This document shows, piece by piece, positions 1-58,671 of a stretch of 58,671 nt of DNA. Numbering within the stretch: the stretch's first letter is position 1; the number at the start of each line of letters is the position of its first letter. The stretch lies in the IMG/VR virus record IMGVR_UViG_3300032323_001828, positions 1 to 58,671 of that record; one strand, given 5' to 3'. The stretch is from a virus. The notes under the pieces were generated by a model that was given only the letters and a program-made list of their open reading frames with translations, was not told the origin of the DNA and searched no databases. Position numbers and translations under genes: made by a program.

Positions 1-89
1 AAAGACGGCGAGTTGAATTGGTGCACCAGTTGTGCGTTGGCCGTAGAGGCAACAACACTGGCCAGAACACTTATTATTATTGTTTTCAT
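1..89 (-). CDS. csgF: probable curli assembly factor CsgF, N-terminal part
   Basis: The gene starts at an ATG at 89 behind the ribosome site TAGGAGCTAGA and runs off the left edge. The visible 29 residues are a Sec signal peptide ending in ANA and then QLVHQFNSPSF. This matches the start of mature CsgF, where E. coli has a QFxxPxF pattern. CsgF caps the outer-membrane CsgG pore in curli secretion, so the product would be secreted. Curli-type csgG/csgF genes have, to my recollection, been reported in pelagic myophages; csgG would be expected beyond the left edge. Only the N-terminus is available, so the family call is moderate. Confidence 0.55.
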   Translation of the reverse strand, partial: MKTIIISVLASVVASTANAQLVHQFNSPS

Positions 90-98
90 TCTAGCTCC

Positions 99-127
99 TA
101 GTAGTATTTACTAGAAATATACTACTA
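99..127 (-). promoter_or_regulatory. late promoter variant inside an inverted repeat
   Basis: On the minus strand AGTAAATAC (core 105..112) lies about 16 bases before the csgF ATG. The same variant precedes clpS. It sits within a 9-bp perfect inverted repeat (99..107 and 119..127). Promoter identity is inferred from similarity to TATAAATA. Confidence 0.5.
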
Positions 128-140
128 TTAAGTGCTGGCT

Positions 141-419
141 TTACGACTTGTTGATGATTTCGTCTTGAGCCATGCGCTCAGCTTCAATACTACGTCCACG
201 CAGGTGCAGGGTCACGTTGACTTTTTGATTGAGTCGGATCAAGTCGTTGTCCAACATGCGGATACGATCTATCAAGGCAATCAAGGTAGTATTGGCCTCG
301 CTTAATACCGGCTTGATTTCAGTAGTGGCCCATTTCCACACGTAGAAAATCAGGTATCCCATGCCACCAGCGGCCACTATGGGAAATCCATATTTGTTGA
401 TAAGTGTTACAATGTCCAT
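141..419 (-). CDS. small single-span membrane protein with coiled coil
   Basis: The product is 92 aa if it starts at ATG 419, one base after the stop of the preceding gene; an upstream in-frame start would overlap that gene more. It begins MDIVTLINKYGFPIVAAGG and has one membrane helix at about residues 8-30. A long heptad-like helix follows. It is a paralogue of the gene at 1081..1359: both have GFPI-x-AA then GY before the membrane span, and both have a C-terminal coiled coil. Function is unknown; size and topology would fit a holin-like or tail-associated membrane protein, but nothing proves either. Confidence 0.7.
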   Translation of the reverse strand: MDIVTLINKYGFPIVAAGGMGYLIFYVWKWATTEIKPVLSEANTTLIALIDRIRMLDNDLIRLNQKVNVTLHLRGRSIEAERMAQDEIINKS

Positions 420-420
420 G

Positions 421-615
421 TTATTTTTTCCAAGGTGAAGATAAGGTGCCACGTTCTATCTGTTCTATTTTTTCTTTCAACTCCCGATTGAGTTTGAGCC
501 AATCTCGACCATTCTTCAATGCTTCATCCAGGGTTAGCCAAACATACAGGCTGACGATCAAGGCCATGCTGCCCAGGATAAATCCAATGAAAGCATATGT
601 TACTTCTAAAGGCAT
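421..615 (-). CDS. small membrane protein
   Basis: A 64-aa protein with one N-terminal membrane helix (about residues 6-28) followed by a charged amphipathic helix rich in Glu, Lys and Arg. It starts inside the 3' end of the previous gene (overlap 606-615) and ends one base before the next start, so it belongs to a tightly packed small-gene operon. I recognise no family. Confidence 0.65.
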   Translation of the reverse strand: MPLEVTYAFIGFILGSMALIVSLYVWLTLDEALKNGRDWLKLNRELKEKIEQIERGTLSSPWKK

Positions 616-758
616 GCCACTACGCCCACAACAATACCAGCTACAAATGCTATCATGGCAAACTTGAAAACGTCACGATCGTGCCATACAGCCCGAGTGC
701 TTAGATGTTGTTTGGTATGATCAGGCAAGCTGTTGTACCAGTCTGTCCATTTATTCAT
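606..758 (-). CDS. 50-aa tail-anchored membrane protein
   Basis: The ORF begins MNKWTDWYNSLPDHTKQHL and ends in a C-terminal membrane helix (about residues 32-50, FAMIAFVAGIVVGVVACL). The start has the ribosome site GGAGAGAAAC and overlaps the upstream stop at 751. It is kept because both neighbours overlap it in normal phage fashion and because the hydrophobic tail is well formed. Function is unknown. Confidence 0.6.
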   Translation of the reverse strand: MNKWTDWYNSLPDHTKQHLSTRAVWHDRDVFKFAMIAFVAGIVVGVVACL

Positions 759-939
759 GTTTCTCTCCATCCTTTAAGAATTTTTCTAACGGATCTACTT
801 TGACCAACATGGCACGGCCATTGACGTTTTTAACTTGAAAATAGTCTCCGCTATGCCAGCCTAACCGATCTATGTTTAGTTCTTGGTCCAATAAAATCCT
901 GTTGGGTTCTAGGTCCCAGGTGTAATCACAGTACAACAT
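751..939 (-). CDS. hypothetical 62-aa protein
   Basis: A small, mixed-charge soluble protein (MLYCDYTWDLEPNRILLDQ at the start; a G-D-Y-F-x-V strand in the middle). Its start overlaps the previous gene by 14 bases and its stop overlaps the next start. Similar short 'GWHxGDxF' proteins occur in T4-like phages as far as I remember, with no assigned function. Confidence 0.6.
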   Translation of the reverse strand: MLYCDYTWDLEPNRILLDQELNIDRLGWHSGDYFQVKNVNGRAMLVKVDPLEKFLKDGEKHE

Positions 940-1081
940 CGGGTGCCTCTGGTCGGGGTGGTTGTTTGTCTAAAAACTTTACCAGTTGACGAGTTTTGAC
1001 TTCTTCGTCGTGCTGGGCCATGTACTGACGTATGATTTCTTCGTTGTTTTTGATGTAGTTCCAACGCTCTTGAGTATTCAT
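926..1081 (-). CDS. hypothetical 51-aa charged protein
   Basis: The ORF starts MNTQERWNYIKNNEEIIRQY and is hydrophilic and probably helical, with a proline-rich end (PPRPEAP). Its ATG overlaps the stop of the 1081..1359 gene by one base (TGATG), which supports coupled translation. A longer alternative-frame ORF over the same bases has low-complexity, implausible composition and was discarded. Function is unknown. Confidence 0.6.
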   Translation of the reverse strand: MNTQERWNYIKNNEEIIRQYMAQHDEEVKTRQLVKFLDKQPPRPEAPDVVL

Positions 1082-1359
1082 CAGTCTCTCCTAGCGTCGC
1101 TTTGTTCGGCACGAGCTATGCGATCCAGGTCAGGTTGTAGTCCTAACGCATGGCTAACTTTGGTGTCAATGCGCATGACGTCGTGATTCATTGCGGCCAC
1201 ACGCTTGTCCAGTGCGCCAATGATTCCGGCCATGCCTTTTACGCTAGATGTTACTCCAGCAAGAATAAACTTTAATGTTAGAAATACGAAGTATCCGGCT
1301 GCGATGGCAGCGGCTATTGGAAATCCTAGTTCTGCAACTAGCTTGAAAAATTCACCCAC
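1081..1359 (-). CDS. small single-span membrane protein, paralogue of 141..419
   Basis: A 92-aa protein starting MGEFFKLVAELGFPIAAAI. It has a membrane helix at about residues 11-34 and then a long helical region with regular hydrophobic spacing. It is the first gene of this small operon, behind the late promoter at 1395 and the ribosome site AAAAAGGAGC. The layout matches 141..419, so one arose by duplication or both are divergent copies. A lysis or tail role is possible; neither can be shown here. Confidence 0.7.
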   Translation of the reverse strand: MGEFFKLVAELGFPIAAAIAAGYFVFLTLKFILAGVTSSVKGMAGIIGALDKRVAAMNHDVMRIDTKVSHALGLQPDLDRIARAEQSDARRD

Positions 1360-1394
1360 TTTAGCTCCTTTTTAGAGTCTTGTTATTATGTGGG

Positions 1395-1402
1395 TATTTA
1401 TA
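1395..1402 (-). promoter_or_regulatory. T4-type late promoter TATAAATA
   Basis: An exact TATAAATA on the minus strand, 36 bases before the start of the 1081..1359 gene, with AAAAAGGAGC as the ribosome site. It most likely drives the small membrane-protein operon running down to csgF. Confidence 0.7.
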
Positions 1403-1407
1403 CTATT

Positions 1408-1758
1408 TTAATTTTTTAATATTACAGGTGTCCAAGTTTGGTCTAAAGGCATGTTTTTAAAAGATTCAATGCGGGTTTTTAGCTCCACATAAAAAGAATC
1501 TACTTCGCCTCCCCATTTGCCCATCAAGTGTTCTAGGGCTTGTTCACAATAATTCCAGTCTTGTTTGGCATAGTTTATGATGAGATTGGCATGTAGATCT
1601 TTGAGACTCTCAACGGCAGAAAGTTCTGCAATGGGTATCTGCTCAATCACACAACAAGCAGTATGCACAGACCCGTCTGGCAACTGAAAAGTGTCCAGGT
1701 CCAACACAGTGTATTTTTTGGCTATTTCTTCCAAATTCTCTTTAAATATTATGTTCAT
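1408..1758 (-). CDS. hypothetical 116-aa protein
   Basis: A soluble alpha/beta-looking protein beginning MNIIFKENLEEIAKKYTVLD and ending WTPVILKN. It is preceded by AGAGGATAGCAT as ribosome site. It is divergent from the phosphoesterase gene at 1784, with only 25 bases between the starts. I recognise no family motif; Trp/Tyr-rich patches (DWNYCEQ, GKWGGEV) might be useful for a profile search. Confidence 0.7.
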   Translation of the reverse strand: MNIIFKENLEEIAKKYTVLDLDTFQLPDGSVHTACCVIEQIPIAELSAVESLKDLHANLIINYAKQDWNYCEQALEHLMGKWGGEVDSFYVELKTRIESFKNMPLDQTWTPVILKN

Positions 1759-1783
1759 ATGCTATCCTCTGTAAATAGTTATC

Positions 1784-2569
1784 ATGACATTTGCTTTTGA
1801 TTTAATTTCCGACCTACACGTAGAAACATGGGATCAATTTGACTGGCACGGTCTGGCTACTAGTCCTTATTGTGTGGTGGCCGGTGATGTGGCACGAAAT
1901 AGAGAACGTTTACTTGGTGCGCTGGAACACCTGGGACAGTGCTATCCCGGCGGCGTATTCTATATTGATGGCAACGACGAGCATAAAGACTACTTTCATG
2001 ATCTAGGAGCCAGTTATAAAGATTTATACAAAGACATAGCAACTCTTCCAAATGTGGTTTATCTACAGGACAATGTTGTCATTGTAAACGGAGTTGCAAT
2101 CTTGGGAACCAATGGTTGGTGGACTTATGATTTTGATCCGTCTATTACTGTGGAAACTAGTATACAGTCCATACAAGATCATTTTGGAATTAGTTACAGT
2201 GATGCCAACAGTCTAAACGGCGTGGCCTACAACGATGCGGCTTATCTTATTAACAGTGTACGCAAACTGCAAACACACAAAGAAGTGTCTGCAATTGTAA
2301 TTGTTAGCCACACTGTGCCAGCACCTTGGCTGATAGCACACGACCCAGATTTAATCAACACCTGGCGATACAATGGCATGGGCAACAGTGAGATCTCCAG
2401 ATGCATCGATGCAGATACTGAAAATAAAATTAAAATGTGGTGTTTTGGTCACTACCACAGACCAGTGGATCAGTTTCTAGGTGGCATACAATATCTATCT
2501 AATCCACGCGGACGTGGTAACACTGAATGGTGTCAATCGGTCTATAACCCAAAGCGCATAGAAATATAA
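1784..2569 (+). CDS. calcineurin-like metallophosphoesterase
   Basis: A 261-aa enzyme of the binuclear metallophosphoesterase superfamily, which hydrolyses phosphoesters with two metal ions. The motif series is visible in order: D10-x-H12 (SDLH), G34-D35 (AGDV), GNDE at 63-66, H176 (VSH) and GHYH at 222-225. The third motif is GNDE; most family members have GNHE, so one active-site His is replaced by Asp, which may change substrate or activity. This is one of few plus-strand genes and shares a 25-base divergent gap with the 1408..1758 gene. The substrate is unknown. Confidence 0.88.
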   Translation: MTFAFDLISDLHVETWDQFDWHGLATSPYCVVAGDVARNRERLLGALEHLGQCYPGGVFYIDGNDEHKDYFHDLGASYKDLYKDIATLPNVVYLQDNVVIVNGVAILGTNGWWTYDFDPSITVETSIQSIQDHFGISYSDANSLNGVAYNDAAYLINSVRKLQTHKEVSAIVIVSHTVPAPWLIAHDPDLINTWRYNGMGNSEISRCIDADTENKIKMWCFGHYHRPVDQFLGGIQYLSNPRGRGNTEWCQSVYNPKRIEI

Positions 2570-2571
2570 AT

Positions 2572-2880
2572 CTAAATGGTTTCTGGTTCTAGTTTGATCT
2601 GTAGTGGATAACTGTTGCTGCGAGCCTGTACAGTAATCTCGATGCCTTTTTGCTCGGCTATTTCGTAGGGCAATACAGCCACCACAGCGCTGCCAGATTC
2701 ATGAATGTCTTTGGTAATCTGTATGGCTGTTTGCTCACTGTAGTTAAAAGAATCTACCAGTGTTTCTATCACAAACTCCATAGGAGTAGCGTTGTCATTG
2801 AGATAAATGATTTTGAACATGGGTGGCTCAGTGAGACCTTGATTGACCTGTGTTTTTGTAACTGTGCCGGCTTGTGACAT
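2572..2880 (-). CDS. clpS: ClpS, Clp protease adaptor
   Basis: A 102-aa protein matching ClpS over the whole core: PPMFKIIYLNDNATPMEFV aligns with the LND-x-x-TPMEFV signature. Then come the Q-A-x-Q-I and H-E-x-G elements and a terminal P-L helix. In bacteria ClpS binds N-degron substrates through the Asn/Asp of LND and a conserved His and delivers them to ClpA. A phage copy could redirect host N-end-rule degradation. It lies downstream of hsp20 behind its own late-type promoter and stem-loop. Its stop is three bases from the convergent phosphoesterase stop. Confidence 0.9.
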   Translation of the reverse strand: MSQAGTVTKTQVNQGLTEPPMFKIIYLNDNATPMEFVIETLVDSFNYSEQTAIQITKDIHESGSAVVAVLPYEIAEQKGIEITVQARSNSYPLQIKLEPETI

Positions 2881-2898
2881 TTCTAGTCCCTTTAGTGA

Positions 2899-2928
2899 AG
2901 TGGGGAATTTCTCCCCACTGTATTTACT
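2899..2928 (-). promoter_or_regulatory. late-type promoter plus 5' stem-loop of clpS
   Basis: On the minus strand AGTAAATA (2921..2928) is followed almost at once by a perfect 8-bp stem (2912..2919 with 2899..2906) around a 5-base loop. The ribosome site and the clpS ATG at 2880 follow. The layout copies that of hsp20. Confidence 0.55.
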
Positions 2929-2936
2929 ATATTATA

Positions 2937-3392
2937 TTATGATTCGTATGTGATAGCAATAGTTTTGGGCTTCATTGCTTCGGGAATATGGCGTTCTAAT
3001 CTGACAGTAAGAATACCGTCTTTATTAGTGGCACCAACAACCTCCACGTAGTCCATCAAGGCAAATGTGCGTATGAAACGACGAGCACTGATTCCTTGAT
3101 GTTCGTAGGTGTACCCTTCTGCCAATTCTGTGGTTTGTTTTTCTCCGGTAATGATTAAATTACCTTCGTTGACATTTACTTCAATTTCCCCTTGTGTAAA
3201 TCCAGCAACTGCTACCTCGATCAGATAGGTATGTTCGCCAGTTTTAATAACATTGTAGGGCGGGTAGTTGCCAGTGGTACCAACTGGATCGGACGCACGA
3301 TCAAATTGATCAATAATACGATCAAACAAGCGGTCAACACCAATTGAGTTACGATAGAAAGGACGCAGGTCCATAGCTGTGATTTTTGTCAT
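2937..3392 (-). CDS. hsp20: small heat-shock protein Hsp20 (IbpA-like)
   Basis: A 151-aa alpha-crystallin-type chaperone that holds unfolding proteins. The N-terminus RPFYRNSIGVDRLFDR is the IbpA-like start. The crystallin domain runs over about residues 42-140, and contains the A-x-x-x-G-(I/V)-L motif as NKDGILTVRL. Hsp20 is common in T4-like cyanophages and related marine phages, probably assisting virion assembly. The start has AAAGGAGAAAACA as ribosome site and a late promoter with a 5' stem-loop, pointing to late expression. Confidence 0.92.
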   Translation of the reverse strand: MTKITAMDLRPFYRNSIGVDRLFDRIIDQFDRASDPVGTTGNYPPYNVIKTGEHTYLIEVAVAGFTQGEIEVNVNEGNLIITGEKQTTELAEGYTYEHQGISARRFIRTFALMDYVEVVGATNKDGILTVRLERHIPEAMKPKTIAITYES

Positions 3393-3420
3393 TGTTTTCT
3401 CCTTTGTTAAGCAAGTGACA

Positions 3421-3461
3421 TACTGTGGACCCGAACATCGGCATCCACAGTATTATTTATA
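3421..3461 (-). promoter_or_regulatory. hsp20 late promoter with 5'-terminal hairpin
   Basis: TATAAATA (3454..3461, minus) is followed one base later by a 9-bp perfect stem, TACTGTGGA (3444..3452) with its partner at 3421..3429. A nested CCGA/TCGG stem lies in the loop. T4 late transcripts start about 5-7 bases after the octamer, so the mRNA should begin in this stem. A near copy lies at 5567..5645. Confidence 0.7.
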
Positions 3462-3484
3462 ACAGATCCTGTTGAATCTGTTGT

Positions 3485-5423
<1,939 letters not shown>

Positions 5424-5466
5424 TCTTGTTCCTTTTAAATATAAATGTATAATACCACAACAATAA

Positions 5467-5495
5467 ATTGTAACACACATAGAGACAGGTGTCAA
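5467..5495 (-). promoter_or_regulatory. sigma70-type promoter of groES-groEL
   Basis: Minus-strand TTGACA (5490..5495), 17-base spacer and TACAAT (5467..5472), with TGT just before the -10 (extended -10). It is 11/12 to consensus and lies 44 bases before the groES ATG. Host RNA polymerase could use it before late transcription begins. Confidence 0.8.
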
Positions 5496-5566
5496 CAACT
5501 ATTTGCAAGTGGTTGATAAAGTTGAATGTTGGATGAGTGACGCTAGGTCAGATGGTCGCAGATTTG

Positions 5567-5645
5567 CATGTGTTTTCTCCTTTTAAATAAGCAAGTAATA
5601 AGGTGGACCCGCACATCGGCATCCACAGTATTATTTATAACAGAT
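5567..5645 (-). repeat. second copy of the hsp20 leader (late promoter, hairpin, ribosome site)
   Basis: This stretch repeats 3390..3467: TATAAATA (5632..5639), then TACTGTGGATGCCGATGT and a ribosome site GGAGAAAACAC before ATG 5569. In this copy the outer stem is partly unpaired. The ATG opens only an 8-codon ORF (MQICDHLT, stop), and the next real gene is groES at 5423. The 243 bases 5424..5666 hold this copy, the groES promoter and nothing else I can see. Confidence 0.75.
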
Positions 5646-5666
5646 TAATTGGCAATGAACAAGAAA

Positions 5667-5888
5667 TTAGAACAATTTCTTGGGCAACTGTTGGTCTCGG
5701 AGTTTTTTACGCCATCTGGCACCAGCAGCACCTTTTTTACGTTTGCGTTCGGTGGTGGGTTTTTCATAAGTTTCACGAGCACGAAGTTCGTCCAGCAGAC
5801 CGGATTCTGAGATTTTTTTCTTGAATTTTCGTAGGGCCTGTTCTACTTTGCCTTCAACGACTTTAACCCCTCTTTTGTATTCTCTCAT
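5667..5888 (-). CDS. rpsU: ribosomal protein bS21
   Basis: A 73-aa basic protein with the S21 signature: an [22 protein letters not shown] segment followed by [15 protein letters not shown], ending in a Lys/Arg-rich tail. In bacteria bS21 sits near the anti-Shine-Dalgarno end of 16S rRNA and promotes initiation. Phage copies are known in aquatic phages and are thought to retune host ribosomes to phage mRNAs. The ATG overlaps the clpX stop (ATGA), so translation is coupled to clpX. A TAAATAC late-like element lies about 30 bases upstream inside clpX. Confidence 0.95.
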
Positions 5889-7084
5889 GAATTTTCTTCT
5901 AACAGTGTCATGGGTGTATTTACCTGGGTTTTATTGATAGTTACCTGCAGTATGTTGTTGTTGCGATATCTGTGCAAGTCAAACATGTGCGGCAACAATA
6001 CCCTTTCCAGTTCACTGTGTAACCCTCTAGCACCTGTGGAGGTTTTAAGTGTGCGTTCTGCTATCAACTCCAAACTTTCTTCGTCAAAATTCAAACTCAC
6101 CTGGTCCTGATCAAACAGCCACTTATACTGTGAAACAAAATTGCCTTTTATTTTGGAAAGAATATTGATCAACTGTGATTTTGTTAGAGCCTGTAAAGTT
6201 ACACAATTACTAAAACGTCCCACAAATTCTGGAATCATACCAAATCGTACCAAATCGTCTGGGGTCACTGGTTCATTTTTGCTTGTGTTGTCAGATGTAA
6301 TGTGTGCACCAAATCCCATGGCAGTGCCCTGTACACGATTTTGAATAATGCGATCCATGCCTACAAAAGCACCAGCAGCAATAAACAAGATATTACTGGT
6401 GTCTATTTCTACTGTTTCTGTGCTGTTTGTTTTTTTGGTACCAGCTGCTGGTATTCGACATTTGGTCCCTTCTACCAGCTTGAGCAAGGCCTGTTGTACG
6501 CCCTCCCCGGACACGTCTCTGCTGACTGTACTACTTTCACTGCGACGAGCAATTTTGTCAATTTCATCCAGAAATACAATTCCACGTTGACAACGTTCTA
6601 CATTGCCATCTGCGGCTGTGTACAGTCTGGTAATCATGCTTTCTACATCATCGCCCACATATCCAGCTTCAGTGAGACATGTGGCATCGGCAATCACAAA
6701 CGGTACGTCTAGATATTTGGCCACTGTGCGGGCCATCAAAGTTTTGCCAGTGCCGGTTGGGCCAATTATTAATATATTAGACTTGTCAATCTGATTGTCA
6801 GTCTTACTTATTCTTTTGTAATGATTGGCGATGGCCACACTCAGCACTCGTTTGGCCTGATCCTGGCCGATCAAATATTGGTCAAGGTAATTTTTAATGT
6901 CATGTGGATCTGGTGCCACCTTGGCACTGGTAGTTGATTGATCAACAATCTTGCCATGATTCAACAAATTGCTGCATAGATCCACACACTCGTTACATAT
7001 GGCTACCTTGTGACTCACAATCAGCTTGCCAACCCGATCCTTATGTTTGTCGCAAAAACTACAATGGTCAATAGTTATGGTCAT
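5885..7084 (-). CDS. clpX: ClpX, AAA+ unfoldase of ClpXP
   Basis: A 399-aa unfoldase with the whole ClpX architecture. The N-terminal zinc domain has C8, C11, C30 and C33. Walker A is GPTGTGKT and Walker B is VFLDEIDK. The pore-1 loop is GYVG, the pore-2 region is [13 protein letters not shown], and sensor 2 is GARGL. The ClpP-docking loop reads MGF where most ClpX has IGF (context GTAMGFGAH), a mild change that may still engage ClpP. No clpP is in the window, so host ClpP is the likely partner. It overlaps the membrane-protein gene by ATGA and is coupled to bS21 downstream. Confidence 0.96.
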
Positions 7085-8631
7085 GCTGATCTTGTGTTGT
7101 TTAATCTATTTTCTATACTGATCCGTTCAGCTTCGCTCAACAAGTCCAGATCATATTCACCTGTACCGATCTTGTTAATAAGATGATCAATGTATTGATC
7201 GTTATAAGCATATTGATCACTCAGAGACTTGTCTACTTCAATCCACGTGACACCGTTGAATTTGTATAGTCTACTGGGTAATTGATCTACTCGCAGGAAC
7301 ATGTCGCCTTTGACCGATTCAGTAGGAAAACTGGTTCCAAATCCGCGCATTTCACCTGTTGTACCCATTGACACATTGTCTGCTGTTGGCGCAAACTGAT
7401 TTTGAAATTCCGGAGCTTGCCACGGCAATTGGTCAATGATTCCTGCATTGAGCAAGCGTTCTTGATGTTTTATTGTATCGTGTGGATTGAGATCTTTCCA
7501 TGCTCTAATAACTTGTTTATCTTTGCTTTCTTGTTCGGTCTGTGTACCGGCACTCAGCGGAGCATGTTCTGCTTCGCTGTCTTTGATTACTAAATTTTTA
7601 GCACGAGACCACATGTTGTCCAGACCTGCCAGCACTGATTGTTTTTTGACTGGTTGTTCTTGGGGCGGTTCATATGTGCCAGTGTCAATAGCCTGTGCTG
7701 TTTGTCTTGCCTTGTCAAAAAATTCAGGAAATTCTGGATCAAATAGCGATTGTTTAGCTATGACCGGTCCGGTTGGCAAATCAGCTTGGGCGGTGTCTTT
7801 AATTTGTTTTATTTGATCATCAGTGAGTGGGCCATCGTCAGGTTCATACCTGGGTTCTGGTCTTTTTGCCTTGGAACTGCGTTCCCACTCAATACTTTTA
7901 GTAGCTGCTAACAATAGAGTCAACGCCAAGGGATCAAACACAATCACAATCAAGATGATCACCCATCGCACTGCCTTGTCCAACAGGTTGGCTTCGGGAC
8001 TGTCGCCATATATCAAGGCTGCAATATATTTGATTGGGCCCACTTCGGCTTCAACCTTGCGTACTTCGGCGGCTATGGGTGCTCGTTGATCATTCAGCGC
8101 TTGAATTTTTCGCTGTTCAGTGTCTATTTCTTTTAGTAATCTGTTGCGTTCTGTGGCCTGGCTACGACGCAATTGTGCAGCCCGATCGGCACCTTGTTCA
8201 CTGGTGCTGCGACTCATGGTTTGATCCACTGCACTATCCATCTGTGTCAGTGCCCGGCGTGCCATGTCTATATTGTCTCGTGCCTGTTTGATCTTTTCAT
8301 CGTAAATGGATATCTTTGCAATCACATCGCCCGACACCATGCTTTGATCACTATGTGCCTTTGACAAGAAGCCAAATACTCCCATACTGGTCAACAACAT
8401 GAGTATGGCCACAGCAGCACACAAGTATGCCTTGTACTGTACTTCGGCTCGGTCCCAATATTTGTGCAACCACAGAGTTGATACAATCTTGCCTACTTCT
8501 AGGCTACTGCCCAGGATCACAATGGGCCAAAATGCCGCGGCAAATATAGCCGTAAGGCCTAGTATGCTGTAATAAGCGGCACTGATTGATATGATCAGTG
8601 CGGTTGCAAGAGTTATTATTCCAAACCACAT
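7081..8631 (-). CDS. large membrane protein with central coiled coil
   Basis: A 516-aa protein with three N-terminal membrane helices (about residues 3-20, 25-48, 70-92). A long coiled coil follows (about 105-205), then a fourth membrane helix (about 220-245) and a hydrophilic C-terminal half. The C-terminus holds a short module (DMFLRVDQLPSRLYKFNGV) resembling segments of phage virion-associated proteins. Similar membrane/coiled-coil proteins of unknown role occur in T4-like marine phages. It is coupled to clpX by an ATGA overlap. It might be an inner-membrane or injected protein, but that is a guess. Confidence 0.75.
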   Translation of the reverse strand: MWFGIITLATALIISISAAYYSILGLTAIFAAAFWPIVILGSSLEVGKIVSTLWLHKYWDRAEVQYKAYLCAAVAILMLLTSMGVFGFLSKAHSDQSMVSGDVIAKISIYDEKIKQARDNIDMARRALTQMDSAVDQTMSRSTSEQGADRAAQLRRSQATERNRLLKEIDTEQRKIQALNDQRAPIAAEVRKVEAEVGPIKYIAALIYGDSPEANLLDKAVRWVIILIVIVFDPLALTLLLAATKSIEWERSSKAKRPEPRYEPDDGPLTDDQIKQIKDTAQADLPTGPVIAKQSLFDPEFPEFFDKARQTAQAIDTGTYEPPQEQPVKKQSVLAGLDNMWSRAKNLVIKDSEAEHAPLSAGTQTEQESKDKQVIRAWKDLNPHDTIKHQERLLNAGIIDQLPWQAPEFQNQFAPTADNVSMGTTGEMRGFGTSFPTESVKGDMFLRVDQLPSRLYKFNGVTWIEVDKSLSDQYAYNDQYIDHLINKIGTGEYDLDLLSEAERISIENRLNNTRSA

Positions 8632-8647
8632 AAGTTAATATTTACCG

Positions 8648-9058
8648 TTAATCCCAAGTCCTGTGTCGCTCGGATATCCATTCTTTGCCATCATAGTCCT
8701 CTATTTGCCAGTCTACATCAGCCGGAACACGCACCACCTTAAGACGTGCATGCTCACCATTGGCAGACTTACCTAGTTCCCTAATCAGAGTGACTAGTAT
8801 CGGGTCATCTCTTACAATGTCCTTGTCGTACCAGTGCTTACCGTTGACCATGATCATGGGACCATAACGTTCGGTACTGTGACGATCATTTCTAGGAACC
8901 AATGTGTAGGCGATCCGACTGCGTTCAAGATAGGCAATTTGTGCGTCTCTGCTGAGTCCAAATCCACCGTGTTGCGTATTGATCACAATGTCACGAAAAC
9001 CACGAAGATGTTCAATCAACAGGTCGTAATCAGGATTGGTCACTTCTTGCCTGGCCAT
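8648..9058 (-). CDS. conserved phage protein, 136 aa
   Basis: The sequence contains NGKHWYDKDI, RDDPILVTLIRELG and the ending EWISERHRTWD. I recognise this pattern from conserved proteins of T4-like phages with no assigned function. It looks soluble and acidic, with no membrane span. Its start lies inside the end of the 9040..9267 gene (19-base overlap). Confidence 0.75.
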   Translation of the reverse strand: MARQEVTNPDYDLLIEHLRGFRDIVINTQHGGFGLSRDAQIAYLERSRIAYTLVPRNDRHSTERYGPMIMVNGKHWYDKDIVRDDPILVTLIRELGKSANGEHARLKVVRVPADVDWQIEDYDGKEWISERHRTWD

Positions 9059-9267
9059 GTTTTACTAAACAAATTAAATTCTCGCTCATTTGTAATAATT
9101 CGACCTTCAAGACGATCCACACGTCGTTGTAGATTGATGGTGCGTATCAACAGCACAATCAAGGCCACTACCACAAGAGTGAAGGTCAGACCCCAACCGG
9201 CAATCATACCATAGGTTGCAAGCCAGAGATTATCTATCGCAGTGGTGAAGATATTAACAGTGTTCAT
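9040..9267 (-). CDS. small membrane protein with coiled coil
   Basis: A 75-aa protein whose start at 9267 (MNTVNIFTTAIDNLWLATYG) has the recurrent ribosome site GAGAAAAC. An upstream in-frame extension is disfavoured because it lies wholly inside the previous gene. One membrane helix (about residues 17-40) is followed by a heptad-bearing segment (INLQRRVDRLEGRIITNE). Function is unknown. Confidence 0.65.
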   Translation of the reverse strand: MNTVNIFTTAIDNLWLATYGMIAGWGLTFTLVVVALIVLLIRTINLQRRVDRLEGRIITNEREFNLFSKTWPGKK

Positions 9268-9409
9268 GTTTTCTCGACTTGTGTTTGGCCAAGGCGTCGG
9301 CACTGCGTTGCTGGAAGTCTACCATTGAATGATAACCCATCTGATAACAGGGACAGTGATCGCCCAGGATCTTACGAGCTAACCATATACGGAATCGTTT
9401 AATCATCAT
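9254..9409 (-). CDS. 51-aa basic protein
   Basis: The ORF begins MMIKRFRIWLARKILGDHCP and is strongly basic, with a CPC pair and a His/Lys-rich end. It overlaps both neighbours by a few bases (9399-9409 and 9254-9267), as is usual here. An amphipathic basic N-terminal helix suggests membrane-surface or nucleic-acid binding; neither is shown. Confidence 0.5.
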   Translation of the reverse strand: MMIKRFRIWLARKILGDHCPCYQMGYHSMVDFQQRSADALAKHKSRKHEHC

Positions 9410-9512
9410 TATCTTTCTTGGCAGGCCATCTGCTGAATACTATAATAATCAACAAGGTAGCAACAGCAGTACCTGTGAATATAAATGCCAACATGTTTTG
9501 CGTAATTTCCAT
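9399..9512 (-). CDS. 37-aa membrane peptide
   Basis: MEITQNMLAFIFTGTAVATL, then LLIIIVFSRW and a charged tail. It is a single membrane helix with good ribosome site AGGAAAAGAA. The size and topology resemble small phage membrane regulators or holin partners; no family is recognised. Confidence 0.5.
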   Translation of the reverse strand: MEITQNMLAFIFTGTAVATLLIIIVFSRWPAKKDNDD

Positions 9513-9527
9513 TTCTTTTCCTAATAG

Positions 9528-9887
9528 TTATGTACGTTTGGCTAGTTCTGCACGTTGTTCGTCAGTATATTCATCACAGCGACTGGAACGATCCGGAGCT
9601 CGTAACCAGTCTTTTCTTACTGGCGGAGTGCGGAGTCGATAGTTACGGAAGGTCCACCATGTGACAAAACACATGGTGACCACTGCAACGTGTCCTATCA
9701 TGTTGTAGCCAATGTAAAACAATTCGCCTGCATAGATACCAAATGCCAAACACCAAAACAAACTCAGCATGATCATTGCCAAGTACTTGGAAGGATCCGG
9801 CACGTTTTGCAAACTGTTGGCCCGTATATCTAACAGTCGGGGAAACTCACGCAAAACGTAGTACAACATTTTTAATAATCCAAACAT
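9528..9887 (-). CDS. two-span membrane protein
   Basis: A 119-aa protein starting at ATG 9887 (MFGLLKMLYYVLREFPRLLD) behind AGGACTAAT. The longer in-frame ORF extends into the cytochrome gene and is not needed. Two hydrophobic helices (about residues 37-60 and 62-82) are followed by a basic, acidic-ended tail. Function is unknown. Confidence 0.65.
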   Translation of the reverse strand: MFGLLKMLYYVLREFPRLLDIRANSLQNVPDPSKYLAMIMLSLFWCLAFGIYAGELFYIGYNMIGHVAVVTMCFVTWWTFRNYRLRTPPVRKDWLRAPDRSSRCDEYTDEQRAELAKRT

Positions 9888-9901
9888 ATTAGTCCTAGCT
9901 G

Positions 9902-10198
9902 TTACTTCAATGTGGCTGTATAGGCAGCCAAATCCTTGATGTCTGCTGGCGAAAGCCCAGCTGCCAGTCCCCACATGAGTTGGCTTTGTTGTCCAACCTG
10001 TTGTTTGTTTTTGTAAGCAATGAGTTTCTTTTCGATCTCAGCGGCGGGCTTGCCTGCCAACTTGGGACCTACACCGCCTTGTCCTTGTGCACCATGACAG
10101 GCCGCACAACTGGCGTACTTGGTTTTGCCGGCGTTGGCATCTTGGGCTACGGTTGGCATAGCCAACAAGGTCATTACAACAAATACGATTGATTTCAT
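9902..10198 (-). CDS. c-type cytochrome, c553/c5-like, exported
   Basis: A 98-aa class I cytochrome c. A signal peptide (MKSIVFVVMTLLAMPTVAQ) leads to one heme site C31-A-A-C34-H35 followed by GAQGQGG. Met75 in QLMWGLAAGLS is the probable distal ligand. It would carry electrons in the periplasm after heme attachment by the host Ccm system. The start at 10198 gives the signal peptide and follows AAAGGAAACAAA. Cytochromes are rare in phage genomes; this one resembles short betaproteobacterial cytochromes and is probably host-derived. Confidence 0.9.
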   Translation of the reverse strand: MKSIVFVVMTLLAMPTVAQDANAGKTKYASCAACHGAQGQGGVGPKLAGKPAAEIEKKLIAYKNKQQVGQQSQLMWGLAAGLSPADIKDLAAYTATLK

Positions 10199-10223
10199 TT
10201 TGTTTCCTTTAGGTTGAGTTGAT

Positions 10224-10895
10224 TCAGTCTTCATTGCGACCGCCAAAAAGTTGCAGTAGGCTCATAAAGATGTTGATAAAGTTCAAATACAGGCTTAGTG
10301 CGCCTAGGACCTCGGCCTTTGAGTCGGGCTCGTACACCGACAGTTCTGTGCGGATCCGTTGTGTGTCATAGGCAGTAAGGCCCAAGAACACAATAATGGC
10401 CACTGCCGATACCACCATGGCCAAGGTGCTGCTGCCAATAAAGATGTTGACAATGCTGGTGATGACCACAGCGATCAATCCTACCAGTAAAAAACTACCC
10501 CAGGATTCAAGACTTTTCTTGGTAAAGTATCCATAGATACTCATGGTGCCAAACAGGATGGCTGCACCCATGAATGCTGTCACGATACTGGTGGTGGTAT
10601 AAACAACAAAAATGGTGCTCATGCTCAGCCCCATCAGTGCGGCAAACCCATGTAGGAAGGCCCTGGCTTGTCCTTGCGTGGCCCGGTTCATCACAAATGA
10701 CATGCCCAAGATTGCCACCAAGGGTGCAAAGATTACCACCCATTTGAGTGCTGTACCAAACAGCACAGCCATTAGGGCCGGACTTGACGCCACTGCCAAA
10801 CTGACCAACATGCTGGTGACCACGGCCAAGAACATGTTGTTGTAGACCGAAATCATTCGGCTGTTGATATCACTTACACTTGCATAACTATTCAT
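10224..10895 (-). CDS. Bax inhibitor-1 / YccA family membrane protein
   Basis: A 223-aa protein with about seven membrane helices and the family C-terminal signature GLTAYDTQRIR then ALSLYLNFINIFMSLLQLFGGR. In E. coli YccA binds and slows the FtsH protease; BI-1 proteins also act as pH-sensitive calcium leaks. A phage version could protect phage proteins from FtsH or alter membrane ion balance; that is inference. It lies directly upstream of the cytochrome gene and probably in the same transcript. Confidence 0.9.
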   Translation of the reverse strand: MNSYASVSDINSRMISVYNNMFLAVVTSMLVSLAVASSPALMAVLFGTALKWVVIFAPLVAILGMSFVMNRATQGQARAFLHGFAALMGLSMSTIFVVYTTTSIVTAFMGAAILFGTMSIYGYFTKKSLESWGSFLLVGLIAVVITSIVNIFIGSSTLAMVVSAVAIIVFLGLTAYDTQRIRTELSVYEPDSKAEVLGALSLYLNFINIFMSLLQLFGGRNED

Positions 10896-10904
10896 AGCTT
10901 CTCC

Positions 10905-11147
10905 TTAATTAATATTGGGTGTACCACTACTACCGGTGCACGAACCGCCGTTATCAAACCATAGATCCATGGCCTGCTGACGGTAAGCTTCTAGTTCATC
11001 TGTCTTTTGTTGTTGTGCCTGACTATCTTGATATTCGTATAGGCGTTCTTGGTATGCAGATTCAGTCAAGGCATGCCAGCCACAGCATTTACCAGTTGGG
11101 CTACGGCCACAGCCACATCTACCTGCTACTTCGGGTTTTGGCATCAT
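10905..11147 (-). CDS. 80-aa protein with N-terminal Cys-rich metal site
   Basis: The start at 11147 follows AGGAGAAAACACT. Near the N-terminus the sequence CGCGRSPTGKCCGWH resembles both the SEC-C/YchJ zinc motif (CxCGSG...CC) and the CDGSH iron-sulfur motif (CxC...C.G.H), but is one residue short of either. The remainder is helical, ending in a Gly/Ser-rich tail. Zinc binding seems the simplest reading. It overlaps the small gene 11144..11314. Confidence 0.65.
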   Translation of the reverse strand: MMPKPEVAGRCGCGRSPTGKCCGWHALTESAYQERLYEYQDSQAQQQKTDELEAYRQQAMDLWFDNGGSCTGSSGTPNIN

Positions 11148-11314
11148 AGTGTTTTCTCCTGTAATCCGCGCCATTCGTTAATTTTGATATCTGTGGACCA
11201 ACCTGTTTCAGTCCACTCAATCAAAGCTGGCCAGGGCCAGCTGTTCATATTTACTTCATACAGTCCTGGATATACAGGACTGATGGTGTTAGGGAACCAA
11301 TCAGTTGTCTTCAT
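11144..11314 (-). CDS. 56-aa Trp/Pro-rich protein
   Basis: MKTTDWFPNTISPVYPGLYE starts a short ORF lying between two overlapping neighbours (starts inside the end of the 591-aa gene, ends TGA overlapping the next ATG). The PVYPG-x-Y motif plus spaced Trp residues also occurs inside the 591-aa neighbour (PVYPGYYSC), so the two probably share a small domain. Function is unknown. Confidence 0.6.
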   Translation of the reverse strand: MKTTDWFPNTISPVYPGLYEVNMNSWPWPALIEWTETGWSTDIKINEWRGLQEKTL

Positions 11315-13076
11315 CTACAAAGTCGATCATGTTGCCGTCGGCATCTGCAGTAACAATGCGAGTATTCCCCTGGTCGTCTGTAACTTCCAGTGGTCCCCAG
11401 ACCCAAACTTCGGTTTCATCTAGATACCAATCTCCATCTTCTTCCAATGAATACGACCCTTGTTCGTTGACCAGTTCTTCTAAGCGTTCTGCTTCTTCCT
11501 CGTCGTCGATACCTTCAATTTCAACATCAAACCAGCAACCGCCGTCGAACATTTCAACAAGTTCTGTGCTTTCAATGTTGTCACCAAAGCAGGAGTTTAA
11601 ATCAATGCTATCTAAATCAGCACTACCCCCAGGGCAGTTGGTAAAACTAAATTGCGGAAACTCGCCGTTGTTGGTTTCTACACGGTATTCTGCTGAGCGG
11701 AATCCGTCAGAGACCTTGATACGTCCAGGACCATCATTTTGTACAAAATACTCGTGTTGTTCGCAGGACTTTTTGTAGTAAGTTCGAACTGTCCACCATT
11801 TGGATTTTGATTCTGTCACTTCTGTCTCCGATATTGTTGCTGGACCATATGGCCATCCAGATTTAATCTCTGCAAGTTCCTCTGGATCTGCACCAACTTG
11901 TTCTCCAAGTTCAAGTACAATCTTTTCTAAAGATGCCACAGGATCCCATTCTTTGCAATACTTTGCACGGTTGGCACGACCTTCTTTAGTGTCTGGATCG
12001 TAGTCGATCCACGAAAACTCTGTGCCATCGCACTCAGGACAGTGATCGTTGTAGTCGTCGTCGGTGCGTCGGTCTGAACCCATGCCTACCCAGCCACACG
12101 CTTTGTTGTCACAAATGACATTTACCGGCTCAGGTGGTTGATTGACCCAGGATGTTGTGTCCCAGTTATAGCCCGACCAAGACACTATGCTGTCGTCAGA
12201 TTTGCTATGGAACTTGCCGTATTCCCAGTCACCAAAATTCTTGCCATCCCAATACAGGCTACCATAGGTGCTACCATGACCATAGTTACAACTATAATAT
12301 CCGGGATAAACTGGTCGGTGTTGTTTGAACTTGAAGCTAGGGCTCTTTTCCCAATCGCTAGGGCTAGTTCCGAACTCAGGATGACCCCAGTCTTTTTCTT
12401 CTGGTTCATAACGTTCAAAATTACCGTCATCGTCGGTAAGTCTGACCATGTTCATGTCCGAACTCTTGCCGTCTGTGCTGCCGCCGTTGTTGTCGATTTC
12501 ATCACCATCGTAGTAGACACTGGTAACGATCTCTTCACCGTCAACTTCATCATAGTGCAAAGATAATTTTTCAATTTCAAATGGTGCTCTGAGTTCAATT
12601 TCGCCTTCAAAGAAAGTGCCTTTCTCGTTGCTACTTCCAACAAACACCACTTCGCCTTTTTTACGCATACCAATCCAGACTTCATCATCACAACACCACT
12701 CTGGACTGTCTTCACAACCGTCACAGTCCCCTAAACTTTTTTCAAACACAGTATCGCCGTTTTCGTCTTCGATTTGCAAGGTACCGGCATCGCGGCTTAC
12801 ACCATTCACGTGTGCCATGCCATCGCACTCGTACCACGATCCAGGATAGAACGGCAACTGGTCTAGGTCCAGGCCCATTTCTTCTTGCACAGTATCTTCG
12901 TCACTCCAGGCTATGTCGACCAAATTAACCTGATGTTCCATACAATAGTCCCAAGACTTGGGATCCACTGTGCCCATGACTTTTTCACCACCGTAGCCCC
13001 ACATCTGGATAGTGTAGGTTCTTGGTGTAAATTTAAGTGTGTCTATAAGTTGTTGTTGCTCTTGTTCGGTTGCCAT
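11301..13076 (-). CDS. large acidic protein with zinc-ribbon-like segment
   Basis: A 591-aa strongly acidic protein of unknown family. It has many Asp/Glu-Gly stretches, a Cys-rich patch (CDGCEDSPEWCCDDE, about residues 118-132) and a four-Cys candidate zinc ribbon (CDNKACGWVG then CPECDG, about residues 322-355). There is a PVYPG-x-Y module at about 257 that recurs in the neighbouring 56-aa protein. The overall charge could suit a DNA mimic or a protein that binds basic partners, but that is speculation. The start ATG 13076 follows AAGAGACATT. Confidence 0.7.
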   Translation of the reverse strand: MATEQEQQQLIDTLKFTPRTYTIQMWGYGGEKVMGTVDPKSWDYCMEHQVNLVDIAWSDEDTVQEEMGLDLDQLPFYPGSWYECDGMAHVNGVSRDAGTLQIEDENGDTVFEKSLGDCDGCEDSPEWCCDDEVWIGMRKKGEVVFVGSSNEKGTFFEGEIELRAPFEIEKLSLHYDEVDGEEIVTSVYYDGDEIDNNGGSTDGKSSDMNMVRLTDDDGNFERYEPEEKDWGHPEFGTSPSDWEKSPSFKFKQHRPVYPGYYSCNYGHGSTYGSLYWDGKNFGDWEYGKFHSKSDDSIVSWSGYNWDTTSWVNQPPEPVNVICDNKACGWVGMGSDRRTDDDYNDHCPECDGTEFSWIDYDPDTKEGRANRAKYCKEWDPVASLEKIVLELGEQVGADPEELAEIKSGWPYGPATISETEVTESKSKWWTVRTYYKKSCEQHEYFVQNDGPGRIKVSDGFRSAEYRVETNNGEFPQFSFTNCPGGSADLDSIDLNSCFGDNIESTELVEMFDGGCWFDVEIEGIDDEEEAERLEELVNEQGSYSLEEDGDWYLDETEVWVWGPLEVTDDQGNTRIVTADADGNMIDFVDEDN

Positions 13077-13087
13077 AATGTCTCTTG

Positions 13088-13360
13088 TTATTGATAATCT
13101 CTATTTAACTGCGACCAGGTCATCCAAGCCTTAAATGCATTATACACAGCCGAGGCTTCTGTGTCATCCTGTTCGACTTTCTTGCCACGAACCCAAAATC
13201 CGTCTGGGCTCACTCGCAACATTTCGGTTCCGCCGGCCAAGCAGGTTATGGTGTTCATGGGTAATTCAGTATTTGACTTTGCTTGCCAATTTGAATGTTT
13301 TTTCATCTCCGCCATGGTCCGATCATGATCCTCTTGCCAATACTCATGCTGTGTTTTCAT
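13088..13360 (-). CDS. conserved phage protein, 90 aa
   Basis: The C-terminal half (EMLRVSPDGFWVRG, then ASAVYNAFKAWM) is a pattern I know from small T4-like phage proteins without known function. The ATG overlaps the stop of the 28-codon ORF upstream by ATGA. Confidence 0.65.
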   Translation of the reverse strand: MKTQHEYWQEDHDRTMAEMKKHSNWQAKSNTELPMNTITCLAGGTEMLRVSPDGFWVRGKKVEQDDTEASAVYNAFKAWMTWSQLNRDYQ

Positions 13361-13443
13361 GCTACAAACTGTCTAATACGTTTTAGGGCTTTTTCAATAC
13401 GCCATTTAACGTAGGCGATCCATTCTCTGGGGTGTATTCTCAT
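13357..13443 (-). CDS. 28-aa basic peptide (possible gene)
   Basis: MRIHPREWIAYVKWRIEKAL and a short tail; basic and amphipathic. It is linked by ATGA overlaps to both neighbours, which is the main argument that it is translated. It is very short, so it may only serve translational coupling. Confidence 0.4.
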   Translation of the reverse strand: MRIHPREWIAYVKWRIEKALKRIRQFVA

Positions 13444-13583
13444 CGTTGAGATCCATTCAAAAAATCCATAATTTTACAAATTACAAAAACCAAGACCAAC
13501 GAGCCTAAGATCATAGCCATTGCTTCGACCATCCACGGCTCAACCCAGCTGATGTTAAAAAGTTTTACGTATTGATCAAACAT
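13440..13583 (-). CDS. 47-aa membrane peptide
   Basis: MFDQYVKLFNISWVEPWMVE then one membrane helix (about residues 21-41). The ATG overlaps the ligase stop (TAATG) and the stop overlaps the next ATG. The ribosome site is the GGGAGAAAA at the ligase end. Function is unknown. Confidence 0.5.
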   Translation of the reverse strand: MFDQYVKLFNISWVEPWMVEAMAMILGSLVLVFVICKIMDFLNGSQR

Positions 13584-14956
13584 TATAATTTTTCTCCCGG
13601 TTCAAATCCACGGAAACGAACAAAACGAGGAAACCGTAAACTGTAAGTTCCGTCTTGGTTTTGAGTTACAGCATCCGCCTCAACCTCAACCACGTCGCCA
13701 AGTAATTGATCTCTGGCACGCCAATATTCATCGCGATTAGCATCGGAAAGGCCGCTGCCCACATTAACACGAATAGCACGATCATTATCAACTCCTTCAC
13801 ATATTATGGCGCCCAGGCGACCAGCATTGCGACCTGTGCCTTCTTCAAATCCAACAATATTTAAATCTACCGTGATAGTGGGTTTCCACTTCATCCAAAA
13901 ACTACTGCGGCGACTTTCGTACGGTGCGTCCCAATCCTTGATCATGATACCTTCAAGCCCTTGTACCACAGCATCCTTGGCATAGCGTTCAAGTTGGTTG
14001 TGCCCTTCTGCGGTGTCTAAATCTACTAGGATGCCCGTGGTAATTTTAAGATACTGTTGACCCACTTCAACAATCGACCGATGTTCTTCAAGAAGTTCTG
14101 TGCGCTTATATTGCTGGGCATTCCAAAATCCACGCTCAAAATCTGCCAATGGCAGTATGTCAAAAATGTGATAAACCATGTTATCAGTTTTAACATCCGT
14201 CTTGCGTTGTGCTTGTTTCATTAGGTCTTGAAAACTCTTGCCTACAACTTCGCCGTCCAATACAAACGGTCCTTTCATTTTTAAACTTAAACGACCCTTA
14301 ACTACATTGATAGCATCAGCTATCTGTGGAAAGTTATCAAATGGTTTTCCGTTACGACTGAACAAGCTCACGCCATTTTTAGTAACCAATGCCAACACAC
14401 GCACACCATCCAATTTGCCTTCGAGGCGCTTGGTACCGGTCATTTTTCTAGGATGGTCTCCTGAATCTTGTGCAAGCTGGCAAGTGAATGTAGGGATCTT
14501 CCACTCAGTTTTACCAAGAACTTTGTTTAATGTTTTCTCACTGATACCACAGCGTAGATCTTTGATCAACACTCTACGAGCCAGCCCGTTCCACTCTACT
14601 GAGTCAAACATTTGGCTAATTTCTTCAATACGATCGCGGGCCGCATGTCCAGTAAGACTTCGAGTACGCAGAGCTTCCAGCATGGCCCAGAACATCGGCC
14701 AAGGATTAGATCGGTGTTCTAACCCATTGGTCTCTGGCACCTTCTTGACGCCAAATACATAGTAGGGGTTGTAGGCCTGGTAGCAGTTAAACAAGAAACA
14801 TTGAGCATTTGAAGATCCTAACTTACTTGCCATTAGGGCCTTCTCAATAACTGATTCTTTGTGTAAACGGCTGTCGCTTGCTTCAAGGTCTCTAATCCAG
14901 TCAGCGGCCACTTTGATCTCATTGAATTGATCACCGGTAAAATCTATGGTGTTCAT
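13583..14956 (-). CDS. ATP-dependent DNA ligase
   Basis: A 457-aa ligase that seals nicks through an enzyme-AMP intermediate. The adenylation motif I is EGKLDGVR with the nucleophile at K181. Motif III is FVLDGEVVG, motif IV is EGIMIKDWDAPY and motif V is WMKWKP; an OB-fold C-terminal domain follows. Length and order resemble T4 gp30 (487 aa). It would join Okazaki fragments during phage replication and act in repair. It is followed directly by the membrane peptide at 13440. Confidence 0.95.
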   Translation of the reverse strand: MNTIDFTGDQFNEIKVAADWIRDLEASDSRLHKESVIEKALMASKLGSSNAQCFLFNCYQAYNPYYVFGVKKVPETNGLEHRSNPWPMFWAMLEALRTRSLTGHAARDRIEEISQMFDSVEWNGLARRVLIKDLRCGISEKTLNKVLGKTEWKIPTFTCQLAQDSGDHPRKMTGTKRLEGKLDGVRVLALVTKNGVSLFSRNGKPFDNFPQIADAINVVKGRLSLKMKGPFVLDGEVVGKSFQDLMKQAQRKTDVKTDNMVYHIFDILPLADFERGFWNAQQYKRTELLEEHRSIVEVGQQYLKITTGILVDLDTAEGHNQLERYAKDAVVQGLEGIMIKDWDAPYESRRSSFWMKWKPTITVDLNIVGFEEGTGRNAGRLGAIICEGVDNDRAIRVNVGSGLSDANRDEYWRARDQLLGDVVEVEADAVTQNQDGTYSLRFPRFVRFRGFEPGEKL

Positions 14957-14964
14957 TTATTTAA

Positions 14965-15696
14965 TCAGTTAGCGATTGATACTTGACCAACTACAGCACC
15001 GGGCTTTTTAACAGCTTCTGCTCGGCGAGCTTTGTACTCAGCATTTTCTACCGGCAACAAATTAAGAGTCGAGGTGGTTCCATCGGGTTGTACCACACTA
15101 ACTTCGTTACCTCGTTGCGGAGCAACTGGTGTTATCTCAACTGGTTTTTTGCCCGAGGTTACATCATCTAGTTCTTTGAACGCTTCCGGAGCACGGGTCT
15201 GTGCATCTCGGGCGGATTTCAACACATTCTTATCACCAAGTGGCAAGGCGACCAACACATAGGTACGGATGCGATTGCCTTCGCTCACATGTTTCATTTC
15301 CACAGTTTCTACACCGGTAATGTCTACATCAGCGCACATGCTACGGATTGCCATTTCACTTTGATCCACACTGGTGTCTCCAGAATCGCTTCTGAACATC
15401 TTGGTCTGTTGCCGGATCTTACCACCTGCGGCTGTACAAATCTTGGCATAGGCCATGGTTTTGGCCTTGATGTCAGCAAATCCAAAGTCGCCACTCGTGG
15501 CAGTGCCGTTTTCAAAGATGTAGCCAGGAGCCTTGGGCAATCGGCTCATCCAAACCGGAGCTTCTTTGATAGCCGAATTCATCTGTGCTGTCTGCACACT
15601 GTTCTGTCCGGAATACATGGCACTATAGTTTGGGTTAGAAGTACCACAGGCTGTGAGTACACCGGTCACTGTTAATGCAATTACAATTTTCTTCAT
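14965..15696 (-). CDS. LPP20-family-like lipoprotein
   Basis: A 243-aa protein with a lipoprotein signal (MKKIVIALTVTGVLTACGTS, lipobox LTAC). A region W-M-S-R-L-P then AKTMAYAKICTAAGGKI resembles the LPP20/LptR-type domain of bacterial outer-membrane lipoproteins. It should be lipidated and anchored in the periplasm-facing envelope. The next two upstream genes also encode exported proteins, so this is a small envelope cluster. Ribosome site AAGGGGATCGAA. The role in infection is unknown. Confidence 0.7.
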   Translation of the reverse strand: MKKIVIALTVTGVLTACGTSNPNYSAMYSGQNSVQTAQMNSAIKEAPVWMSRLPKAPGYIFENGTATSGDFGFADIKAKTMAYAKICTAAGGKIRQQTKMFRSDSGDTSVDQSEMAIRSMCADVDITGVETVEMKHVSEGNRIRTYVLVALPLGDKNVLKSARDAQTRAPEAFKELDDVTSGKKPVEITPVAPQRGNEVSVVQPDGTTSTLNLLPVENAEYKARRAEAVKKPGAVVGQVSIAN

Positions 15697-15745
15697 TTCG
15701 ATCCCCTTGGGGTTTGTTTACGATAACAACATTTTACTACAAGGC

Positions 15746-16309
15746 TTACCATTTGTCAACCACTTGCCATGTGTTGCCGGCTATTTGACAAATGATGCCC
15801 TGGCGCTGTAGTAGATCACGTCCAGGGTGTACTTCGGGTTCAATGAACCATCTGCATAGATTGGTGCGATGACGAAAATGGTTAGGGAAGTTTGGATGCG
15901 GACGAACTTCACTTTCTCTAACCATTTCACCACGTTTTACCGACCTTACTTCCACAGCAGGCTGATCAGTACACACCATGTTCTGTTCCACAGTGATGCG
16001 TCCACCGTCTGCACGGCTCAGCAGTTGTATGCGGCCGGAGTTGACTGCGCCATTGCAAAGTTCCTGCTCACTCATGGTTTTTGGTCCTATCTTTTCGCCT
16101 TCGGCTGTGATCCAGGCACCGTTTACCTGTGCTCGAAACTGCACTATGCACTTGTTTTGTGTGGCCGAAATGGGCACAACCAAAGGTTCCACATCAGCAA
16201 TGCTGGTGATGCTCATGGCAGTCTGATTGTTCACGGTCGATCTAACATAGCACTGGCCCCAGGCTGTGGTCGATACCACAGCCAATATCAACGGGAGTTT
16301 TCGAAGCAT
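15746..16309 (-). CDS. secreted cysteine-containing protein
   Basis: A 187-aa protein starting at ATG 16309 (MLRKLPLILAVVSTTAWGQC) with ribosome site GAGATCATC. The signal peptide is cleaved after WG. The mature part has six Cys residues, consistent with disulfides, and ends in a conserved-looking RWFIEPEVHPGRD...WQVVDKW segment. It is exported to the periplasm. I recognise no family. It lies between two lipoprotein genes. Confidence 0.65.
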   Translation of the reverse strand: MLRKLPLILAVVSTTAWGQCYVRSTVNNQTAMSITSIADVEPLVVPISATQNKCIVQFRAQVNGAWITAEGEKIGPKTMSEQELCNGAVNSGRIQLLSRADGGRITVEQNMVCTDQPAVEVRSVKRGEMVRESEVRPHPNFPNHFRHRTNLCRWFIEPEVHPGRDLLQRQGIICQIAGNTWQVVDKW

Positions 16310-16584
16310 GATGATCTCAATGACCAAATGTTGTTTTTCAACCGACCAAAATAGCGTTGATCTTCCAGGGTGGGTTTTCGTGTGCGAAAATATTCCATAT
16401 AGTCAGCAATGTTGCGATTGAGGCTGTCAATTTGTATCTGTGCAATGGCACAGTTGGCCCTGAAATTCTGCATATCGGCTGGTTTATAACCGGAATCTGC
16501 TGCCGGATGGCTGGCACAGCCCACCAAGGCAGCCAAGGCCAATGGAGCCAAGAGTTTAACCACGTTGCTGATGGCGGTACTCAC
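16288..16584 (-). CDS. small lipoprotein
   Basis: A 98-aa protein with GTG start at 16584 and lipobox LVGC (signal about residues 8-23). A helical domain with Cys residues (ANCAIAQIQIDSLNRNIADY) and a KPTLEDQRYFGRLKN segment follow. Its start lies inside the previous gene and its stop overlaps the next start. A spanin-type outer-membrane lipoprotein is one possibility, but no partner is obvious. Confidence 0.65.
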   Translation of the reverse strand: MSTAISNVVKLLAPLALAALVGCASHPAADSGYKPADMQNFRANCAIAQIQIDSLNRNIADYMEYFRTRKPTLEDQRYFGRLKNNIWSLRSSCFENSR

Positions 16585-16714
16585 GTTTCAACCAAAATCT
16601 ATACATGCGAAAGTAGGTGTTGGCATCGCACGGCTCAAACCCCAACCCAACCGCTTCGTCCTTATGTTCCATGTAGATGCGTTGCAACCAAACTCTAAAG
16701 GCAGTAGTTTTCAT
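16556..16714 (-). CDS. 52-aa basic protein
   Basis: MKTTAFRVWLQRIYMEHKDE ... TYFRMYRFWLKREYRHQQRG. I recall similar short proteins ending in 'FWLKREYR' from T4-like phages. It sits behind GGAGAAAA and overlaps both neighbours by a few bases. Function is unknown. Confidence 0.6.
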   Translation of the reverse strand: MKTTAFRVWLQRIYMEHKDEAVGLGFEPCDANTYFRMYRFWLKREYRHQQRG

Positions 16715-16926
16715 TTTTTCTCCATGATATGTTTGATCACTGCAGAGGCTTCTGGGAAGCCCTGGCGTTCTCTGCTGACAACCACTGCTTCGATCAGTTC
16801 CATTTGTGTTTCGTGCAAGCCCGACACAAAGGTCATGATCTGGTCACGATTCAAAGTCATACGGATATTGCCCATGATCTGACGTTTGCGATCAGCACCG
16901 GGGCTTTCTTCTTGATCTTCGTACAT
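16711..16926 (-). CDS. hypothetical 71-aa protein
   Basis: A helical, soluble protein (MTLNRDQIMTFVSGLHETQM in the middle, ending HIMEKK). The ATG overlaps the preceding stop (TAATG), with AAGGAGACTGTGTA as ribosome site. No family is recognised. Confidence 0.6.
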   Translation of the reverse strand: MYEDQEESPGADRKRQIMGNIRMTLNRDQIMTFVSGLHETQMELIEAVVVSRERQGFPEASAVIKHIMEKK

Positions 16927-17078
16927 TACACAGTCTCCTTATTACATTCACGGGCAAAAATACGGGCCACATCTTCCGGAGTTACATAGTCTTTACAATA
17001 GATGTAGGTTTCTTCTTGAGTGCGGCCACATGCCTGCCAGTGCATGATTTCAGTTTCAATATGCTTGAAAGATTCCAT
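16926..17078 (-). CDS. hypothetical 50-aa protein
   Basis: MESFKHIETEIMHWQACGRT, then YIYCKDYVTPEDVARIFARE. The second half looks like a small helix-turn-helix-like helical pair, which is only a visual impression. It overlaps neighbours at both ends (stop TAA shares bases with the next ATG). Confidence 0.55.
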   Translation of the reverse strand: MESFKHIETEIMHWQACGRTQEETYIYCKDYVTPEDVARIFARECNKETV

Positions 17079-17395
17079 TATTGAGCCTCCCCATATGCTG
17101 CCGCATCGGCATCAGCAGACCAACTAGCATACTCTTCTGGGTCAATGATATCAGCAAACTCGGCTTCATCGATTACCCAACCTTCGGATCGAAGCTGTTC
17201 ACGACCACTGACGGTCTTCTTCATTGCATCCATAGCATCGTGGATACCGTTAATTTGTGATTCTAGCCACTCACGATCACGCCATTGTTCAGGAGTAGCA
17301 AAACGTGGACGCATACCGTAATAGTCCTTGTGGAAATCACTAAAGTAACCTTGCAATTCTTCTACATCGTACTGGGCTAAATGATTCTGGGTCAT
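17078..17395 (-). CDS. conserved phage early protein, 105 aa
   Basis: It contains DFHKDYYGMRPRFATPEQW, a pattern that recurs in many phage proteins of unknown function, followed by a helix and an acidic tail. It is the first gene after the sigma70-like promoter at 17427-17455, with ribosome site CAGGAGCAGATAT, so early or middle expression is likely. Confidence 0.7.
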   Translation of the reverse strand: MTQNHLAQYDVEELQGYFSDFHKDYYGMRPRFATPEQWRDREWLESQINGIHDAMDAMKKTVSGREQLRSEGWVIDEAEFADIIDPEEYASWSADADAAAYGEAQ

Positions 17396-17426
17396 ATATC
17401 TGCTCCTGTTTATTAACTATACAACT

Positions 17427-17455
17427 ATTATAACAAATTGGGCATTATTGGTCAA
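17427..17455 (-). promoter_or_regulatory. early sigma70-like promoter
   Basis: Minus-strand TTGACC (17450..17455), 17 bases, TATAAT (17427..17432) with extended -10 TGT. The spacer contains ATGCCCAATTTG, shared with other early promoters here. Confidence 0.8.
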
Positions 17456-17463
17456 CCAAAAGG

Positions 17464-17619
17464 TTAATAGGCAATAGGGTGAATATACTCAGCCCGGCCA
17501 ATGTAAAAGACCCGGCCGTTGTTGAGCATCCGTGCAGTGCGAGTTGACTGTTTGATGTAGTCGTTGCCGTTTAGGTGGAACAAGCGTCCAATCCTTAGTT
17601 CTGCAAAGTCTAGTCCCAT
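17464..17619 (-). CDS. 51-aa phage protein
   Basis: The start at 17619 (MGLDFAELRIGRLFHLNGND) has CAGGAGCAGATC as ribosome site, almost identical to that of the 17078..17395 gene. A longer in-frame ORF would cross the promoter at 17650 and is rejected. The NGNDYIKQSTRTARM motif recurs in small phage proteins, with unknown function. Early expression is likely. Confidence 0.7.
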   Translation of the reverse strand: MGLDFAELRIGRLFHLNGNDYIKQSTRTARMLNNGRVFYIGRAEYIHPIAY

Positions 17620-17649
17620 GATCTGCTCCTGTTTATTAACTATACAACT

Positions 17650-17678
17650 ATTATAACAAATTGGGCATTTTGGGTCAA
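17650..17678 (-). promoter_or_regulatory. early sigma70-like promoter
   Basis: Minus-strand TTGACC (17673..17678), 17 bases, TATAAT (17650..17655). Spacer, -10 and downstream leader nearly duplicate the promoter at 17427, including the leader to CAGGAGCAGAT. Confidence 0.8.
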
Positions 17679-17683
17679 CCGTT

Positions 17684-17830
17684 TTAGTCTTGCACTTGTT
17701 TGCGGTGTTTTGTGTGGCGTTTATACAACGTGTGATTTTGTTCAGTTTTGGGGCGAAAAGGCAGGTCGCGGGCAAACAATATGCTGTGGGCACGGTGTTT
17801 TAAAACTTGGAGTTTTTTGACCTTTTTCAT
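17684..17830 (-). CDS. 48-aa very basic protein, probable leaderless early gene
   Basis: MKKVKKLQVLKHRAHSILFA, then RDLPFRPKTEQNHTLYKRHT. It is very rich in Lys, Arg and His, so nucleic-acid binding is plausible. There is no ribosome site: the ATG lies 9 bases after a perfect TATAAT at 17840, so the mRNA leader would be only a few bases. The stop is followed by the next promoter. Confidence 0.55.
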   Translation of the reverse strand: MKKVKKLQVLKHRAHSILFARDLPFRPKTEQNHTLYKRHTKHRKQVQD

Positions 17831-17839
17831 AGTATAGTA

Positions 17840-17868
17840 ATTATACGCAAAAGGTCTTTTTGAGTCAA
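17840..17868 (-). promoter_or_regulatory. early sigma70-like promoter
   Basis: Minus-strand TTGACT (17863..17868), 17 bases, TATAAT (17840..17845), nine bases before ATG 17830. The conserved spacer of the neighbouring promoters is absent here. Confidence 0.75.
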
Positions 17869-17872
17869 CCTG

Positions 17873-18880
17873 TTATGTAACCACTATGTTGGCTGCATCT
17901 GCGGTGGTATAATTGGACGGAATCAGGTTGGCCTGTGCCAGTGGCGGAACAGGATCCGACGGTACCACTGCATTGGTCTGTATGCCGGCATTGCCCAACA
18001 CGGCCAAGTTAACACCCTCTCTCAGTGTGGCTACCACAGCCTGGCCAGTAAATGTGCTTATGTTGGCCACACCTTCCCAAAATTGTGCCATGCCGCCTGT
18101 TTCAGTTTGTGTGCCATACACAGGCAAATTAAAAACCAAACTGTACACCGTGGGGTTGTTGTTGGCAATTAGATTTCCAAAATCTATCTGTGCCGAGGAC
18201 TGTAACGTTTGTTCTTGAGACACTTGTGCCGCCATTGAAGTAAAATACGAATTAAGTATGGCCACTTGTGCAGAGCTATTATTGGCTATATTGCCAATCT
18301 CGATCCTGGCCACTGGTATTAACCCCGGACCGGTGGGTGGAGTATCACCACCGGTGCCAGTCATTGCTGAATCTGCAGCAGAAGAAATTACTACGTTAGA
18401 AACATTTCCCACGTTGCCAATATTGGCATAGTATGTGCCAGCAGCAGGTTGTCCACCCGGAATTGTCACAGGCCCATTGACCGGATCTCCGTACACATTA
18501 CCGACCACACTGTTCATGGTTTCGTACACTGTGGTTAGATATGCAATATTGGTGTTGGCAAAAGTAGACACTGTGTTGAGAAAATTATCGGCAACTTGAT
18601 AACCGGCTGCAATCCCAAGCACATCGCATATCACAACTGGTGTTCCATCTGTGCCGGCAATGTTTGACAAGTAACCGGAAACCGAAGCAGGCACAGCTTC
18701 TGTCAATGTCGTGATCAACGGAAGATTATTAGTGGTTTTTAAATTGATCACAGCATTTGCCAGCACAGGCAAGCTCATGGTGCTGATACCAGAAATTTGT
18801 TGTAAACTGGTTGCCAGGGCTTTAGCTGCTAAGGCCTGGTCAGCAGGTATAATTTGTCCGAGTCGATCGTAAGCAATCAT
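17873..18880 (-). CDS. probable virion structural protein
   Basis: A 335-aa protein rich in Ala, Asn, Thr and Ile with no Lys-rich or enzymatic motif, typical of phage structural proteins. It overlaps the 332-aa gene upstream by four bases and shares its composition and an N-terminal helical pattern with 'LQ' repeats. The PAAR and Sm-like genes upstream suggest a baseplate or tail location. No family name can be given. Confidence 0.65.
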   Translation of the reverse strand: MIAYDRLGQIIPADQALAAKALATSLQQISGISTMSLPVLANAVINLKTTNNLPLITTLTEAVPASVSGYLSNIAGTDGTPVVICDVLGIAAGYQVADNFLNTVSTFANTNIAYLTTVYETMNSVVGNVYGDPVNGPVTIPGGQPAAGTYYANIGNVGNVSNVVISSAADSAMTGTGGDTPPTGPGLIPVARIEIGNIANNSSAQVAILNSYFTSMAAQVSQEQTLQSSAQIDFGNLIANNNPTVYSLVFNLPVYGTQTETGGMAQFWEGVANISTFTGQAVVATLREGVNLAVLGNAGIQTNAVVPSDPVPPLAQANLIPSNYTTADAANIVVT

Positions 18881-19875
18881 ACTAGGCTGCTAATCACGTA
18901 AGGAGGTAACAATCGAGTCAATTGTGTGTTGACTGAACCAATGCTGTCAACATACACATTAACAGGGCCATTGGCAGTGGGTGCTGTGAGACTCTGGAAA
19001 CTGTTAGGAAATAATTTTAAAGGATTTAACAAATCAGCAACAGTTTGTATTCCCACGGTAGTGACTCCCAAAACCTGAAGAACTTGAGACAACTCATTGC
19101 CGGTAATTTGTGTCATGACCTGATACATGGCACGTTGGATGCTGTCTGTAACAGAAGCTGTCGGATTGGTTAAGTTTAAAACTACTTCTTCGGCAATGCC
19201 AGCATTGACAAACGCCACTGACAAAACAGGCACAGTACCGGACACAGCAAACAACTGTTGCACCAATGCCAACGGGCTTCCAAAATTATTTAGATTGCGT
19301 AAATTGATCAGTTGGCCAAGATTCTGCAGATCACTACCAAACGCCTCGGTGACCAAATTGATTGTGGTGATACTGCCAGTTATCATGCTGTTGATCGACG
19401 TGAATGTGTTGCCCAGGTATGTCTGGCTGTTGACAGCACTGTTTATAAAAATGCTAGTCTGTTCGGCATAACCTTGAGCTTGATTTACTGCTTGTGTTAG
19501 CTGGCTAACATTGTTGTTGCATATATCAACCGTGGCCTGTGCAGTGATCACAGTGGTCATCTGTTTTATATTGGCATTGGCAATGCCAATACTAATAAAG
19601 ACATTTCCAGTTCCTATGTTGGCATAAGCTGGAGGTATGCTGTTGCTAAAAGCTGAACAAGTATTGGCCGCCAATGTTTCCAAGTTGGCAATTACTCCTG
19701 CCGACAACACATTGGCAGATCCTACTTGAATGGTGTTTAAAAATGGTGATATCAGTGCGGTGTCTTGATACTGTATGATTGCCTGTGTCAGGTTGGCATT
19801 TATTCCAATTCCTTGATTTTGCAACAGTCCAGCAGCAGCATCAAGTTGTAGTGCTGTAAGGGTTCCATTGGCCAT
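18877..19875 (-). CDS. probable virion structural protein
   Basis: A 332-aa protein starting at ATG 19875 (MANGTLTALQLDAAAGLLQN), just three bases after the PAAR gene stop. It is Ala/Asn/Thr/Val-rich and helical, with almost no charged residues. Together with the next gene it follows the spike-tip gene, so a baseplate or spike-associated role is plausible. That is contextual inference only. Confidence 0.65.
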   Translation of the reverse strand: MANGTLTALQLDAAAGLLQNQGIGINANLTQAIIQYQDTALISPFLNTIQVGSANVLSAGVIANLETLAANTCSAFSNSIPPAYANIGTGNVFISIGIANANIKQMTTVITAQATVDICNNNVSQLTQAVNQAQGYAEQTSIFINSAVNSQTYLGNTFTSINSMITGSITTINLVTEAFGSDLQNLGQLINLRNLNNFGSPLALVQQLFAVSGTVPVLSVAFVNAGIAEEVVLNLTNPTASVTDSIQRAMYQVMTQITGNELSQVLQVLGVTTVGIQTVADLLNPLKLFPNSFQSLTAPTANGPVNVYVDSIGSVNTQLTRLLPPYVISSLV

Positions 19876-19877
19876 GA

Positions 19878-20162
19878 TTATCCCACCGTTACATTTGGAC
19901 TGCCGCCAGATCTGGCATGTCCGCAAGTATCGATGTCATCGGCTAGAACCAATGGCACGCCGTTGACCAGTACAGTGGAATTTTTAGTCTGCGTTTTTGC
20001 ATTACAATGAATATTTTGACCTCTTTGTCCACATGGTACATGCGGACCCACGGAAGAATCTTTTACGGCCACAGCACGTCCGTTGATCAGTACAGTGTTA
20101 TCACCATTCAGTATGATACCACCTGCACTGTTTTGATCACCTACTCGTTGTACTGCTGGCAC
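19878..20162 (-). CDS. PAAR-domain spike-tip protein (T4 gp5.4-like)
   Basis: A 94-aa PAAR protein that would sharpen the tip of the central tail spike. Two PAAR-type repeats are visible (NTVLINGRAVAVKDSSVGPH and STVLVNGVPLVLADDIDTCGH), with the His/Cys residues expected to hold one metal ion (H of VGPH, H of NIHC, C and H of TCGH). The start is GTG at 20162 with GGGATAACCA before it. T4 gp5.4 has the same size. Confidence 0.9.
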   Translation of the reverse strand: MPAVQRVGDQNSAGGIILNGDNTVLINGRAVAVKDSSVGPHVPCGQRGQNIHCNAKTQTKNSTVLVNGVPLVLADDIDTCGHARSGGSPNVTVG

Positions 20163-20165
20163 TGG

Positions 20166-20468
20166 TTATCCCATTAAAATTTTGCTGTTTCTTACTGGTT
20201 TAATACCAGTGGTTGCTTCCAGATAGCTATCACACACTTCGTCACGACTGGGTGCAATAATTGATACCTGTTGTTTATTTATAACCACAGTTTTGTCCGG
20301 ATCTGCTGTGAACAGGCTGTTCATCATGTTGATGCCTTGTGGGCCCGGTACCACTGTGAGCGGCTTGGATGCTGTGTAGGTGGTATCTGTTTCTTGTGTA
20401 ATTTTTGCTACAATTTCATCGCCATTGGCAATTTTAAGTGTGTAAACTTGATCTAATTCTACTTTCAT
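20166..20468 (-). CDS. Sm/Hfq-like fold phage protein
   Basis: A 100-aa protein starting at ATG 20468 (MKVELDQVYTLKIANGDEIV), placed directly after the glutaredoxin stop, with GAGGATAAA as ribosome site. The beta-strand pattern LKIANGDEIVAKI ... VVPGPQGINMM ... QVSIIAPSRDE ... ATTGI matches a small T4-like phage family I remember as Sm-like. Its role is not known to me. Confidence 0.65.
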   Translation of the reverse strand: MKVELDQVYTLKIANGDEIVAKITQETDTTYTASKPLTVVPGPQGINMMNSLFTADPDKTVVINKQQVSIIAPSRDEVCDSYLEATTGIKPVRNSKILMG

Positions 20469-20469
20469 T

Positions 20470-20694
20470 TTATCCTCGTAAGTGACTTCGTAAATCGGTA
20501 AATCCGCCAATGTGTTGATCGTCTAGAAAAATCTGCGGTAATGTTCTGGCGTCGGGCACCGCTTCTAGCAACTGCTCTCGTGTCCAATCTTTGCTGACAT
20601 TGCGTTCTTCATATTCAATACCACGTGCTTCTAATAATGCTTTGGCCTGCACACAAAAAGGACAGGCATCTTTTGACCAAACTATTGCTTTCAT
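20470..20694 (-). CDS. nrdC: glutaredoxin
   Basis: A 74-aa thioredoxin-fold reductant with the dithiol active site CPFC (residues 11-14), the cis-proline in TLPQIF and the GGFTDL glutathione/substrate loop. It would reduce the NrdAB ribonucleotide reductase encoded immediately upstream. Its own TTGACT-18-TATAAT promoter lies in the nrdB 3' end, with AAGGAGACGAT as ribosome site. Confidence 0.93.
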   Translation of the reverse strand: MKAIVWSKDACPFCVQAKALLEARGIEYEERNVSKDWTREQLLEAVPDARTLPQIFLDDQHIGGFTDLRSHLRG

Positions 20695-20712
20695 ATCGTC
20701 TCCTTACTTGCT

Positions 20713-20742
20713 ATTATAAACTAGGCAAGGCGTCATAGTCAA
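20713..20742 (-). promoter_or_regulatory. sigma70-like promoter of glutaredoxin gene
   Basis: Minus-strand TTGACT (20737..20742), 18 bases, TATAAT (20713..20718). It overlaps the nrdB stop. Confidence 0.6.
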
Positions 20743-21814
20743 GACTGTCACTCATTGCACCAATAACATAGTTAGTTGATTCGTTCTCTTGGAGTGCAGT
20801 TTGTTTGTTTGAAGTATTGACGTGCTTGTTAAACCAAGGAATAGGTGTGGTTTTGGGTGCAGGTGTCAGGTACTTGATGCCAATTTCTTTAAGGGCATGA
20901 GCTGCGGTATAGTCTACAAAGTCTTTGAGGATATTGGCATTGAGTCCGATTACTGGACCGCGGTTAAACAGGTAGTCTGCCCACTGTTTTTCTTCGCGGA
21001 TCACATCCAGGTACATGTTGTAGACTTCCTGTTCACATTCCACCTTGGCACGGGCAAAGCGTGGATCTTCCTTGACCACCTGATTGATAATCCAACCAGT
21101 CCAGTCCTTGTGCAGGATTTCGTCTTGTAAAATTAGACTAATGATGTTTCCGTTTCCAATAAAGATACGATTCTCTACCATGGCCAGGCTTGTGGCAAAA
21201 CTTACCATGAAGCGGAAAGCCTCCAGACCATAACTAGCATTAAGTGCCAACCAGATGGCCTTGATGTGTTCGTATTCATCAAATTCTTCTTGGAGTTCTT
21301 TTCTACAATTGATCATGTGTAGTCTATCGTAGTATAGACCAATGCTGCTGGCCATGCTGACAATTTCTTCAGTGTCATGGATAGTGTTGAACACTTCTTT
21401 GGGTACATTATAGATGTTGCGTATGATATGACTGTAGCTACGTGAATGAATGTTGGTTTCGAAGAAACCCCAGTTGTACATCAGTGCTTCCAGTTCTGGA
21501 ATACCAACTACCGGAGTGAATACCTGTGTAGGGCCACGGCCTTGTAGGCTGTCCAATGCAGTTTGACGCAGAAGATTGCTGGTAAAGATATGCTTGACTG
21601 TGTCGCTGGCTTCTTTAAAGTCTCCGGCATCCTTAGTCAGCGAGATCTCTTCTGGAACCCAAAAAAATCCACGTGCTTCTGCTTCGAACTTTGTTAACTT
21701 CGAATATTTTACCTCTTCGAATCTCTGTATAGTTACAGGACCCGCAGGATCCAGAAACATCTTACGTTGTAAGTAATCTGTTTTTGTTTTTAAGTTATAT
21801 TGTGCTTGGCTCAT
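20714..21814 (-). CDS. nrdB: class Ia ribonucleotide reductase, beta subunit
   Basis: A 366-aa diiron-tyrosyl radical subunit that powers dNTP synthesis with NrdA. Iron ligand and radical residues can be placed: D88 (LDSLQGRGP), E119 and H123 in FETNIHSRSY, radical Y127, the LEAFRF helix Glu, and DEILH with Glu and His. E. coli has ETIH; here it reads ETNIH, so the first Glu and His are four rather than three apart. The other spacings (D88 to E119, H123 to Y127) equal those of E. coli. Its ATG overlaps the upstream aminotransferase stop (ATGA). Confidence 0.96.
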   Translation of the reverse strand: MSQAQYNLKTKTDYLQRKMFLDPAGPVTIQRFEEVKYSKLTKFEAEARGFFWVPEEISLTKDAGDFKEASDTVKHIFTSNLLRQTALDSLQGRGPTQVFTPVVGIPELEALMYNWGFFETNIHSRSYSHIIRNIYNVPKEVFNTIHDTEEIVSMASSIGLYYDRLHMINCRKELQEEFDEYEHIKAIWLALNASYGLEAFRFMVSFATSLAMVENRIFIGNGNIISLILQDEILHKDWTGWIINQVVKEDPRFARAKVECEQEVYNMYLDVIREEKQWADYLFNRGPVIGLNANILKDFVDYTAAHALKEIGIKYLTPAPKTTPIPWFNKHVNTSNKQTALQENESTNYVIGAMSDSLDYDALPSL

Positions 21815-22914
21815 AATTGTTCTAATGCCTCGTTAAGTGTTGCAACTGTTGAACTGATGTTCATCAATTTGTCTATTCCAAACAGACCAATTCGGAATGT
21901 TTGGAAGTCACTGCGCTCGCCTACCTGTAAAGGTACACCGGCTGCAGTTTGATATCCCAATGCCCTAAACCTACTGGCATTTTGCATATCTTTATCTTGT
22001 GTATAGCATACTACTACTCCTGGAGCATGATATCCAAGGGCCGCAACACTGGGGTATCCGTAACTGATCAACATGTCACGTACCTGCGTGCCTAGATTAT
22101 ACTGTAGACTTTTGAGATTATCAAATCCTATCTGTTCAGTTTCCAACATGGTATCACGTAATTCTTTAAGGGCATTGGTTGGCATGGTGGTATGATAAAT
22201 GAACGCACCCTTTTCATAAGTTTCCATTACCTGTGTCCATTTCAGCACATCCATGCTGTAACTGGTGCTGACTGTGGTGTCCAGAGTGTGTCTGGCACGG
22301 GCACTCATGGCAATCAAAGCACAACACGGAGCACTGCTCCAACCTTTTTGTGGTGCAGTGATCACTACATCAATGCCCAAGGCTTTCATATCAACCCAGG
22401 CAGCTCCTGAGGCAATGCAGTCCAACACAAACAAGGATCCTGCGTCGCGGCATGCTTGGCCTATTTTACTGAGATAGTTATCAGGCAGGATCATTCCGCA
22501 ACTGGTCTCCACATGCGGAGCAAATACCACTGCTGGCCGATGTGTGGCAATGTAATCAACCACTTGATCAACATCAGCTGGCACAAATGGCGCCTGTGGT
22601 AGATCCTCAACTTGATGACCTGTGATCACATGCACTGACCGGGCAATACCGGCCATGTCAAATATCTGTGTCCAACGATAACTAAACCAACCGTTGCGTA
22701 TGATCAAGATGTCTTTGTCATTGGCAAACTGTCGTGCCACTGCTTCCATACCAAAGGTACCTGAGCCTGGAACAATCACTGCTGAATCTGCCGCATAGGC
22801 AGTTTTCAATACTCGGCTGATGTCTTTCATGATGTCTACAAATTCGTCACTCATGTGATTCAAACTTCGATCTGTGTAGACCACCGAGAATTCTTTTAAT
22901 TTGGTATATGCCAT
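21811..22914 (-). CDS. class V PLP-dependent aminotransferase
   Basis: A 367-aa fold-type I aminotransferase of class V (alanine-glyoxylate / 2-aminoethylphosphonate transaminase-like). PGSGTFGMEA is the phosphate-cup region. VFAPHVETSCG contacts the substrate and FVLDCIASGA carries the PLP-ring Asp. ITAPQKGWSSAP contains the Schiff-base Lys. The enzyme moves an amino group between an amino acid and an oxo-acid or aldehyde. It is wedged between nrdB (ATGA overlap) and an aldolase, so it is transcribed with dNTP synthesis genes. The substrate is unknown. Confidence 0.88.
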   Translation of the reverse strand: MAYTKLKEFSVVYTDRSLNHMSDEFVDIMKDISRVLKTAYAADSAVIVPGSGTFGMEAVARQFANDKDILIIRNGWFSYRWTQIFDMAGIARSVHVITGHQVEDLPQAPFVPADVDQVVDYIATHRPAVVFAPHVETSCGMILPDNYLSKIGQACRDAGSLFVLDCIASGAAWVDMKALGIDVVITAPQKGWSSAPCCALIAMSARARHTLDTTVSTSYSMDVLKWTQVMETYEKGAFIYHTTMPTNALKELRDTMLETEQIGFDNLKSLQYNLGTQVRDMLISYGYPSVAALGYHAPGVVVCYTQDKDMQNASRFRALGYQTAAGVPLQVGERSDFQTFRIGLFGIDKLMNISSTVATLNEALEQL

Positions 22915-22916
22915 TG

Positions 22917-23162
22917 TTATATCTTGTCTTGGTTGGTTAAATTTGGTTCATTCCATATGTTTCTATTGTGTCGTACACTTTCTTTCAACAATCTCCAGGT
23001 GCGTTCCCCGGCAGTTTCGGTCCATGTAAAATGCAAGCTATTTATTGGGGGTCGTCCTGTGGTTTCATCGTACAAGGATTTGTGCTGGTAATACCGGTTT
23101 AACCAAATCCATTTGCCACTGGTAACCTGCGTAGGTAAACACGCAAATTGTTCACTTGTCAT
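22917..23162 (-). CDS. hypothetical 81-aa protein
   Basis: The start at 23162 (MTSEQFACLPTQVTSGKWIW) overlaps the aldolase end by 11 bases; the longer in-frame ORF would lie antiparallel-free but wholly inside the aldolase and is rejected. Trp- and Arg-rich (TWTETAGERTWRLLKESV). It sits in the metabolic part of the nrd operon. No family is recognised. Confidence 0.6.
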   Translation of the reverse strand: MTSEQFACLPTQVTSGKWIWLNRYYQHKSLYDETTGRPPINSLHFTWTETAGERTWRLLKESVRHNRNIWNEPNLTNQDKI

Positions 23163-23778
23163 AGTTGCCAGAAGCAAGCACAATCTTGCAAATGTGCTCC
23201 AATCTTTCAATGTGTTCGTAGGCACGCCATGGGCTGGTGTCAATAGCAACGACTCCGTGCCCTTTGATGCCCACAATATCATACTCAATATTACCAACAT
23301 GATCTAACTGTAATTTTTCAAAACATTGATTTGCTAACTCTTGGCTGATAGGAGGAACATCATCCACGTTTGGTGCTACTCGAGTATAACGATTCAGTTC
23401 TGGAAATGCCGTACTGACAGTACTGAGATCAATGCCGGCATGCATGGCTGCAATGCAGTAGGTAGGATGCACATGAACAACTACTCTGACTTCATCTACC
23501 TGTTGCCCCATTGCTCGTTGTAGACCAAAATGTAAAGGAATCTCTCCGCTGGGCCTTAAGTTAGCACTAATGTCTGTGTAATCTAGTTCCATCCAGGTTT
23601 GATTATAAATGCCAATTTTTTTAAACTGGTCCGGCTGTAGTGTTTGCTTACGCACACCCGAAGGTGTGATATAAAAGTGATCACGGTCGTGATGACGTAT
23701 TGACACGTTGCCATCACGGCTGGTGATCCAGTTGCGCTTGTAGGCATCCTCCAGCACTTCACATATGGTTTCTAACAT
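23152..23778 (-). CDS. class II aldolase/adducin-family protein
   Basis: A 208-aa zinc enzyme of the class II aldolase family, which includes fuculose-phosphate aldolase and methylthioribulose-1-phosphate dehydratase. Seen motifs: GNVSIR near the N-terminus, ITPSGV phosphate loop, PSGEIPLH with the catalytic Glu, HVHPT zinc His pair and KGHGVVA third His. The likely reaction is reversible cleavage or dehydration of a phosphorylated sugar, but the substrate cannot be read. It lies in the nrd operon next to an aminotransferase. Confidence 0.88.
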   Translation of the reverse strand: MLETICEVLEDAYKRNWITSRDGNVSIRHHDRDHFYITPSGVRKQTLQPDQFKKIGIYNQTWMELDYTDISANLRPSGEIPLHFGLQRAMGQQVDEVRVVVHVHPTYCIAAMHAGIDLSTVSTAFPELNRYTRVAPNVDDVPPISQELANQCFEKLQLDHVGNIEYDIVGIKGHGVVAIDTSPWRAYEHIERLEHICKIVLASGNYDK

Positions 23779-24479
23779 TTAATTTCTTTCCACTCTTTAT
23801 CTTTTGTAGGGACCCAGCCACTTCTAAAATATTTTACCATATTCATAAACGGTCCTACCTTTGTATAATAATCAGAATCCGTATAATTTCCATTTTCAGT
23901 TAGTGTTAATAAACGGCAATACGATGGCATATTATTTTCTAACCAAACTTTATAAATCTTATCTGCATTACTCCAAATACTTTTTGTATAATCAGTAGCT
24001 CTTGGATGTTTCCAAGGTTTTAAACCAGCGCACGGATTTTTATCACCGATCATTTTGTTTGATAATATTTCTCGACCTTTTTCTGTTAACCATTCTTCGG
24101 AAGGTGGGCGACCTTTACCATAATAATGATGTCTTGTGCCGCTACGAGGATTTAATTTTTGTGGGTTATTAGGGCCTTTCATATATTCACTAAATCTTTT
24201 CTTTAACCATCCGTACGTTTTATTATTTCGTTTAGGTCCAACAGTATGACCTGCTGACATAAACATTGCTGCTCTAACCAATCCTATATGTCCTGGATTT
24301 ATTTTAACCAACAACTGATGACAAACATAATGTTCTTCTGGTGTAAGATAAACTAAGTTATTTTTATCATCATTACCACCTAAGCATCTTGGAACAATAT
24401 GATGTTCTTCAACATATTCTAATGACTGTCGTTCTTTGCCGCGTTCAATAATAGTATTATATATTTTTTGATAATTCAT
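23772..24479 (-). CDS. HNH homing endonuclease with NUMOD3 modules
   Basis: A 235-aa free-standing homing endonuclease. The HNH site is EEHHIVPRCLGGNDDKNNL then LTPEEHYVCHQLL. NUMOD3-type DNA-binding modules follow (GPNNPQ, GDKNPCAG). Base composition is visibly more A+T-rich than the flanking genes, a sign of separate origin. It lies between nrdA and the aldolase, a classic position for phage homing genes, and overlaps the aldolase start by seven bases. It would cut related phage genomes lacking it and spread by repair. Confidence 0.9.
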   Translation of the reverse strand: MNYQKIYNTIIERGKERQSLEYVEEHHIVPRCLGGNDDKNNLVYLTPEEHYVCHQLLVKINPGHIGLVRAAMFMSAGHTVGPKRNNKTYGWLKKRFSEYMKGPNNPQKLNPRSGTRHHYYGKGRPPSEEWLTEKGREILSNKMIGDKNPCAGLKPWKHPRATDYTKSIWSNADKIYKVWLENNMPSYCRLLTLTENGNYTDSDYYTKVGPFMNMVKYFRSGWVPTKDKEWKEIKC

Positions 24480-24508
24480 ACTATTATTTATTACAGTTTA
24501 CAGGACTA

Positions 24509-26830
24509 CTACAGTTTGCAGGCCAAACAATCCTCCTCTGATTTGTCAAAGTCAATTGCTTCTAACTTGCCTTCTACAGCTTCATCTTGACCTTTGCTAC
24601 CTTGCTTGTTGATCAAGCTGTAGTAAAATGTTTTCAATCCCCAACGATGTGCCAACATCAAGTTCTTGGCAATCAGTGTAGTTGGTACCTTACGGTCTGC
24701 CCAGTGTGCTGGATTATAAAATGTGTTAGTACTAATTGATTGATCCACATAGGCTGCAATTACAGCCGCTGTTTTGAGATAACCATCACAGTCCTTCTGG
24801 GCCCACATGAGTTGATATTTGTTTTTTAACTTGTTGTACTCAGGTGCTACTTGAATCAAACTTCCTGCTTTTGATTCTTTAACAGTGATCAAGCTCATTG
24901 GCATCTCGATGCCGTTGGTTGAATTGATTACAACACTGGAGCTTTCAACCGGTGCCACTGCCATCAAGGTAGCGTTGCGAACGCCGTGTACTTTCATCAG
25001 CCCACGCAACTTTTCCCAATCCAACTCTGGTTTGAAGTTTGCCAATTCGTTGACGGCAGTTGCACGACGCTCCCATGGAAATTCACCCTGACCGTAACGG
25101 GTCAATCCAGAATGGCTGCAAGGTCCACGTTCTTTGGCCAATTCAACTGTGGCTTCTGTTAAGTAGTAGGCCTGATGTTCCATCCACGATTTAACCTCTT
25201 GTAGTGCATCCTTTTCGCCGTAAAGTAGGCCACGCTTGGCATGCCAGTAGGCCAGATTGGTGATACCAATGCCCAAGGGCTGAATTTCTTGATTGCTGAG
25301 TTGACTTTGAATACTTAGAAAATCCTGATAATCTAGGATATTACATAGACTACGCTGTAGGATTCTGCAGGCTCGTCTCATGTCTTCAGGATTGCGGAAC
25401 GCACCCCAATTGATCGACCCTAATGTGCATAGTGCAATACGGCCTTCATCATCGTCTAGACGTTTGAAGCTCTTGGTTGGCAACAAGATTTCACAACACA
25501 GATTGCTTTGATAAATGGCGTGATATTCAGGATCAAACGGTCCTTGATTCATCACATTGTCAATAAACACCAGATAGATACGTCCTGTATCAGTGCGTTC
25601 TTTAAGAATGCCCGACTTGAATACTTCTTCTGCGGCCATGACTTTCTTGCGCAGATTTTTTTGTCGTTCATACTTGACATACAACTCTTCAAACAGTTCG
25701 GTATTCCGGTAAAATGCTTCGTACAGATCGGGAACTTCGTTGGGATCAAAGAATGTTATGTTTTCTTTGTTTTTGAATCTACGCCAGAACATGGCATTAA
25801 GCACAACCCCATAATCCATATGGCGTACTCGGGTTTCTTCTGTGCCTTGGTTGTTTTTGAGTACAATAAGATCATCAAACTGATAATGCCAAATAGGATA
25901 GAATACAGTAGCACTTGCATTGCGGATACCTCCTTGTGAACATGAGCGCAGGTCGCCAAACCATTTTTTCAAGAATGGGATCATGCCGGTGTGCATGACT
26001 TCTCCTCCGCGAATGGGAGCACCAAGTGGGCGCAAGCGGCCAATTTCCAAGCCAATACCAGCTCGCTTGGCCGCATACTTGGCCATCATCTCTCCAGAAG
26101 CAAATATGCTATCCAGATCGTCGTCAGTGCGGATAAGCACACAACTAGAAAACTGCTTAGTAGGAGTGCCAAGCCCAGCCAACACAGGTGTAGCAAGAGT
26201 AAACAGGCCATCGGATGCCGCATTATAATATTCTTTAATGTAACGCATCCTTGCGCTATTCGGTTCTTCTCGATGGAACACAGTTGCTGCCGCAACCATG
26301 TATCTAATTTGTGGAGTTTCATAAGTTTCCTTTGTGGCCCTATTCTTGACCAGATACTTTTCGATCAGTTGTTCGATGGCTGCATAACTATACTGTTCAT
26401 CTTTGTCATGATCCAGCATGTCGTTCATCTTGTTCCAGTCTTCTTCGGTGTACCACTCTAGTAGTTCACTGGTGTACAAACCTGTTGCCACATTCTTCTT
26501 TACAATGTCATATAGATGTGGGGGTTCGTATTGGCCATACACATCCTTGCGCAACATGCTAAGACGTTGCTTGCCAGCCACATACTGATAATTGGTGTGA
26601 CCCACATCCGGGTTAGATTCCACATCAATTAGGTCCACTATGGCTCTCAAAGTGATGCCATCAATTTCTTGTGTGGTAATGCCATCATAAAAATGCAACT
26701 GTGCTTTGATTTCCACCATGCTCTGACTTACATCTGCAATTCCCTGACATATCTTGGCCACCTGAGCCTGCCATTTTTCAATATGCAATGGTTCTTTCAC
26801 ACCATTTCTTTTAACCACTGTGATCTGCAT
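24509..26830 (-). CDS. nrdA: class Ia ribonucleotide reductase, alpha subunit
   Basis: A 773-aa catalytic subunit that reduces ribonucleoside diphosphates (E. coli 761 aa). The N-terminal ATP-cone (ITVVKRNGVKEPLHIEKWQA) is present. Active-site elements follow: SSCVLI Cys, NLCCEI (Asn, thiyl Cys, Glu), LCTLGSINWG Cys, the radical-path TFYYSLI Tyr pair, and the C-terminal CLACKL dithiol re-reduced by glutaredoxin. It is first in the nrd operon; the start follows GAGATAGAACA. No intein or intron interrupts it; the homing gene lies just downstream. Confidence 0.97.
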   Translation of the reverse strand: MQITVVKRNGVKEPLHIEKWQAQVAKICQGIADVSQSMVEIKAQLHFYDGITTQEIDGITLRAIVDLIDVESNPDVGHTNYQYVAGKQRLSMLRKDVYGQYEPPHLYDIVKKNVATGLYTSELLEWYTEEDWNKMNDMLDHDKDEQYSYAAIEQLIEKYLVKNRATKETYETPQIRYMVAAATVFHREEPNSARMRYIKEYYNAASDGLFTLATPVLAGLGTPTKQFSSCVLIRTDDDLDSIFASGEMMAKYAAKRAGIGLEIGRLRPLGAPIRGGEVMHTGMIPFLKKWFGDLRSCSQGGIRNASATVFYPIWHYQFDDLIVLKNNQGTEETRVRHMDYGVVLNAMFWRRFKNKENITFFDPNEVPDLYEAFYRNTELFEELYVKYERQKNLRKKVMAAEEVFKSGILKERTDTGRIYLVFIDNVMNQGPFDPEYHAIYQSNLCCEILLPTKSFKRLDDDEGRIALCTLGSINWGAFRNPEDMRRACRILQRSLCNILDYQDFLSIQSQLSNQEIQPLGIGITNLAYWHAKRGLLYGEKDALQEVKSWMEHQAYYLTEATVELAKERGPCSHSGLTRYGQGEFPWERRATAVNELANFKPELDWEKLRGLMKVHGVRNATLMAVAPVESSSVVINSTNGIEMPMSLITVKESKAGSLIQVAPEYNKLKNKYQLMWAQKDCDGYLKTAAVIAAYVDQSISTNTFYNPAHWADRKVPTTLIAKNLMLAHRWGLKTFYYSLINKQGSKGQDEAVEGKLEAIDFDKSEEDCLACKL

Positions 26831-26863
26831 TGTTCTATCTCATTCTTTTAGTTGTGTGTACTG

Positions 26864-27280
26864 CTAGAGTATTTGATGTTGCTGGTATTGCCGTTTAATT
26901 GTGTCTACCTGATTGGTATTTACAATACATTCAGCTTCCCAATTAAGTATATATTTTTCTTTTGAGACCTGCACTAAATTACTGCTATTTCCTGTCAAAA
27001 TCAGGTGTGCAGGCGCCATATCTGCACGGTCCAACAAAGTTATAGTATACAGGATTCCTAGTCCTCTTGCAAGGTCACAATAGATATTGTCACTCAAAAG
27101 TTGCCAGGGATCGGGCCAAGCAGATTGATCGTCCCAGTGTAGATAGTAAGGTTGCCAAGGAGCGCCAAACCACCATGTGTTTACGTTTTTTAGTGCTAAT
27201 TCTACAGGAAGAGATTGTACCTGCTCTCGCAACCGATTCCAACTGGCGAGTCGTGTATCAAAAGTCGTGGGCCAGGTCAA
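26864..27280 (-). CDS. conserved phage protein, 138 aa
   Basis: A Trp-rich protein (NTWWFGAPWQPYYLHWDD, then DPWQLLSDNIYCDLARGLGI) of a type I associate with T4-like marine phages next to fibre genes. It starts with TTG at 27280, overlapping the fibre stop by TTGA, so its translation is coupled to the fibre. It could be a fibre chaperone or attachment partner; unproven. Confidence 0.7.
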   Translation of the reverse strand: MTWPTTFDTRLASWNRLREQVQSLPVELALKNVNTWWFGAPWQPYYLHWDDQSAWPDPWQLLSDNIYCDLARGLGILYTITLLDRADMAPAHLILTGNSSNLVQVSKEKYILNWEAECIVNTNQVDTIKRQYQQHQIL

Positions 27281-28869
27281 GCTAGATATGTAATGCTATA
27301 GGTCATTGTGGCGTTGGTGCCAGTGTTGGTTGCTGTATATAAGAAACTTACTGTATCGCCGGATTGATCAACTGATAAAGCGATCCCGGTATTGTTGTTT
27401 TCTACATAGTCATCACTGCTGGTGATGCCCAAACTAGAATCACCAATGTCTGTGGCCACTGTGATTGTGCCAGTACGATAAGCAAAATTTCTTACAATAG
27501 TATAATTTACACAGAATGCACGAACACGGGTGGCATTTAACTCAAACACTGTTCCGGTGTCGTCATCTACTAACGTAACACGTTGGCCACTTTCTCTTGT
27601 ATATGTGCCCATGGACAACTGTGATCCGTTGGTGGTGGCAATGCTGACTGTGTTGTTGAGATCGACTCGAGGATGAGTGGTTGAAAATGTGTCGGTTCTT
27701 TCAAACAGATCACTGATACTGATGTTGTTGTTGGACTGAATACTGATAATGCTAGTAAACGGGGTCCCGGTGGATCCTGTAAAATGATTACCCACATCGT
27801 AAAAAATATTATGACCACTGGCGTTGATGGCCAACACAAGATTACTGCCAAATATAATACCTTCTGCATAGATATTGTCAAACGTGTTGCCAACAATGCG
27901 GGTACCAGTTGGACCACCAGCTGTGACTGCAGCGGTGCCCAATACTATGCCTCTGTACAAGGTATCAAACAAGGAACTGGTCACTGTGACAGCCTTGGTC
28001 TGTTGATTGGTGTTGATACCCCAGACCAGCCCAGAAAATACACAGCCAGTAAAGGTAATCTGTTCACAAACGGTTCCACTTGTGCTGGCAAAACTGACAC
28101 CAATCGAATCGTTGGCATCTGACACCAGATCTGCTGTGGTAGAGGTTCCACGGAATCCTACATTCTGAAAACTACAGTTAGCAGCGTCCTGGACCAAAAA
28201 TACACTTTGTTCTGGATCCAGATGGGTAAAACCCATGTTGGTCACAGTAATGTATTCAGGCGGAGTAGCACCTGCATCACCTATGTTTACACCTATATTT
28301 TGTAAACTGTCTGCTGTGCGTGCCACATAATCAGCCACTCCGTCATCCATGACAATAACAGAACTGTCACTGCCTTCGCCATACAGAGTGGCATAAGGTG
28401 GAATCTTGATAACGCTGGTCACACGGTATACACCTGCTGGAAAGAACAAACTGCGACGAATCTGTGGGTTCACTTCTCTACAGTACAACTGGTACAAGGC
28501 TCGATTGATAGCTGCTGTGTCGTCGGTGACTCCGTCGCCGGTGGCTCCAAAGTCCAGCACACTGGCAAATTGATCCAACCAGTTCTGCAGACTGAGAGTA
28601 ACCGGAGAACCAGCGGTAACACCGGTTTGTACTGTGTATCCCGCTGCTTCGCCTTTGTAGGTATAGGTATTGGTAAAGTTTAAAATATCAGAGAATTCTG
28701 TAAGAATTTCAGTATTGCCTATTACAGGAGCGCCATCTTGTAGAGTCCCGTTGCCGATGTACAACTGGCGAGTATCAGTTGACCAGCCCAGTTCTGCCCC
28801 GGCTAGCTGTGGTAAGTTTTCCTGTAAACCTTTACGGTTTGTGATCTGCGATATTTGTACAATGGCCAC
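27277..28869 (-). CDS. tail fibre / tailspike with pectate-lyase-type beta-helix
   Basis: A 530-aa protein beginning with a virion-attachment segment (QENLPQLAGAELGWSTDTRQ). It continues into the pectate-lyase-superfamily helix signature SVLDFGATGDGVTDDTAAIN (from about residue 102) and a long right-handed beta-helix rich in N, T, G and V. Such proteins bind or depolymerise surface polysaccharide, so this is a candidate receptor-binding protein. The start codon is GTG behind AAGGACAACACAC, with a GCTAAATA late promoter variant at 28896. Confidence 0.88.
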   Translation of the reverse strand: MAIVQISQITNRKGLQENLPQLAGAELGWSTDTRQLYIGNGTLQDGAPVIGNTEILTEFSDILNFTNTYTYKGEAAGYTVQTGVTAGSPVTLSLQNWLDQFASVLDFGATGDGVTDDTAAINRALYQLYCREVNPQIRRSLFFPAGVYRVTSVIKIPPYATLYGEGSDSSVIVMDDGVADYVARTADSLQNIGVNIGDAGATPPEYITVTNMGFTHLDPEQSVFLVQDAANCSFQNVGFRGTSTTADLVSDANDSIGVSFASTSGTVCEQITFTGCVFSGLVWGINTNQQTKAVTVTSSLFDTLYRGIVLGTAAVTAGGPTGTRIVGNTFDNIYAEGIIFGSNLVLAINASGHNIFYDVGNHFTGSTGTPFTSIISIQSNNNISISDLFERTDTFSTTHPRVDLNNTVSIATTNGSQLSMGTYTRESGQRVTLVDDDTGTVFELNATRVRAFCVNYTIVRNFAYRTGTITVATDIGDSSLGITSSDDYVENNNTGIALSVDQSGDTVSFLYTATNTGTNATMTYSITYLA

Positions 28870-28895
28870 GTGTGTTGTCCTTGAATTCTATCCAG

Positions 28896-28903
28896 TATTT
28901 AGC
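28896..28903 (-). promoter_or_regulatory. late promoter variant GCTAAATA
   Basis: Minus-strand GCTAAATAC, 27 bases before the GTG start of the fibre gene. It differs from TATAAATA at the first two bases; the same variant precedes the 30734..31606 gene. Confidence 0.5.
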
Positions 28904-28906
28904 CGG

Positions 28907-29620
28907 TCACACTGTGAGATAATACTGCTCAAGCCGACGCCACCAAGCATCTGCCCAGTGGTCAAAATCCTTGGATTCTAAAGTAAATTCCTGGTATTCA
29001 GGGCGGGCTAGTGGGCGACCCATATCGTCAACAGGCGGTTTTACACACATGAGCACTACACCTTTGCGTATGTTGGTGCCATACACTTCATTGTGTGCTA
29101 GAGCATAGGCCACCAGTTGCAAGTAGTAATCAGTGATCCACTCTGACCGTTTGGGTTTGTTGGTTTGTTTAAAGTCTATTATGCTTTCATCTTGTTGATG
29201 CAGGCCCACACAATCAGTAGTGCCTGCATACAGTTTGGGAAAGTACAAAGGAACTTCTACTCCCCAGAATTCCGTGACGTTTTTAAGTCCATCCTCGATC
29301 ACTGTCTGTGCCATGGCATGGCTGGCCCAAGAATAGGGATTAGATCCTGGCTCTTTTAGTTCATTGTTTTTTACATAGTGTTCCAGATAGGTGTGCATTC
29401 TGGTGCCGCGATTGGCAGCTTCTGTGGTAATTTGTTGTGCCTTTGCGTGACCCACGTTCTTGCGCCATTGTTCCAGGGCGGCTTTGGCTTCTGCAGGTTT
29501 AGTTCGGTCCAGTATGGTTGTTACACTAGGAACCTTTGATCCATCTGGGGTAGAGTACAAGCGGCGACCTTCTTCGCTGGTACGGCTTAATTCATGATAG
29601 TTAAATTTTGGGTTGTACAT
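28907..29620 (-). CDS. PD-(D/E)XK exonuclease
   Basis: A 237-aa nuclease of the PD-(D/E)XK fold known from T4-like cyanophages and related to RecB-family exonucleases. It has GTRMHTYLEHYV, the acidic-strand AGTTDCVG and then IIDFKQTNKP (the D...D/E-x-K core), and the following QLVAYALAHNEVYG helix with conserved Gln/Tyr. Recombination or end-processing is likely. The ATG lies six bases after the -10 at 29627, with no ribosome site, so the mRNA should be leaderless. Confidence 0.85.
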   Translation of the reverse strand: MYNPKFNYHELSRTSEEGRRLYSTPDGSKVPSVTTILDRTKPAEAKAALEQWRKNVGHAKAQQITTEAANRGTRMHTYLEHYVKNNELKEPGSNPYSWASHAMAQTVIEDGLKNVTEFWGVEVPLYFPKLYAGTTDCVGLHQQDESIIDFKQTNKPKRSEWITDYYLQLVAYALAHNEVYGTNIRKGVVLMCVKPPVDDMGRPLARPEYQEFTLESKDFDHWADAWWRRLEQYYLTV

Positions 29621-29626
29621 CAGTCA

Positions 29627-29655
29627 AGTATAGCACAAAATGTGTCAACAGTCAA
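29627..29655 (-). promoter_or_regulatory. sigma70-like promoter giving a leaderless exonuclease mRNA
   Basis: Minus-strand TTGACT (29650..29655), 17 bases, TATACT (29627..29632) with extended -10 TGC, then six bases to ATG 29620. Confidence 0.75.
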
Positions 29656-29976
29656 CTAGATTCTAAATGACTCACCGCAACCGCACCGGTCTTTTTCTGA
29701 AGGATTGTTAAATTCAAAGCCTTCGTTAAGACCTTGCCTGACATAGTCAACATCAAGCTGACCCAAAATAGGCAAGCTCTTGGCATCGACTATAACAGAT
29801 ACGTCTTGGCTGGTAAACACAGTGTCTTCTTCATTGACACGATCCACGTACTCTAACACATACGCAAGTCCACTACAACCAGTGGTTCTAACACCTATAC
29901 GAATGCCGATGCCCGAGCCACGCCGTGCCAGATTCTGTTTGATCTTTTTAGCGGCTGCTTCAGTTACTGATATCAT
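29656..29976 (-). CDS. iscA: IscA/ErpA-type iron-sulfur carrier (HesB family)
   Basis: A 106-aa A-type carrier that receives and passes on Fe-S clusters. All three cluster Cys are present: C34 in TTGCSGLAY and C98/C100 in RCGCGESF at the C-terminus. It overlaps iscU by 17 bases. HesB/IscA-type genes are common in marine cyanophages and pelagiphages; a pair with scaffold IscU is much less so. Confidence 0.95.
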   Translation of the reverse strand: MISVTEAAAKKIKQNLARRGSGIGIRIGVRTTGCSGLAYVLEYVDRVNEEDTVFTSQDVSVIVDAKSLPILGQLDVDYVRQGLNEGFEFNNPSEKDRCGCGESFRI

Positions 29977-30343
29977 GCTTTTTTTTATAATCTGCTACCG
30001 CAGCCTTGATCGCATCTTCAGCAAGTATGGAGCAATGTATCTTAACCGGCGGGAGAGCAAGTTCCTCCGCAATCTCAGAGTTCTTAATCGCGCTTGCTTG
30101 CTCCAGCGTTTTACCCTTGACCCACTCGGTAACGAGAGACGAACTCGCAATAGCCGATCCGCAACCGTAAGTTTTAAATTTTGCATCTGTTATAATTCCA
30201 TCCTCTACCTTGATTTGCAGTCGCATTACATCACCGCAGGCAGGCGCACCAACTACACCAGTTCCAATTTGTGCGGTATCCTCTAGTTTGCCCACGTTCC
30301 TGGGATTTTCATAGTGATCAATTACTTTTTCTGAATAGGCCAT
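29960..30343 (-). CDS. iscU: IscU iron-sulfur cluster scaffold
   Basis: A 127-aa scaffold on which IscS assembles [2Fe-2S] clusters. Every functional residue is present: C36 and D38 (APACGDV), C61 (GCGSA), H103 and C104 (KIHCSILAED), plus LPPVK at 97-101, the motif recognised by HscA. The sequence is close to betaproteobacterial IscU over its length, suggesting recent acquisition. No iscS, hscA or fdx lies nearby, so the host must supply those. Ribosome site AAAGGAGTACAAA; promoter at 30361-30389. Confidence 0.96.
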   Translation of the reverse strand: MAYSEKVIDHYENPRNVGKLEDTAQIGTGVVGAPACGDVMRLQIKVEDGIITDAKFKTYGCGSAIASSSLVTEWVKGKTLEQASAIKNSEIAEELALPPVKIHCSILAEDAIKAAVADYKKKHDISN

Positions 30344-30360
30344 TTTGTACTCCTTTGTAC

Positions 30361-30389
30361 ACTATAACATGTTACCTGATTATTTACAA
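30361..30389 (-). promoter_or_regulatory. sigma70-like promoter of iscU-iscA
   Basis: Minus-strand TTGTAA (30384..30389), 17 bases, TATAGT (30361..30366), extended -10 TGT, 17 bases before the iscU ATG with a strong ribosome site between. A TAAATA late-like core also lies at 30380-30386. Confidence 0.6.
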
Positions 30390-30398
30390 CAGTTTTGA

Positions 30399-30734
30399 TT
30401 ATTGGCGGCGCTTCATTGCCGCTTTGGCATTTGAATCTACCACTGCACGGGCTTGATCTACACTCATACCTGTGGCAACTTCAGTGTCACCTTTGAATCG
30501 AACTACTCCAGAATTTGGTTCAAGTGGTTCTAGGATGTTGCTGAGTGGTGGGCGAGCAATCATGTCGCCTAGATTATCTGGTGTAACATTTACTCCAAGA
30601 CTTTTGGCCAAATCAATAAATGCCGTGGTACTAATTTGTTTTTTGGCCATTTCGTCTTTGCTACGACCCAGCAAGAACTGGCTCAGCGCAACAAGTTTTT
30701 GTGCGCCGGGATCAGCCACTTCACAAATTAACAT
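30399..30734 (-). CDS. conserved T4-like phage protein, 111 aa
   Basis: The sequence DPGAQKLVALSQFLLGRSKDE then QISTTAFIDLAKSLGVNVTP resembles a protein conserved in T4-like cyanophages next to structural genes. Soluble and helical. The ATG overlaps the preceding stop (TAATG). Function is unknown. Confidence 0.75.
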   Translation of the reverse strand: MLICEVADPGAQKLVALSQFLLGRSKDEMAKKQISTTAFIDLAKSLGVNVTPDNLGDMIARPPLSNILEPLEPNSGVVRFKGDTEVATGMSVDQARAVVDSNAKAAMKRRQ

Positions 30735-31606
30735 TATCTACGACCGCGACCTAGACTGGCAGCCAGTGTGCCTGAATCACTTCCATCATCGACTTCAATA
30801 TCAGTTTCGATTTCTTCTTCGCCTGGTGCAGGAAGTTCCGCAGGCAATTCGCCTGCAAGACCTGCGGCCATGTCAGCGCCTGGCACTACCGGAGCTTGTC
30901 CTGTGACCACGCCCAGGGCCTGCTCCAATTGTGTCTTGGTACCTTGTAGATTTTGCAACAAACCTGCCAAAGCAGCTGTGGCATCGGTATTGAACTGCAT
31001 GGCCTGATCAACGCCCACTTCGTTCTTGATCTGATCAACCAGGGCTGGCAGGTCTTTGAACTGCATGGCACTGATTTGCTCGCTCATTTTTTGCACTTGA
31101 TCAACCATGTCCTGGCTAGCCAAAACTACTTGTGCCTGTTGTACTTCACTTTCTTTCAAGCGCTGACGTAGACTTGGACGACTTTCCATTGCGCTCATTA
31201 CAGGATTGTTCATTTGCTGTTGCAAGTCCTGAATTTCTTTTTGCTTGGATTTGATAGTATCTTGCAGTTGGCGTTTTTTCTGCTGGGCCTGCGCTGTCAT
31301 TAGAGCTTTTTGCTTTTGTGCATCTGCTGGGCTTGCACCGGTCATTGTGGTAGGGTCTTGTTCCATAACTCTAGCTGATAGAGCCTGCTCCATCACAATC
31401 AATTTTAAATAGTCTGGATTCTGTTCGCTACGATGAAAATCAGGAGTGCGGCGATGTTCGGCAACCAGTGCCCTCACACGTTGCAACATGCCCTGTGCCT
31501 GTGCTCTTGTAATTGTGTTGAATTTTACACGATTACCAAAATAGCTTTCAAAAACCTTAGCGGCTTGTTTTGATGGGTTGGCTACGGCCAGTTCTTGCAG
31601 TTTCAT
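30734..31606 (-). CDS. coiled-coil virion-associated protein
   Basis: A 290-aa protein starting at ATG 31606 behind GAGGATTTGATA; a TTG two codons upstream is less likely. A basic N-terminal domain (VFESYFGNRVKFNTITRAQA) is followed by long Gln-rich coiled coils (about residues 105-150 and 165-230), a Pro/Ala linker and an acidic region, ending in SLGRGRR. Size and layout fit the structural or scaffolding-type proteins in this region of T4-like marine phages. No exact identity. Confidence 0.65.
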   Translation of the reverse strand: MKLQELAVANPSKQAAKVFESYFGNRVKFNTITRAQAQGMLQRVRALVAEHRRTPDFHRSEQNPDYLKLIVMEQALSARVMEQDPTTMTGASPADAQKQKALMTAQAQQKKRQLQDTIKSKQKEIQDLQQQMNNPVMSAMESRPSLRQRLKESEVQQAQVVLASQDMVDQVQKMSEQISAMQFKDLPALVDQIKNEVGVDQAMQFNTDATAALAGLLQNLQGTKTQLEQALGVVTGQAPVVPGADMAAGLAGELPAELPAPGEEEIETDIEVDDGSDSGTLAASLGRGRR

Positions 31607-32054
31607 TATCAAATCCTCGTTGTTGACAATATTTAGCCCAGTTCACACATTTGGTCAGTTGATTTTCCAACTGTTTTTTGTGTATAATCTTGCTTTCTAA
31701 TTTGGTCAGGATAGTTTCGCGCAGTATTGGATTTTGACTGCGATCCCCCACCGCGGCTCGGGTGTTTATGTCGTGGGTCGTGCTGGTCAACTTGTTGTCA
31801 AGAGTCAGTATTTCTCTGGCGGTGTTATATGCACTGTGTTTGTCAGCTATGCACCAGCTGAGTGCAGTTCTAGTAGTGGCAAATACACCCACATCTGTGG
31901 CGCCACACGATACACGAAATCCACCCGACACCGGCTCTATGCGATAGTGCCCAAATACCTCGTAAATTCCATTGTCATTTTCCCAAATCATATTGGGCAT
32001 AAGCTCGCGAAATTCCAAGCGGAACAGACGTTCCATGTCTTTTTCTCGAATCAT
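31557..32054 (-). CDS. conserved T4-like phage protein, 165 aa
   Basis: It has NMIWENDNGIYEVFGHYRIE then GGFRVSC, a pattern I recognise from T4-like cyanophage hypothetical proteins, followed by a helical, Lys/Gln-rich C-terminal half. The last 50 bases overlap the next gene. Function is unknown. Confidence 0.7.
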   Translation of the reverse strand: MIREKDMERLFRLEFRELMPNMIWENDNGIYEVFGHYRIEPVSGGFRVSCGATDVGVFATTRTALSWCIADKHSAYNTAREILTLDNKLTSTTHDINTRAAVGDRSQNPILRETILTKLESKIIHKKQLENQLTKCVNWAKYCQQRGFDNETARTGRSQPIKTSR

Positions 32055-32314
32055 TTAAAAACGTAAGTGGTCAATAGATACACAGTGCTGGCTACCAGGG
32101 CGCCAATGATGGCCATTCCCCAACTGATCAGTTGATCTGTGCGTTTTTCAGACATTTTTTGGACCATGTCATGCACTTCACGCACTATGATTTCTAGGCT
32201 GCCAATCTTGGCATCCACATGCTTAAATTGCTGTTCTAATTGATTGTATCGTTCAGCGCACAACTCTACGTGTGCTTCCAAACTTTTTTTCTCAATTTCA
32301 GTAGGCTCTGACAT
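32051..32314 (-). CDS. small membrane protein, XhlA/holin-like topology
   Basis: An 87-aa protein with a hydrophilic coiled-coil N-terminus (HVELCAERYNQLEQQFKHVD) and a single C-terminal membrane helix (about residues 66-85). This resembles hemolysin XhlA or other phage holin-associated proteins. It sits behind GGAGAAAACAC and a CATAAATA late promoter. A lysis role is plausible but no endolysin is in the window. Confidence 0.7.
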   Translation of the reverse strand: MSEPTEIEKKSLEAHVELCAERYNQLEQQFKHVDAKIGSLEIIVREVHDMVQKMSEKRTDQLISWGMAIIGALVASTVYLLTTYVFK

Positions 32315-32326
32315 GTGTTTTCTCCA

Positions 32327-32755
32327 TTATGTATTTATGGGCATGCCAGCAAACCAAATATTCTGATCAGCTCCTGCTGTAACCAAAACGGACACAGTGT
32401 CAGCAGTGCTTCCAATTTGCCCCAACATAGGAACTCCTGCTGCGTCTGCACGTAAGACTGCCACTGGATCAGACTCGGGTCCATATATTCCGTCGGTTTC
32501 TGTTTCAAATTCAAACATCCATCTGGTGCCAGTTTGATCAGACACAGGTTCGGTCAAATTAAACAACTGAGCACGTAAACCTAGTATTTGTGTTAGAGTT
32601 TCCCAGTTGCGTTGCCGATTTCGGCTGCGATGCCATGACTCAGAATCACTGATTAGGCACCCCGAACGATCATAAAAAGGCATGTGGCTGGATTTGCAGT
32701 GTCCAGTGGTGCCGGTTGCTGTAATATCAAACAGAGTCTGGCAGGCATATTTCAT
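32327..32755 (-). CDS. conserved T4-like phage protein, 142 aa
   Basis: The text FDITATGTTGHCKSSHMPFY, then WHRSRNRQRNWETLTQILGL, belongs to a family I remember from marine T4-like phages. It would be soluble, with an N-terminal beta segment and a C-terminal beta-rich part. It overlaps the 32752..33006 gene by four bases. Function is unknown. Confidence 0.75.
   Translation of the reverse strand: MKYACQTLFDITATGTTGHCKSSHMPFYDRSGCLISDSESWHRSRNRQRNWETLTQILGLRAQLFNLTEPVSDQTGTRWMFEFETETDGIYGPESDPVAVLRADAAGVPMLGQIGSTADTVSVLVTAGADQNIWFAGMPINT
32332..32339 (-). promoter_or_regulatory. late promoter variant CATAAATA
   Basis: Minus-strand CATAAATAC at the end of the 32327..32755 gene, 17 bases before ATG 32314, with TAATGGAGAAAACAC between. 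One mismatch to TATAAATA. Confidence 0.6.
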
Positions 32756-33006
32756 TTGGTTCTCCGGCCGAGCTCATACAGTATCTCTACCTGTTCACAC
32801 AAGTGGTCTAATTCGGCGTTGTTGTCTCTAGCTTGGAATATGTCTACCCAGCGTTTCTGACTTTCTAATTCTTTGAGTTCTTGTTGCAGATTGGGATCTT
32901 GATAATGCAGTTCTCTTTTGTTGGAGCCAGGACGACGAGCATATACTGTACGGCCACCGTCGGGACTTTCAAAAATGGTTACTTCTGTAATTTTACTAAC
33001 TTGCAT
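32752..33006 (-). CDS. conserved phage protein, 84 aa
   Basis: MQVSKITEVTIFESPDGGRT, then YARRPGSNKRELHYQD and a helical tail. I recall this PDGG-x-T-VYxR pattern in T4-like marine phages. No ribosome site is visible; the ATG follows a TACAAT -10 by 14 bases and a TTAAATA core by five, so the leader is very short whichever is used. Confidence 0.7.
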   Translation of the reverse strand: MQVSKITEVTIFESPDGGRTVYARRPGSNKRELHYQDPNLQQELKELESQKRWVDIFQARDNNAELDHLCEQVEILYELGRRTK

Positions 33007-33020
33007 GATTGTATTTAACT

Positions 33021-33048
33021 ATTGTAGCAGGCTATCAAATAAAGTCAA
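33021..33048 (-). promoter_or_regulatory. sigma70-like promoter directly after a terminator
   Basis: Minus-strand TTGACT (33043..33048), 16 bases, TACAAT (33021..33026) with TGC extended -10. The -35 starts two bases after the T-run of the terminator at 33050. Confidence 0.65.
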
Positions 33049-33049
33049 C

Positions 33050-33073
33050 AAAAAAGCCCCGGGTGGGGCTTTT
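33050..33073 (-). terminator. intrinsic terminator after the 33095..33508 gene
   Basis: A 9-bp stem AAAAGCCCC/GGGGCTTTT with four-base loop, followed on the minus strand by a run of T. It closes the monocistronic late gene at 33095. Confidence 0.9.
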
Positions 33074-33094
33074 GTGCAATCAAATAAGATTTGA

Positions 33095-33508
33095 TTAGGT
33101 TGCTACGGATGCCAAGTTTGTAAACGTTGCAGTACCGGTAACGTTGGCTGTTGGAACACCAATAGCGGCATTGGCTGTTTGAACAGCAGCAACGAATGTG
33201 GCTGTGTTAGCAAATGCGCCTGTTGGGTAAATTGCAAAGTTCATAACAGCTGGGTTGGAACCAACTTGGAAAATTGCTACTGTGCATTCTTGTTGAACAG
33301 CTTGGATTACGTTAGCAACGTAACCGTTAACGCCGCCTTGTGTAGCAACACTAGCGTTGGCTGTAACGCTGAAAAAGTCTAACTTGGGACCTGCAAAATT
33401 TGTAGGACCTTGAGCAGCAATGTTTGCTGTTTGTGCAATTGGCCCGTTGAGGACGTCTGTTGCAAATACTGGTTGTGAACCACCAGAAACTTTAGTAATA
33501 AATGCCAT
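33095..33508 (-). CDS. abundant virion structural protein candidate
   Basis: A 137-aa Ala/Val/Thr/Asn-rich protein with few charges, beginning MAFITKVSGGSQPVFATDVL. It has an exact TATAAATA promoter, ribosome site TTAAGGAGATTTATC and its own strong terminator. That is the arrangement expected of a highly expressed capsid-decoration or tail-type protein. No family can be named from sequence alone. Confidence 0.75.
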   Translation of the reverse strand: MAFITKVSGGSQPVFATDVLNGPIAQTANIAAQGPTNFAGPKLDFFSVTANASVATQGGVNGYVANVIQAVQQECTVAIFQVGSNPAVMNFAIYPTGAFANTATFVAAVQTANAAIGVPTANVTGTATFTNLASVAT

Positions 33509-33548
33509 GATAAATCTCCTTAATATATGACCGCAATGGGTCTACTTT

Positions 33549-33556
33549 TATTTATA
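33549..33556 (-). promoter_or_regulatory. T4-type late promoter TATAAATA
   Basis: Exact octamer on the minus strand, 40 bases before the ATG of the 33095..33508 gene. Confidence 0.8.
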
Positions 33557-33577
33557 CCGTTTGGACAAAATTAACGG

Positions 33578-35443
33578 TTAGGAGATCAATTCTGGGTTGT
33601 TTAGAGCACGATTTCCGGCACTGAATCCAAATCTGTTGACCAGTTTGGCGCGACCTGCGTCGGTGGCCAGGACCCAGCCTTCTTGTCCGGGCTGTTGCCG
33701 ATCCAACTGAGCCAGCAAATCTGATTTCAAGTCGTGCATGCCCAAAAACGCTGTAAAGGCTGCAACAATTCCGTCGGTGTTGGATCTAGGACTTTGTAGG
33801 TATTCCACTATGTTGGCAAATTTTCTTGGTGTTACATTGGTGCGTAGCCAGGTACCAAAGCCGGGCAAAAGATCAGTGTAGTCAGTGGTTATTCTAGAAT
33901 TTATGTAGCGTTTACAAAGCTGTGGCAGGTCTGTAATACCTGCAGCACGCAGGTCGGCTGGATTGAACAGACCGTCAATTGCCGCACCTTTGGCACGCAC
34001 CAACTGTGCCAGTTCCTTGCTGAGTTTGGCATTGGGCACAATATTTTTGATGTCATTTACACTGGGTTCTACCAACAACAGACCCGGTACAGGTTCTAAT
34101 CTCACAGACTTGATGGCTTCTGCTGGTGCACCTGGTTCTGCATAACGAGTGTGTACTGCTACTCCTACTTCGCTGGAGCCAATACGCTGACCCAACTTGC
34201 TGGCCGCTGGAATCTTATATTCTACAAAGTTTGGCTGGAACACATAGGCACCACTCACTTCGGGCGGCGTTTCAGTGTACAACAGGTCTCCTAGGATATA
34301 CCCGCGAAAGTTTTCTGGTGTGGCCGCTCTCAACATGGGAAACAACTTGCTGTAGATTCCGATCAGTTCGCCGCGCTCGCCGCCACGTTGACGCATGATT
34401 CGAGCAATCTGTTCTGGAGACGTGGCCAAGCCGTCATAGCCTTTTGCAGTGAATCCAGACTTGTCAGTGAGTACAAACTCTCCTGTGGGCTTGCGACCAA
34501 ATATAATAGCGGGCTTTCCGTCCCATTTGACTGTGACTGTTCGTGCAGTGTTTTCGGCGGCCTGGGCAATTATGGCCAGAGCTTCTCGAATTCCTTGGCT
34601 GCCACGTTCAAACACTAGATCTTCAAGATGTTCAATTCTAGGATTGGCCGCTTCCATGATAGGTACCATGCCTTGGTTTACAATGCGGTCTCTTAGCCGA
34701 GCAAGAAAATTAACATCGGTAACTGGGGTGTACAATTGGGCACTTTCCAGGAACGGCAGGCCTTCGCGTTCCATGTGCTGTTTAAAGTCTGCCAGTTTGG
34801 CTTCACGTTTGGGATCTGTGCTCAAGGCCTGTAGTATCGTTTCTACACTGGCAAGATCTTGACGTGTAGCTGTTCGGTTTAATAATAGTTTAGCCACAGC
34901 ATCTGGATTGTCAGTGATGATTTCATTAGTGGTACGATCAGCAATGCCACTAACTTGGTTTAATTTATATCCCATGCTTTTGGCAATTGAATTCATCAAC
35001 ACATTACGCTCACGACCTTTGTACTTTGAATCTAAAGGCATGGCACCAAGCACAAACTTTGACCAAGGCACATTGTTGAGAAACATAAAGTCGGTCTGCA
35101 CGTAGCCAAGGTCTGGTCGACCATTGATGGGTGTTTTGAAATGCACAGCAGTGCCTGACTTGCGCACCCAATCAGCTGGCTTGAAGCCTTGGCTCTCGGC
35201 CCAACGACCAAGTTGTGCTGTCATTTGTTCTTTGCTTACTACGGCACTGTCTACTGCAATGTCCAGATCGCCCGACGTGTCTCGAATACCGGTTGATCCA
35301 AGTGTGTTGTTTTGTAAGTCTAATCCGGGTACTAGTTCTTCCAACCAGGCCAGAGTGCTTTTTACATCTGTTTGATTGATGCGTTGGGTTTCGGCCCGAC
35401 CATTGGCATCTTTGAATACGTTGCCGCCTTCGTTGAGTTGCAT
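33578..35443 (-). CDS. nucleotidyltransferase-like plus ligase-like (KxDG) fusion protein
   Basis: A 621-aa protein with two nucleotidyl-transfer folds by motif. The N-terminus (about 25-130) has LGSTGIRDTSGDLDIAVD: a GS motif (49-50), D59-x-D61 and a later strand Asp, D118 (YVQTDFMF). These are the three acidic residues of polymerase-beta-type nucleotidyltransferases. From about residue 270 a second domain has TVKWDGKPAIIFGR, matching covalent-nucleotidyltransferase motif I (K306-x-D-G), then ILGDLLYTE (motif III-like) and VEYKIP. Related KWDG proteins occur in T4-like cyanophages as uncharacterised proteins. RNA or DNA repair is possible. It lies among virion genes. Confidence 0.75.
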   Translation of the reverse strand: MQLNEGGNVFKDANGRAETQRINQTDVKSTLAWLEELVPGLDLQNNTLGSTGIRDTSGDLDIAVDSAVVSKEQMTAQLGRWAESQGFKPADWVRKSGTAVHFKTPINGRPDLGYVQTDFMFLNNVPWSKFVLGAMPLDSKYKGRERNVLMNSIAKSMGYKLNQVSGIADRTTNEIITDNPDAVAKLLLNRTATRQDLASVETILQALSTDPKREAKLADFKQHMEREGLPFLESAQLYTPVTDVNFLARLRDRIVNQGMVPIMEAANPRIEHLEDLVFERGSQGIREALAIIAQAAENTARTVTVKWDGKPAIIFGRKPTGEFVLTDKSGFTAKGYDGLATSPEQIARIMRQRGGERGELIGIYSKLFPMLRAATPENFRGYILGDLLYTETPPEVSGAYVFQPNFVEYKIPAASKLGQRIGSSEVGVAVHTRYAEPGAPAEAIKSVRLEPVPGLLLVEPSVNDIKNIVPNAKLSKELAQLVRAKGAAIDGLFNPADLRAAGITDLPQLCKRYINSRITTDYTDLLPGFGTWLRTNVTPRKFANIVEYLQSPRSNTDGIVAAFTAFLGMHDLKSDLLAQLDRQQPGQEGWVLATDAGRAKLVNRFGFSAGNRALNNPELIS

Positions 35444-36090
35444 TATCCGCCCTGTGCCAGAGCCAGTTGTTGGTCAAGGAAGTCCTGAGTGGGCCCATCA
35501 AGCACACGTCCAGTCTTTTGATTGGCCCATTCGCCTTGATCATTCTGCGCATAAACAACATTTCTAAATTCGATCACAGCCGGCTGGGTGCTGATGATTT
35601 TTACACCGTCGGCATCAATGCGTTGTTGACTGGCAGCGGCCTGTTGAACCAGTTTGGGGAACAGTTGTGTGACCTGTTGCGGATTGTCCGATGCTGTAAT
35701 TATTTGATCCATAATGGCGCGAATTTCTTGCTGGTTGATCGCAGAATTGAGTCGTTGTCCCGACAGTAGATTTTTTTGCACAAATGCTTCAAGTGCTTGT
35801 TTATATAGAGTGGAATATCTTTGTGGGTCGGGTGTCGCGGCTTTAAGTGTTTCAGCATAGGCATTCCATGCTCGAGCAGCCTTGGCAGATATCTGTCCTA
35901 TGCCAGAAGTGCCGGCGGCGGTTTGATATGCGCCCTTGACCGCTCGAAAAGGACTGGCCACAGCCGAGCCAGCACGTCCTAATGCGGCCACACCACTGCC
36001 AACTGCGCCAGCTGCTTTTTTGGCCAGATCCAGAAGACCTTCGTCCACTTGGCTATTTTTCTTTCGTTGAGTTATTTCATGAATTTGCAT
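35443..36090 (-). CDS. virion-associated protein, 215 aa
   Basis: It starts MQIHEITQRKKNSQVDEGLL, a leader also typical of T4-like marine phage structural-region proteins. An Ala/Gly-rich amphipathic helix (LAKKAAGAVGSGVAALGRAG), a helical middle and a C-terminal domain follow (EFRNVVYAQNDQGEWANQ). The TAATG overlap couples it to the fusion protein downstream. Function is unknown. Confidence 0.65.
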   Translation of the reverse strand: MQIHEITQRKKNSQVDEGLLDLAKKAAGAVGSGVAALGRAGSAVASPFRAVKGAYQTAAGTSGIGQISAKAARAWNAYAETLKAATPDPQRYSTLYKQALEAFVQKNLLSGQRLNSAINQQEIRAIMDQIITASDNPQQVTQLFPKLVQQAAASQQRIDADGVKIISTQPAVIEFRNVVYAQNDQGEWANQKTGRVLDGPTQDFLDQQLALAQGG

Positions 36091-36325
36091 CGGTGCGTCT
36101 CACTGTTCGGGTAAATTTGCCTGGATCACGCTGATTGATAGCGTTCAGCAATTTGCGCTGTAGGTTCTGTGCATCTTCAGTGCTGTAACTTGAGTCAATC
36201 TGCTCCAACAGGCGAATGGCACTGGCAATAATGTTGGTAGCCCGGGTCTCAATCACATGGCGTTGATCGCGCTCGATGTACATTGAGTCTAGTTCTTCTA
36301 GTAAACTTCTAGTCTTTTTTTGCAT
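36077..36325 (-). CDS. conserved T4-like phage protein, 82 aa
   Basis: The opening RSLLEELDSMYIERDQRHVI and then NIIASAIRLLEQI are near-signature for a small protein conserved in T4-like cyanophages. Helical. It overlaps the next gene by 14 bases; the promoter at 36357-36385 lies just upstream. Function is unknown. Confidence 0.75.
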   Translation of the reverse strand: MQKKTRSLLEELDSMYIERDQRHVIETRATNIIASAIRLLEQIDSSYSTEDAQNLQRKLLNAINQRDPGKFTRTVRRTDANS

Positions 36326-36356
36326 AATAGTCCAGGACCTTTTTATTATTTATTCT

Positions 36357-36385
36357 ATTATAGCATACATTGTCCTTAAATACAA
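36357..36385 (-). promoter_or_regulatory. sigma70-like promoter for 36325..33578 genes
   Basis: Minus-strand TTGTAT (36380..36385), 17 bases, TATAAT (36357..36362), extended -10 TGC. It overlaps the start region of the divergent radical SAM gene at 36387. Confidence 0.6.
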
Positions 36386-36386
36386 G

Positions 36387-37421
36387 ATGGATACATTTTG
36401 CGTTTTGCCCTGGTATAGTTTAGAATTACCGAGTAATTCGCCATGTTGCTTGTTACCAAAAAACACCAATGTTGAGCAATTAAAACAGGACCTGCTGGCT
36501 GGAATCAAGTCCGACAGTTGTAAAAAATGTTGGTTCATTGAGGAAACTGGCAATATGAGTCGCCGGCAACTGGAAAATCAATTTTTAGACCACAAACTAA
36601 ATTGTGATTTAAGTAAAATACAGAAAGATTGCGTAGATAATAAAAACAAGACGTTGTTGTATCAGTTGACTACTAGCAATCTTTGTAATCAGGCCTGTGT
36701 ATCGTGCGGTAGTGGTGCCTCTTCAAAATGGGCAGAACTTAATAGAAAAAATAATCTACACTATGTCAAACACAAACAGTTGGACATTGGCTCTTTCGAT
36801 ATTGACTATGCGCAAATGCAACGACTTTCATTGCTAGGAGGGGAACCTTTGTTTGACCCTCAAACCTATGACATTTTACAAAATCTAGTAGATCACAACA
36901 ACACCGGCTGTTTTGTAACTCTGGTAACCAACGGCAGTATCCAGTTAAATTCATTGCAGGTTGATTTATTGAAGAAATTTACAGATTTAAATATTTGTAT
37001 CAGCATCGATGGCATCGAGTCTGCATTTGAATATCTGCGTTGGCCTGGTAATTGGAAAAACTTAATAAACAACTTAAATCATTATCAAGAAATAACTTCA
37101 AATATCAGTATAAGCTATACTATTAGTTCCCTCAATACATTGTACTATGATCAAACCACTGAGTGGTTTAATAAAAATAATTTAAGGTACAATCATAACA
37201 TAGTTGAATTTCCAAACTGGCTTTCAGTTAAAAATATGCCAATTGAGTTTAAAGAATTATTGAAAAATCATAGATTTTTCAAAGATCATTGTGTTGTTAA
37301 TGGACAGGAAAATTCATTGTCAGACTTAAGAAATCATGTTCTTCAGCAAGATAAACTCAAAAAAATTTCAATTCAAGACTACATGCCAGCGGTAGCTAAA
37401 TTGATTTTTGATACTGTATAA
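36387..37421 (+). CDS. radical SAM protein, twitch type (copy 1)
   Basis: A 344-aa radical SAM enzyme starting at ATG 36387 (MDTFCVLPWYSLELPSNSPC). An N-terminal Cys-bearing region (C5, CC, then C-x-x-C) precedes the [4Fe-4S] motif SNLCNQACVSCG (CxxxCxxC). SLLGGEPLF follows (GGE SAM-binding motif), then VTNGS and a conserved C-terminal DYMPAVAKLIF. It should cleave SAM to a 5'-deoxyadenosyl radical; the substrate is unknown. It converges with copy 2, overlapping it by 26 bases. It is A+T-rich relative to replication genes. A longer in-frame ORF upstream overlaps the 36325 gene and is unlikely. Confidence 0.85.
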   Translation: MDTFCVLPWYSLELPSNSPCCLLPKNTNVEQLKQDLLAGIKSDSCKKCWFIEETGNMSRRQLENQFLDHKLNCDLSKIQKDCVDNKNKTLLYQLTTSNLCNQACVSCGSGASSKWAELNRKNNLHYVKHKQLDIGSFDIDYAQMQRLSLLGGEPLFDPQTYDILQNLVDHNNTGCFVTLVTNGSIQLNSLQVDLLKKFTDLNICISIDGIESAFEYLRWPGNWKNLINNLNHYQEITSNISISYTISSLNTLYYDQTTEWFNKNNLRYNHNIVEFPNWLSVKNMPIEFKELLKNHRFFKDHCVVNGQENSLSDLRNHVLQQDKLKKISIQDYMPAVAKLIFDTV

Positions 37422-38511
37422 ACTTTGCCACTGCGGGGAAAACTTCTGACAGATCAAGTGCGCGACGATGATCATTGTTTTGAATAGTCTCGATTATTTG
37501 GGGTAAATTTTCCACTGCTGTACCCAGATTTGAAAAATTTTGTATCCAAGGCTGGCAATAGTTGTTTATACTTTGTAACTCTTGTATCATGTCAGCAGGC
37601 ATAGATTCTAATCCATAAATGCCAAATGCTTGATGGACATAAATTTCTATAGCATCTCCAAATTTTGAATGTGTAAAATTATTGCGGTGCCATTCAAACA
37701 CTGAATTTAAATCAAGTACATTTAAAATACTTGCAGTCACAGTCATTGATAACATACTGTTATGAGGTAAGTTATTCTTCCACCAAAACAGATTTTGTTC
37801 AACATCTGCCCATTTACCAGGATATCTTAGATAATCAAATTGATTACCAATGGCATCCACGCTAAAACTAATTCTGGCAAACTTAAATCTTTCAATCAGT
37901 TGTCGGGTGTCATTATCAATGATTTGGGTTCCATTGGTATTATACATTAATTTAACCAAGGATGTGTCCACTCGAGTCGCTATAAATTCTAATATTTTTT
38001 TGTGTGTCAAGGTAAGAAATGGTTCTCCTCCCCAAAATCTAATTTCTTTAAGTTGAGAAAAATCCAATTGTTCTAAATAATCTTTAATAAATTGATCTAA
38101 ATTAGGACGTACATCTACTCCTTTGATTTTCAGTTCATTTCTCCAGGTTGTACTCAACTCTGGGCCGCAGGTAACGCAAGCTAGATTACAAGTGTAGTCA
38201 ATGTTGATATCAAGATATTGCAAACTTGGAGTGTATGTGACAGTGCCATGTGTTTCCAAATACCCTAGCCGCATGCTTTTTTTAGAAGCTTGTTCCTGAC
38301 TCATACAGTCGTGACAGTGCTTAGATGGCAACACATCAGTTGCGTTGATATCTCTAAGAGATTGTATATCACTGTGATAGAAATCAACTTGTCCACTGCT
38401 GCGAATTGTACTATTTTTTGCCCAGCAACATACACTATAGTCAATGCTATTTTTTGTAATATTAGATAAAGTCAATCCGTGGTATATTCGCGGACAATAA
38501 AAATTACTCAT
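37396..38511 (-). CDS. radical SAM protein, twitch type (copy 2)
   Basis: A 371-aa homologue of copy 1. The N-terminal CPRI...SVCCWA and KHCHDC Cys pairs precede the cluster motif CNLACVTC, FWGGEPFLT and a YNTNG motif. The C-terminus SEVFPAVAKFIQYQ matches that of copy 1. Its ATG overlaps a TGA that ends a relic of the helicase 3' end (38512..38583), showing that this gene once followed the helicase directly. The substrate is unknown. Confidence 0.87.
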   Translation of the reverse strand: MSNFYCPRIYHGLTLSNITKNSIDYSVCCWAKNSTIRSSGQVDFYHSDIQSLRDINATDVLPSKHCHDCMSQEQASKKSMRLGYLETHGTVTYTPSLQYLDINIDYTCNLACVTCGPELSTTWRNELKIKGVDVRPNLDQFIKDYLEQLDFSQLKEIRFWGGEPFLTLTHKKILEFIATRVDTSLVKLMYNTNGTQIIDNDTRQLIERFKFARISFSVDAIGNQFDYLRYPGKWADVEQNLFWWKNNLPHNSMLSMTVTASILNVLDLNSVFEWHRNNFTHSKFGDAIEIYVHQAFGIYGLESMPADMIQELQSINNYCQPWIQNFSNLGTAVENLPQIIETIQNNDHRRALDLSEVFPAVAKFIQYQKSI

Positions 38512-38583
38512 TGAACATTATTTTTAATTGAACCTAACAATTGTTTTAGCTTGGCACTTTGCACATCGGCTGTTATTTTCCAT
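38512..38583 (-). pseudogene. relic of a helicase 3' end
   Basis: Read on the minus strand this encodes KITADVQSAKLKQLLGSIKN then NVQ and TGA, matching the C-terminus of the intact helicase (KVIADVQSAKLKQLLGKIKT). 24 bases are identical to 39805..39828, with several synonymous changes around them. The TGA overlaps the ATG of radical SAM copy 2 (ATGA). Confidence 0.85.
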
Positions 38584-38742
38584 ACGCTTATGGAATTGGA
38601 TTTGGTTTTTGCGATGATCTACTGTAGCCGAGTCAAGGTGCACTGATCCCTTGACCAAGCCACAAGGAAATACTCTGATGCCCACTTTTCCTCTGCTGAA
38701 TGAATAACCGTTTGAAAGATATCTACAAAAACTATTGGGCAT
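38524..38742 (-). pseudogene. truncated radical SAM N-terminus fused out of frame to the helicase relic
   Basis: A 72-codon ORF beginning MPNSFCRYLSNGYSFSRGKV. Its first 55 residues resemble the N-terminal Cys region of radical SAM copy 2 (M-x-N-x-x-C, then PC about 20 residues later). The last 17 residues are the helicase 3' end read in another frame, so the C-x-x-C there is accidental. No CxxxCxxC or SAM site remains. It may be expressed but is best read as a broken paralogue at a recombination joint. Confidence 0.65.
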
Positions 38743-39770
38743 TATTTTGCTCCTGGATATCTAAAATGATTTATCAACTCTAGCATGATTTGTTGTAGAT
38801 CAATTGGTAATGTAGCAATTTGCTCATCAACATACTGTCCCAGTCTATTGTTCAGCAAAAGTTCACGGTTTTTCAATAGACGTTGTTTATTTTGAAGTCT
38901 GAGTTCACGCAATTGGTCTATGTCGGACAATAAATGCAAATTGTTAGCAAAGGCATAGTAACATCGTTCTATCAAGGTATCATATGATTGATAACTGTGA
39001 TCAATAATGTCGTCAAATGTGTCAAACCCAATGTCAGCCCATTCCTTGGCCTGTTCATACCCACCCACCCATATAGGAAAAGTCAGCCCTAGAACTGCAT
39101 AAATGGTTTTTTCTGTAAAAATGCTGACCTTTTCTGTTCTTGCGCTTTCAGTTATCAGAGAGACTGCCGAATGTGAAAACATTTTGTCTAGTCCATTCTT
39201 CCAGGTCCATGCATTGCCGCCGTAACGACTAAAGGCACTATTCTCCACCATCTGATTCACATGGTCAACCCATCGTTTTGGCACCTGGATCGCTTGCAAG
39301 ATAAAAGATCTGGATGCGCTATCCAATGGTGACTTCGGGCCCAGATCATTCAACTCGTTTATCACATGACTCATGTTAAAAGTTGGATCTACAGCACTCC
39401 AGGTATAATCAAAGTCCGTGAGTTGGAAAAGTTCAACCAGTTTGATGCATAAAAATCTGTTGATTTGTTTTTTATTGATCATGAAATTAAAGGCAAAATC
39501 GGTGTTTATCTTTTCATTCCAACACAGATCTTTTGTAATGAATTTCACTTGTTGCTCAAGCCACAATGGCAGTCCAATGATTTCAACTCCGTTGTATTCT
39601 GTTTTGATATAATGGTCACTTATAATACATCTTGGAGTGCCTTTTTCTAAAAGACGATCTAAAAAATTCTGATCAAATTGGTCATTGATATGTAAAACGT
39701 GTTGTTGAGAGAAAGAAGGAACATCTTCAAAAGTTGATCTAGCTTTTGGGTGGACGAGTAACTGATACAT
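38742..39770 (-). CDS. uncharacterised glycosyltransferase-like cargo protein
   Basis: A 342-aa protein. The C-terminal region SHSAVSLITESARTEKVSIF then TEKTIYAVLGLTFPIWVGGY and GFDTFDDIIDHSY resembles the nucleotide-sugar binding region of fucosyltransferase-like phage proteins (TEKx...P...GG.....GF.TF...). Its ATG overlaps the end of the helicase gene region and its stop overlaps the truncated radical SAM ORF. It lies between the intact helicase 3' end and its duplicate, so it was probably inserted as cargo. Function remains open. Confidence 0.6.
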   Translation of the reverse strand: MYQLLVHPKARSTFEDVPSFSQQHVLHINDQFDQNFLDRLLEKGTPRCIISDHYIKTEYNGVEIIGLPLWLEQQVKFITKDLCWNEKINTDFAFNFMINKKQINRFLCIKLVELFQLTDFDYTWSAVDPTFNMSHVINELNDLGPKSPLDSASRSFILQAIQVPKRWVDHVNQMVENSAFSRYGGNAWTWKNGLDKMFSHSAVSLITESARTEKVSIFTEKTIYAVLGLTFPIWVGGYEQAKEWADIGFDTFDDIIDHSYQSYDTLIERCYYAFANNLHLLSDIDQLRELRLQNKQRLLKNRELLLNNRLGQYVDEQIATLPIDLQQIMLELINHFRYPGAK

Positions 39771-41177
39771 TTAATTTGTCTTTATTTTGCCCAACAACTG
39801 TTTGAGCTTGGCACTTTGCACATCGGCTATGACTTTGCCAGACTCAATGACTTCTTCTTGTGCAGAATCTGCCGCCAAGGCCAGTCGACTTTGTGTTTTG
39901 ATACTGTTCAAGATATCAGGTTTACGGAACGCATTAACTGGTCCAGCTTCTTCGCCTGGATCAGTAATACGCATGGTTTCAATATTGTAGTCCAAGTCAA
40001 TCTTTTGCCCTACACCTGTACTGCTACGCGACTTCATACACTGTATTTGATACTTGCCACGCTCACGCATAGCACGACTTGTAAAGATACCAAACACGTT
40101 GTCTGCTGTGTTAATCTTACTGATACCACCCGAAATATGACTATGATCAAATTCAATTTCTTCCACTGCACTTCGATTTAACTGACTTGCTGTCACAAAC
40201 AACACATTAAGTTCTTTGGCCAAATTACGCAGTTCTTCACTAACATACTTGTCTTTGACAAACAAATCATTGGGACTGACCTTAGCACTGACTGGCATTA
40301 GTAAGTCCAAGTAGTCACACATGATAAAATCTACTCGAATGCCTGTTTGTACTTGCACTTCTTTGATGTAACTGCGAATGTCATTGATATTTGATTGTGC
40401 AGGCAATGCCTTGATACGATACTGCCCAGCTTTCTTGCTTACCAGTTTGACCTTGAGTTCGGTTTGATCAATGTCTTTACGAATTTCTTTTGTGCTCATA
40501 CCGGCCAACATGGCATCAGTACGCAACGCACACAGTTCTTCACTGAGTTCTAAACTGATATACACACCACTAAGTCCGGCCTGCAACCAACTCAAGGCTA
40601 TGTTCATCATGACCAAGCTCTTGCCCGATCCAGATCCACCAGCAAATATGTTTAGTTCGCCGCGACTGAATCCACCATACAAGATCTTGTCCATCTGTGG
40701 CCACCCGGTGCTCACTTGCCCACCGCTATTAAAATATTTGTCGATACGCAATCTAGGATCTGCCCAGTAATCTGTGCCCATGTCCTTGGTCAGACTGATC
40801 TGTACTGCATCCTTGATCAGTTTTTCTACTGGATCATACTCGCCTTTTTCCAGCAAGTCTGCACTCTTTAAGATTGCACGTTCTAGTTCTTGACGTCGAG
40901 TAAAGCCTTCAAACTCGGTCATGAACCATTCAAAGTGTCCGTCATTCAAGTCAGGAATATGTTTTAGTTCTACGCCAGTGGCTGCTCGAATTTGATCTGT
41001 GCCAGGCAATGTTTTGTATTCATTACTATGTGTGGCAATAAACTCGGCTACTGGGCGTAAACTTCTATCAAAGTTTTCTGGATTATAAATGTTCTGCACA
41101 CGCACATACGACTCTGCGTCTTGCAACATCATTTCTAAGAATAGTCGTTGGACCTCAAGCCCGTAGTCTTTTAACAA
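39771..41177 (-). CDS. replicative DNA helicase, DnaB/T4 gp41 family
   Basis: A 468-aa hexameric helicase that unwinds the replication fork with the primase. The RecA-like core starts STGWPQMDKILYGGFSRGEL with Walker A GGSGSGKS. FIMCDYLDLL (Walker B) and the DnaB-type TASQLNRSA motif follow. Length equals T4 gp41 (475 aa). The start appears to be TTG at 41177, with AAAGGAAACAAC as ribosome site supplied by the 3' end of the inserted radical SAM gene. The C-terminal codons are duplicated at 38512..38583. Confidence 0.94.
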   Translation of the reverse strand: MLKDYGLEVQRLFLEMMLQDAESYVRVQNIYNPENFDRSLRPVAEFIATHSNEYKTLPGTDQIRAATGVELKHIPDLNDGHFEWFMTEFEGFTRRQELERAILKSADLLEKGEYDPVEKLIKDAVQISLTKDMGTDYWADPRLRIDKYFNSGGQVSTGWPQMDKILYGGFSRGELNIFAGGSGSGKSLVMMNIALSWLQAGLSGVYISLELSEELCALRTDAMLAGMSTKEIRKDIDQTELKVKLVSKKAGQYRIKALPAQSNINDIRSYIKEVQVQTGIRVDFIMCDYLDLLMPVSAKVSPNDLFVKDKYVSEELRNLAKELNVLFVTASQLNRSAVEEIEFDHSHISGGISKINTADNVFGIFTSRAMRERGKYQIQCMKSRSSTGVGQKIDLDYNIETMRITDPGEEAGPVNAFRKPDILNSIKTQSRLALAADSAQEEVIESGKVIADVQSAKLKQLLGKIKTN

Positions 41178-41181
41178 GTTG
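41170..41181. repeat. 12-bp direct repeat flanking radical SAM copy 3 (other copy 42303..42314)
   Basis: The plus-strand sequence TTTAACAAGTTG occurs here at the helicase start and again at 42303..42314 at the primase end. On the minus strand it reads CAACTTGTTAAA and contains the TTG start codon of the gene that follows in each case. Confidence 0.8.
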
Positions 41182-42310
41182 TTTCCTTTTGTATTTCTGG
41201 TGACAGCGATTTACGCCAATCAATTTTTCTTAAAATGCTAAGACGATCTAAATAATCAACCCAGGCATTATCAGGCTGACTGTTTTGTTTTATATAGTTG
41301 ATTACAGTGTTTACTCCTGGGTATTTACTTAACGAGTATAACATATCTAGTGCCAGCAATGCTTGGTTTTTGGTAAGATGTTTTAAATCCAAAACCCGGC
41401 CGCCGTAGGAACTAGGCTCAATGCATCGTACAAATAGCTGGCTAGGATCGCCTTGACTACCAGTTTGACAATGCTCTTCCCACCAATGGAAAAACTCTGG
41501 CATGTTAAAAATATTGTGTATTCCAATTATAGCATTAACTTCTATTAGGATACTGATATTATTAAGCGATCTAAAATATTGTATGTTGTCTTGCACTTTG
41601 CTCCAAACCGCCGGGAATCTTGTAAATTCAAATGTGCTCTCAATTCCATCTAAACTAAAAAATAAACGTACAAACCGACACCGTTCCCAGAGCTCTAGTG
41701 TTTCCGCATCAGGTATAATAGTTCCGTTTGTGTTATACGATATCATAAGATTTGGTAACACTCCCAGTGTGTCTAAATGTTGTAATATTTTTTTATTGTC
41801 TCGATTTAGCAACGGCTCACCGCCGGTAAAGTGTAACTTTTTAATATGATTGAGATCCAAATGTTGCCATACTGACTCAGGGTTTTTCTTCAAGGTTATC
41901 TGCGGAGTGGATGGATCAAACAACTGATACTCGCCGCTCCAAGAACTACTATATGTAGAACTACAACTAATACATTTTAGATTGCACGCCAATGATTGCT
42001 CAAGGTGTAGGCTATGTATTACTTTTGATGTTGTGTCTTGCGATATTAATGAATTCCATTCCAACAACGATCGTTCTCGTTCATTGGCTATGTGCCCAGG
42101 TATGCTACAATAATGCGAACACGATTTAGGAACTGCTGTTTTACTCTCTTTGCGAATATTTTCCAAGGTTTGATGGTCAAAGGTAATTTTTTCTACCGTT
42201 TGTTTTTGTTGCCAACAACACATGGAAATAGTGTTTCTCCCCGAGGCTGTTGCTCCTATAAACAAACCTTGATTATAATAAGGGCAATGGGTGTCTGAAT
42301 TGTTTAACAA
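41171..42310 (-). CDS. radical SAM protein, twitch type (copy 3)
   Basis: A 379-aa homologue of copies 1 and 2. The N-terminal CPYYNQGLFIGA ... SMCCWQQ and KSCSHYC precede the cluster motif CNLKCISC, HFTGGEPLL and YNTNG. It lacks the PAVAK-type C-terminus. The start is TTG at 42310 and the last bases overlap the helicase start. It splits primase from helicase and is flanked by a 12-bp direct repeat, so it looks inserted. More A+T-rich than both neighbours. The substrate is unknown. Confidence 0.86.
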   Translation of the reverse strand: MLNNSDTHCPYYNQGLFIGATASGRNTISMCCWQQKQTVEKITFDHQTLENIRKESKTAVPKSCSHYCSIPGHIANERERSLLEWNSLISQDTTSKVIHSLHLEQSLACNLKCISCSSTYSSSWSGEYQLFDPSTPQITLKKNPESVWQHLDLNHIKKLHFTGGEPLLNRDNKKILQHLDTLGVLPNLMISYNTNGTIIPDAETLELWERCRFVRLFFSLDGIESTFEFTRFPAVWSKVQDNIQYFRSLNNISILIEVNAIIGIHNIFNMPEFFHWWEEHCQTGSQGDPSQLFVRCIEPSSYGGRVLDLKHLTKNQALLALDMLYSLSKYPGVNTVINYIKQNSQPDNAWVDYLDRLSILRKIDWRKSLSPEIQKETTC

Positions 42311-43250
42311 GTTGCTTCTTTCTCAGTTCTATCTTAATTTTGCTGGTTTCTTTTGCTTGCATTATAGTTATCAATGTGCCTAATCTGCCCAAACGAATCA
42401 CAGCATCGTTTACATCTTTGACCCCCGCGGGCCATTCGGGCATACTGACCGCCCAACCCAGTTCCACTGCACGATCTACTAACTTCATTCCGGCTTCATC
42501 CTGATCCGGCACCACAACCACCTCACGTCCAAGACTGCGTATCAGTCTTACTTGAGCATCATTAATGTCAGCATGCATAACCGCTAAACCGTTGATACTG
42601 AGTGCATCAAATACACCTTCTACCATAATTGCATACTGCCAGTTAGCGCCTTGAAGATCTGTTCCAAACACATAGCCATGCTGTATGTCCTGTATGTACT
42701 TGGGCATACGATCATCTAGAAATCTAGTAGTATGCCCAACCACTTGATTGTCATGTGTAAATGGAATTACTATGCCGGGACGTGGCATGGTTTTATACAT
42801 GAATGGATAGTCTAGTAGAATGCCTCTACCACGCAAATACTTTTCAGCTGTTTCATTTAACGGTTGGGTGTCTGCTGGTAGGTCTCGATCTTCAAATTCA
42901 ATGTTTTGTAACTTGTTGACAATCTCTTGTCGCTCGCCCAGCAGGCCTTCAATTGATTTGTGCTTTAGGCTTTCAAGATTGATGCGTTCAATTTCTTCCT
43001 GCGGCACATTCATCCACTCTAATAGTCGACGAGCTTTGAATGTTAAGTTGCGTCCCAGAACAAAACTGGCAGTATAGCCGCAGTTGAAACAGTGATAACT
43101 CCACGACCCGTCTGTGCCGGGTTTGATACCGCCACGCTGTCGACGATCCTGTGTGTCGCCGCGATGGATGCAACAGGGTGCGTTGAAGCTGATCCAGCCA
43201 CTGGCTGTTTGTTTACGCTTGCCGGGTAAAAAGGAAATCACATCAATCAT
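42273..43250 (-). CDS. DNA primase, T4 gp61 / DnaG type
   Basis: A 325-aa primase. The zinc-binding N-terminus has CCIH then CFNCGYTASF. The Toprim core has IMVEGVFDALSI (catalytic Glu) and VVVPDQDEAG (D-x-D). It makes RNA primers for the lagging strand with the gp41-type helicase. The last residues (LVKQFRHPLPLL) are encoded inside the start of radical SAM copy 3 and may be a new tail caused by that insertion. The ATG lies six bases after TATAAT with no ribosome site, predicting a leaderless mRNA. Confidence 0.93.
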   Translation of the reverse strand: MIDVISFLPGKRKQTASGWISFNAPCCIHRGDTQDRRQRGGIKPGTDGSWSYHCFNCGYTASFVLGRNLTFKARRLLEWMNVPQEEIERINLESLKHKSIEGLLGERQEIVNKLQNIEFEDRDLPADTQPLNETAEKYLRGRGILLDYPFMYKTMPRPGIVIPFTHDNQVVGHTTRFLDDRMPKYIQDIQHGYVFGTDLQGANWQYAIMVEGVFDALSINGLAVMHADINDAQVRLIRSLGREVVVVPDQDEAGMKLVDRAVELGWAVSMPEWPAGVKDVNDAVIRLGRLGTLITIMQAKETSKIKIELRKKQLVKQFRHPLPLL

Positions 43251-43256
43251 GCTACA

Positions 43257-43285
43257 ATTATAGCAGGATTTTTGACAAAACTCAA
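43257..43285 (-). promoter_or_regulatory. sigma70-like promoter giving a leaderless primase mRNA
   Basis: Minus-strand TTGAGT (43280..43285), 17 bases, TATAAT (43257..43262), extended -10 TGC, then six bases to ATG 43250. Confidence 0.75.
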
Positions 43286-43297
43286 CGACGTTTGGTG

Positions 43298-44449
43298 TTA
43301 TCTGTACAGTAGGTCGACCACATAACCTGTGCTGATAATAACAGCAGCTCCAGTTTGATTGGGATTGACTGGGAATACGCCTGGGCCTTGGCCAGCATTG
43401 GGCAGATACCAGTAACCCGATCCGCCATTGGTCACAGTAATGCCCGTAACCACACCTTCGGTAATCTGTGCTGTGGCTGTAGCACCGGCGCCTGTGCCAA
43501 TGATGTTGACTTTGGGTGGTGCCAAATAGCCCGACCCACCCTCGGTCACAGTGATACTGGTGACCACACCATTTTCTGTTGTGGCATACGCTATGGCCGG
43601 AATACCGGGCTGATCAGGTACAGCAAAAATACTGTTGTTGAAACACAATCTCATTATTGGATACCAGCCCACAAGATTCATGTAGATTGTACCAGTTTTG
43701 TTGAGATATGTAGTGGATTCGGTTATGTTGTAAAAGATGCTTTGATAGTTTTCCGCTGCCTGTGCCTTGATTGTTCCGGTATATCCGTCCAAGGTCATTT
43801 GTACTGTGGTCACTGCGTTGACCGGTTCAATAAAACTACTGAAAAATTCTGTATTTAAAAAACTGTTGTAGTAATTGGCACCATTAGGATTGCCGCCTGC
43901 CCAGTAAGGACTGGAGGGATATTGTCCCCAGGTGGCCCCATCATAACTGACCTCAGCAGAAAGTTTTGTGGTGGGAATTGTAAGTGGTGCGCTGGGCACA
44001 TACTGCGGCAATACGCTGTCCACAATGTTTACGGGAGCACGAGCACCCGCCTGCGCATTGGTAAACACCGCTTCGGTCAATCCGCCGGGCTGTGTTCGTT
44101 GTATGCTGTAGGTGGCCGGTTGTGCCAAGACTTCCAACAATTCTGTGCTGGTTAGCGTAACTTTGGCTCGGCCAGTTGCAGCATTCAGAGCCTCCAAGGG
44201 TTTTTCAACCAGTATTTGATCGCCTTGTGTGTTGATTGCGCGAAATAAAAAAGTACTGCCTGTGATGTTGACAGGTTTTTCTTCTTGATTTATAAATTCA
44301 AACAAGAGCACGTTGTCCACGCCTTTGTTTATGGTCAGTTGTTTTGCGTACACAGGATCGTACCTATAAGTAAAAGTTTCCCCCGCGCCAGTGTCTATGA
44401 GTAACACTCGTGTGAGCTGTTGATAGATATAAACCTGGGTAGAGTACAT
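43298..44449 (-). CDS. virion structural protein with GGSGY repeats
   Basis: A 383-aa protein that starts MYSTQVYIYQQLTRVLLIDT. It is beta-rich, and near the C-terminus has two copies of a repeat of the form G-V-V-T-x-I-T-V-T-x-G-G-S-G-Y, with GTGAGATATAQI between them. Such GGSGY repeats are common in phage tail and fibre-like proteins. No ribosome site precedes the ATG; an ACTAAATA late promoter variant ends six bases before it. Confidence 0.75.
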   Translation of the reverse strand: MYSTQVYIYQQLTRVLLIDTGAGETFTYRYDPVYAKQLTINKGVDNVLLFEFINQEEKPVNITGSTFLFRAINTQGDQILVEKPLEALNAATGRAKVTLTSTELLEVLAQPATYSIQRTQPGGLTEAVFTNAQAGARAPVNIVDSVLPQYVPSAPLTIPTTKLSAEVSYDGATWGQYPSSPYWAGGNPNGANYYNSFLNTEFFSSFIEPVNAVTTVQMTLDGYTGTIKAQAAENYQSIFYNITESTTYLNKTGTIYMNLVGWYPIMRLCFNNSIFAVPDQPGIPAIAYATTENGVVTSITVTEGGSGYLAPPKVNIIGTGAGATATAQITEGVVTGITVTNGGSGYWYLPNAGQGPGVFPVNPNQTGAAVIISTGYVVDLLYR

Positions 44450-44455
44450 ACAGAG

Positions 44456-44463
44456 TATTTAGT
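44456..44463 (-). promoter_or_regulatory. late promoter variant ACTAAATA adjacent to ATG
   Basis: Minus-strand ACTAAATA ends six bases before ATG 44449. T4-type late transcription would then start at or next to the start codon. Confidence 0.45.
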
Positions 44464-44473
44464 GCCTTTGTGC

Positions 44474-44887
44474 GTGGTCGAGATATGGTTTGGTAAATAT
44501 TCACACTATATGAACAATGATTTTTTTGAAAAACTGGCTGAAAAATACCCATTTATAACATTGTGTGTCTATGCCACAACAGAATACGTGGGCATTATAC
44601 AAAATCAAGATGAGGCAATAACTACCATCTACGATTTTGGTGCCATACAAGACTTGGAAATCAAACGTCAGTTTTTGGAACTGGCCAATATTTGGTGGTG
44701 GGAAAGCAATAGAACTGTGCCCATCAATATATTCCTCAAAGGCGACTGGGATCAATTCAAACCCTACTTACGAACTTTTACCAACAAAGACCTGGAAGTC
44801 TTGCATGGCCCAGTGTGCAGTCTCAGCGAAATGAGTCGCAAAAAAAGCAAGAGAAAATCAATTACTCTGGTCAGACGCCTTGACTGA
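44474..44887 (+). CDS. conserved phage protein with WWWESNR motif
   Basis: A small alpha/beta protein on the plus strand. The core YVGIIQNQDEAITTIYDFGA, then FLELANIWWWESNRTVPINI and the end SKRKSITLVRR, matches a family conserved in T4-like phages (FLxLxxxWWWESNRxxPIxIFL) of unknown function. The start is uncertain: GTG 44474 gives an N-terminal strand (VVEIWFGKY), ATG 44510 gives 125 aa. An earlier ATG at 44420 would overlap the opposite-strand gene. The 3' end overlaps the convergent gene by 17 bases. Confidence 0.7.
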   Translation: MVEIWFGKYSHYMNNDFFEKLAEKYPFITLCVYATTEYVGIIQNQDEAITTIYDFGAIQDLEIKRQFLELANIWWWESNRTVPINIFLKGDWDQFKPYLRTFTNKDLEVLHGPVCSLSEMSRKKSKRKSITLVRRLD

Positions 44888-45440
44888 GCAAGTTCATGTG
44901 CAAGGCCACTAGAGCGGCATAGCCGATGGCATGTGCATGTTTGAACACAAATCCTCTACTATCGTCGCCGTCCCACACTGATTTAAATACAACGTCCCAG
45001 GATTGATTTTGCAGGTGTGCTTTACCCGGGCGGATTATACTAATAAATGCAGCCATACGAGTAATAGAATCTGGACGCATTGATTCTAGTAGTTGCGTAT
45101 AATTGCCCACGTGCACCAACTGACTGACCCATGCAGTATCGGTCCATAAACGACTCCACGGCGGTTCTTGTGCCAGCAGTTGTTCATAGTGTTCATAACT
45201 TTTTATCAGCTGATACACACTCATGTTCAGCAAGTCAATTTTAAAATAGCCCAGTTGTTCAGCTGTTTCATAATCTATGGCCGCACATCCGTGTACTGGA
45301 TCCTGTGGTATATCAGTCACGTACACACCGCTGTTGTGTCGCCGTATTTGAGTTTGGTGTGTTTGACGTGCTGGTGTTGCCCGAATTAGTTGTAGTAACT
45401 GTTCTCTGTCGGCCAAATCGATGTCAATGTCTGCGCTCAT
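44871..45440 (-). CDS. miniature DnaE-like (C-family polymerase) protein
   Basis: A 189-aa protein carrying, in the right order, several core motifs of bacterial DNA polymerase III alpha (about 1160 aa). ADIDIDLADREQL matches the catalytic PDxDxDF strand (D4, D6, D8). HNSGVYVTDIP matches the RxxGxHxxGVV segment. EQLGYFKIDLLNM matches the third catalytic Asp region KxDFLGL (D69). LLESMRPDSI then ISIIRPG matches LKPDxxEDLxAxxALxRPG, and FVFKHAHAIGYAAL matches FNKSHAxAYAxx. PHP, thumb, beta-binding and OB parts are missing. The ATG lies six bases after TAAAAT, so its mRNA should be leaderless. Function is unknown. Confidence 0.75.
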   Translation of the reverse strand: MSADIDIDLADREQLLQLIRATPARQTHQTQIRRHNSGVYVTDIPQDPVHGCAAIDYETAEQLGYFKIDLLNMSVYQLIKSYEHYEQLLAQEPPWSRLWTDTAWVSQLVHVGNYTQLLESMRPDSITRMAAFISIIRPGKAHLQNQSWDVVFKSVWDGDDSRGFVFKHAHAIGYAALVALHMNLLSQGV

Positions 45441-45444
45441 GATC

Positions 45445-46434
45445 TTATTTTACACGAAAATCCAACACATGTCTACTGTTGGTGAACCATGTGGTAGTAG
45501 CTGCAGGAAATTCACAGTTCCATAAGTTTTCTAACTGTGCCAAAATATAACTTTCCTGCATGAGATCCAACTTGGGCAATTCAAAATCTTTACCTTGACA
45601 TATTTGATCTATCAACTGATCGCAATGTATCTTTGAGTTTCGATAAGGTTGCTTGCTTAGAAATATTTCATGCAGTTGCCGGATGGCGGTTTCTTGTTTG
45701 AATTCATATCCGGACCATTGTGCTATGTGTTGTAGTTGTTGTACAAACTGGTCTGTATTGTAAAAACTTGCAAATGGAAATATCTTTACATCATTGCTGG
45801 AGTCGTAAATCATTTTTTCCTGCTGTGTTATAAATCCTGATTGATAGGGTTTTTTAAAACCAATTTTGAAAAATTCTCTAAGTACATTCCGTGGACAATC
45901 TACATGTTCGGAGTCTAATCGTAACAGGCGCAAATTGTGTTGACCCAGACATTCTGATTTTATCCATTCCGGTAACTGATCAAAATCATCAAGGTTGTTA
46001 CAATCAGGCCAGCTTTCATCCTTGACTGCTGCATAACTATCAGCAAACTGTGTTTTAAAAAAACTTGCAATCAAGTTGTCCAGTACCCACTTATAGTCTG
46101 GATTATTAAGTTTGTTATAGGTGTTGATTTCCAACAGGTCATTGTCAAGACCGTGATCACCGGCTCGTAACAAACTAATAGACTGCAACGGCAATAGATC
46201 AGATGTGGTTATTTGTATGCTGATTATTTTGCTGTCGAAGATCTCTGTTCGTACGCCACGAAAGTCAGAGTAGTGCCAGCAGTCAAATTGTTTCTCTTCA
46301 TGATACCGTTTAGCATGTGAAGCTCCTTGCTGGTTGAATGGCGTATCATTGCAGGCTACGCCGGCTAGGAATTTATTACAGACAAAATCCAAATAGTTGC
46401 CGTGAGTACCACCATGAAAATCGATATAGATCAT
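45445..46434 (-). CDS. uncharacterised phage protein, 329 aa
   Basis: It starts MIYIDFHGGTHGNYLDFVCN; the GGTHGNYL turn after a hydrophobic strand resembles the P-loop of sulfotransferase-like phage proteins, and this opening recurs in marine phages. The rest is mixed alpha/beta, rich in Asp, Gln and Phe. A transferase role is a guess. It abuts the zinc-finger gene upstream (TAA-ATG) and carries the promoter of the mini-DnaE gene in its 3' end. Confidence 0.6.
   Translation of the reverse strand: MIYIDFHGGTHGNYLDFVCNKFLAGVACNDTPFNQQGASHAKRYHEEKQFDCWHYSDFRGVRTEIFDSKIISIQITTSDLLPLQSISLLRAGDHGLDNDLLEINTYNKLNNPDYKWVLDNLIASFFKTQFADSYAAVKDESWPDCNNLDDFDQLPEWIKSECLGQHNLRLLRLDSEHVDCPRNVLREFFKIGFKKPYQSGFITQQEKMIYDSSNDVKIFPFASFYNTDQFVQQLQHIAQWSGYEFKQETAIRQLHEIFLSKQPYRNSKIHCDQLIDQICQGKDFELPKLDLMQESYILAQLENLWNCEFPAATTTWFTNSRHVLDFRVK
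45447..45475 (-). promoter_or_regulatory. sigma70-like promoter giving a leaderless mini-DnaE mRNA
   Basis: Minus-strand TAGACA (45470..45475), 17 bases, TAAAAT (45447..45452), then six bases to ATG 45440. It lies inside the end of the 45445..46434 gene. Confidence 0.55.
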
Positions 46435-47109
46435 TTACCAACCGGCCCTTTGCAACATGTCGCGCACATATTCTTGGTCAGCTACATAATCACGAAACTT
46501 TTTCATCCATACTTCCGAATCAATGTAGGGCCATAATATGGCAATTTGTGTAGCATCTAATTCGCCTAAGAACTTTTGTCCTGAATCACAGTTGTACACT
46601 ATCCAAGGACTGATCCTACCAGCGGTCACAGCATAGACCATGGCATTGACATTGCCATAGCGTAGGCAATCCTCTGCAGGATGTCCTGTTTTTTCTGCCC
46701 AGTCGATGCCAAATTCCATGGCACGAGCCAGGGCATCATTGATGTTTTCAACTTTTAAATAGTCGATAAGATATTCTGTATACACAGTGTCTTTGCACCA
46801 GTGATCAATTTTTTTGTTTTGTTTTAACACCCACTTGGTAAATTGCTCTGGGTTAATAGCCTTGACATCTACACAGTATCGACCAAACTTTACAAATGCA
46901 CGATAGTAAGGACTGTCACAAAAGTCATCATAGGTTTTTAATTTGGCACTGCCTTGAGTAAGTTCATAAAACTTGATGTATGAATAGAACCCCAGTCTGA
47001 CACCAGGCTCATCTTGTTGCTGTCGACGACGACGCGGTTCGCACGAATGCACTGCAAGACTAGACTCTTTGACAAAGTCTTTTTTGCAATACTGACATGT
47101 GTATTTCAT
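46435..47109 (-). CDS. C2H2 zinc-finger phage protein
   Basis: A 224-aa protein with an N-terminal C2H2-like finger (YTCQYCKKDFVKESSLAVHSC; Cys4/Cys7 and His plus Cys), a basic linker (EPRRRRQQQDE) and a large helical domain (GVRLGFYSYIKFYE ... MLQRAGW). Similar finger proteins occur near the clamp-loader genes of T4-like cyanophages. DNA binding is likely. The ATG overlaps the clamp-loader-like gene by four bases. Confidence 0.75.
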   Translation of the reverse strand: MKYTCQYCKKDFVKESSLAVHSCEPRRRRQQQDEPGVRLGFYSYIKFYELTQGSAKLKTYDDFCDSPYYRAFVKFGRYCVDVKAINPEQFTKWVLKQNKKIDHWCKDTVYTEYLIDYLKVENINDALARAMEFGIDWAEKTGHPAEDCLRYGNVNAMVYAVTAGRISPWIVYNCDSGQKFLGELDATQIAILWPYIDSEVWMKKFRDYVADQEYVRDMLQRAGW

Positions 47110-47555
47110 TTTTTAACTTCTTGTCCCATCTGTTTGAGATAGGCATCAATGTCTTTTTTGGTTGTAATCTTGGCCAGCAAATCAATCTCATCATCATTGA
47201 AATGTGGATAAAGTTCTGCCAATTGTTTACGAATACTGCCAGCACCGGATTCTTTTTTCTTGGGAGCTATCCATTGATGTCGATGTGTGCCCATTCCGGG
47301 ACTCACTGCTGTGGCCATGAGCCACTGTAGCTTGGGATGTCGACTCAATGCAAAGAAGTGTTTGTTTAGATAATGATTACAACTCTGTACATAGTACTCT
47401 TGCAATTCACGACTACCTTGTATACTAGATCCCCAGCGTATCATCAAGAATGTACTAAACTTTTTGCGTTCTTCGTCGGTCAAACTTTCGTAGAATGTTC
47501 GATCCTTGCGATCAAACACACTCATTTCATTGGCTATGTTTAGTTTATCGCTCAT
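47106..47555 (-). CDS. clamp-loader small subunit, T4 gp62-like
   Basis: A 149-aa protein. The segment FDRKDRTFYESLTDEERKKF then SFLMIRWGSS-like FLMIRWGSS and HPKLQWLMA matches cyanophage proteins annotated as gp62, the small subunit that with gp44 loads the sliding clamp. I chose ATG 47555 (MSDKLNIANEMSVF) over an upstream in-frame TTG. Clamp (gp45) and gp44 are not in the window. The identification rests on remembered homologues. Confidence 0.65.
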   Translation of the reverse strand: MSDKLNIANEMSVFDRKDRTFYESLTDEERKKFSTFLMIRWGSSIQGSRELQEYYVQSCNHYLNKHFFALSRHPKLQWLMATAVSPGMGTHRHQWIAPKKKESGAGSIRKQLAELYPHFNDDEIDLLAKITTKKDIDAYLKQMGQEVKK

Positions 47556-47557
47556 CT

Positions 47558-48058
47558 TTACCAAGCTAGATTGTAGTTTACCACTTCACAGTTGCGACTG
47601 ATGTCTTTGACAAAGTACACACACTCTGGCTTGGGCCCATTGTTGATTGGCACGCACAGCATTTGGCCGTTTTTTAGTTTAGGAGCATACCAAGTGACTT
47701 CTTGATATACATCAACAATTTCAATGTCTAGAAAACTGGGACGAAAACTACTAAGGGGATTGAACTGAAATGCTTTAAATCCGCGATCATTAATACTAGT
47801 AAGCGGTAACACTTCTAAGTCGCCAAGATCAGGTTCACCGATTAAGATTTGCCAGTCTACGGGCATACGAACTCTGTGTTCGCCAACACGTAAAACTAAT
47901 GCGGGTGCTGTAAAACTTTCTAAAAAGATCAGGGGAATATAATGATAGTCAGGATCCTTGGGATCGCTGTTATCAAATATAGCAAACCGCATGTCATCTA
48001 CTTCTTCTGGTAGATGATCGAGGTCAAACGGGGTATTGTCTAATGTAAGTATACGCAT
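47558..48058 (-). CDS. conserved T4-like phage protein, 166 aa
   Basis: It has PLIFLESFTAPALVLRVGEH, LPLTSINDRGFKAFQFNPLS and EVTWYAPKLKNGQML, all strongly conserved in a T4-like phage family of unknown function near replication genes. Probably beta-rich and soluble. The ATG lies six bases after TATAAT without a ribosome site, so its mRNA should be leaderless. Confidence 0.75.
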   Translation of the reverse strand: MRILTLDNTPFDLDHLPEEVDDMRFAIFDNSDPKDPDYHYIPLIFLESFTAPALVLRVGEHRVRMPVDWQILIGEPDLGDLEVLPLTSINDRGFKAFQFNPLSSFRPSFLDIEIVDVYQEVTWYAPKLKNGQMLCVPINNGPKPECVYFVKDISRNCEVVNYNLAW

Positions 48059-48064
48059 GAATTT

Positions 48065-48092
48065 ATTATAACATATTTTGTAGTAGTTGCAA
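48065..48092 (-). promoter_or_regulatory. sigma70-like promoter giving a leaderless mRNA for 47558..48058
   Basis: Minus-strand TTGCAA (48087..48092), 16 bases, TATAAT (48065..48070), extended -10 TGT, then six bases to ATG 48058. Confidence 0.7.
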
Positions 48093-48095
48093 CCT

Positions 48096-49556
48096 TTATT
48101 TCCAAGCTAGTTTTTCTTGTGTAAATGGATATGAAGCCTCCTTATAAAACTGCTTGCGTTTGGTCAAGTGACGTTTTGCAAATCTACATGTTGATGTCAC
48201 GTCCCAGATCTGTACATGATCCTTGTCTTCGGCCTTGCGGATACCTCGCCCTATGCTTTGTATCACTCGGACAAAACTCTTGCCAGGTTCCACAAGAACC
48301 AGATTGAAAATCCTAGGTATATTGATACCCACCGCAGCCACGCCATACGTGGCCACAATGATCTTGCCTGTTGCATCAGCCACTTCATCATATTCATCCT
48401 GTCTCGCCTTGGCCTTGGTTGCACCCGATACCATTACAGCGTTATCACCCAAGCGTTCTATTAGGCCCTGTCCGGCTGCAATACGATCTACCAACACAAG
48501 AGTGTTGCCTGTGAGATTGACTTGCCGGATCAAATTGGCTATGGTGTCTAATCTGCCAGGCTCTTCCAACAGGTATTTTAGCTCGCTTTGATAATTGGTA
48601 AACTCTGCATGATCTTCCAATTGTACAATGTTCACATGACATTGTGCCAGCACACCTTGGCTTTGCAGTTCGCTGGCGCTGAGCTTGCCAATCACCGGGC
48701 CAAGACTACACTTCAGGGCTTGGAATTCGAATGGTTCCTTGGGTATGGTTCCTGTGAGTCCCCAGCGCAAGGGAATACGACTCATGACTCCGGTCAGCAG
48801 GGTCTTTAATGCGTCGGCCTTGGCCATGTGTACTTCATCCACAATAACACACACTACATCTTCAAGAAACTCACCGATAGTAACATCACCTACAGAATTT
48901 TTTGTATTCTTCAGTAGCACATTTAAACTTTGCCAGGTACAGATGGTGTGCTGGCGTCCCCACTCTTTGCGGTCTCCAAAGTACACACCCACATCCTGTT
49001 GCATGTTGATGTAGTCTTTTTCTGTTTGTGTGACCAGACTCTTGTTGGGCACAATCACAATAGTACGGCCTAAGGGCGCCACAGCGTTGCTAAGTGCGGC
49101 TGTAATAACAGTCTTACCAGCGCCAGTGGCAATCTCTTGTATGCACTGTGGATTGGATAAAAAGTTGTTGATAATTTCCACTTGATAGTCACGCATGACC
49201 ATGGGTTCGCCGGCCTGCGGATGACCCTTGGGCCAAGTGATATGGCCAAATGAATCCTCAGTGACCTGCTCAAATTCAAATGTGGTAGAATAGTCTCGCT
49301 GATCATTTAAGTCAATATCGTAGTTGAACTTCTCTAGAATAGGAATAATTTCTGGCAACAAGTTTACATAGGTACTGCCGCCCAGTTGAAAATAACTGAC
49401 TTTACCGTCCCAGCGTCCGAGGCGCACTGCTGGCAGGTATCTGGCCCCGGGCACATCATACTTGAAGGCATTTACTAAGGCGCGCCGAGCATCAAGTTCT
49501 AAGCCTTCTATTTTGATATTGACTTCATCGCGGATAATGATAGTGGCTGTTTTCAT
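48096..49556 (-). CDS. uvsW: UvsW-type DNA/RNA helicase
   Basis: A 486-aa SF2 helicase (T4 UvsW is 503 aa) that remodels branched DNA and removes R-loops, favouring recombination-dependent replication. Motifs: EIATGAGKT (Walker A), VDEVH (DEAH-type box), LTGTIP (motif III), TYGVAAVGINI (motif V) and QSIGRGIRKAED (motif VI). The N-terminal domain carries the GRWDGKVSYF motif of UvsW. The start overlaps the upstream gene by four bases. Confidence 0.94.
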   Translation of the reverse strand: MKTATIIIRDEVNIKIEGLELDARRALVNAFKYDVPGARYLPAVRLGRWDGKVSYFQLGGSTYVNLLPEIIPILEKFNYDIDLNDQRDYSTTFEFEQVTEDSFGHITWPKGHPQAGEPMVMRDYQVEIINNFLSNPQCIQEIATGAGKTVITAALSNAVAPLGRTIVIVPNKSLVTQTEKDYINMQQDVGVYFGDRKEWGRQHTICTWQSLNVLLKNTKNSVGDVTIGEFLEDVVCVIVDEVHMAKADALKTLLTGVMSRIPLRWGLTGTIPKEPFEFQALKCSLGPVIGKLSASELQSQGVLAQCHVNIVQLEDHAEFTNYQSELKYLLEEPGRLDTIANLIRQVNLTGNTLVLVDRIAAGQGLIERLGDNAVMVSGATKAKARQDEYDEVADATGKIIVATYGVAAVGINIPRIFNLVLVEPGKSFVRVIQSIGRGIRKAEDKDHVQIWDVTSTCRFAKRHLTKRKQFYKEASYPFTQEKLAWK

Positions 49557-50419
49557 TGTAGTTTTACTTGTGTGATATGCTGTTGTTGGGCAATGCGTTG
49601 TATCAATTCTTCTCTTGGCAGAGTTTCTATCAATTCAGCCACTGGAAAACGCAAGGGCAATAGTCTAGGATCTTGAAAAGTTGTAAATCCTTGATCAAAG
49701 AAAAACTCTCTGTGCTGGTTATAATATTCTTGCATGCGGCACAGTTTTTCCGACAGGTAATCTGCAGTTTCCTCGTGCATGCGAATCACAAAGTCTGCAG
49801 AGTAGTGGAGGAATGGTTTAAATGCATCGTCGCTTATGTAGTTATCACGATCCTGTGTCAGGTCCTCAAGAGTCTTGCCTATTTCAGCATAGTTCAAACA
49901 TACTGCGCCAAAGCTAGGATCAAGAGTGCCGTATTTCTGCATAAGATCCACAGGTAATCTTTCGGTCTTGGGCATGCCAAACCAGGTGCAAACAAATCTT
50001 GCCCGATTACCCCGAGCCGCACTTTCGCATCTATGTACAGCAACATTCAATAGAGCCAATTGTTGTCTAACCCAGTCAGGAATCTTGCCATAGGTCGGAT
50101 GTTTTGTCTGTTGGTCCAATAGGCCGTGCCACTGTTCAAAAATGTTGTGCAGGTAATTCAACGTGTCCTGATCGTGTACTGCTAATAAAGTGCGATCAAT
50201 CAAGGGTTTCCAGGTGTTGATTTCTGCAACACATTCTTGTATCTTTTCTAAAGCAATCTGTTGATCCTGTTCAGGGCTGTTAAACCCATAAAATCTGTTT
50301 GGATCATCCAGGGGCCACGAGTTTCGCAGAGCCATGCGTTTGACCCAAAGATCAGCCACAGGTGTATCTAGCACACGAAATTCAAGTTGTAAATCAGAAA
50401 GATCAATAGTCAAGATCAT
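49553..50419 (-). CDS. uncharacterised phage protein, 288 aa
   Basis: A mostly helical, soluble protein beginning MILTIDLSDLQLEFRVLDTP, with HRCESAARGNRARFVCTWFG and a C-terminal FTTFQDPRLLPLRFP. I recognise it as a T4-like phage hypothetical but know no function. It precedes uvsW with an ATGA-type overlap. The ATG lies five bases after TATACT with no ribosome site, predicting a leaderless mRNA for this gene and uvsW. Confidence 0.7.
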   Translation of the reverse strand: MILTIDLSDLQLEFRVLDTPVADLWVKRMALRNSWPLDDPNRFYGFNSPEQDQQIALEKIQECVAEINTWKPLIDRTLLAVHDQDTLNYLHNIFEQWHGLLDQQTKHPTYGKIPDWVRQQLALLNVAVHRCESAARGNRARFVCTWFGMPKTERLPVDLMQKYGTLDPSFGAVCLNYAEIGKTLEDLTQDRDNYISDDAFKPFLHYSADFVIRMHEETADYLSEKLCRMQEYYNQHREFFFDQGFTTFQDPRLLPLRFPVAELIETLPREELIQRIAQQQHITQVKLQ

Positions 50420-50424
50420 ACGCT

Positions 50425-50454
50425 AGTATAACATACTCTGGGCCACAAGATCAA
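50425..50454 (-). promoter_or_regulatory. sigma70-like promoter giving a leaderless mRNA for 49553..50419
   Basis: Minus-strand TTGATC (50449..50454), 18 bases, TATACT (50425..50430), extended -10 TGT, then five bases to ATG 50419. The -35 overlaps the T-run of the terminator at 50453. Confidence 0.6.
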
Positions 50455-50477
50455 AAAAACAGGCACCGAAGTGCCTG
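50453..50477 (-). terminator. intrinsic terminator with UUCG tetraloop
   Basis: Minus strand: CAGGCAC, loop TTCG, GTGCCTG, then seven T. A 7-bp stem with the extra-stable C(UUCG)G loop. It ends the AAA+ ATPase transcript. Confidence 0.95.
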
Positions 50478-50541
50478 GTGAAGTGGGTAGAACTTAGTTC
50501 TACCCAGGAGCTACCGATTACTTACCCGTTTGTCGGTCCGA

Positions 50542-51567
50542 TTAAGAATTTTTCATACAAGTTGTGGCAGCAAGTGCTCTCCAATTTGTATCTGATACAC
50601 GAGTCAGATCTGCAATCTTTAGTGCCATGCGCAGGCTCATCTCACGCAGGCGAGTTTGATTCTGTTCCATAAACTCGATCACCATGTCACCTTGTTCTTG
50701 CGAGAAGTCGTAGTCTGCAAACAGTTCGCCCTTGCGATAGATTTGCTTGATACGCAAGAAACGATCACGCATGGTGTTAAGGGTCAAGTCCAGGAAGTGA
50801 CAACGACTCTGTAAGGCTTCCAAGTGGTCTTGTAACTTCTTGCTCTTAAGGTTGCTGAACTGCAAGTTGGTAATAAAGATACAAGCACCTTTGAAGTCAA
50901 ACATGTCTGGAACGCCTTCACGACGCAACATGGCACTGTCACTGTTCCAATAGATCCTACGCTTCTTGCCCGAATCCAAAGCCGCTTTCAAAATGTTCAA
51001 GCTCAAGTCATCTTGGAACACCGAGTCACAGTCGTCGAACACCAGCACATTGTTCTTGTCTGAATGTTTGTATAGAGTGCAGTACAGGCCAATCGGAGTC
51101 ATGGCACCTTTGATCACTTCATACTTGATCTTACGGCCTGACAATTTGTCAAACAAGCCCGAATGCTCCAACTGTTTTTCCACACCATAACTCTTGCCCA
51201 CACCAGGAGGGCCAACCACAATCATGGCACGCACATCGCCGGCAATGGTGGCCTTGGTCATTTGATCAAGAATGTCAAATCTTTGACCAATACGTTCCAT
51301 GATTTCTTCGTCAGTTTCTACCGGTGTCTTTACAACCGGCGACATCATTTCGCCAACCACTGCCGATTCGCCTACAAATTCTACGTCTTCGATTGAGTTC
51401 ACATTGATACGAACTACTTCGGGCAAGTCTGGGCCAAAATAGCCATCTGCATTCACAGTCACATAGCCTCCTCGGGCACCTGTTTGAAAACCCTTAACCA
51501 AGTTAAAGATCATGTTGTTTACGGGTTGATTACGGTATGTTCCGTTTATAATTTTTACTACGCTCAA
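50542..51567 (-). CDS. phage AAA+ ATPase
   Basis: A 341-aa protein with a P-loop GPPGVGKSYG (Walker A, about residue 118), VLVFDDCD (Walker B) and FITNL (sensor 1-like). The C-terminal LREMSLRMALKIADL is a helical lid region. The family is widespread in phages and uncharacterised; it is not a typical gp44. The start is TTG at 51567 with TTAAGGAGCTAACC as ribosome site, set by the early promoter at 51600-51628. It forms a single-gene unit ending at the UUCG terminator. Confidence 0.85.
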   Translation of the reverse strand: MSVVKIINGTYRNQPVNNMIFNLVKGFQTGARGGYVTVNADGYFGPDLPEVVRINVNSIEDVEFVGESAVVGEMMSPVVKTPVETDEEIMERIGQRFDILDQMTKATIAGDVRAMIVVGPPGVGKSYGVEKQLEHSGLFDKLSGRKIKYEVIKGAMTPIGLYCTLYKHSDKNNVLVFDDCDSVFQDDLSLNILKAALDSGKKRRIYWNSDSAMLRREGVPDMFDFKGACIFITNLQFSNLKSKKLQDHLEALQSRCHFLDLTLNTMRDRFLRIKQIYRKGELFADYDFSQEQGDMVIEFMEQNQTRLREMSLRMALKIADLTRVSDTNWRALAATTCMKNS

Positions 51568-51599
51568 GGTTAGCTCCTTAATTTATTGTTGATAATACT

Positions 51600-51628
51600 A
51601 TTATAAGCGATTTGGATTATTTGGTCAA
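51600..51628 (-). promoter_or_regulatory. early sigma70-like promoter of the AAA+ ATPase
   Basis: Minus-strand TTGACC (51623..51628), 17 bases, TATAAT (51600..51605). The -35 is part of the final codons (Leu-Thr) of the 40-aa gene upstream. Confidence 0.8.
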
Positions 51629-51739
51629 CCGTTCTGCGAGGGCTTTGTACACACGATAATCTTCAAAATCACTTACTGCTCTAGCGGCTTCTGCTTTAAT
51701 GAGTAATATAACATATTGTTTCTGTGTTTCTGCACTCAT
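51617..51739 (-). CDS. 40-aa early protein
   Basis: MSAETQKQYVILLIKAEAAR, then AVSDFEDYRVYKALAERLTK. Helical and soluble. It is supported by an early promoter at 51769-51797 and a GGAGCCGAA ribosome site. Its last codons form the -35 of the next promoter. Function is unknown. Confidence 0.6.
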   Translation of the reverse strand: MSAETQKQYVILLIKAEAARAVSDFEDYRVYKALAERLTK

Positions 51740-51768
51740 TTCGGCTCCGTTTTTTAATTGTATATACT

Positions 51769-51797
51769 ATTATAGCAAATTGGGTATTAGTGGTCAA
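51769..51797 (-). promoter_or_regulatory. early sigma70-like promoter
   Basis: Minus-strand TTGACC (51792..51797), 17-base spacer with ATACCCAATTTGC, TATAAT (51769..51774), extended -10 TGC. Confidence 0.8.
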
Positions 51798-51802
51798 CCG
51801 GC

Positions 51803-51928
51803 TTATTTGCGGTAAATGCTTTCGGCCATTTGGGCACCTTTATAGTAACCCTGGGCACGACCCAAACAGTAGCCCATAAAAGCACCATATGCCAGGGCTA
51901 TTAAAACGATAATTGTGTTTGATTCCAT
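51803..51928 (-). CDS. 41-aa small membrane-associated early protein
   Basis: MESNTIIVLIALAYGAFMGY then CLGRAQGYYKGAQMAESIYR. One short N-terminal membrane helix with a GxxxG-like packing face and a basic amphipathic tail. Ribosome site AAGGAGTTTTAA and promoter at 51959-51987 support expression. Function is unknown. Confidence 0.6.
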   Translation of the reverse strand: MESNTIIVLIALAYGAFMGYCLGRAQGYYKGAQMAESIYRK

Positions 51929-51958
51929 TTAAAACTCCTTATTAATTGTTATACTATT

Positions 51959-51987
51959 AGTATAGCAAAATGGGCATTTCTGGTCAA
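51959..51987 (-). promoter_or_regulatory. early sigma70-like promoter after a terminator
   Basis: Minus-strand TTGACC (51982..51987), 17-base spacer with ATGCCCATTTTGC, TATACT (51959..51964), extended -10 TGC. It begins just after the terminator at 51992. Confidence 0.8.
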
Positions 51988-51991
51988 CCAT

Positions 51992-52020
51992 AAAAAAACC
52001 CTACTCAAAGTAGGGTTTTT
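51992..52020. terminator. bidirectional intrinsic terminator
   Basis: A perfect 12-bp stem (AAAAACCCTACT, loop CAA, AGTAGGGTTTTT) giving a T-run on either strand. It ends the 52037..52552 transcript on the minus strand. Confidence 0.93.
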
Positions 52021-52036
52021 GGGGACTTGGGTTGGT

Positions 52037-52552
52037 CTAAACATTGCCAATGTTGCCGGCACTGGTAATTTCTAAGTTATAGGCCAGTGTTGCTGGAGCG
52101 TCGATAGTGTACCACCAGGTACCTGGCAGGTCCCTAGGATCCGGATCAGTGGGCACTCCATTGATTGTCACACTGGTACGCGAATCTATATTGCCATTGT
52201 TCGTGCCGATAAATGTGCCAGGACCACTGGTTTCAAAACTAGGGGGAATATTTGCTGCTACATTTCCCGGAATGAATATATTTGTGTAATTTGCTTGAAT
52301 TTGTGCAAAAATTACTGTTCCGTTTGAAACTTGACAAGTCATTGGAATATTTCCAACAAAATCCATGGGAATTTCAAAACTAAACAACTGAACAGTTTGA
52401 CCTACTAACTCTAAGTTTGGCAATGCAGGTACCGGGCTGTTGACTGTCGGCACTGTACCATTGAATACAGTATTGCCATTGAGCGTGGCAACCACTGTAG
52501 CGGTAGTTTCACCAAATCCGGCACCTAAAATTTGAATAGTTCTTAAAGTCAT
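52037..52552 (-). CDS. virion structural protein, 171 aa
   Basis: A beta-rich protein low in charge ([20 protein letters not shown], then [16 protein letters not shown] and a C-terminal [15 protein letters not shown]). It has a GATAAATA late promoter variant, ribosome site TAGGAGATTTC and its own strong terminator, like the 33095 gene. A capsid decoration or tail surface protein is likely; no family can be named. Confidence 0.72.
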
Positions 52553-52573
52553 TTTTGAAATCTCCTATACTGT

Positions 52574-52581
52574 TATTTATC
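52574..52581 (-). promoter_or_regulatory. late promoter variant GATAAATA
   Basis: Minus-strand GATAAATA with AACAGTATAGGAGATTTC following; 21 bases before ATG 52552. One mismatch to TATAAATA. Confidence 0.6.
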
Positions 52582-53293
52582 ATTGCCAGTGGGCTACTAC
52601 CGTTTGATCCGTTATCTGCTCGGGTTTAGGATTACCGTGGAATACCATAATGCTGGTACTGTCTGTAATCTGTGTGCCAGTACCAGGCGCCTGATGACGT
52701 CGCTTACGGAAATTGTAGCCGCCATCTAAACACTGCCAACGCCAGCTTTGTATACGATTTGTGTCAAAAAACCTACGTTGATTTTGTGGAATTACTGCCG
52801 AAATGTAGTCTTGGTCTCCAGGGTATTTTCGCATAGTTGTGATTAGGTCTTGTTGAGCAAATGTGTTCCATATGTTTTGGTACTGTTGAGTATTCCACCA
52901 CATGACGCTGGAATTTATTCCTGTGTGATTTGGGCGCCACAGGTATTTAAAATCTCGGATGGCCCAAAAATACGTGGTGGGTGTTTGCCAGATCCAGTCT
53001 ATGTTACCCACTATCACAGTATCTAGGTCAAAATACAACAAGGGCCCGGCGTGATGCGCTGGATTGAATAACTGCATTTTGTACCACCAAGATTTTTTGG
53101 CACTAGTAATAGGCCACGGTTCAAGCACATGCTTGATCATGTGCTCGGGCACTGATCTATCAGCTTCGGTGTAAACGTGTAGTCTAATGCCCAGAGTGAT
53201 GTGTCGACTCAACATATTATGCAGTCGTTCTACATAGTCCCATGAATAAGCTGTACCGTGTATAACACAGGCGCAGTCTACAGGGCCGTGCAT
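52580..53293 (-). CDS. GT8-like glycosyltransferase
   Basis: A 237-aa putative glycosyltransferase starting at ATG 53293 (MHGPVDCACVIHGTAYSWDY) with AAGAGATT before it; in-frame Met codons further upstream lie inside the previous gene. The D-x-D site is LLYFDLDTVIVGNID, followed by INSSVMWW and YPGDQDYIS, the order seen in GT8/GT-A enzymes. It would transfer a sugar from a nucleotide-sugar in the cytoplasm. It overlaps the 53278 gene by 16 bases. Acceptor unknown: phage DNA, virion protein or host surface. Confidence 0.75.
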   Translation of the reverse strand: MHGPVDCACVIHGTAYSWDYVERLHNMLSRHITLGIRLHVYTEADRSVPEHMIKHVLEPWPITSAKKSWWYKMQLFNPAHHAGPLLYFDLDTVIVGNIDWIWQTPTTYFWAIRDFKYLWRPNHTGINSSVMWWNTQQYQNIWNTFAQQDLITTMRKYPGDQDYISAVIPQNQRRFFDTNRIQSWRWQCLDGGYNFRKRRHQAPGTGTQITDSTSIMVFHGNPKPEQITDQTVVAHWQ

Positions 53294-54114
53294 AATCTCT
53301 TGAGCCATAGGCCTTGTTTGATTTCGTGTAGGGTATATTCTGTGTGGCAAATTTCCACTAACCATTGATCTCTGTCGCAATTGTATGGTTTTTCTATATC
53401 TGTTATTGATATGCCAACTGGATGTGCTAAACTACTTGAATCAACCACGGGTCTGGTACCGGCCAATGCAGCCTGTATTCCGGGACCCGAATTGTAATTT
53501 ACTAAGGCATGGCAATCAAATGCCAAATTATAACTGTCATAGGTGCTGATTATTTTTTTAGGTTGCTCTATGGTCACATTTTGAAATTGTGTTTGATCCA
53601 ATGGGCTTCTAGGATGTGGACGAATCACAATTGGTCTATCTGTTACAGCTCGAATATTATCTATTTGTGTGTAAATCCAATGTTCCACACTGACTAGTGC
53701 TGCAACTTGTAAACTTTTTTTATGTTGTGCGGCAATTACAATTTGCGGATTACGACTGAGATTCAAAGCCAGGCTGATGCCCAGCTTTCTAGGACGATCC
53801 CAATCCAAGTTTTCGTTGTGTCCGTAGTAGCCATTGGCTGTGATAGAGTTGACTGCAATCTTCCAGGTTTCGCCTCGATACAGTGCGCCAATATCAACTA
53901 TTATAACTGGACGGTCAGTCTCTCGATACTTTGCCCAAACTTCGTAGTTCGGCGACATACGGCCTGCCCATAATGCTGACCAAATAATCGCTGCATCAGC
54001 TTCCATACTGTCCGGTTCAACCGTGTGACCGGCGCTACGTAGGCTATCCAGCATGGCCTGCATGACAGGAGCACTGTTTTGAGCACATTGATTTGGGAAG
54101 TAGGTCACACGCAT
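53278..54114 (-). CDS. capsule-type glycosyltransferase-like protein
   Basis: A 278-aa GT-B-like protein. VIRPHPRSPLD and a C-terminal YNSGPGIQAALAGTRPVVD resemble the nucleotide-sugar site of KpsS/KpsC-like capsular polysaccharide transferases. AADAAIIWSALWAGR sits in the N-terminal half. It is divergent from the 54133 gene, with a 16-bp palindrome between them. Probably acts with the GT8-like neighbour. Confidence 0.65.
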   Translation of the reverse strand: MRVTYFPNQCAQNSAPVMQAMLDSLRSAGHTVEPDSMEADAAIIWSALWAGRMSPNYEVWAKYRETDRPVIIVDIGALYRGETWKIAVNSITANGYYGHNENLDWDRPRKLGISLALNLSRNPQIVIAAQHKKSLQVAALVSVEHWIYTQIDNIRAVTDRPIVIRPHPRSPLDQTQFQNVTIEQPKKIISTYDSYNLAFDCHALVNYNSGPGIQAALAGTRPVVDSSSLAHPVGISITDIEKPYNCDRDQWLVEICHTEYTLHEIKQGLWLKRLCTAL

Positions 54115-54116
54115 AA

Positions 54117-54132
54117 GGTTAAATATTTAACC
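54117..54132. repeat. 16-bp perfect palindrome between divergent glycosylation genes
   Basis: GGTTAAATATTTAACC fills almost the whole gap between ATG 54114 (minus) and ATG 54133 (plus). It contains TAAATA on both strands, so it could be a two-way late-promoter element or an operator. Confidence 0.6.
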
Positions 54133-54921
54133 ATGAAGCTATCACCACTACTAGGAAATCTAGACCAACCAAAGTTCTTTTTATATGCCGCTGCAGATAC
54201 TGTGTACTTTGACCTACACGCACGGCCATTGATCAACAGTATTATGGCCAATACTCCCGAGTACGGTGTACACATACACATCTATGATCCTACCCCAGAT
54301 CAGATTGAGTTTTGTCGTACTCGTCCCGGTGTTACTTGCACCCACGAAACATTAGATGATGCAGAATTTCAACAGGCCGCCGATTATTGGTTAGCAAGAT
54401 CCACATTCTCAAATGATCGCCAACGTCAGATGCATAAAAAAGGACAAAAATTAGGCCGTGAACAACTGTTGACCTTGATCCGACAGACCTACTATGCCTG
54501 CGGTAGATTTACTAGACTGGCAGAATTACTTCGTCCCGGGCAACGTTGTTTGAGCATAGATGTAGATGGGCTGGTACGCAGGTCGTTTACTGAGCAGTTA
54601 GGATCAGAAGATTTTTATCTGTATGAGAAACCCAAGGATGGCACACACCTTGCTGGAGCGATACTGTTTAACGGAACAGCCGGATCTCATGAGTTTTTAC
54701 AGAAATATGCTCAACAGTTGCGAGCCAGTATAACCCAGGATGATTTATATTGGTTCTTAGATCAGGTCATATTGGATCAGTTGGTGCCACAGTACCGCAA
54801 AGGATTGTTGCCTATGAGTTATATTGACTGGGCCATGCGTGACGAAAGTGCCATATGGTCAGCCAAAGGCCCACGCAAAGAATTAGAACTATTTAAAAAC
54901 GAACAAAGAAAGTATCTATGA
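54133..54921 (+). CDS. putative glycosyltransferase (GT-A, DxD)
   Basis: A 262-aa protein starting at ATG 54133 (MKLSPLLGNLDQPKFFLYAA). The site CLSIDVDGLVRRSF carries a D-x-D, followed by HLAGAILFNG and QDDLYWFLDQVILDQL (the D-Q-x-x-L acceptor helix of GT8/GT-A enzymes). No ribosome site; the palindrome abuts the ATG. First of the plus-strand glycosylation operon; its stop overlaps the next ATG (ATGA). Confidence 0.7.
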   Translation: MKLSPLLGNLDQPKFFLYAAADTVYFDLHARPLINSIMANTPEYGVHIHIYDPTPDQIEFCRTRPGVTCTHETLDDAEFQQAADYWLARSTFSNDRQRQMHKKGQKLGREQLLTLIRQTYYACGRFTRLAELLRPGQRCLSIDVDGLVRRSFTEQLGSEDFYLYEKPKDGTHLAGAILFNGTAGSHEFLQKYAQQLRASITQDDLYWFLDQVILDQLVPQYRKGLLPMSYIDWAMRDESAIWSAKGPRKELELFKNEQRKYL

Positions 54922-55688
54922 TATCAATTGTAATGAGTTACTTTAATCGGCTTGACCAATTGAGATATACTCTTAAAACCATTGGACGTAGCCAAGTTAA
55001 AGATTTAGAAATTGTCATTGCTGAAGACTTTTGTGATCCAGGCGAACAGTTACATACCATAAAGTCTGAATTTCCACACTTAGATATACAAGTGATACGT
55101 ATGAGTGACACTCGTGATCAAAAAGATTACTGCAATCCCTGCGTGCCTTACAATACTGCATTCAGAGCTACCCGTGGTGATACGATTATTATTCAAAATC
55201 CAGAATGTTGTCACATGGGTGATGTACTGCAATACACGAGAGAAAATTTAACCAACGAAAATTATCTTACTTTTCATTGTTATGCGGCCACCAAAGCTGA
55301 AACCAGAGTAATGCAGTCAGGCGAACCATTGCCCATGTTTACTGACAAAAAATCTCGCTGGTATAATCATGTGGTTGAGCGACCATATGCTTATCACTTT
55401 ACTACAGCAATTACTCGTGAAAATCTAGTGAAGCTAAATGGTTTTGATGAGAGATTTGCAAAGGGGCAGGACATGGACGATGTAGAGTTAATCTATCGTG
55501 TCAAGGCCTTGGGCTTGGAACTAAAATTTGTAGAGGATCCGTGGGTGGTGCATCAGTATCATAGAAAAACCTACGACAACCCACACAACCCGCCGGTTAC
55601 AGTAAACAACCGAGAACTATGGGCCAGTATCAAAGACAATTTGCAAGTGAGAGCCAACAACAACGGTAATAACATATGTGGCATCTAA
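54918..55688 (+). CDS. family 2 glycosyltransferase
   Basis: A 256-aa GT2 enzyme. ISIVMSYFNRLDQLRYTLKT is the N-terminal nucleotide-binding strand-helix, EIVIAEDFCDPG the following D motif, and IIIQNPECCHMGD stands where the D-x-D usually is. GFDERFAKGQDMDDVELIYR is the acceptor-side ED motif of GT2/GT27-type enzymes. The replaced D-x-D (NPE) is a variant also seen in some GT2 proteins. Coupled to both neighbours by overlaps. Confidence 0.85.
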   Translation: MISIVMSYFNRLDQLRYTLKTIGRSQVKDLEIVIAEDFCDPGEQLHTIKSEFPHLDIQVIRMSDTRDQKDYCNPCVPYNTAFRATRGDTIIIQNPECCHMGDVLQYTRENLTNENYLTFHCYAATKAETRVMQSGEPLPMFTDKKSRWYNHVVERPYAYHFTTAITRENLVKLNGFDERFAKGQDMDDVELIYRVKALGLELKFVEDPWVVHQYHRKTYDNPHNPPVTVNNRELWASIKDNLQVRANNNGNNICGI

Positions 55689-56512
55689 CACAGATACCGC
55701 AAGTGGCACACTTCTATTGGGGTGGTGGGCCGCTCTCATACTTGAGATTTTTATCCGTTGAAAGTTTTAAAAAACAAAATCCCAACTGGCAGGTAAAAGT
55801 TCATGTTCCATTGGTTAATAGTGTAGCACCAGAGTCGTGGACAAATGATATCAAACAAGATTACCGTAGTCAGCTTGGAGAGCTTGATGTAACTATTGTT
55901 ACCCACGAGTTCAACGTGTACGGATTTAGCAATCAAGCACACGAAGTACACAAATCAGATTTTCTGAGATGGAGATTGCTGGCCACGGAAGGTGGACTAT
56001 GGTCAGACATAGATATTTTTTATGTAAAACCCATGGAGTGCCTGGCAGAAAATACAACACAGCATTCCAATATCAATGTGGCACTATGTCCACTAAAACC
56101 GCCGCACAAGCACACAGTTGGTTTCATGCTTGGTTCTAAAAACAATGACTTTTACGCTTACATCGGTCAACTGGCGCAAAAGAACTACAATAAAGATGTG
56201 TATCAATGCATGGGCAGTGATTTGATCAACAATCACTTTGCAAGTTTTGAAAGTTTTAGTGGTCAGTTTCCAGATAATCAATTTATATTTTTAAACAAGA
56301 AAAGTGTGTATGCAATCACCAGCAAGACTATTGATCATTTTTATCAACCAGTTGACCCTGCATTATCCAAGAAGTTTAACAGCCCACAGGTTATAGGATA
56401 TCACTGGTTTGGTGGTCATCCTAGGTCTCAAGATTTTGAAAACAATTTACAGCCAGAAACGATAACTGATTACAATCATTTTTTAGCTCGGGCAATACAG
56501 GAACAATTATGA
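55676..56512 (+). CDS. GT32-type (OCH1-like) glycosyltransferase
   Basis: A 278-aa enzyme with the capsular-polysaccharide-synthesis/GT32 signature HKSDFLRWRLLATEGGLWSD, directly followed by the D-x-D in SDIDIFYVKP. A C-terminal HWFGGH motif suits metal/substrate binding. It transfers a sugar (often mannose or galactose) from a nucleotide donor. It overlaps the GT2 gene by 13 bases and the methyltransferase by four. Confidence 0.88.
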   Translation: MWHLTQIPQVAHFYWGGGPLSYLRFLSVESFKKQNPNWQVKVHVPLVNSVAPESWTNDIKQDYRSQLGELDVTIVTHEFNVYGFSNQAHEVHKSDFLRWRLLATEGGLWSDIDIFYVKPMECLAENTTQHSNINVALCPLKPPHKHTVGFMLGSKNNDFYAYIGQLAQKNYNKDVYQCMGSDLINNHFASFESFSGQFPDNQFIFLNKKSVYAITSKTIDHFYQPVDPALSKKFNSPQVIGYHWFGGHPRSQDFENNLQPETITDYNHFLARAIQEQL

Positions 56513-57036
56513 AACACAAAGTAAAAGGAAAAAGAGCTTTCAGCAACGATGATTTGGTTGCATACTTACAAGCCGAGGTGGCCACAGGATCAAGCCTATT
56601 GGACTTGGGGTGCGGTCCAAAAATGTACAGCAATCCTTTGCGTGAACAATGCAGTCGTATGCTAACAGTTGATGCGTGGGCTTGGGTTGAGCCAGACGTT
56701 GTGGCTGACTTGGAAACCACTCCACTCACGGACATTACTACAGACCGCTGGGACTATGTACTCATGTTGGACTTTATCGAGCACCTGGATAAATCAGCTG
56801 GATTGAGCTTGATCGAACAGGTCAAACAAATAACCAATCAACGAATATTTCTACTAACACCAATGGAAGAAATTTGGACAGAGAATCACGAGAATGTGGA
56901 CAATCCAGAACTATGGTGTCACGGCAACGAGTACGATCTACACAAGAGTCTGTGGCGGCCAGAAGATTTTGTAGGATTCACCCGTGTCCAGGTTCGAGGA
57001 TTTGACAATTACTACATAGGCTACTATGAAGCGTAA
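56509..57036 (+). CDS. SAM-dependent methyltransferase
   Basis: A 175-aa class I methyltransferase. LLDLGCGPKMYSNPLRE is motif I, LTVDAWAW the acidic strand end and YVLMLDFIEHLDK motif IV with the usual IEHL. It probably methylates a sugar or glycan in this island, judging by neighbours; small-molecule or protein targets are not excluded. It overlaps the epimerase gene by 11 bases. Confidence 0.87.
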   Translation: MKHKVKGKRAFSNDDLVAYLQAEVATGSSLLDLGCGPKMYSNPLREQCSRMLTVDAWAWVEPDVVADLETTPLTDITTDRWDYVLMLDFIEHLDKSAGLSLIEQVKQITNQRIFLLTPMEEIWTENHENVDNPELWCHGNEYDLHKSLWRPEDFVGFTRVQVRGFDNYYIGYYEA

Positions 57037-58087
57037 AGTATTGACCATACTGGGTACCAGACCTGAAATTATCAGACTCAGCCGTGTAATTCCCAAATTA
57101 GATCTGGCTGCAGATCATCGTGTGTTACACACAGGACAAAACTATGATCCTACACTTAACGACATCTTTTTTGAAGAATTAGAATTACGTAGGCCAGATG
57201 TGGTGTTAGAGAGCCGCGGAACCATTGGCCAACAACTGGCAGCAACATTCGTAGGTGTGGAAAAGTATTGCCAGGAATTTCAACCTGATGCTGTGCTTGT
57301 ATTAGGCGATACCAATTCAGGCCTGGCAGCTGTTGTGTGTGAACGCATGGCCATTCCGGTATATCACATGGAAGCTGGCAATCGTTGTTACGATCTTTCA
57401 GTGCCGGAAGAAAAAAATCGTAGAATCATTGATCATGTAGCCAGCGTCAACTTGCCGTACACTGGATTCAGCAGAGAAAACTTGCTACGCGAAGGCCTAC
57501 CAAACAACAAAATTTTTGTCACAGGTAATCCCATCCGAGAAGTATTGGATTACTACAGTGGAGCTATACAGTACAGCACAATTCTTAAACAGTTAGGTCT
57601 GGTTCCGTATCAATACATTGTGGCCACTGCACACCGAGCTGAGAATGTAAACGATCCTGTTCGCTTGGCAAATATACTAGAAGCATTTGAAACCATCAGT
57701 CAAGACTTGCCTATTGTGTTTAGTTGTCATCCTAAGACCGAACAACGCATGACCAAACAATTAAACAGCCGCATCATTGTATCCAAGCCTATGGGCTTTT
57801 TTGACTGGGTCAATTTGGAACGTAACAGTAGATTAGCCATCAGTGACTCAGGCACAGTACAAGAAGAAATGTGCTTGTTTCAACGACCCACGATAACTAT
57901 ACGAGCAACCACAGAACGACCAGAAACTGTCATGTGCGGATCAAACATTGTGACCGGACTCGAGACTGCGGATATTGTAGCAGGTTACCAGCAGGCACTG
58001 ACACTGGGCTCATGGACTGTGCCCGAAGAGTATACCAGGGCCAATGTCAGTGACGTAGTTGTGAATATCATAATGGGAAAGATGTAA
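57026..58087 (+). CDS. wecB: UDP-N-acetylglucosamine 2-epimerase (non-hydrolysing)
   Basis: A 353-aa WecB-type epimerase interconverting UDP-GlcNAc and UDP-ManNAc, a precursor step for surface glycans. Motifs: LGTRPEIIRLSRVIP, HTGQNYDPTLNDIFFEELE, LVLGDTNS, HMEAGNRCYDLSVPEEKNR and SDSGTVQEE near the C-terminus. It is near full family length. It supplies a donor sugar for the glycosyltransferases encoded upstream, so the phage makes part of its own modification pathway. Confidence 0.95.
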   Translation: MKRKVLTILGTRPEIIRLSRVIPKLDLAADHRVLHTGQNYDPTLNDIFFEELELRRPDVVLESRGTIGQQLAATFVGVEKYCQEFQPDAVLVLGDTNSGLAAVVCERMAIPVYHMEAGNRCYDLSVPEEKNRRIIDHVASVNLPYTGFSRENLLREGLPNNKIFVTGNPIREVLDYYSGAIQYSTILKQLGLVPYQYIVATAHRAENVNDPVRLANILEAFETISQDLPIVFSCHPKTEQRMTKQLNSRIIVSKPMGFFDWVNLERNSRLAISDSGTVQEEMCLFQRPTITIRATTERPETVMCGSNIVTGLETADIVAGYQQALTLGSWTVPEEYTRANVSDVVVNIIMGKM

Positions 58088-58671
58088 ATGGATCATAATC
58101 GAGAATTTTGGAACCAACAGCACGATCAAGACAACCAGCGTACACTATCAGGTTGTGGATTTGATGCCACTGTGGATTTTTTAAATGTAAAAGATTTAAT
58201 TGTGCCAGGCATGCGTGTGTTAGAGATTGGATGCGTACTAGGTTATGTGACCACGGGCTTTGCAGAAATAGCCAAGATCAGTGTGCTGGATATCAGCGAC
58301 TCTGCTCTAGATCGTGTTCGTCCTATATGTGAGTCAGTGTATCATATCGACAATGTTGAATCTTTGCCCACCAATTACTTTGATTTGATCATTTGCCATA
58401 ATGTTGTTCAGCATGTTGTTACCGAATCATTAGTCAACGAACTCAAACATGCAATTCGTAGTTTAGCACCCACAGGAACATTTGCTTTAGAGTATGTTTG
58501 GGCCGACGGAGTTGAAGACAATGGAGCAGATCCAGATCCAAAATGGGCTACAGCCGGACATCTTTGTCGCAGTGACAAGTTTATGATCGACTTAGTCGAT
58601 ACACTAGGTGGTAACTGTACAATATCCAGAACAAATGCCGTGCCTAATCATAGAAAAATTAATGGCCTAAC
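58088..58671 (+). CDS. SAM-dependent methyltransferase, 3' end beyond the window
   Basis: The ORF opens at ATG 58088, four bases after the wecB stop region, and stays open to the right edge (194 codons). MDHNREFWNQQHDQDNQRTL is followed by motif I RVLEIGCVLGYVTTGFA, the acidic strand VLDISDSALDRV and DLIICHNVVQHV. These are class I methyltransferase motifs with a slightly degenerate GxG (GCVLG). Likely another glycan-tailoring enzyme of the island. The C-terminus is missing. Confidence 0.82.
   Translation, partial: MDHNREFWNQQHDQDNQRTLSGCGFDATVDFLNVKDLIVPGMRVLEIGCVLGYVTTGFAEIAKISVLDISDSALDRVRPICESVYHIDNVESLPTNYFDLIICHNVVQHVVTESLVNELKHAIRSLAPTGTFALEYVWADGVEDNGADPDPKWATAGHLCRSDKFMIDLVDTLGGNCTISRTNAVPNHRKINGL

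What the first reader, a model, noticed from the sequence alone, without database searches (positions are those of the whole stretch)
44871..45440. A 189-aa protein that keeps the catalytic core motifs of C-family DNA polymerase
Seen: the protein has, in DnaE order, an N-terminal D-I-D-I-D strand, an RxHNSGVYV segment, GYFKIDLL (third Asp), LLxxMRPDS...IIRPG, and FxFKHAHAIGYA. Known: in polymerase III alpha the PDxDxDF and KxDFLGL strands hold the three catalytic Asp and the FNKSHAxAYA helix is in the fingers. Inference: this is a miniature or relic polymerase, one-sixth normal size, possibly a primer extender, regulator or decoy for the host clamp or polymerase. It has its own promoter and lies near the clamp-loader-like gene, so it is kept and expressed.
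Basis: partly seen in the sequence, partly recalled or inferred. Interest (0 to 1): 0.82.

Follow-up and report, generated by a model that had tools for sequence, protein, structure and literature searches.

The report
C-terminal half of split mini-polymerase
This small phage gene encodes the half carrying the metal-binding site of a stripped-down copy of the bacterial replication polymerase, whose other half is made by a second, distant gene in related phages; the arrangement was predicted in 2021 and, as far as I could find, has never been tested in the laboratory.

Summary
The ORF at 44871-45440 (- strand, 189 aa) is real. It carries the C-family (Pol III alpha/DnaE) motifs in order. D4, D6, D8, H35, G38, K67, D69, R137, P138, K140 and H170 are identical in 149 of 149 distinct homologues. 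An AlphaFold2 model (pLDDT 91) has only C-family polymerases as its first 11 PDB hits. It is not a stand-alone miniature or a relic: it begins at the catalytic DxDxD strand and lacks the nucleotide-binding Gly-Ser motif. In relatives a second ~173-aa gene supplies that motif (GRGS, 41/41) and ends at the matching point of DnaE: the N half stops at E. coli residue ~393, the C half starts at ~398. Seventeen of 20 phage records tested have both halves, same strand; the other three are contigs cut where the partner would lie. The window is also cut, so its own N half is not seen. Iyer et al. 2021 (PMC7824862) already described this as a minimal split Pol III alpha accompanying a family B polymerase in jumbo phages. 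This is a new member of that kind. I add the conserved break point, the invariant residues, and two conserved DnaE segments that are missing. Activity remains unproven.

The parts
44871..45440 (-). C-terminal half of a split minimal C-family (Pol III alpha-like) DNA polymerase, 189 aa, PHROG 11778
   Evidence: AlphaFold2/Foldseek
45417..45431 (-). catalytic strand D4-I-D6-I-D8 (E. coli DnaE D401/D403/D405)
   Evidence: invariant 149/149; aligned to MtDnaE1 413-425
45318..45338 (-). H35-N-S-G38-V-Y-V, equivalent to DnaE H511-A-G-G514-V-V
   Evidence: H35 and G38 invariant 149/149; E. coli sequence
45234..45242 (-). K67-I-D69, equivalent to DnaE K553-F-D555 (third catalytic Asp and neighbouring Lys)
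   Evidence: hhalign against DnaE; invariant 149/149
45021..45032 (-). R137-P-G-K140, equivalent to DnaE R639-P640-G641; K140 is particular to the phage family
   Evidence: R137, P138, K140 invariant 149/149
44919..44945 (-). F166-KHAHAIG-Y174 helix, equivalent to DnaE fingers F756-NKSHSAA-Y764
   Evidence: H170 149/149, Y174 148/149
45445..46434 (-). upstream gene (329 aa, unknown) ending 4 nt before the polymerase-half start; probably the same transcript
42273..43250 (-). DnaG-type (Toprim) primase, conserved downstream neighbour of the C half
   Evidence: same order
39771..41177 (-). DnaB-like replicative helicase, conserved downstream neighbour
48096..49556 (-). UvsW-like helicase, conserved upstream neighbour
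   Evidence: same order

Best explanation
The gene encodes the C-terminal half (metal-binding palm strands plus a shortened fingers region) of a two-protein, minimal C-family DNA polymerase of a large T4-related phage. The partner half, encoded on the same strand but tens of kilobases away and most likely beyond the end of this contig, carries the Gly-Ser (GRGS) motif that binds the nucleotide triphosphate. The two would associate at the place where DnaE is continuous (E. coli ~393/398) to rebuild one active site: GRGS from one chain; D4, D6, D69 and K67 from the other. It would act as a nucleotidyl transferase at the phage fork or in gap filling, beside the phage's main family B replicase. 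Shown here: homology, fold, break point, co-occurrence, invariant catalytic residues, replication-gene context. Inferred: physical association, catalysis, and the role beside the family B enzyme.
For: Family matches: phrog_11778 8e-55 and DnaE phrog_405 2e-5. The DnaE finger domain (Pfam PF17657) is matched by 8 of 10 divergent members, best 6e-5. The C-half profile puts Pol III alpha in all 7 PDB hits, with the blocks collinear in the top two. Fold: pLDDT 91.1; the best 11 Foldseek hits are all C-family polymerases, probability 0.80-1.00. Partner: the DnaE NTPase region (PF07733) is found in a separate ~175-aa ORF in six of the first seven records and in all 32 partner sequences scanned; it matches Mtb DnaE1 366-406 whereas the C half matches from 413 on the same chain. 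Partner fold: best 19 hits all C-family. Break point: N halves stop within three residues after an invariant E-F, GRGS 41/41; C halves start 3 residues before DxDxD in 155 of 174 loci. Both halves in 17 of 20 records, same strand; the other three are cut contigs. Family B polymerase in 12/12. Purifying selection: median dN/dS 0.08 in the 12 unsaturated pairs.
Against: No biochemical data. The phage version lacks two segments conserved in cellular DnaE: ~412-505 (with ITFGTMAAKAVIRDVGR) and ~645-750 (with YQEQVM and LRRAMGKK), so catalysis cannot be assumed. PHP, thumb, little-finger and clamp-binding parts are also absent. Sequence matches to DnaE are individually weak (PDB profile E 0.08-1; hhalign E 9e-4 with only 24% probability). 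The N half is not in this window. The N-half model is only moderately confident (pLDDT 79, pTM 0.53). The complex could not be modelled.
Confidence: 0.68

Rival explanations
1. The pair is not a DNA polymerase in function but a nucleotidyl transferase of another kind (for example a short-oligo, terminal or RNA-primer extender) built on the same Pol beta-like active site.
For: All active-site residues are invariant, yet most DNA-grip parts of DnaE are absent and the phages already have a family B replicase. The C half sits beside primase and DnaB helicase.
Against: The retained RPG block and FNKSHAxAYA helix are fingers elements of a polymerase, and the partner N half lies near the clamp loader in GAP32.
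Confidence: 0.17
2. Non-catalytic factor: the half-protein binds or mimics host Pol III or a clamp and regulates or poisons host replication (decoy).
For: Small size and absence of half of the polymerase core from this chain.
Against: Three Asp, Lys and other active-site residues are invariant in 149/149, and the complementary NTP-binding half is invariant too and co-occurs; a decoy would not need either. No DnaE clamp-binding region is present.
Confidence: 0.1
3. A decaying relic of an acquired dnaE gene.
For: Two-thirds of DnaE is missing.
Against: dN/dS about 0.08, invariant active site across deeply diverged phages, conserved gene order, no decayed flanking dnaE.
Confidence: 0.02
4. A split gene rejoined as one protein by a split intein (as in cyanobacterial DnaE).
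For: DnaE genes are known to be split by inteins in cyanobacteria (PMC3919608).
Against: N halves stop at EFL[R/K] and C halves begin 3 residues before DxDxD: no intein sequence on either side.
Confidence: 0.01

Closest known systems
Phage-specific minimal split DNA polymerase III alpha of group 2.2 jumbo phages (Iyer et al. 2021, Viruses 13:63, PMC7824862)
   Same: [quoted passage not shown] same broad phage group (group 2.2, which includes Atu_ph07).
   Different: Nothing essential. This is an uncultivated-phage member. I add the residue-level break point, invariance statistics, AlphaFold/Foldseek support, the missing segments, and carriers such as Alishewanella phage Slicko01 (141 kb) and Stenotrophomonas phage RAS14, where the genes are annotated only as hypothetical.
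DnaE / bacterial Pol III alpha (E. coli DnaE; PDB 2hnh, 3e0d, 5lew)
   Same: Catalytic D401/D403/D555, K553, H511, G514, R639-P640 and H760/Y764 all have counterparts in the C half; G361-R-G-S364 in the N half.
   Different: About 360 aa in two chains instead of 1160 in one; no PHP, thumb, little-finger, OB or clamp-binding parts; two conserved palm/fingers segments missing.
Phage full-length DnaE polymerases (e.g. Streptomyces phage Sollertia gp82; group 3.2 jumbo phages)
   Same: C family, phage replication gene block.
   Different: Single 1106-aa chain in Sollertia.

Membership tests
Minimal split Pol III alpha (Iyer et al. 2021) | C-terminal unit with Mg-binding and template-binding subdomains, standalone | tested here: met
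Minimal split Pol III alpha (Iyer et al. 2021) | N-terminal NTP-binding unit encoded by a distant gene of the same genome | tested here: inconclusive
   absent from the 58.7-kb window, which is a fragment; present in 17 of 20 relatives, 82-119 kb downstream of the C half in nine long contigs
Minimal split Pol III alpha (Iyer et al. 2021) | accompanies a family B DNA polymerase | tested here: met
   12 of 12 relatives; not visible in the window fragment itself
C-family DNA polymerase | catalytic DxD strand and third Asp with KxD | tested here: met
C-family DNA polymerase | Gly-Ser (GRGS) NTP-binding motif in the same active site | tested here: inconclusive
   not in this chain; supplied by the separate N half in relatives
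C-family DNA polymerase | fold of palm and fingers | tested here: met
   Foldseek best 11 hits all C-family; 3e0d TMq 0.47, rmsd 4.0 over 136 columns
C-family DNA polymerase (cellular DnaE/PolC) | PHP, full fingers (LRRAMGKK), thumb, clamp-binding region | tested here: not met
   length and alignment
C-family DNA polymerase | DNA polymerase activity | not testable with these tools
   needs biochemistry

The most novel reading that the evidence does not exclude
The two ~180-aa proteins form an obligate heterodimer that is the smallest active C-family polymerase known, catalysing templated DNA synthesis without the palm helix and LRRAMGKK fingers segment that cellular DnaE conserves (with the family-specific Lys140 possibly taking over a phosphate contact), working with the phage clamp loader and primase beside the family B replicase.
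Probability: 0.45. Interest if true: 0.75.

Novelty: new member of a known kind. Interest (0 to 1): 0.42.

Why it matters
If the pair is active, it defines the minimal catalytic core of the bacterial replicase family and shows it can work as two chains. That would make the proposal that such modules resemble ancestral Pol III (Iyer et al. 2021) testable at the bench. It also bears on why a large, abundant group of T4-related phages keeps two unrelated DNA polymerases. The family is widespread (at least 595 stretches in IMG/VR) yet usually annotated as hypothetical or membrane protein.

Tried and rejected
Single-sequence searches of PDB and Pfam gave nothing significant; profiles and structure were needed. 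Own promoter: rejected. Intein trans-splicing: rejected. Relic: rejected. Missing partner in three contigs (G004, G012, G013) and in the window: explained by contig ends, since the partner lies downstream of the C half on the same strand, 82-119 kb away in nine comparable contigs. Stenotrophomonas phage RAS14, which showed only an N half by tblastn, proved to have a diverged C half by profile. A Vibrio-phage-based scan of IMG/VR gave no relatives. Later literature: only Iyer et al. 2021 uses the split description; a 2026 jumbo-phage review does not mention a DNA polymerase. CBB_328, the equivalent of the N half by position, had been noted in 2017 as a 'truncated' alpha subunit.

Full report
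Observation. The 189-aa ORF at 44871-45440 (-) is present as described. On its own it barely registers against Pfam or PDB, but it belongs to PHROG 11778, labelled DNA polymerase (8e-55), and shows the DnaE-family profile phrog_405 over its KxD region (2e-5).

Family and fold. In an alignment of ten deeply diverged members (29-41% identity to the window protein) the invariant residues include D4, D6, D8, H35, G38, K67, D69, R137, P138, K140, H170 and Y174. Over 149 distinct sequences D4, D6, D8, H35, G38, K67, D69, P123, R137, P138, K140 and H170 are identical in every one. Profile search of PDB puts Pol III alpha in all seven listed hits, collinear for several blocks in the top two (E 0.08-1, weak singly). 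hhalign to DnaE pairs K67/D69 with K553/D555 and the RPG block with 639-641 (E 9e-4, probability 24%). Eight of ten members match the Pfam DnaE finger domain (best 6e-5). The AlphaFold2 model has pLDDT 91.1, and the first eleven Foldseek hits are all C-family polymerases. By alignment to PDFDVDF of E. coli (P400-F406), the metal-binding pair is D4/D6 (D401/D403), not D6/D8; that D401, D403 and D555 are the catalytic residues of E. coli DnaE is my own knowledge.

The missing half. The C half starts at the DxDxD strand and so lacks the Gly-Ser motif that precedes it in DnaE. Searching relatives with DnaE profiles revealed a second small ORF, ~175 aa, matching DnaE just before that strand; it reads ...WGVGRGSSVASYVLYKLGVH...EFLR-stop. 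All 32 partner sequences match Pfam DNA_pol3_alpha. GRGS is identical in 41/41. On Mycobacterium tuberculosis DnaE1 the N half aligns up to residue 406 and the C half from 413. In E. coli numbering the break falls between ~393 and ~398. The break is the same across the family: N halves end within three residues after an invariant E-F, C halves begin three residues before DxDxD in 155 of 174 loci. There is no intein sequence.

Co-occurrence. Seventeen of twenty records examined carry both halves on the same strand: five isolated phages and twelve IMG/VR contigs. The three exceptions have the found half within about 3 kb of the contig end at which the partner would be cut off. In nine long contigs the N half lies 82-119 kb downstream of the C half, which for this window falls beyond its left end; accordingly PF07733 is not found in the window. 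A family B polymerase is present in 12 of 12 relatives.

Context. The C half sits in a replication block conserved across these phages: UvsW-like helicase, several small unknowns, C half, a convergent small gene, a virion protein, primase, DnaB helicase. In GAP32 the N half sits four genes before the clamp loader; in PA5oct and Phosso an AAA-type or clamp-loader-like gene also follows it a few genes later. The C-half gene starts 4 nt after the upstream stop, and promoter-like matches are no more frequent than in shuffles, so an own promoter is not supported.

Mechanism. Pol beta-type nucleotidyl transfer needs a Gly-Ser turn to hold the triphosphate and acidic residues to hold two metals (established knowledge of the superfamily). 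The two chains supply exactly these. The simplest reading is a heterodimer with one composite active site. Selection is strong (median dN/dS 0.08 in the 12 pairs not saturated at synonymous sites). What is inferred, not shown: binding of the two chains, catalysis, and the job. The version lacks DnaE ~412-505 and ~645-750, including segments conserved in cellular DnaE, so either other residues (K140 is a candidate) take over or the chemistry is simpler than processive synthesis.

Known or new. Iyer et al. [quoted passage not shown] Earlier, CBB_328 had been called a truncated alpha subunit (PMC5259590). I found no experimental follow-up in the held library. Their supplementary alignments were not available here, so the identity of their C-terminal unit with PHROG 11778 rests on the matching description and phage group. 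The finding is therefore a new member of a known, untested kind.

Noticed in passing
window 44420-44887 (+): A small convergent gene (phrog_11637, unknown function) overlaps the 3' end of the polymerase half by 17 nt. A small convergent gene sits in the same tail-to-tail place in GAP32, Phosso, PA5oct, 121Q, RaK2, Vibrio 2.275.O, Atu_ph07, SCTP-2 and Slicko01, where nearly all neighbours run the other way; a conserved arrangement that may couple or antagonise expression.
   Followed up: partly
window 36276-37421 (+), 37396-38511 (-), 41171-42310 (-): Three radical-SAM genes, one of them between primase and DnaB helicase; possibly related to modified bases or peptides.
   Followed up: no
G007:C1:279822-280385 (contig of L221): The match of the C half in this 343-kb contig runs through one in-frame TAG; possible amber recoding, or simply the natural end of the gene inside the profile match.
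   Followed up: no
L151 (Stenotrophomonas phage RAS14), L152/L159 (Alishewanella phage Slicko01): Both halves of the split polymerase are present but annotated hypothetical; Slicko01 is only 141 kb, below jumbo size.
   Followed up: yes
L253 (Thomasclavelia phage TR-TP1): A dnaE-like gene appears as two ORFs with an HNH endonuclease gene between them, at a different break point: an independent splitting of a phage C-family polymerase.
   Followed up: partly
window 46435-47109 (-): Conserved neighbour (phrog_11058) with a C2H2 zinc-finger-like N terminus (weak, E 0.016).
   Followed up: no
L100 (GAP32), N half at 247206-247724 of NC_019401.1: The N half lies four genes upstream of the phage clamp loader in GAP32, and near GroES-like and AAA-type genes in Phosso and PA5oct, suggesting a clamp-loader link for that half.
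   Followed up: partly
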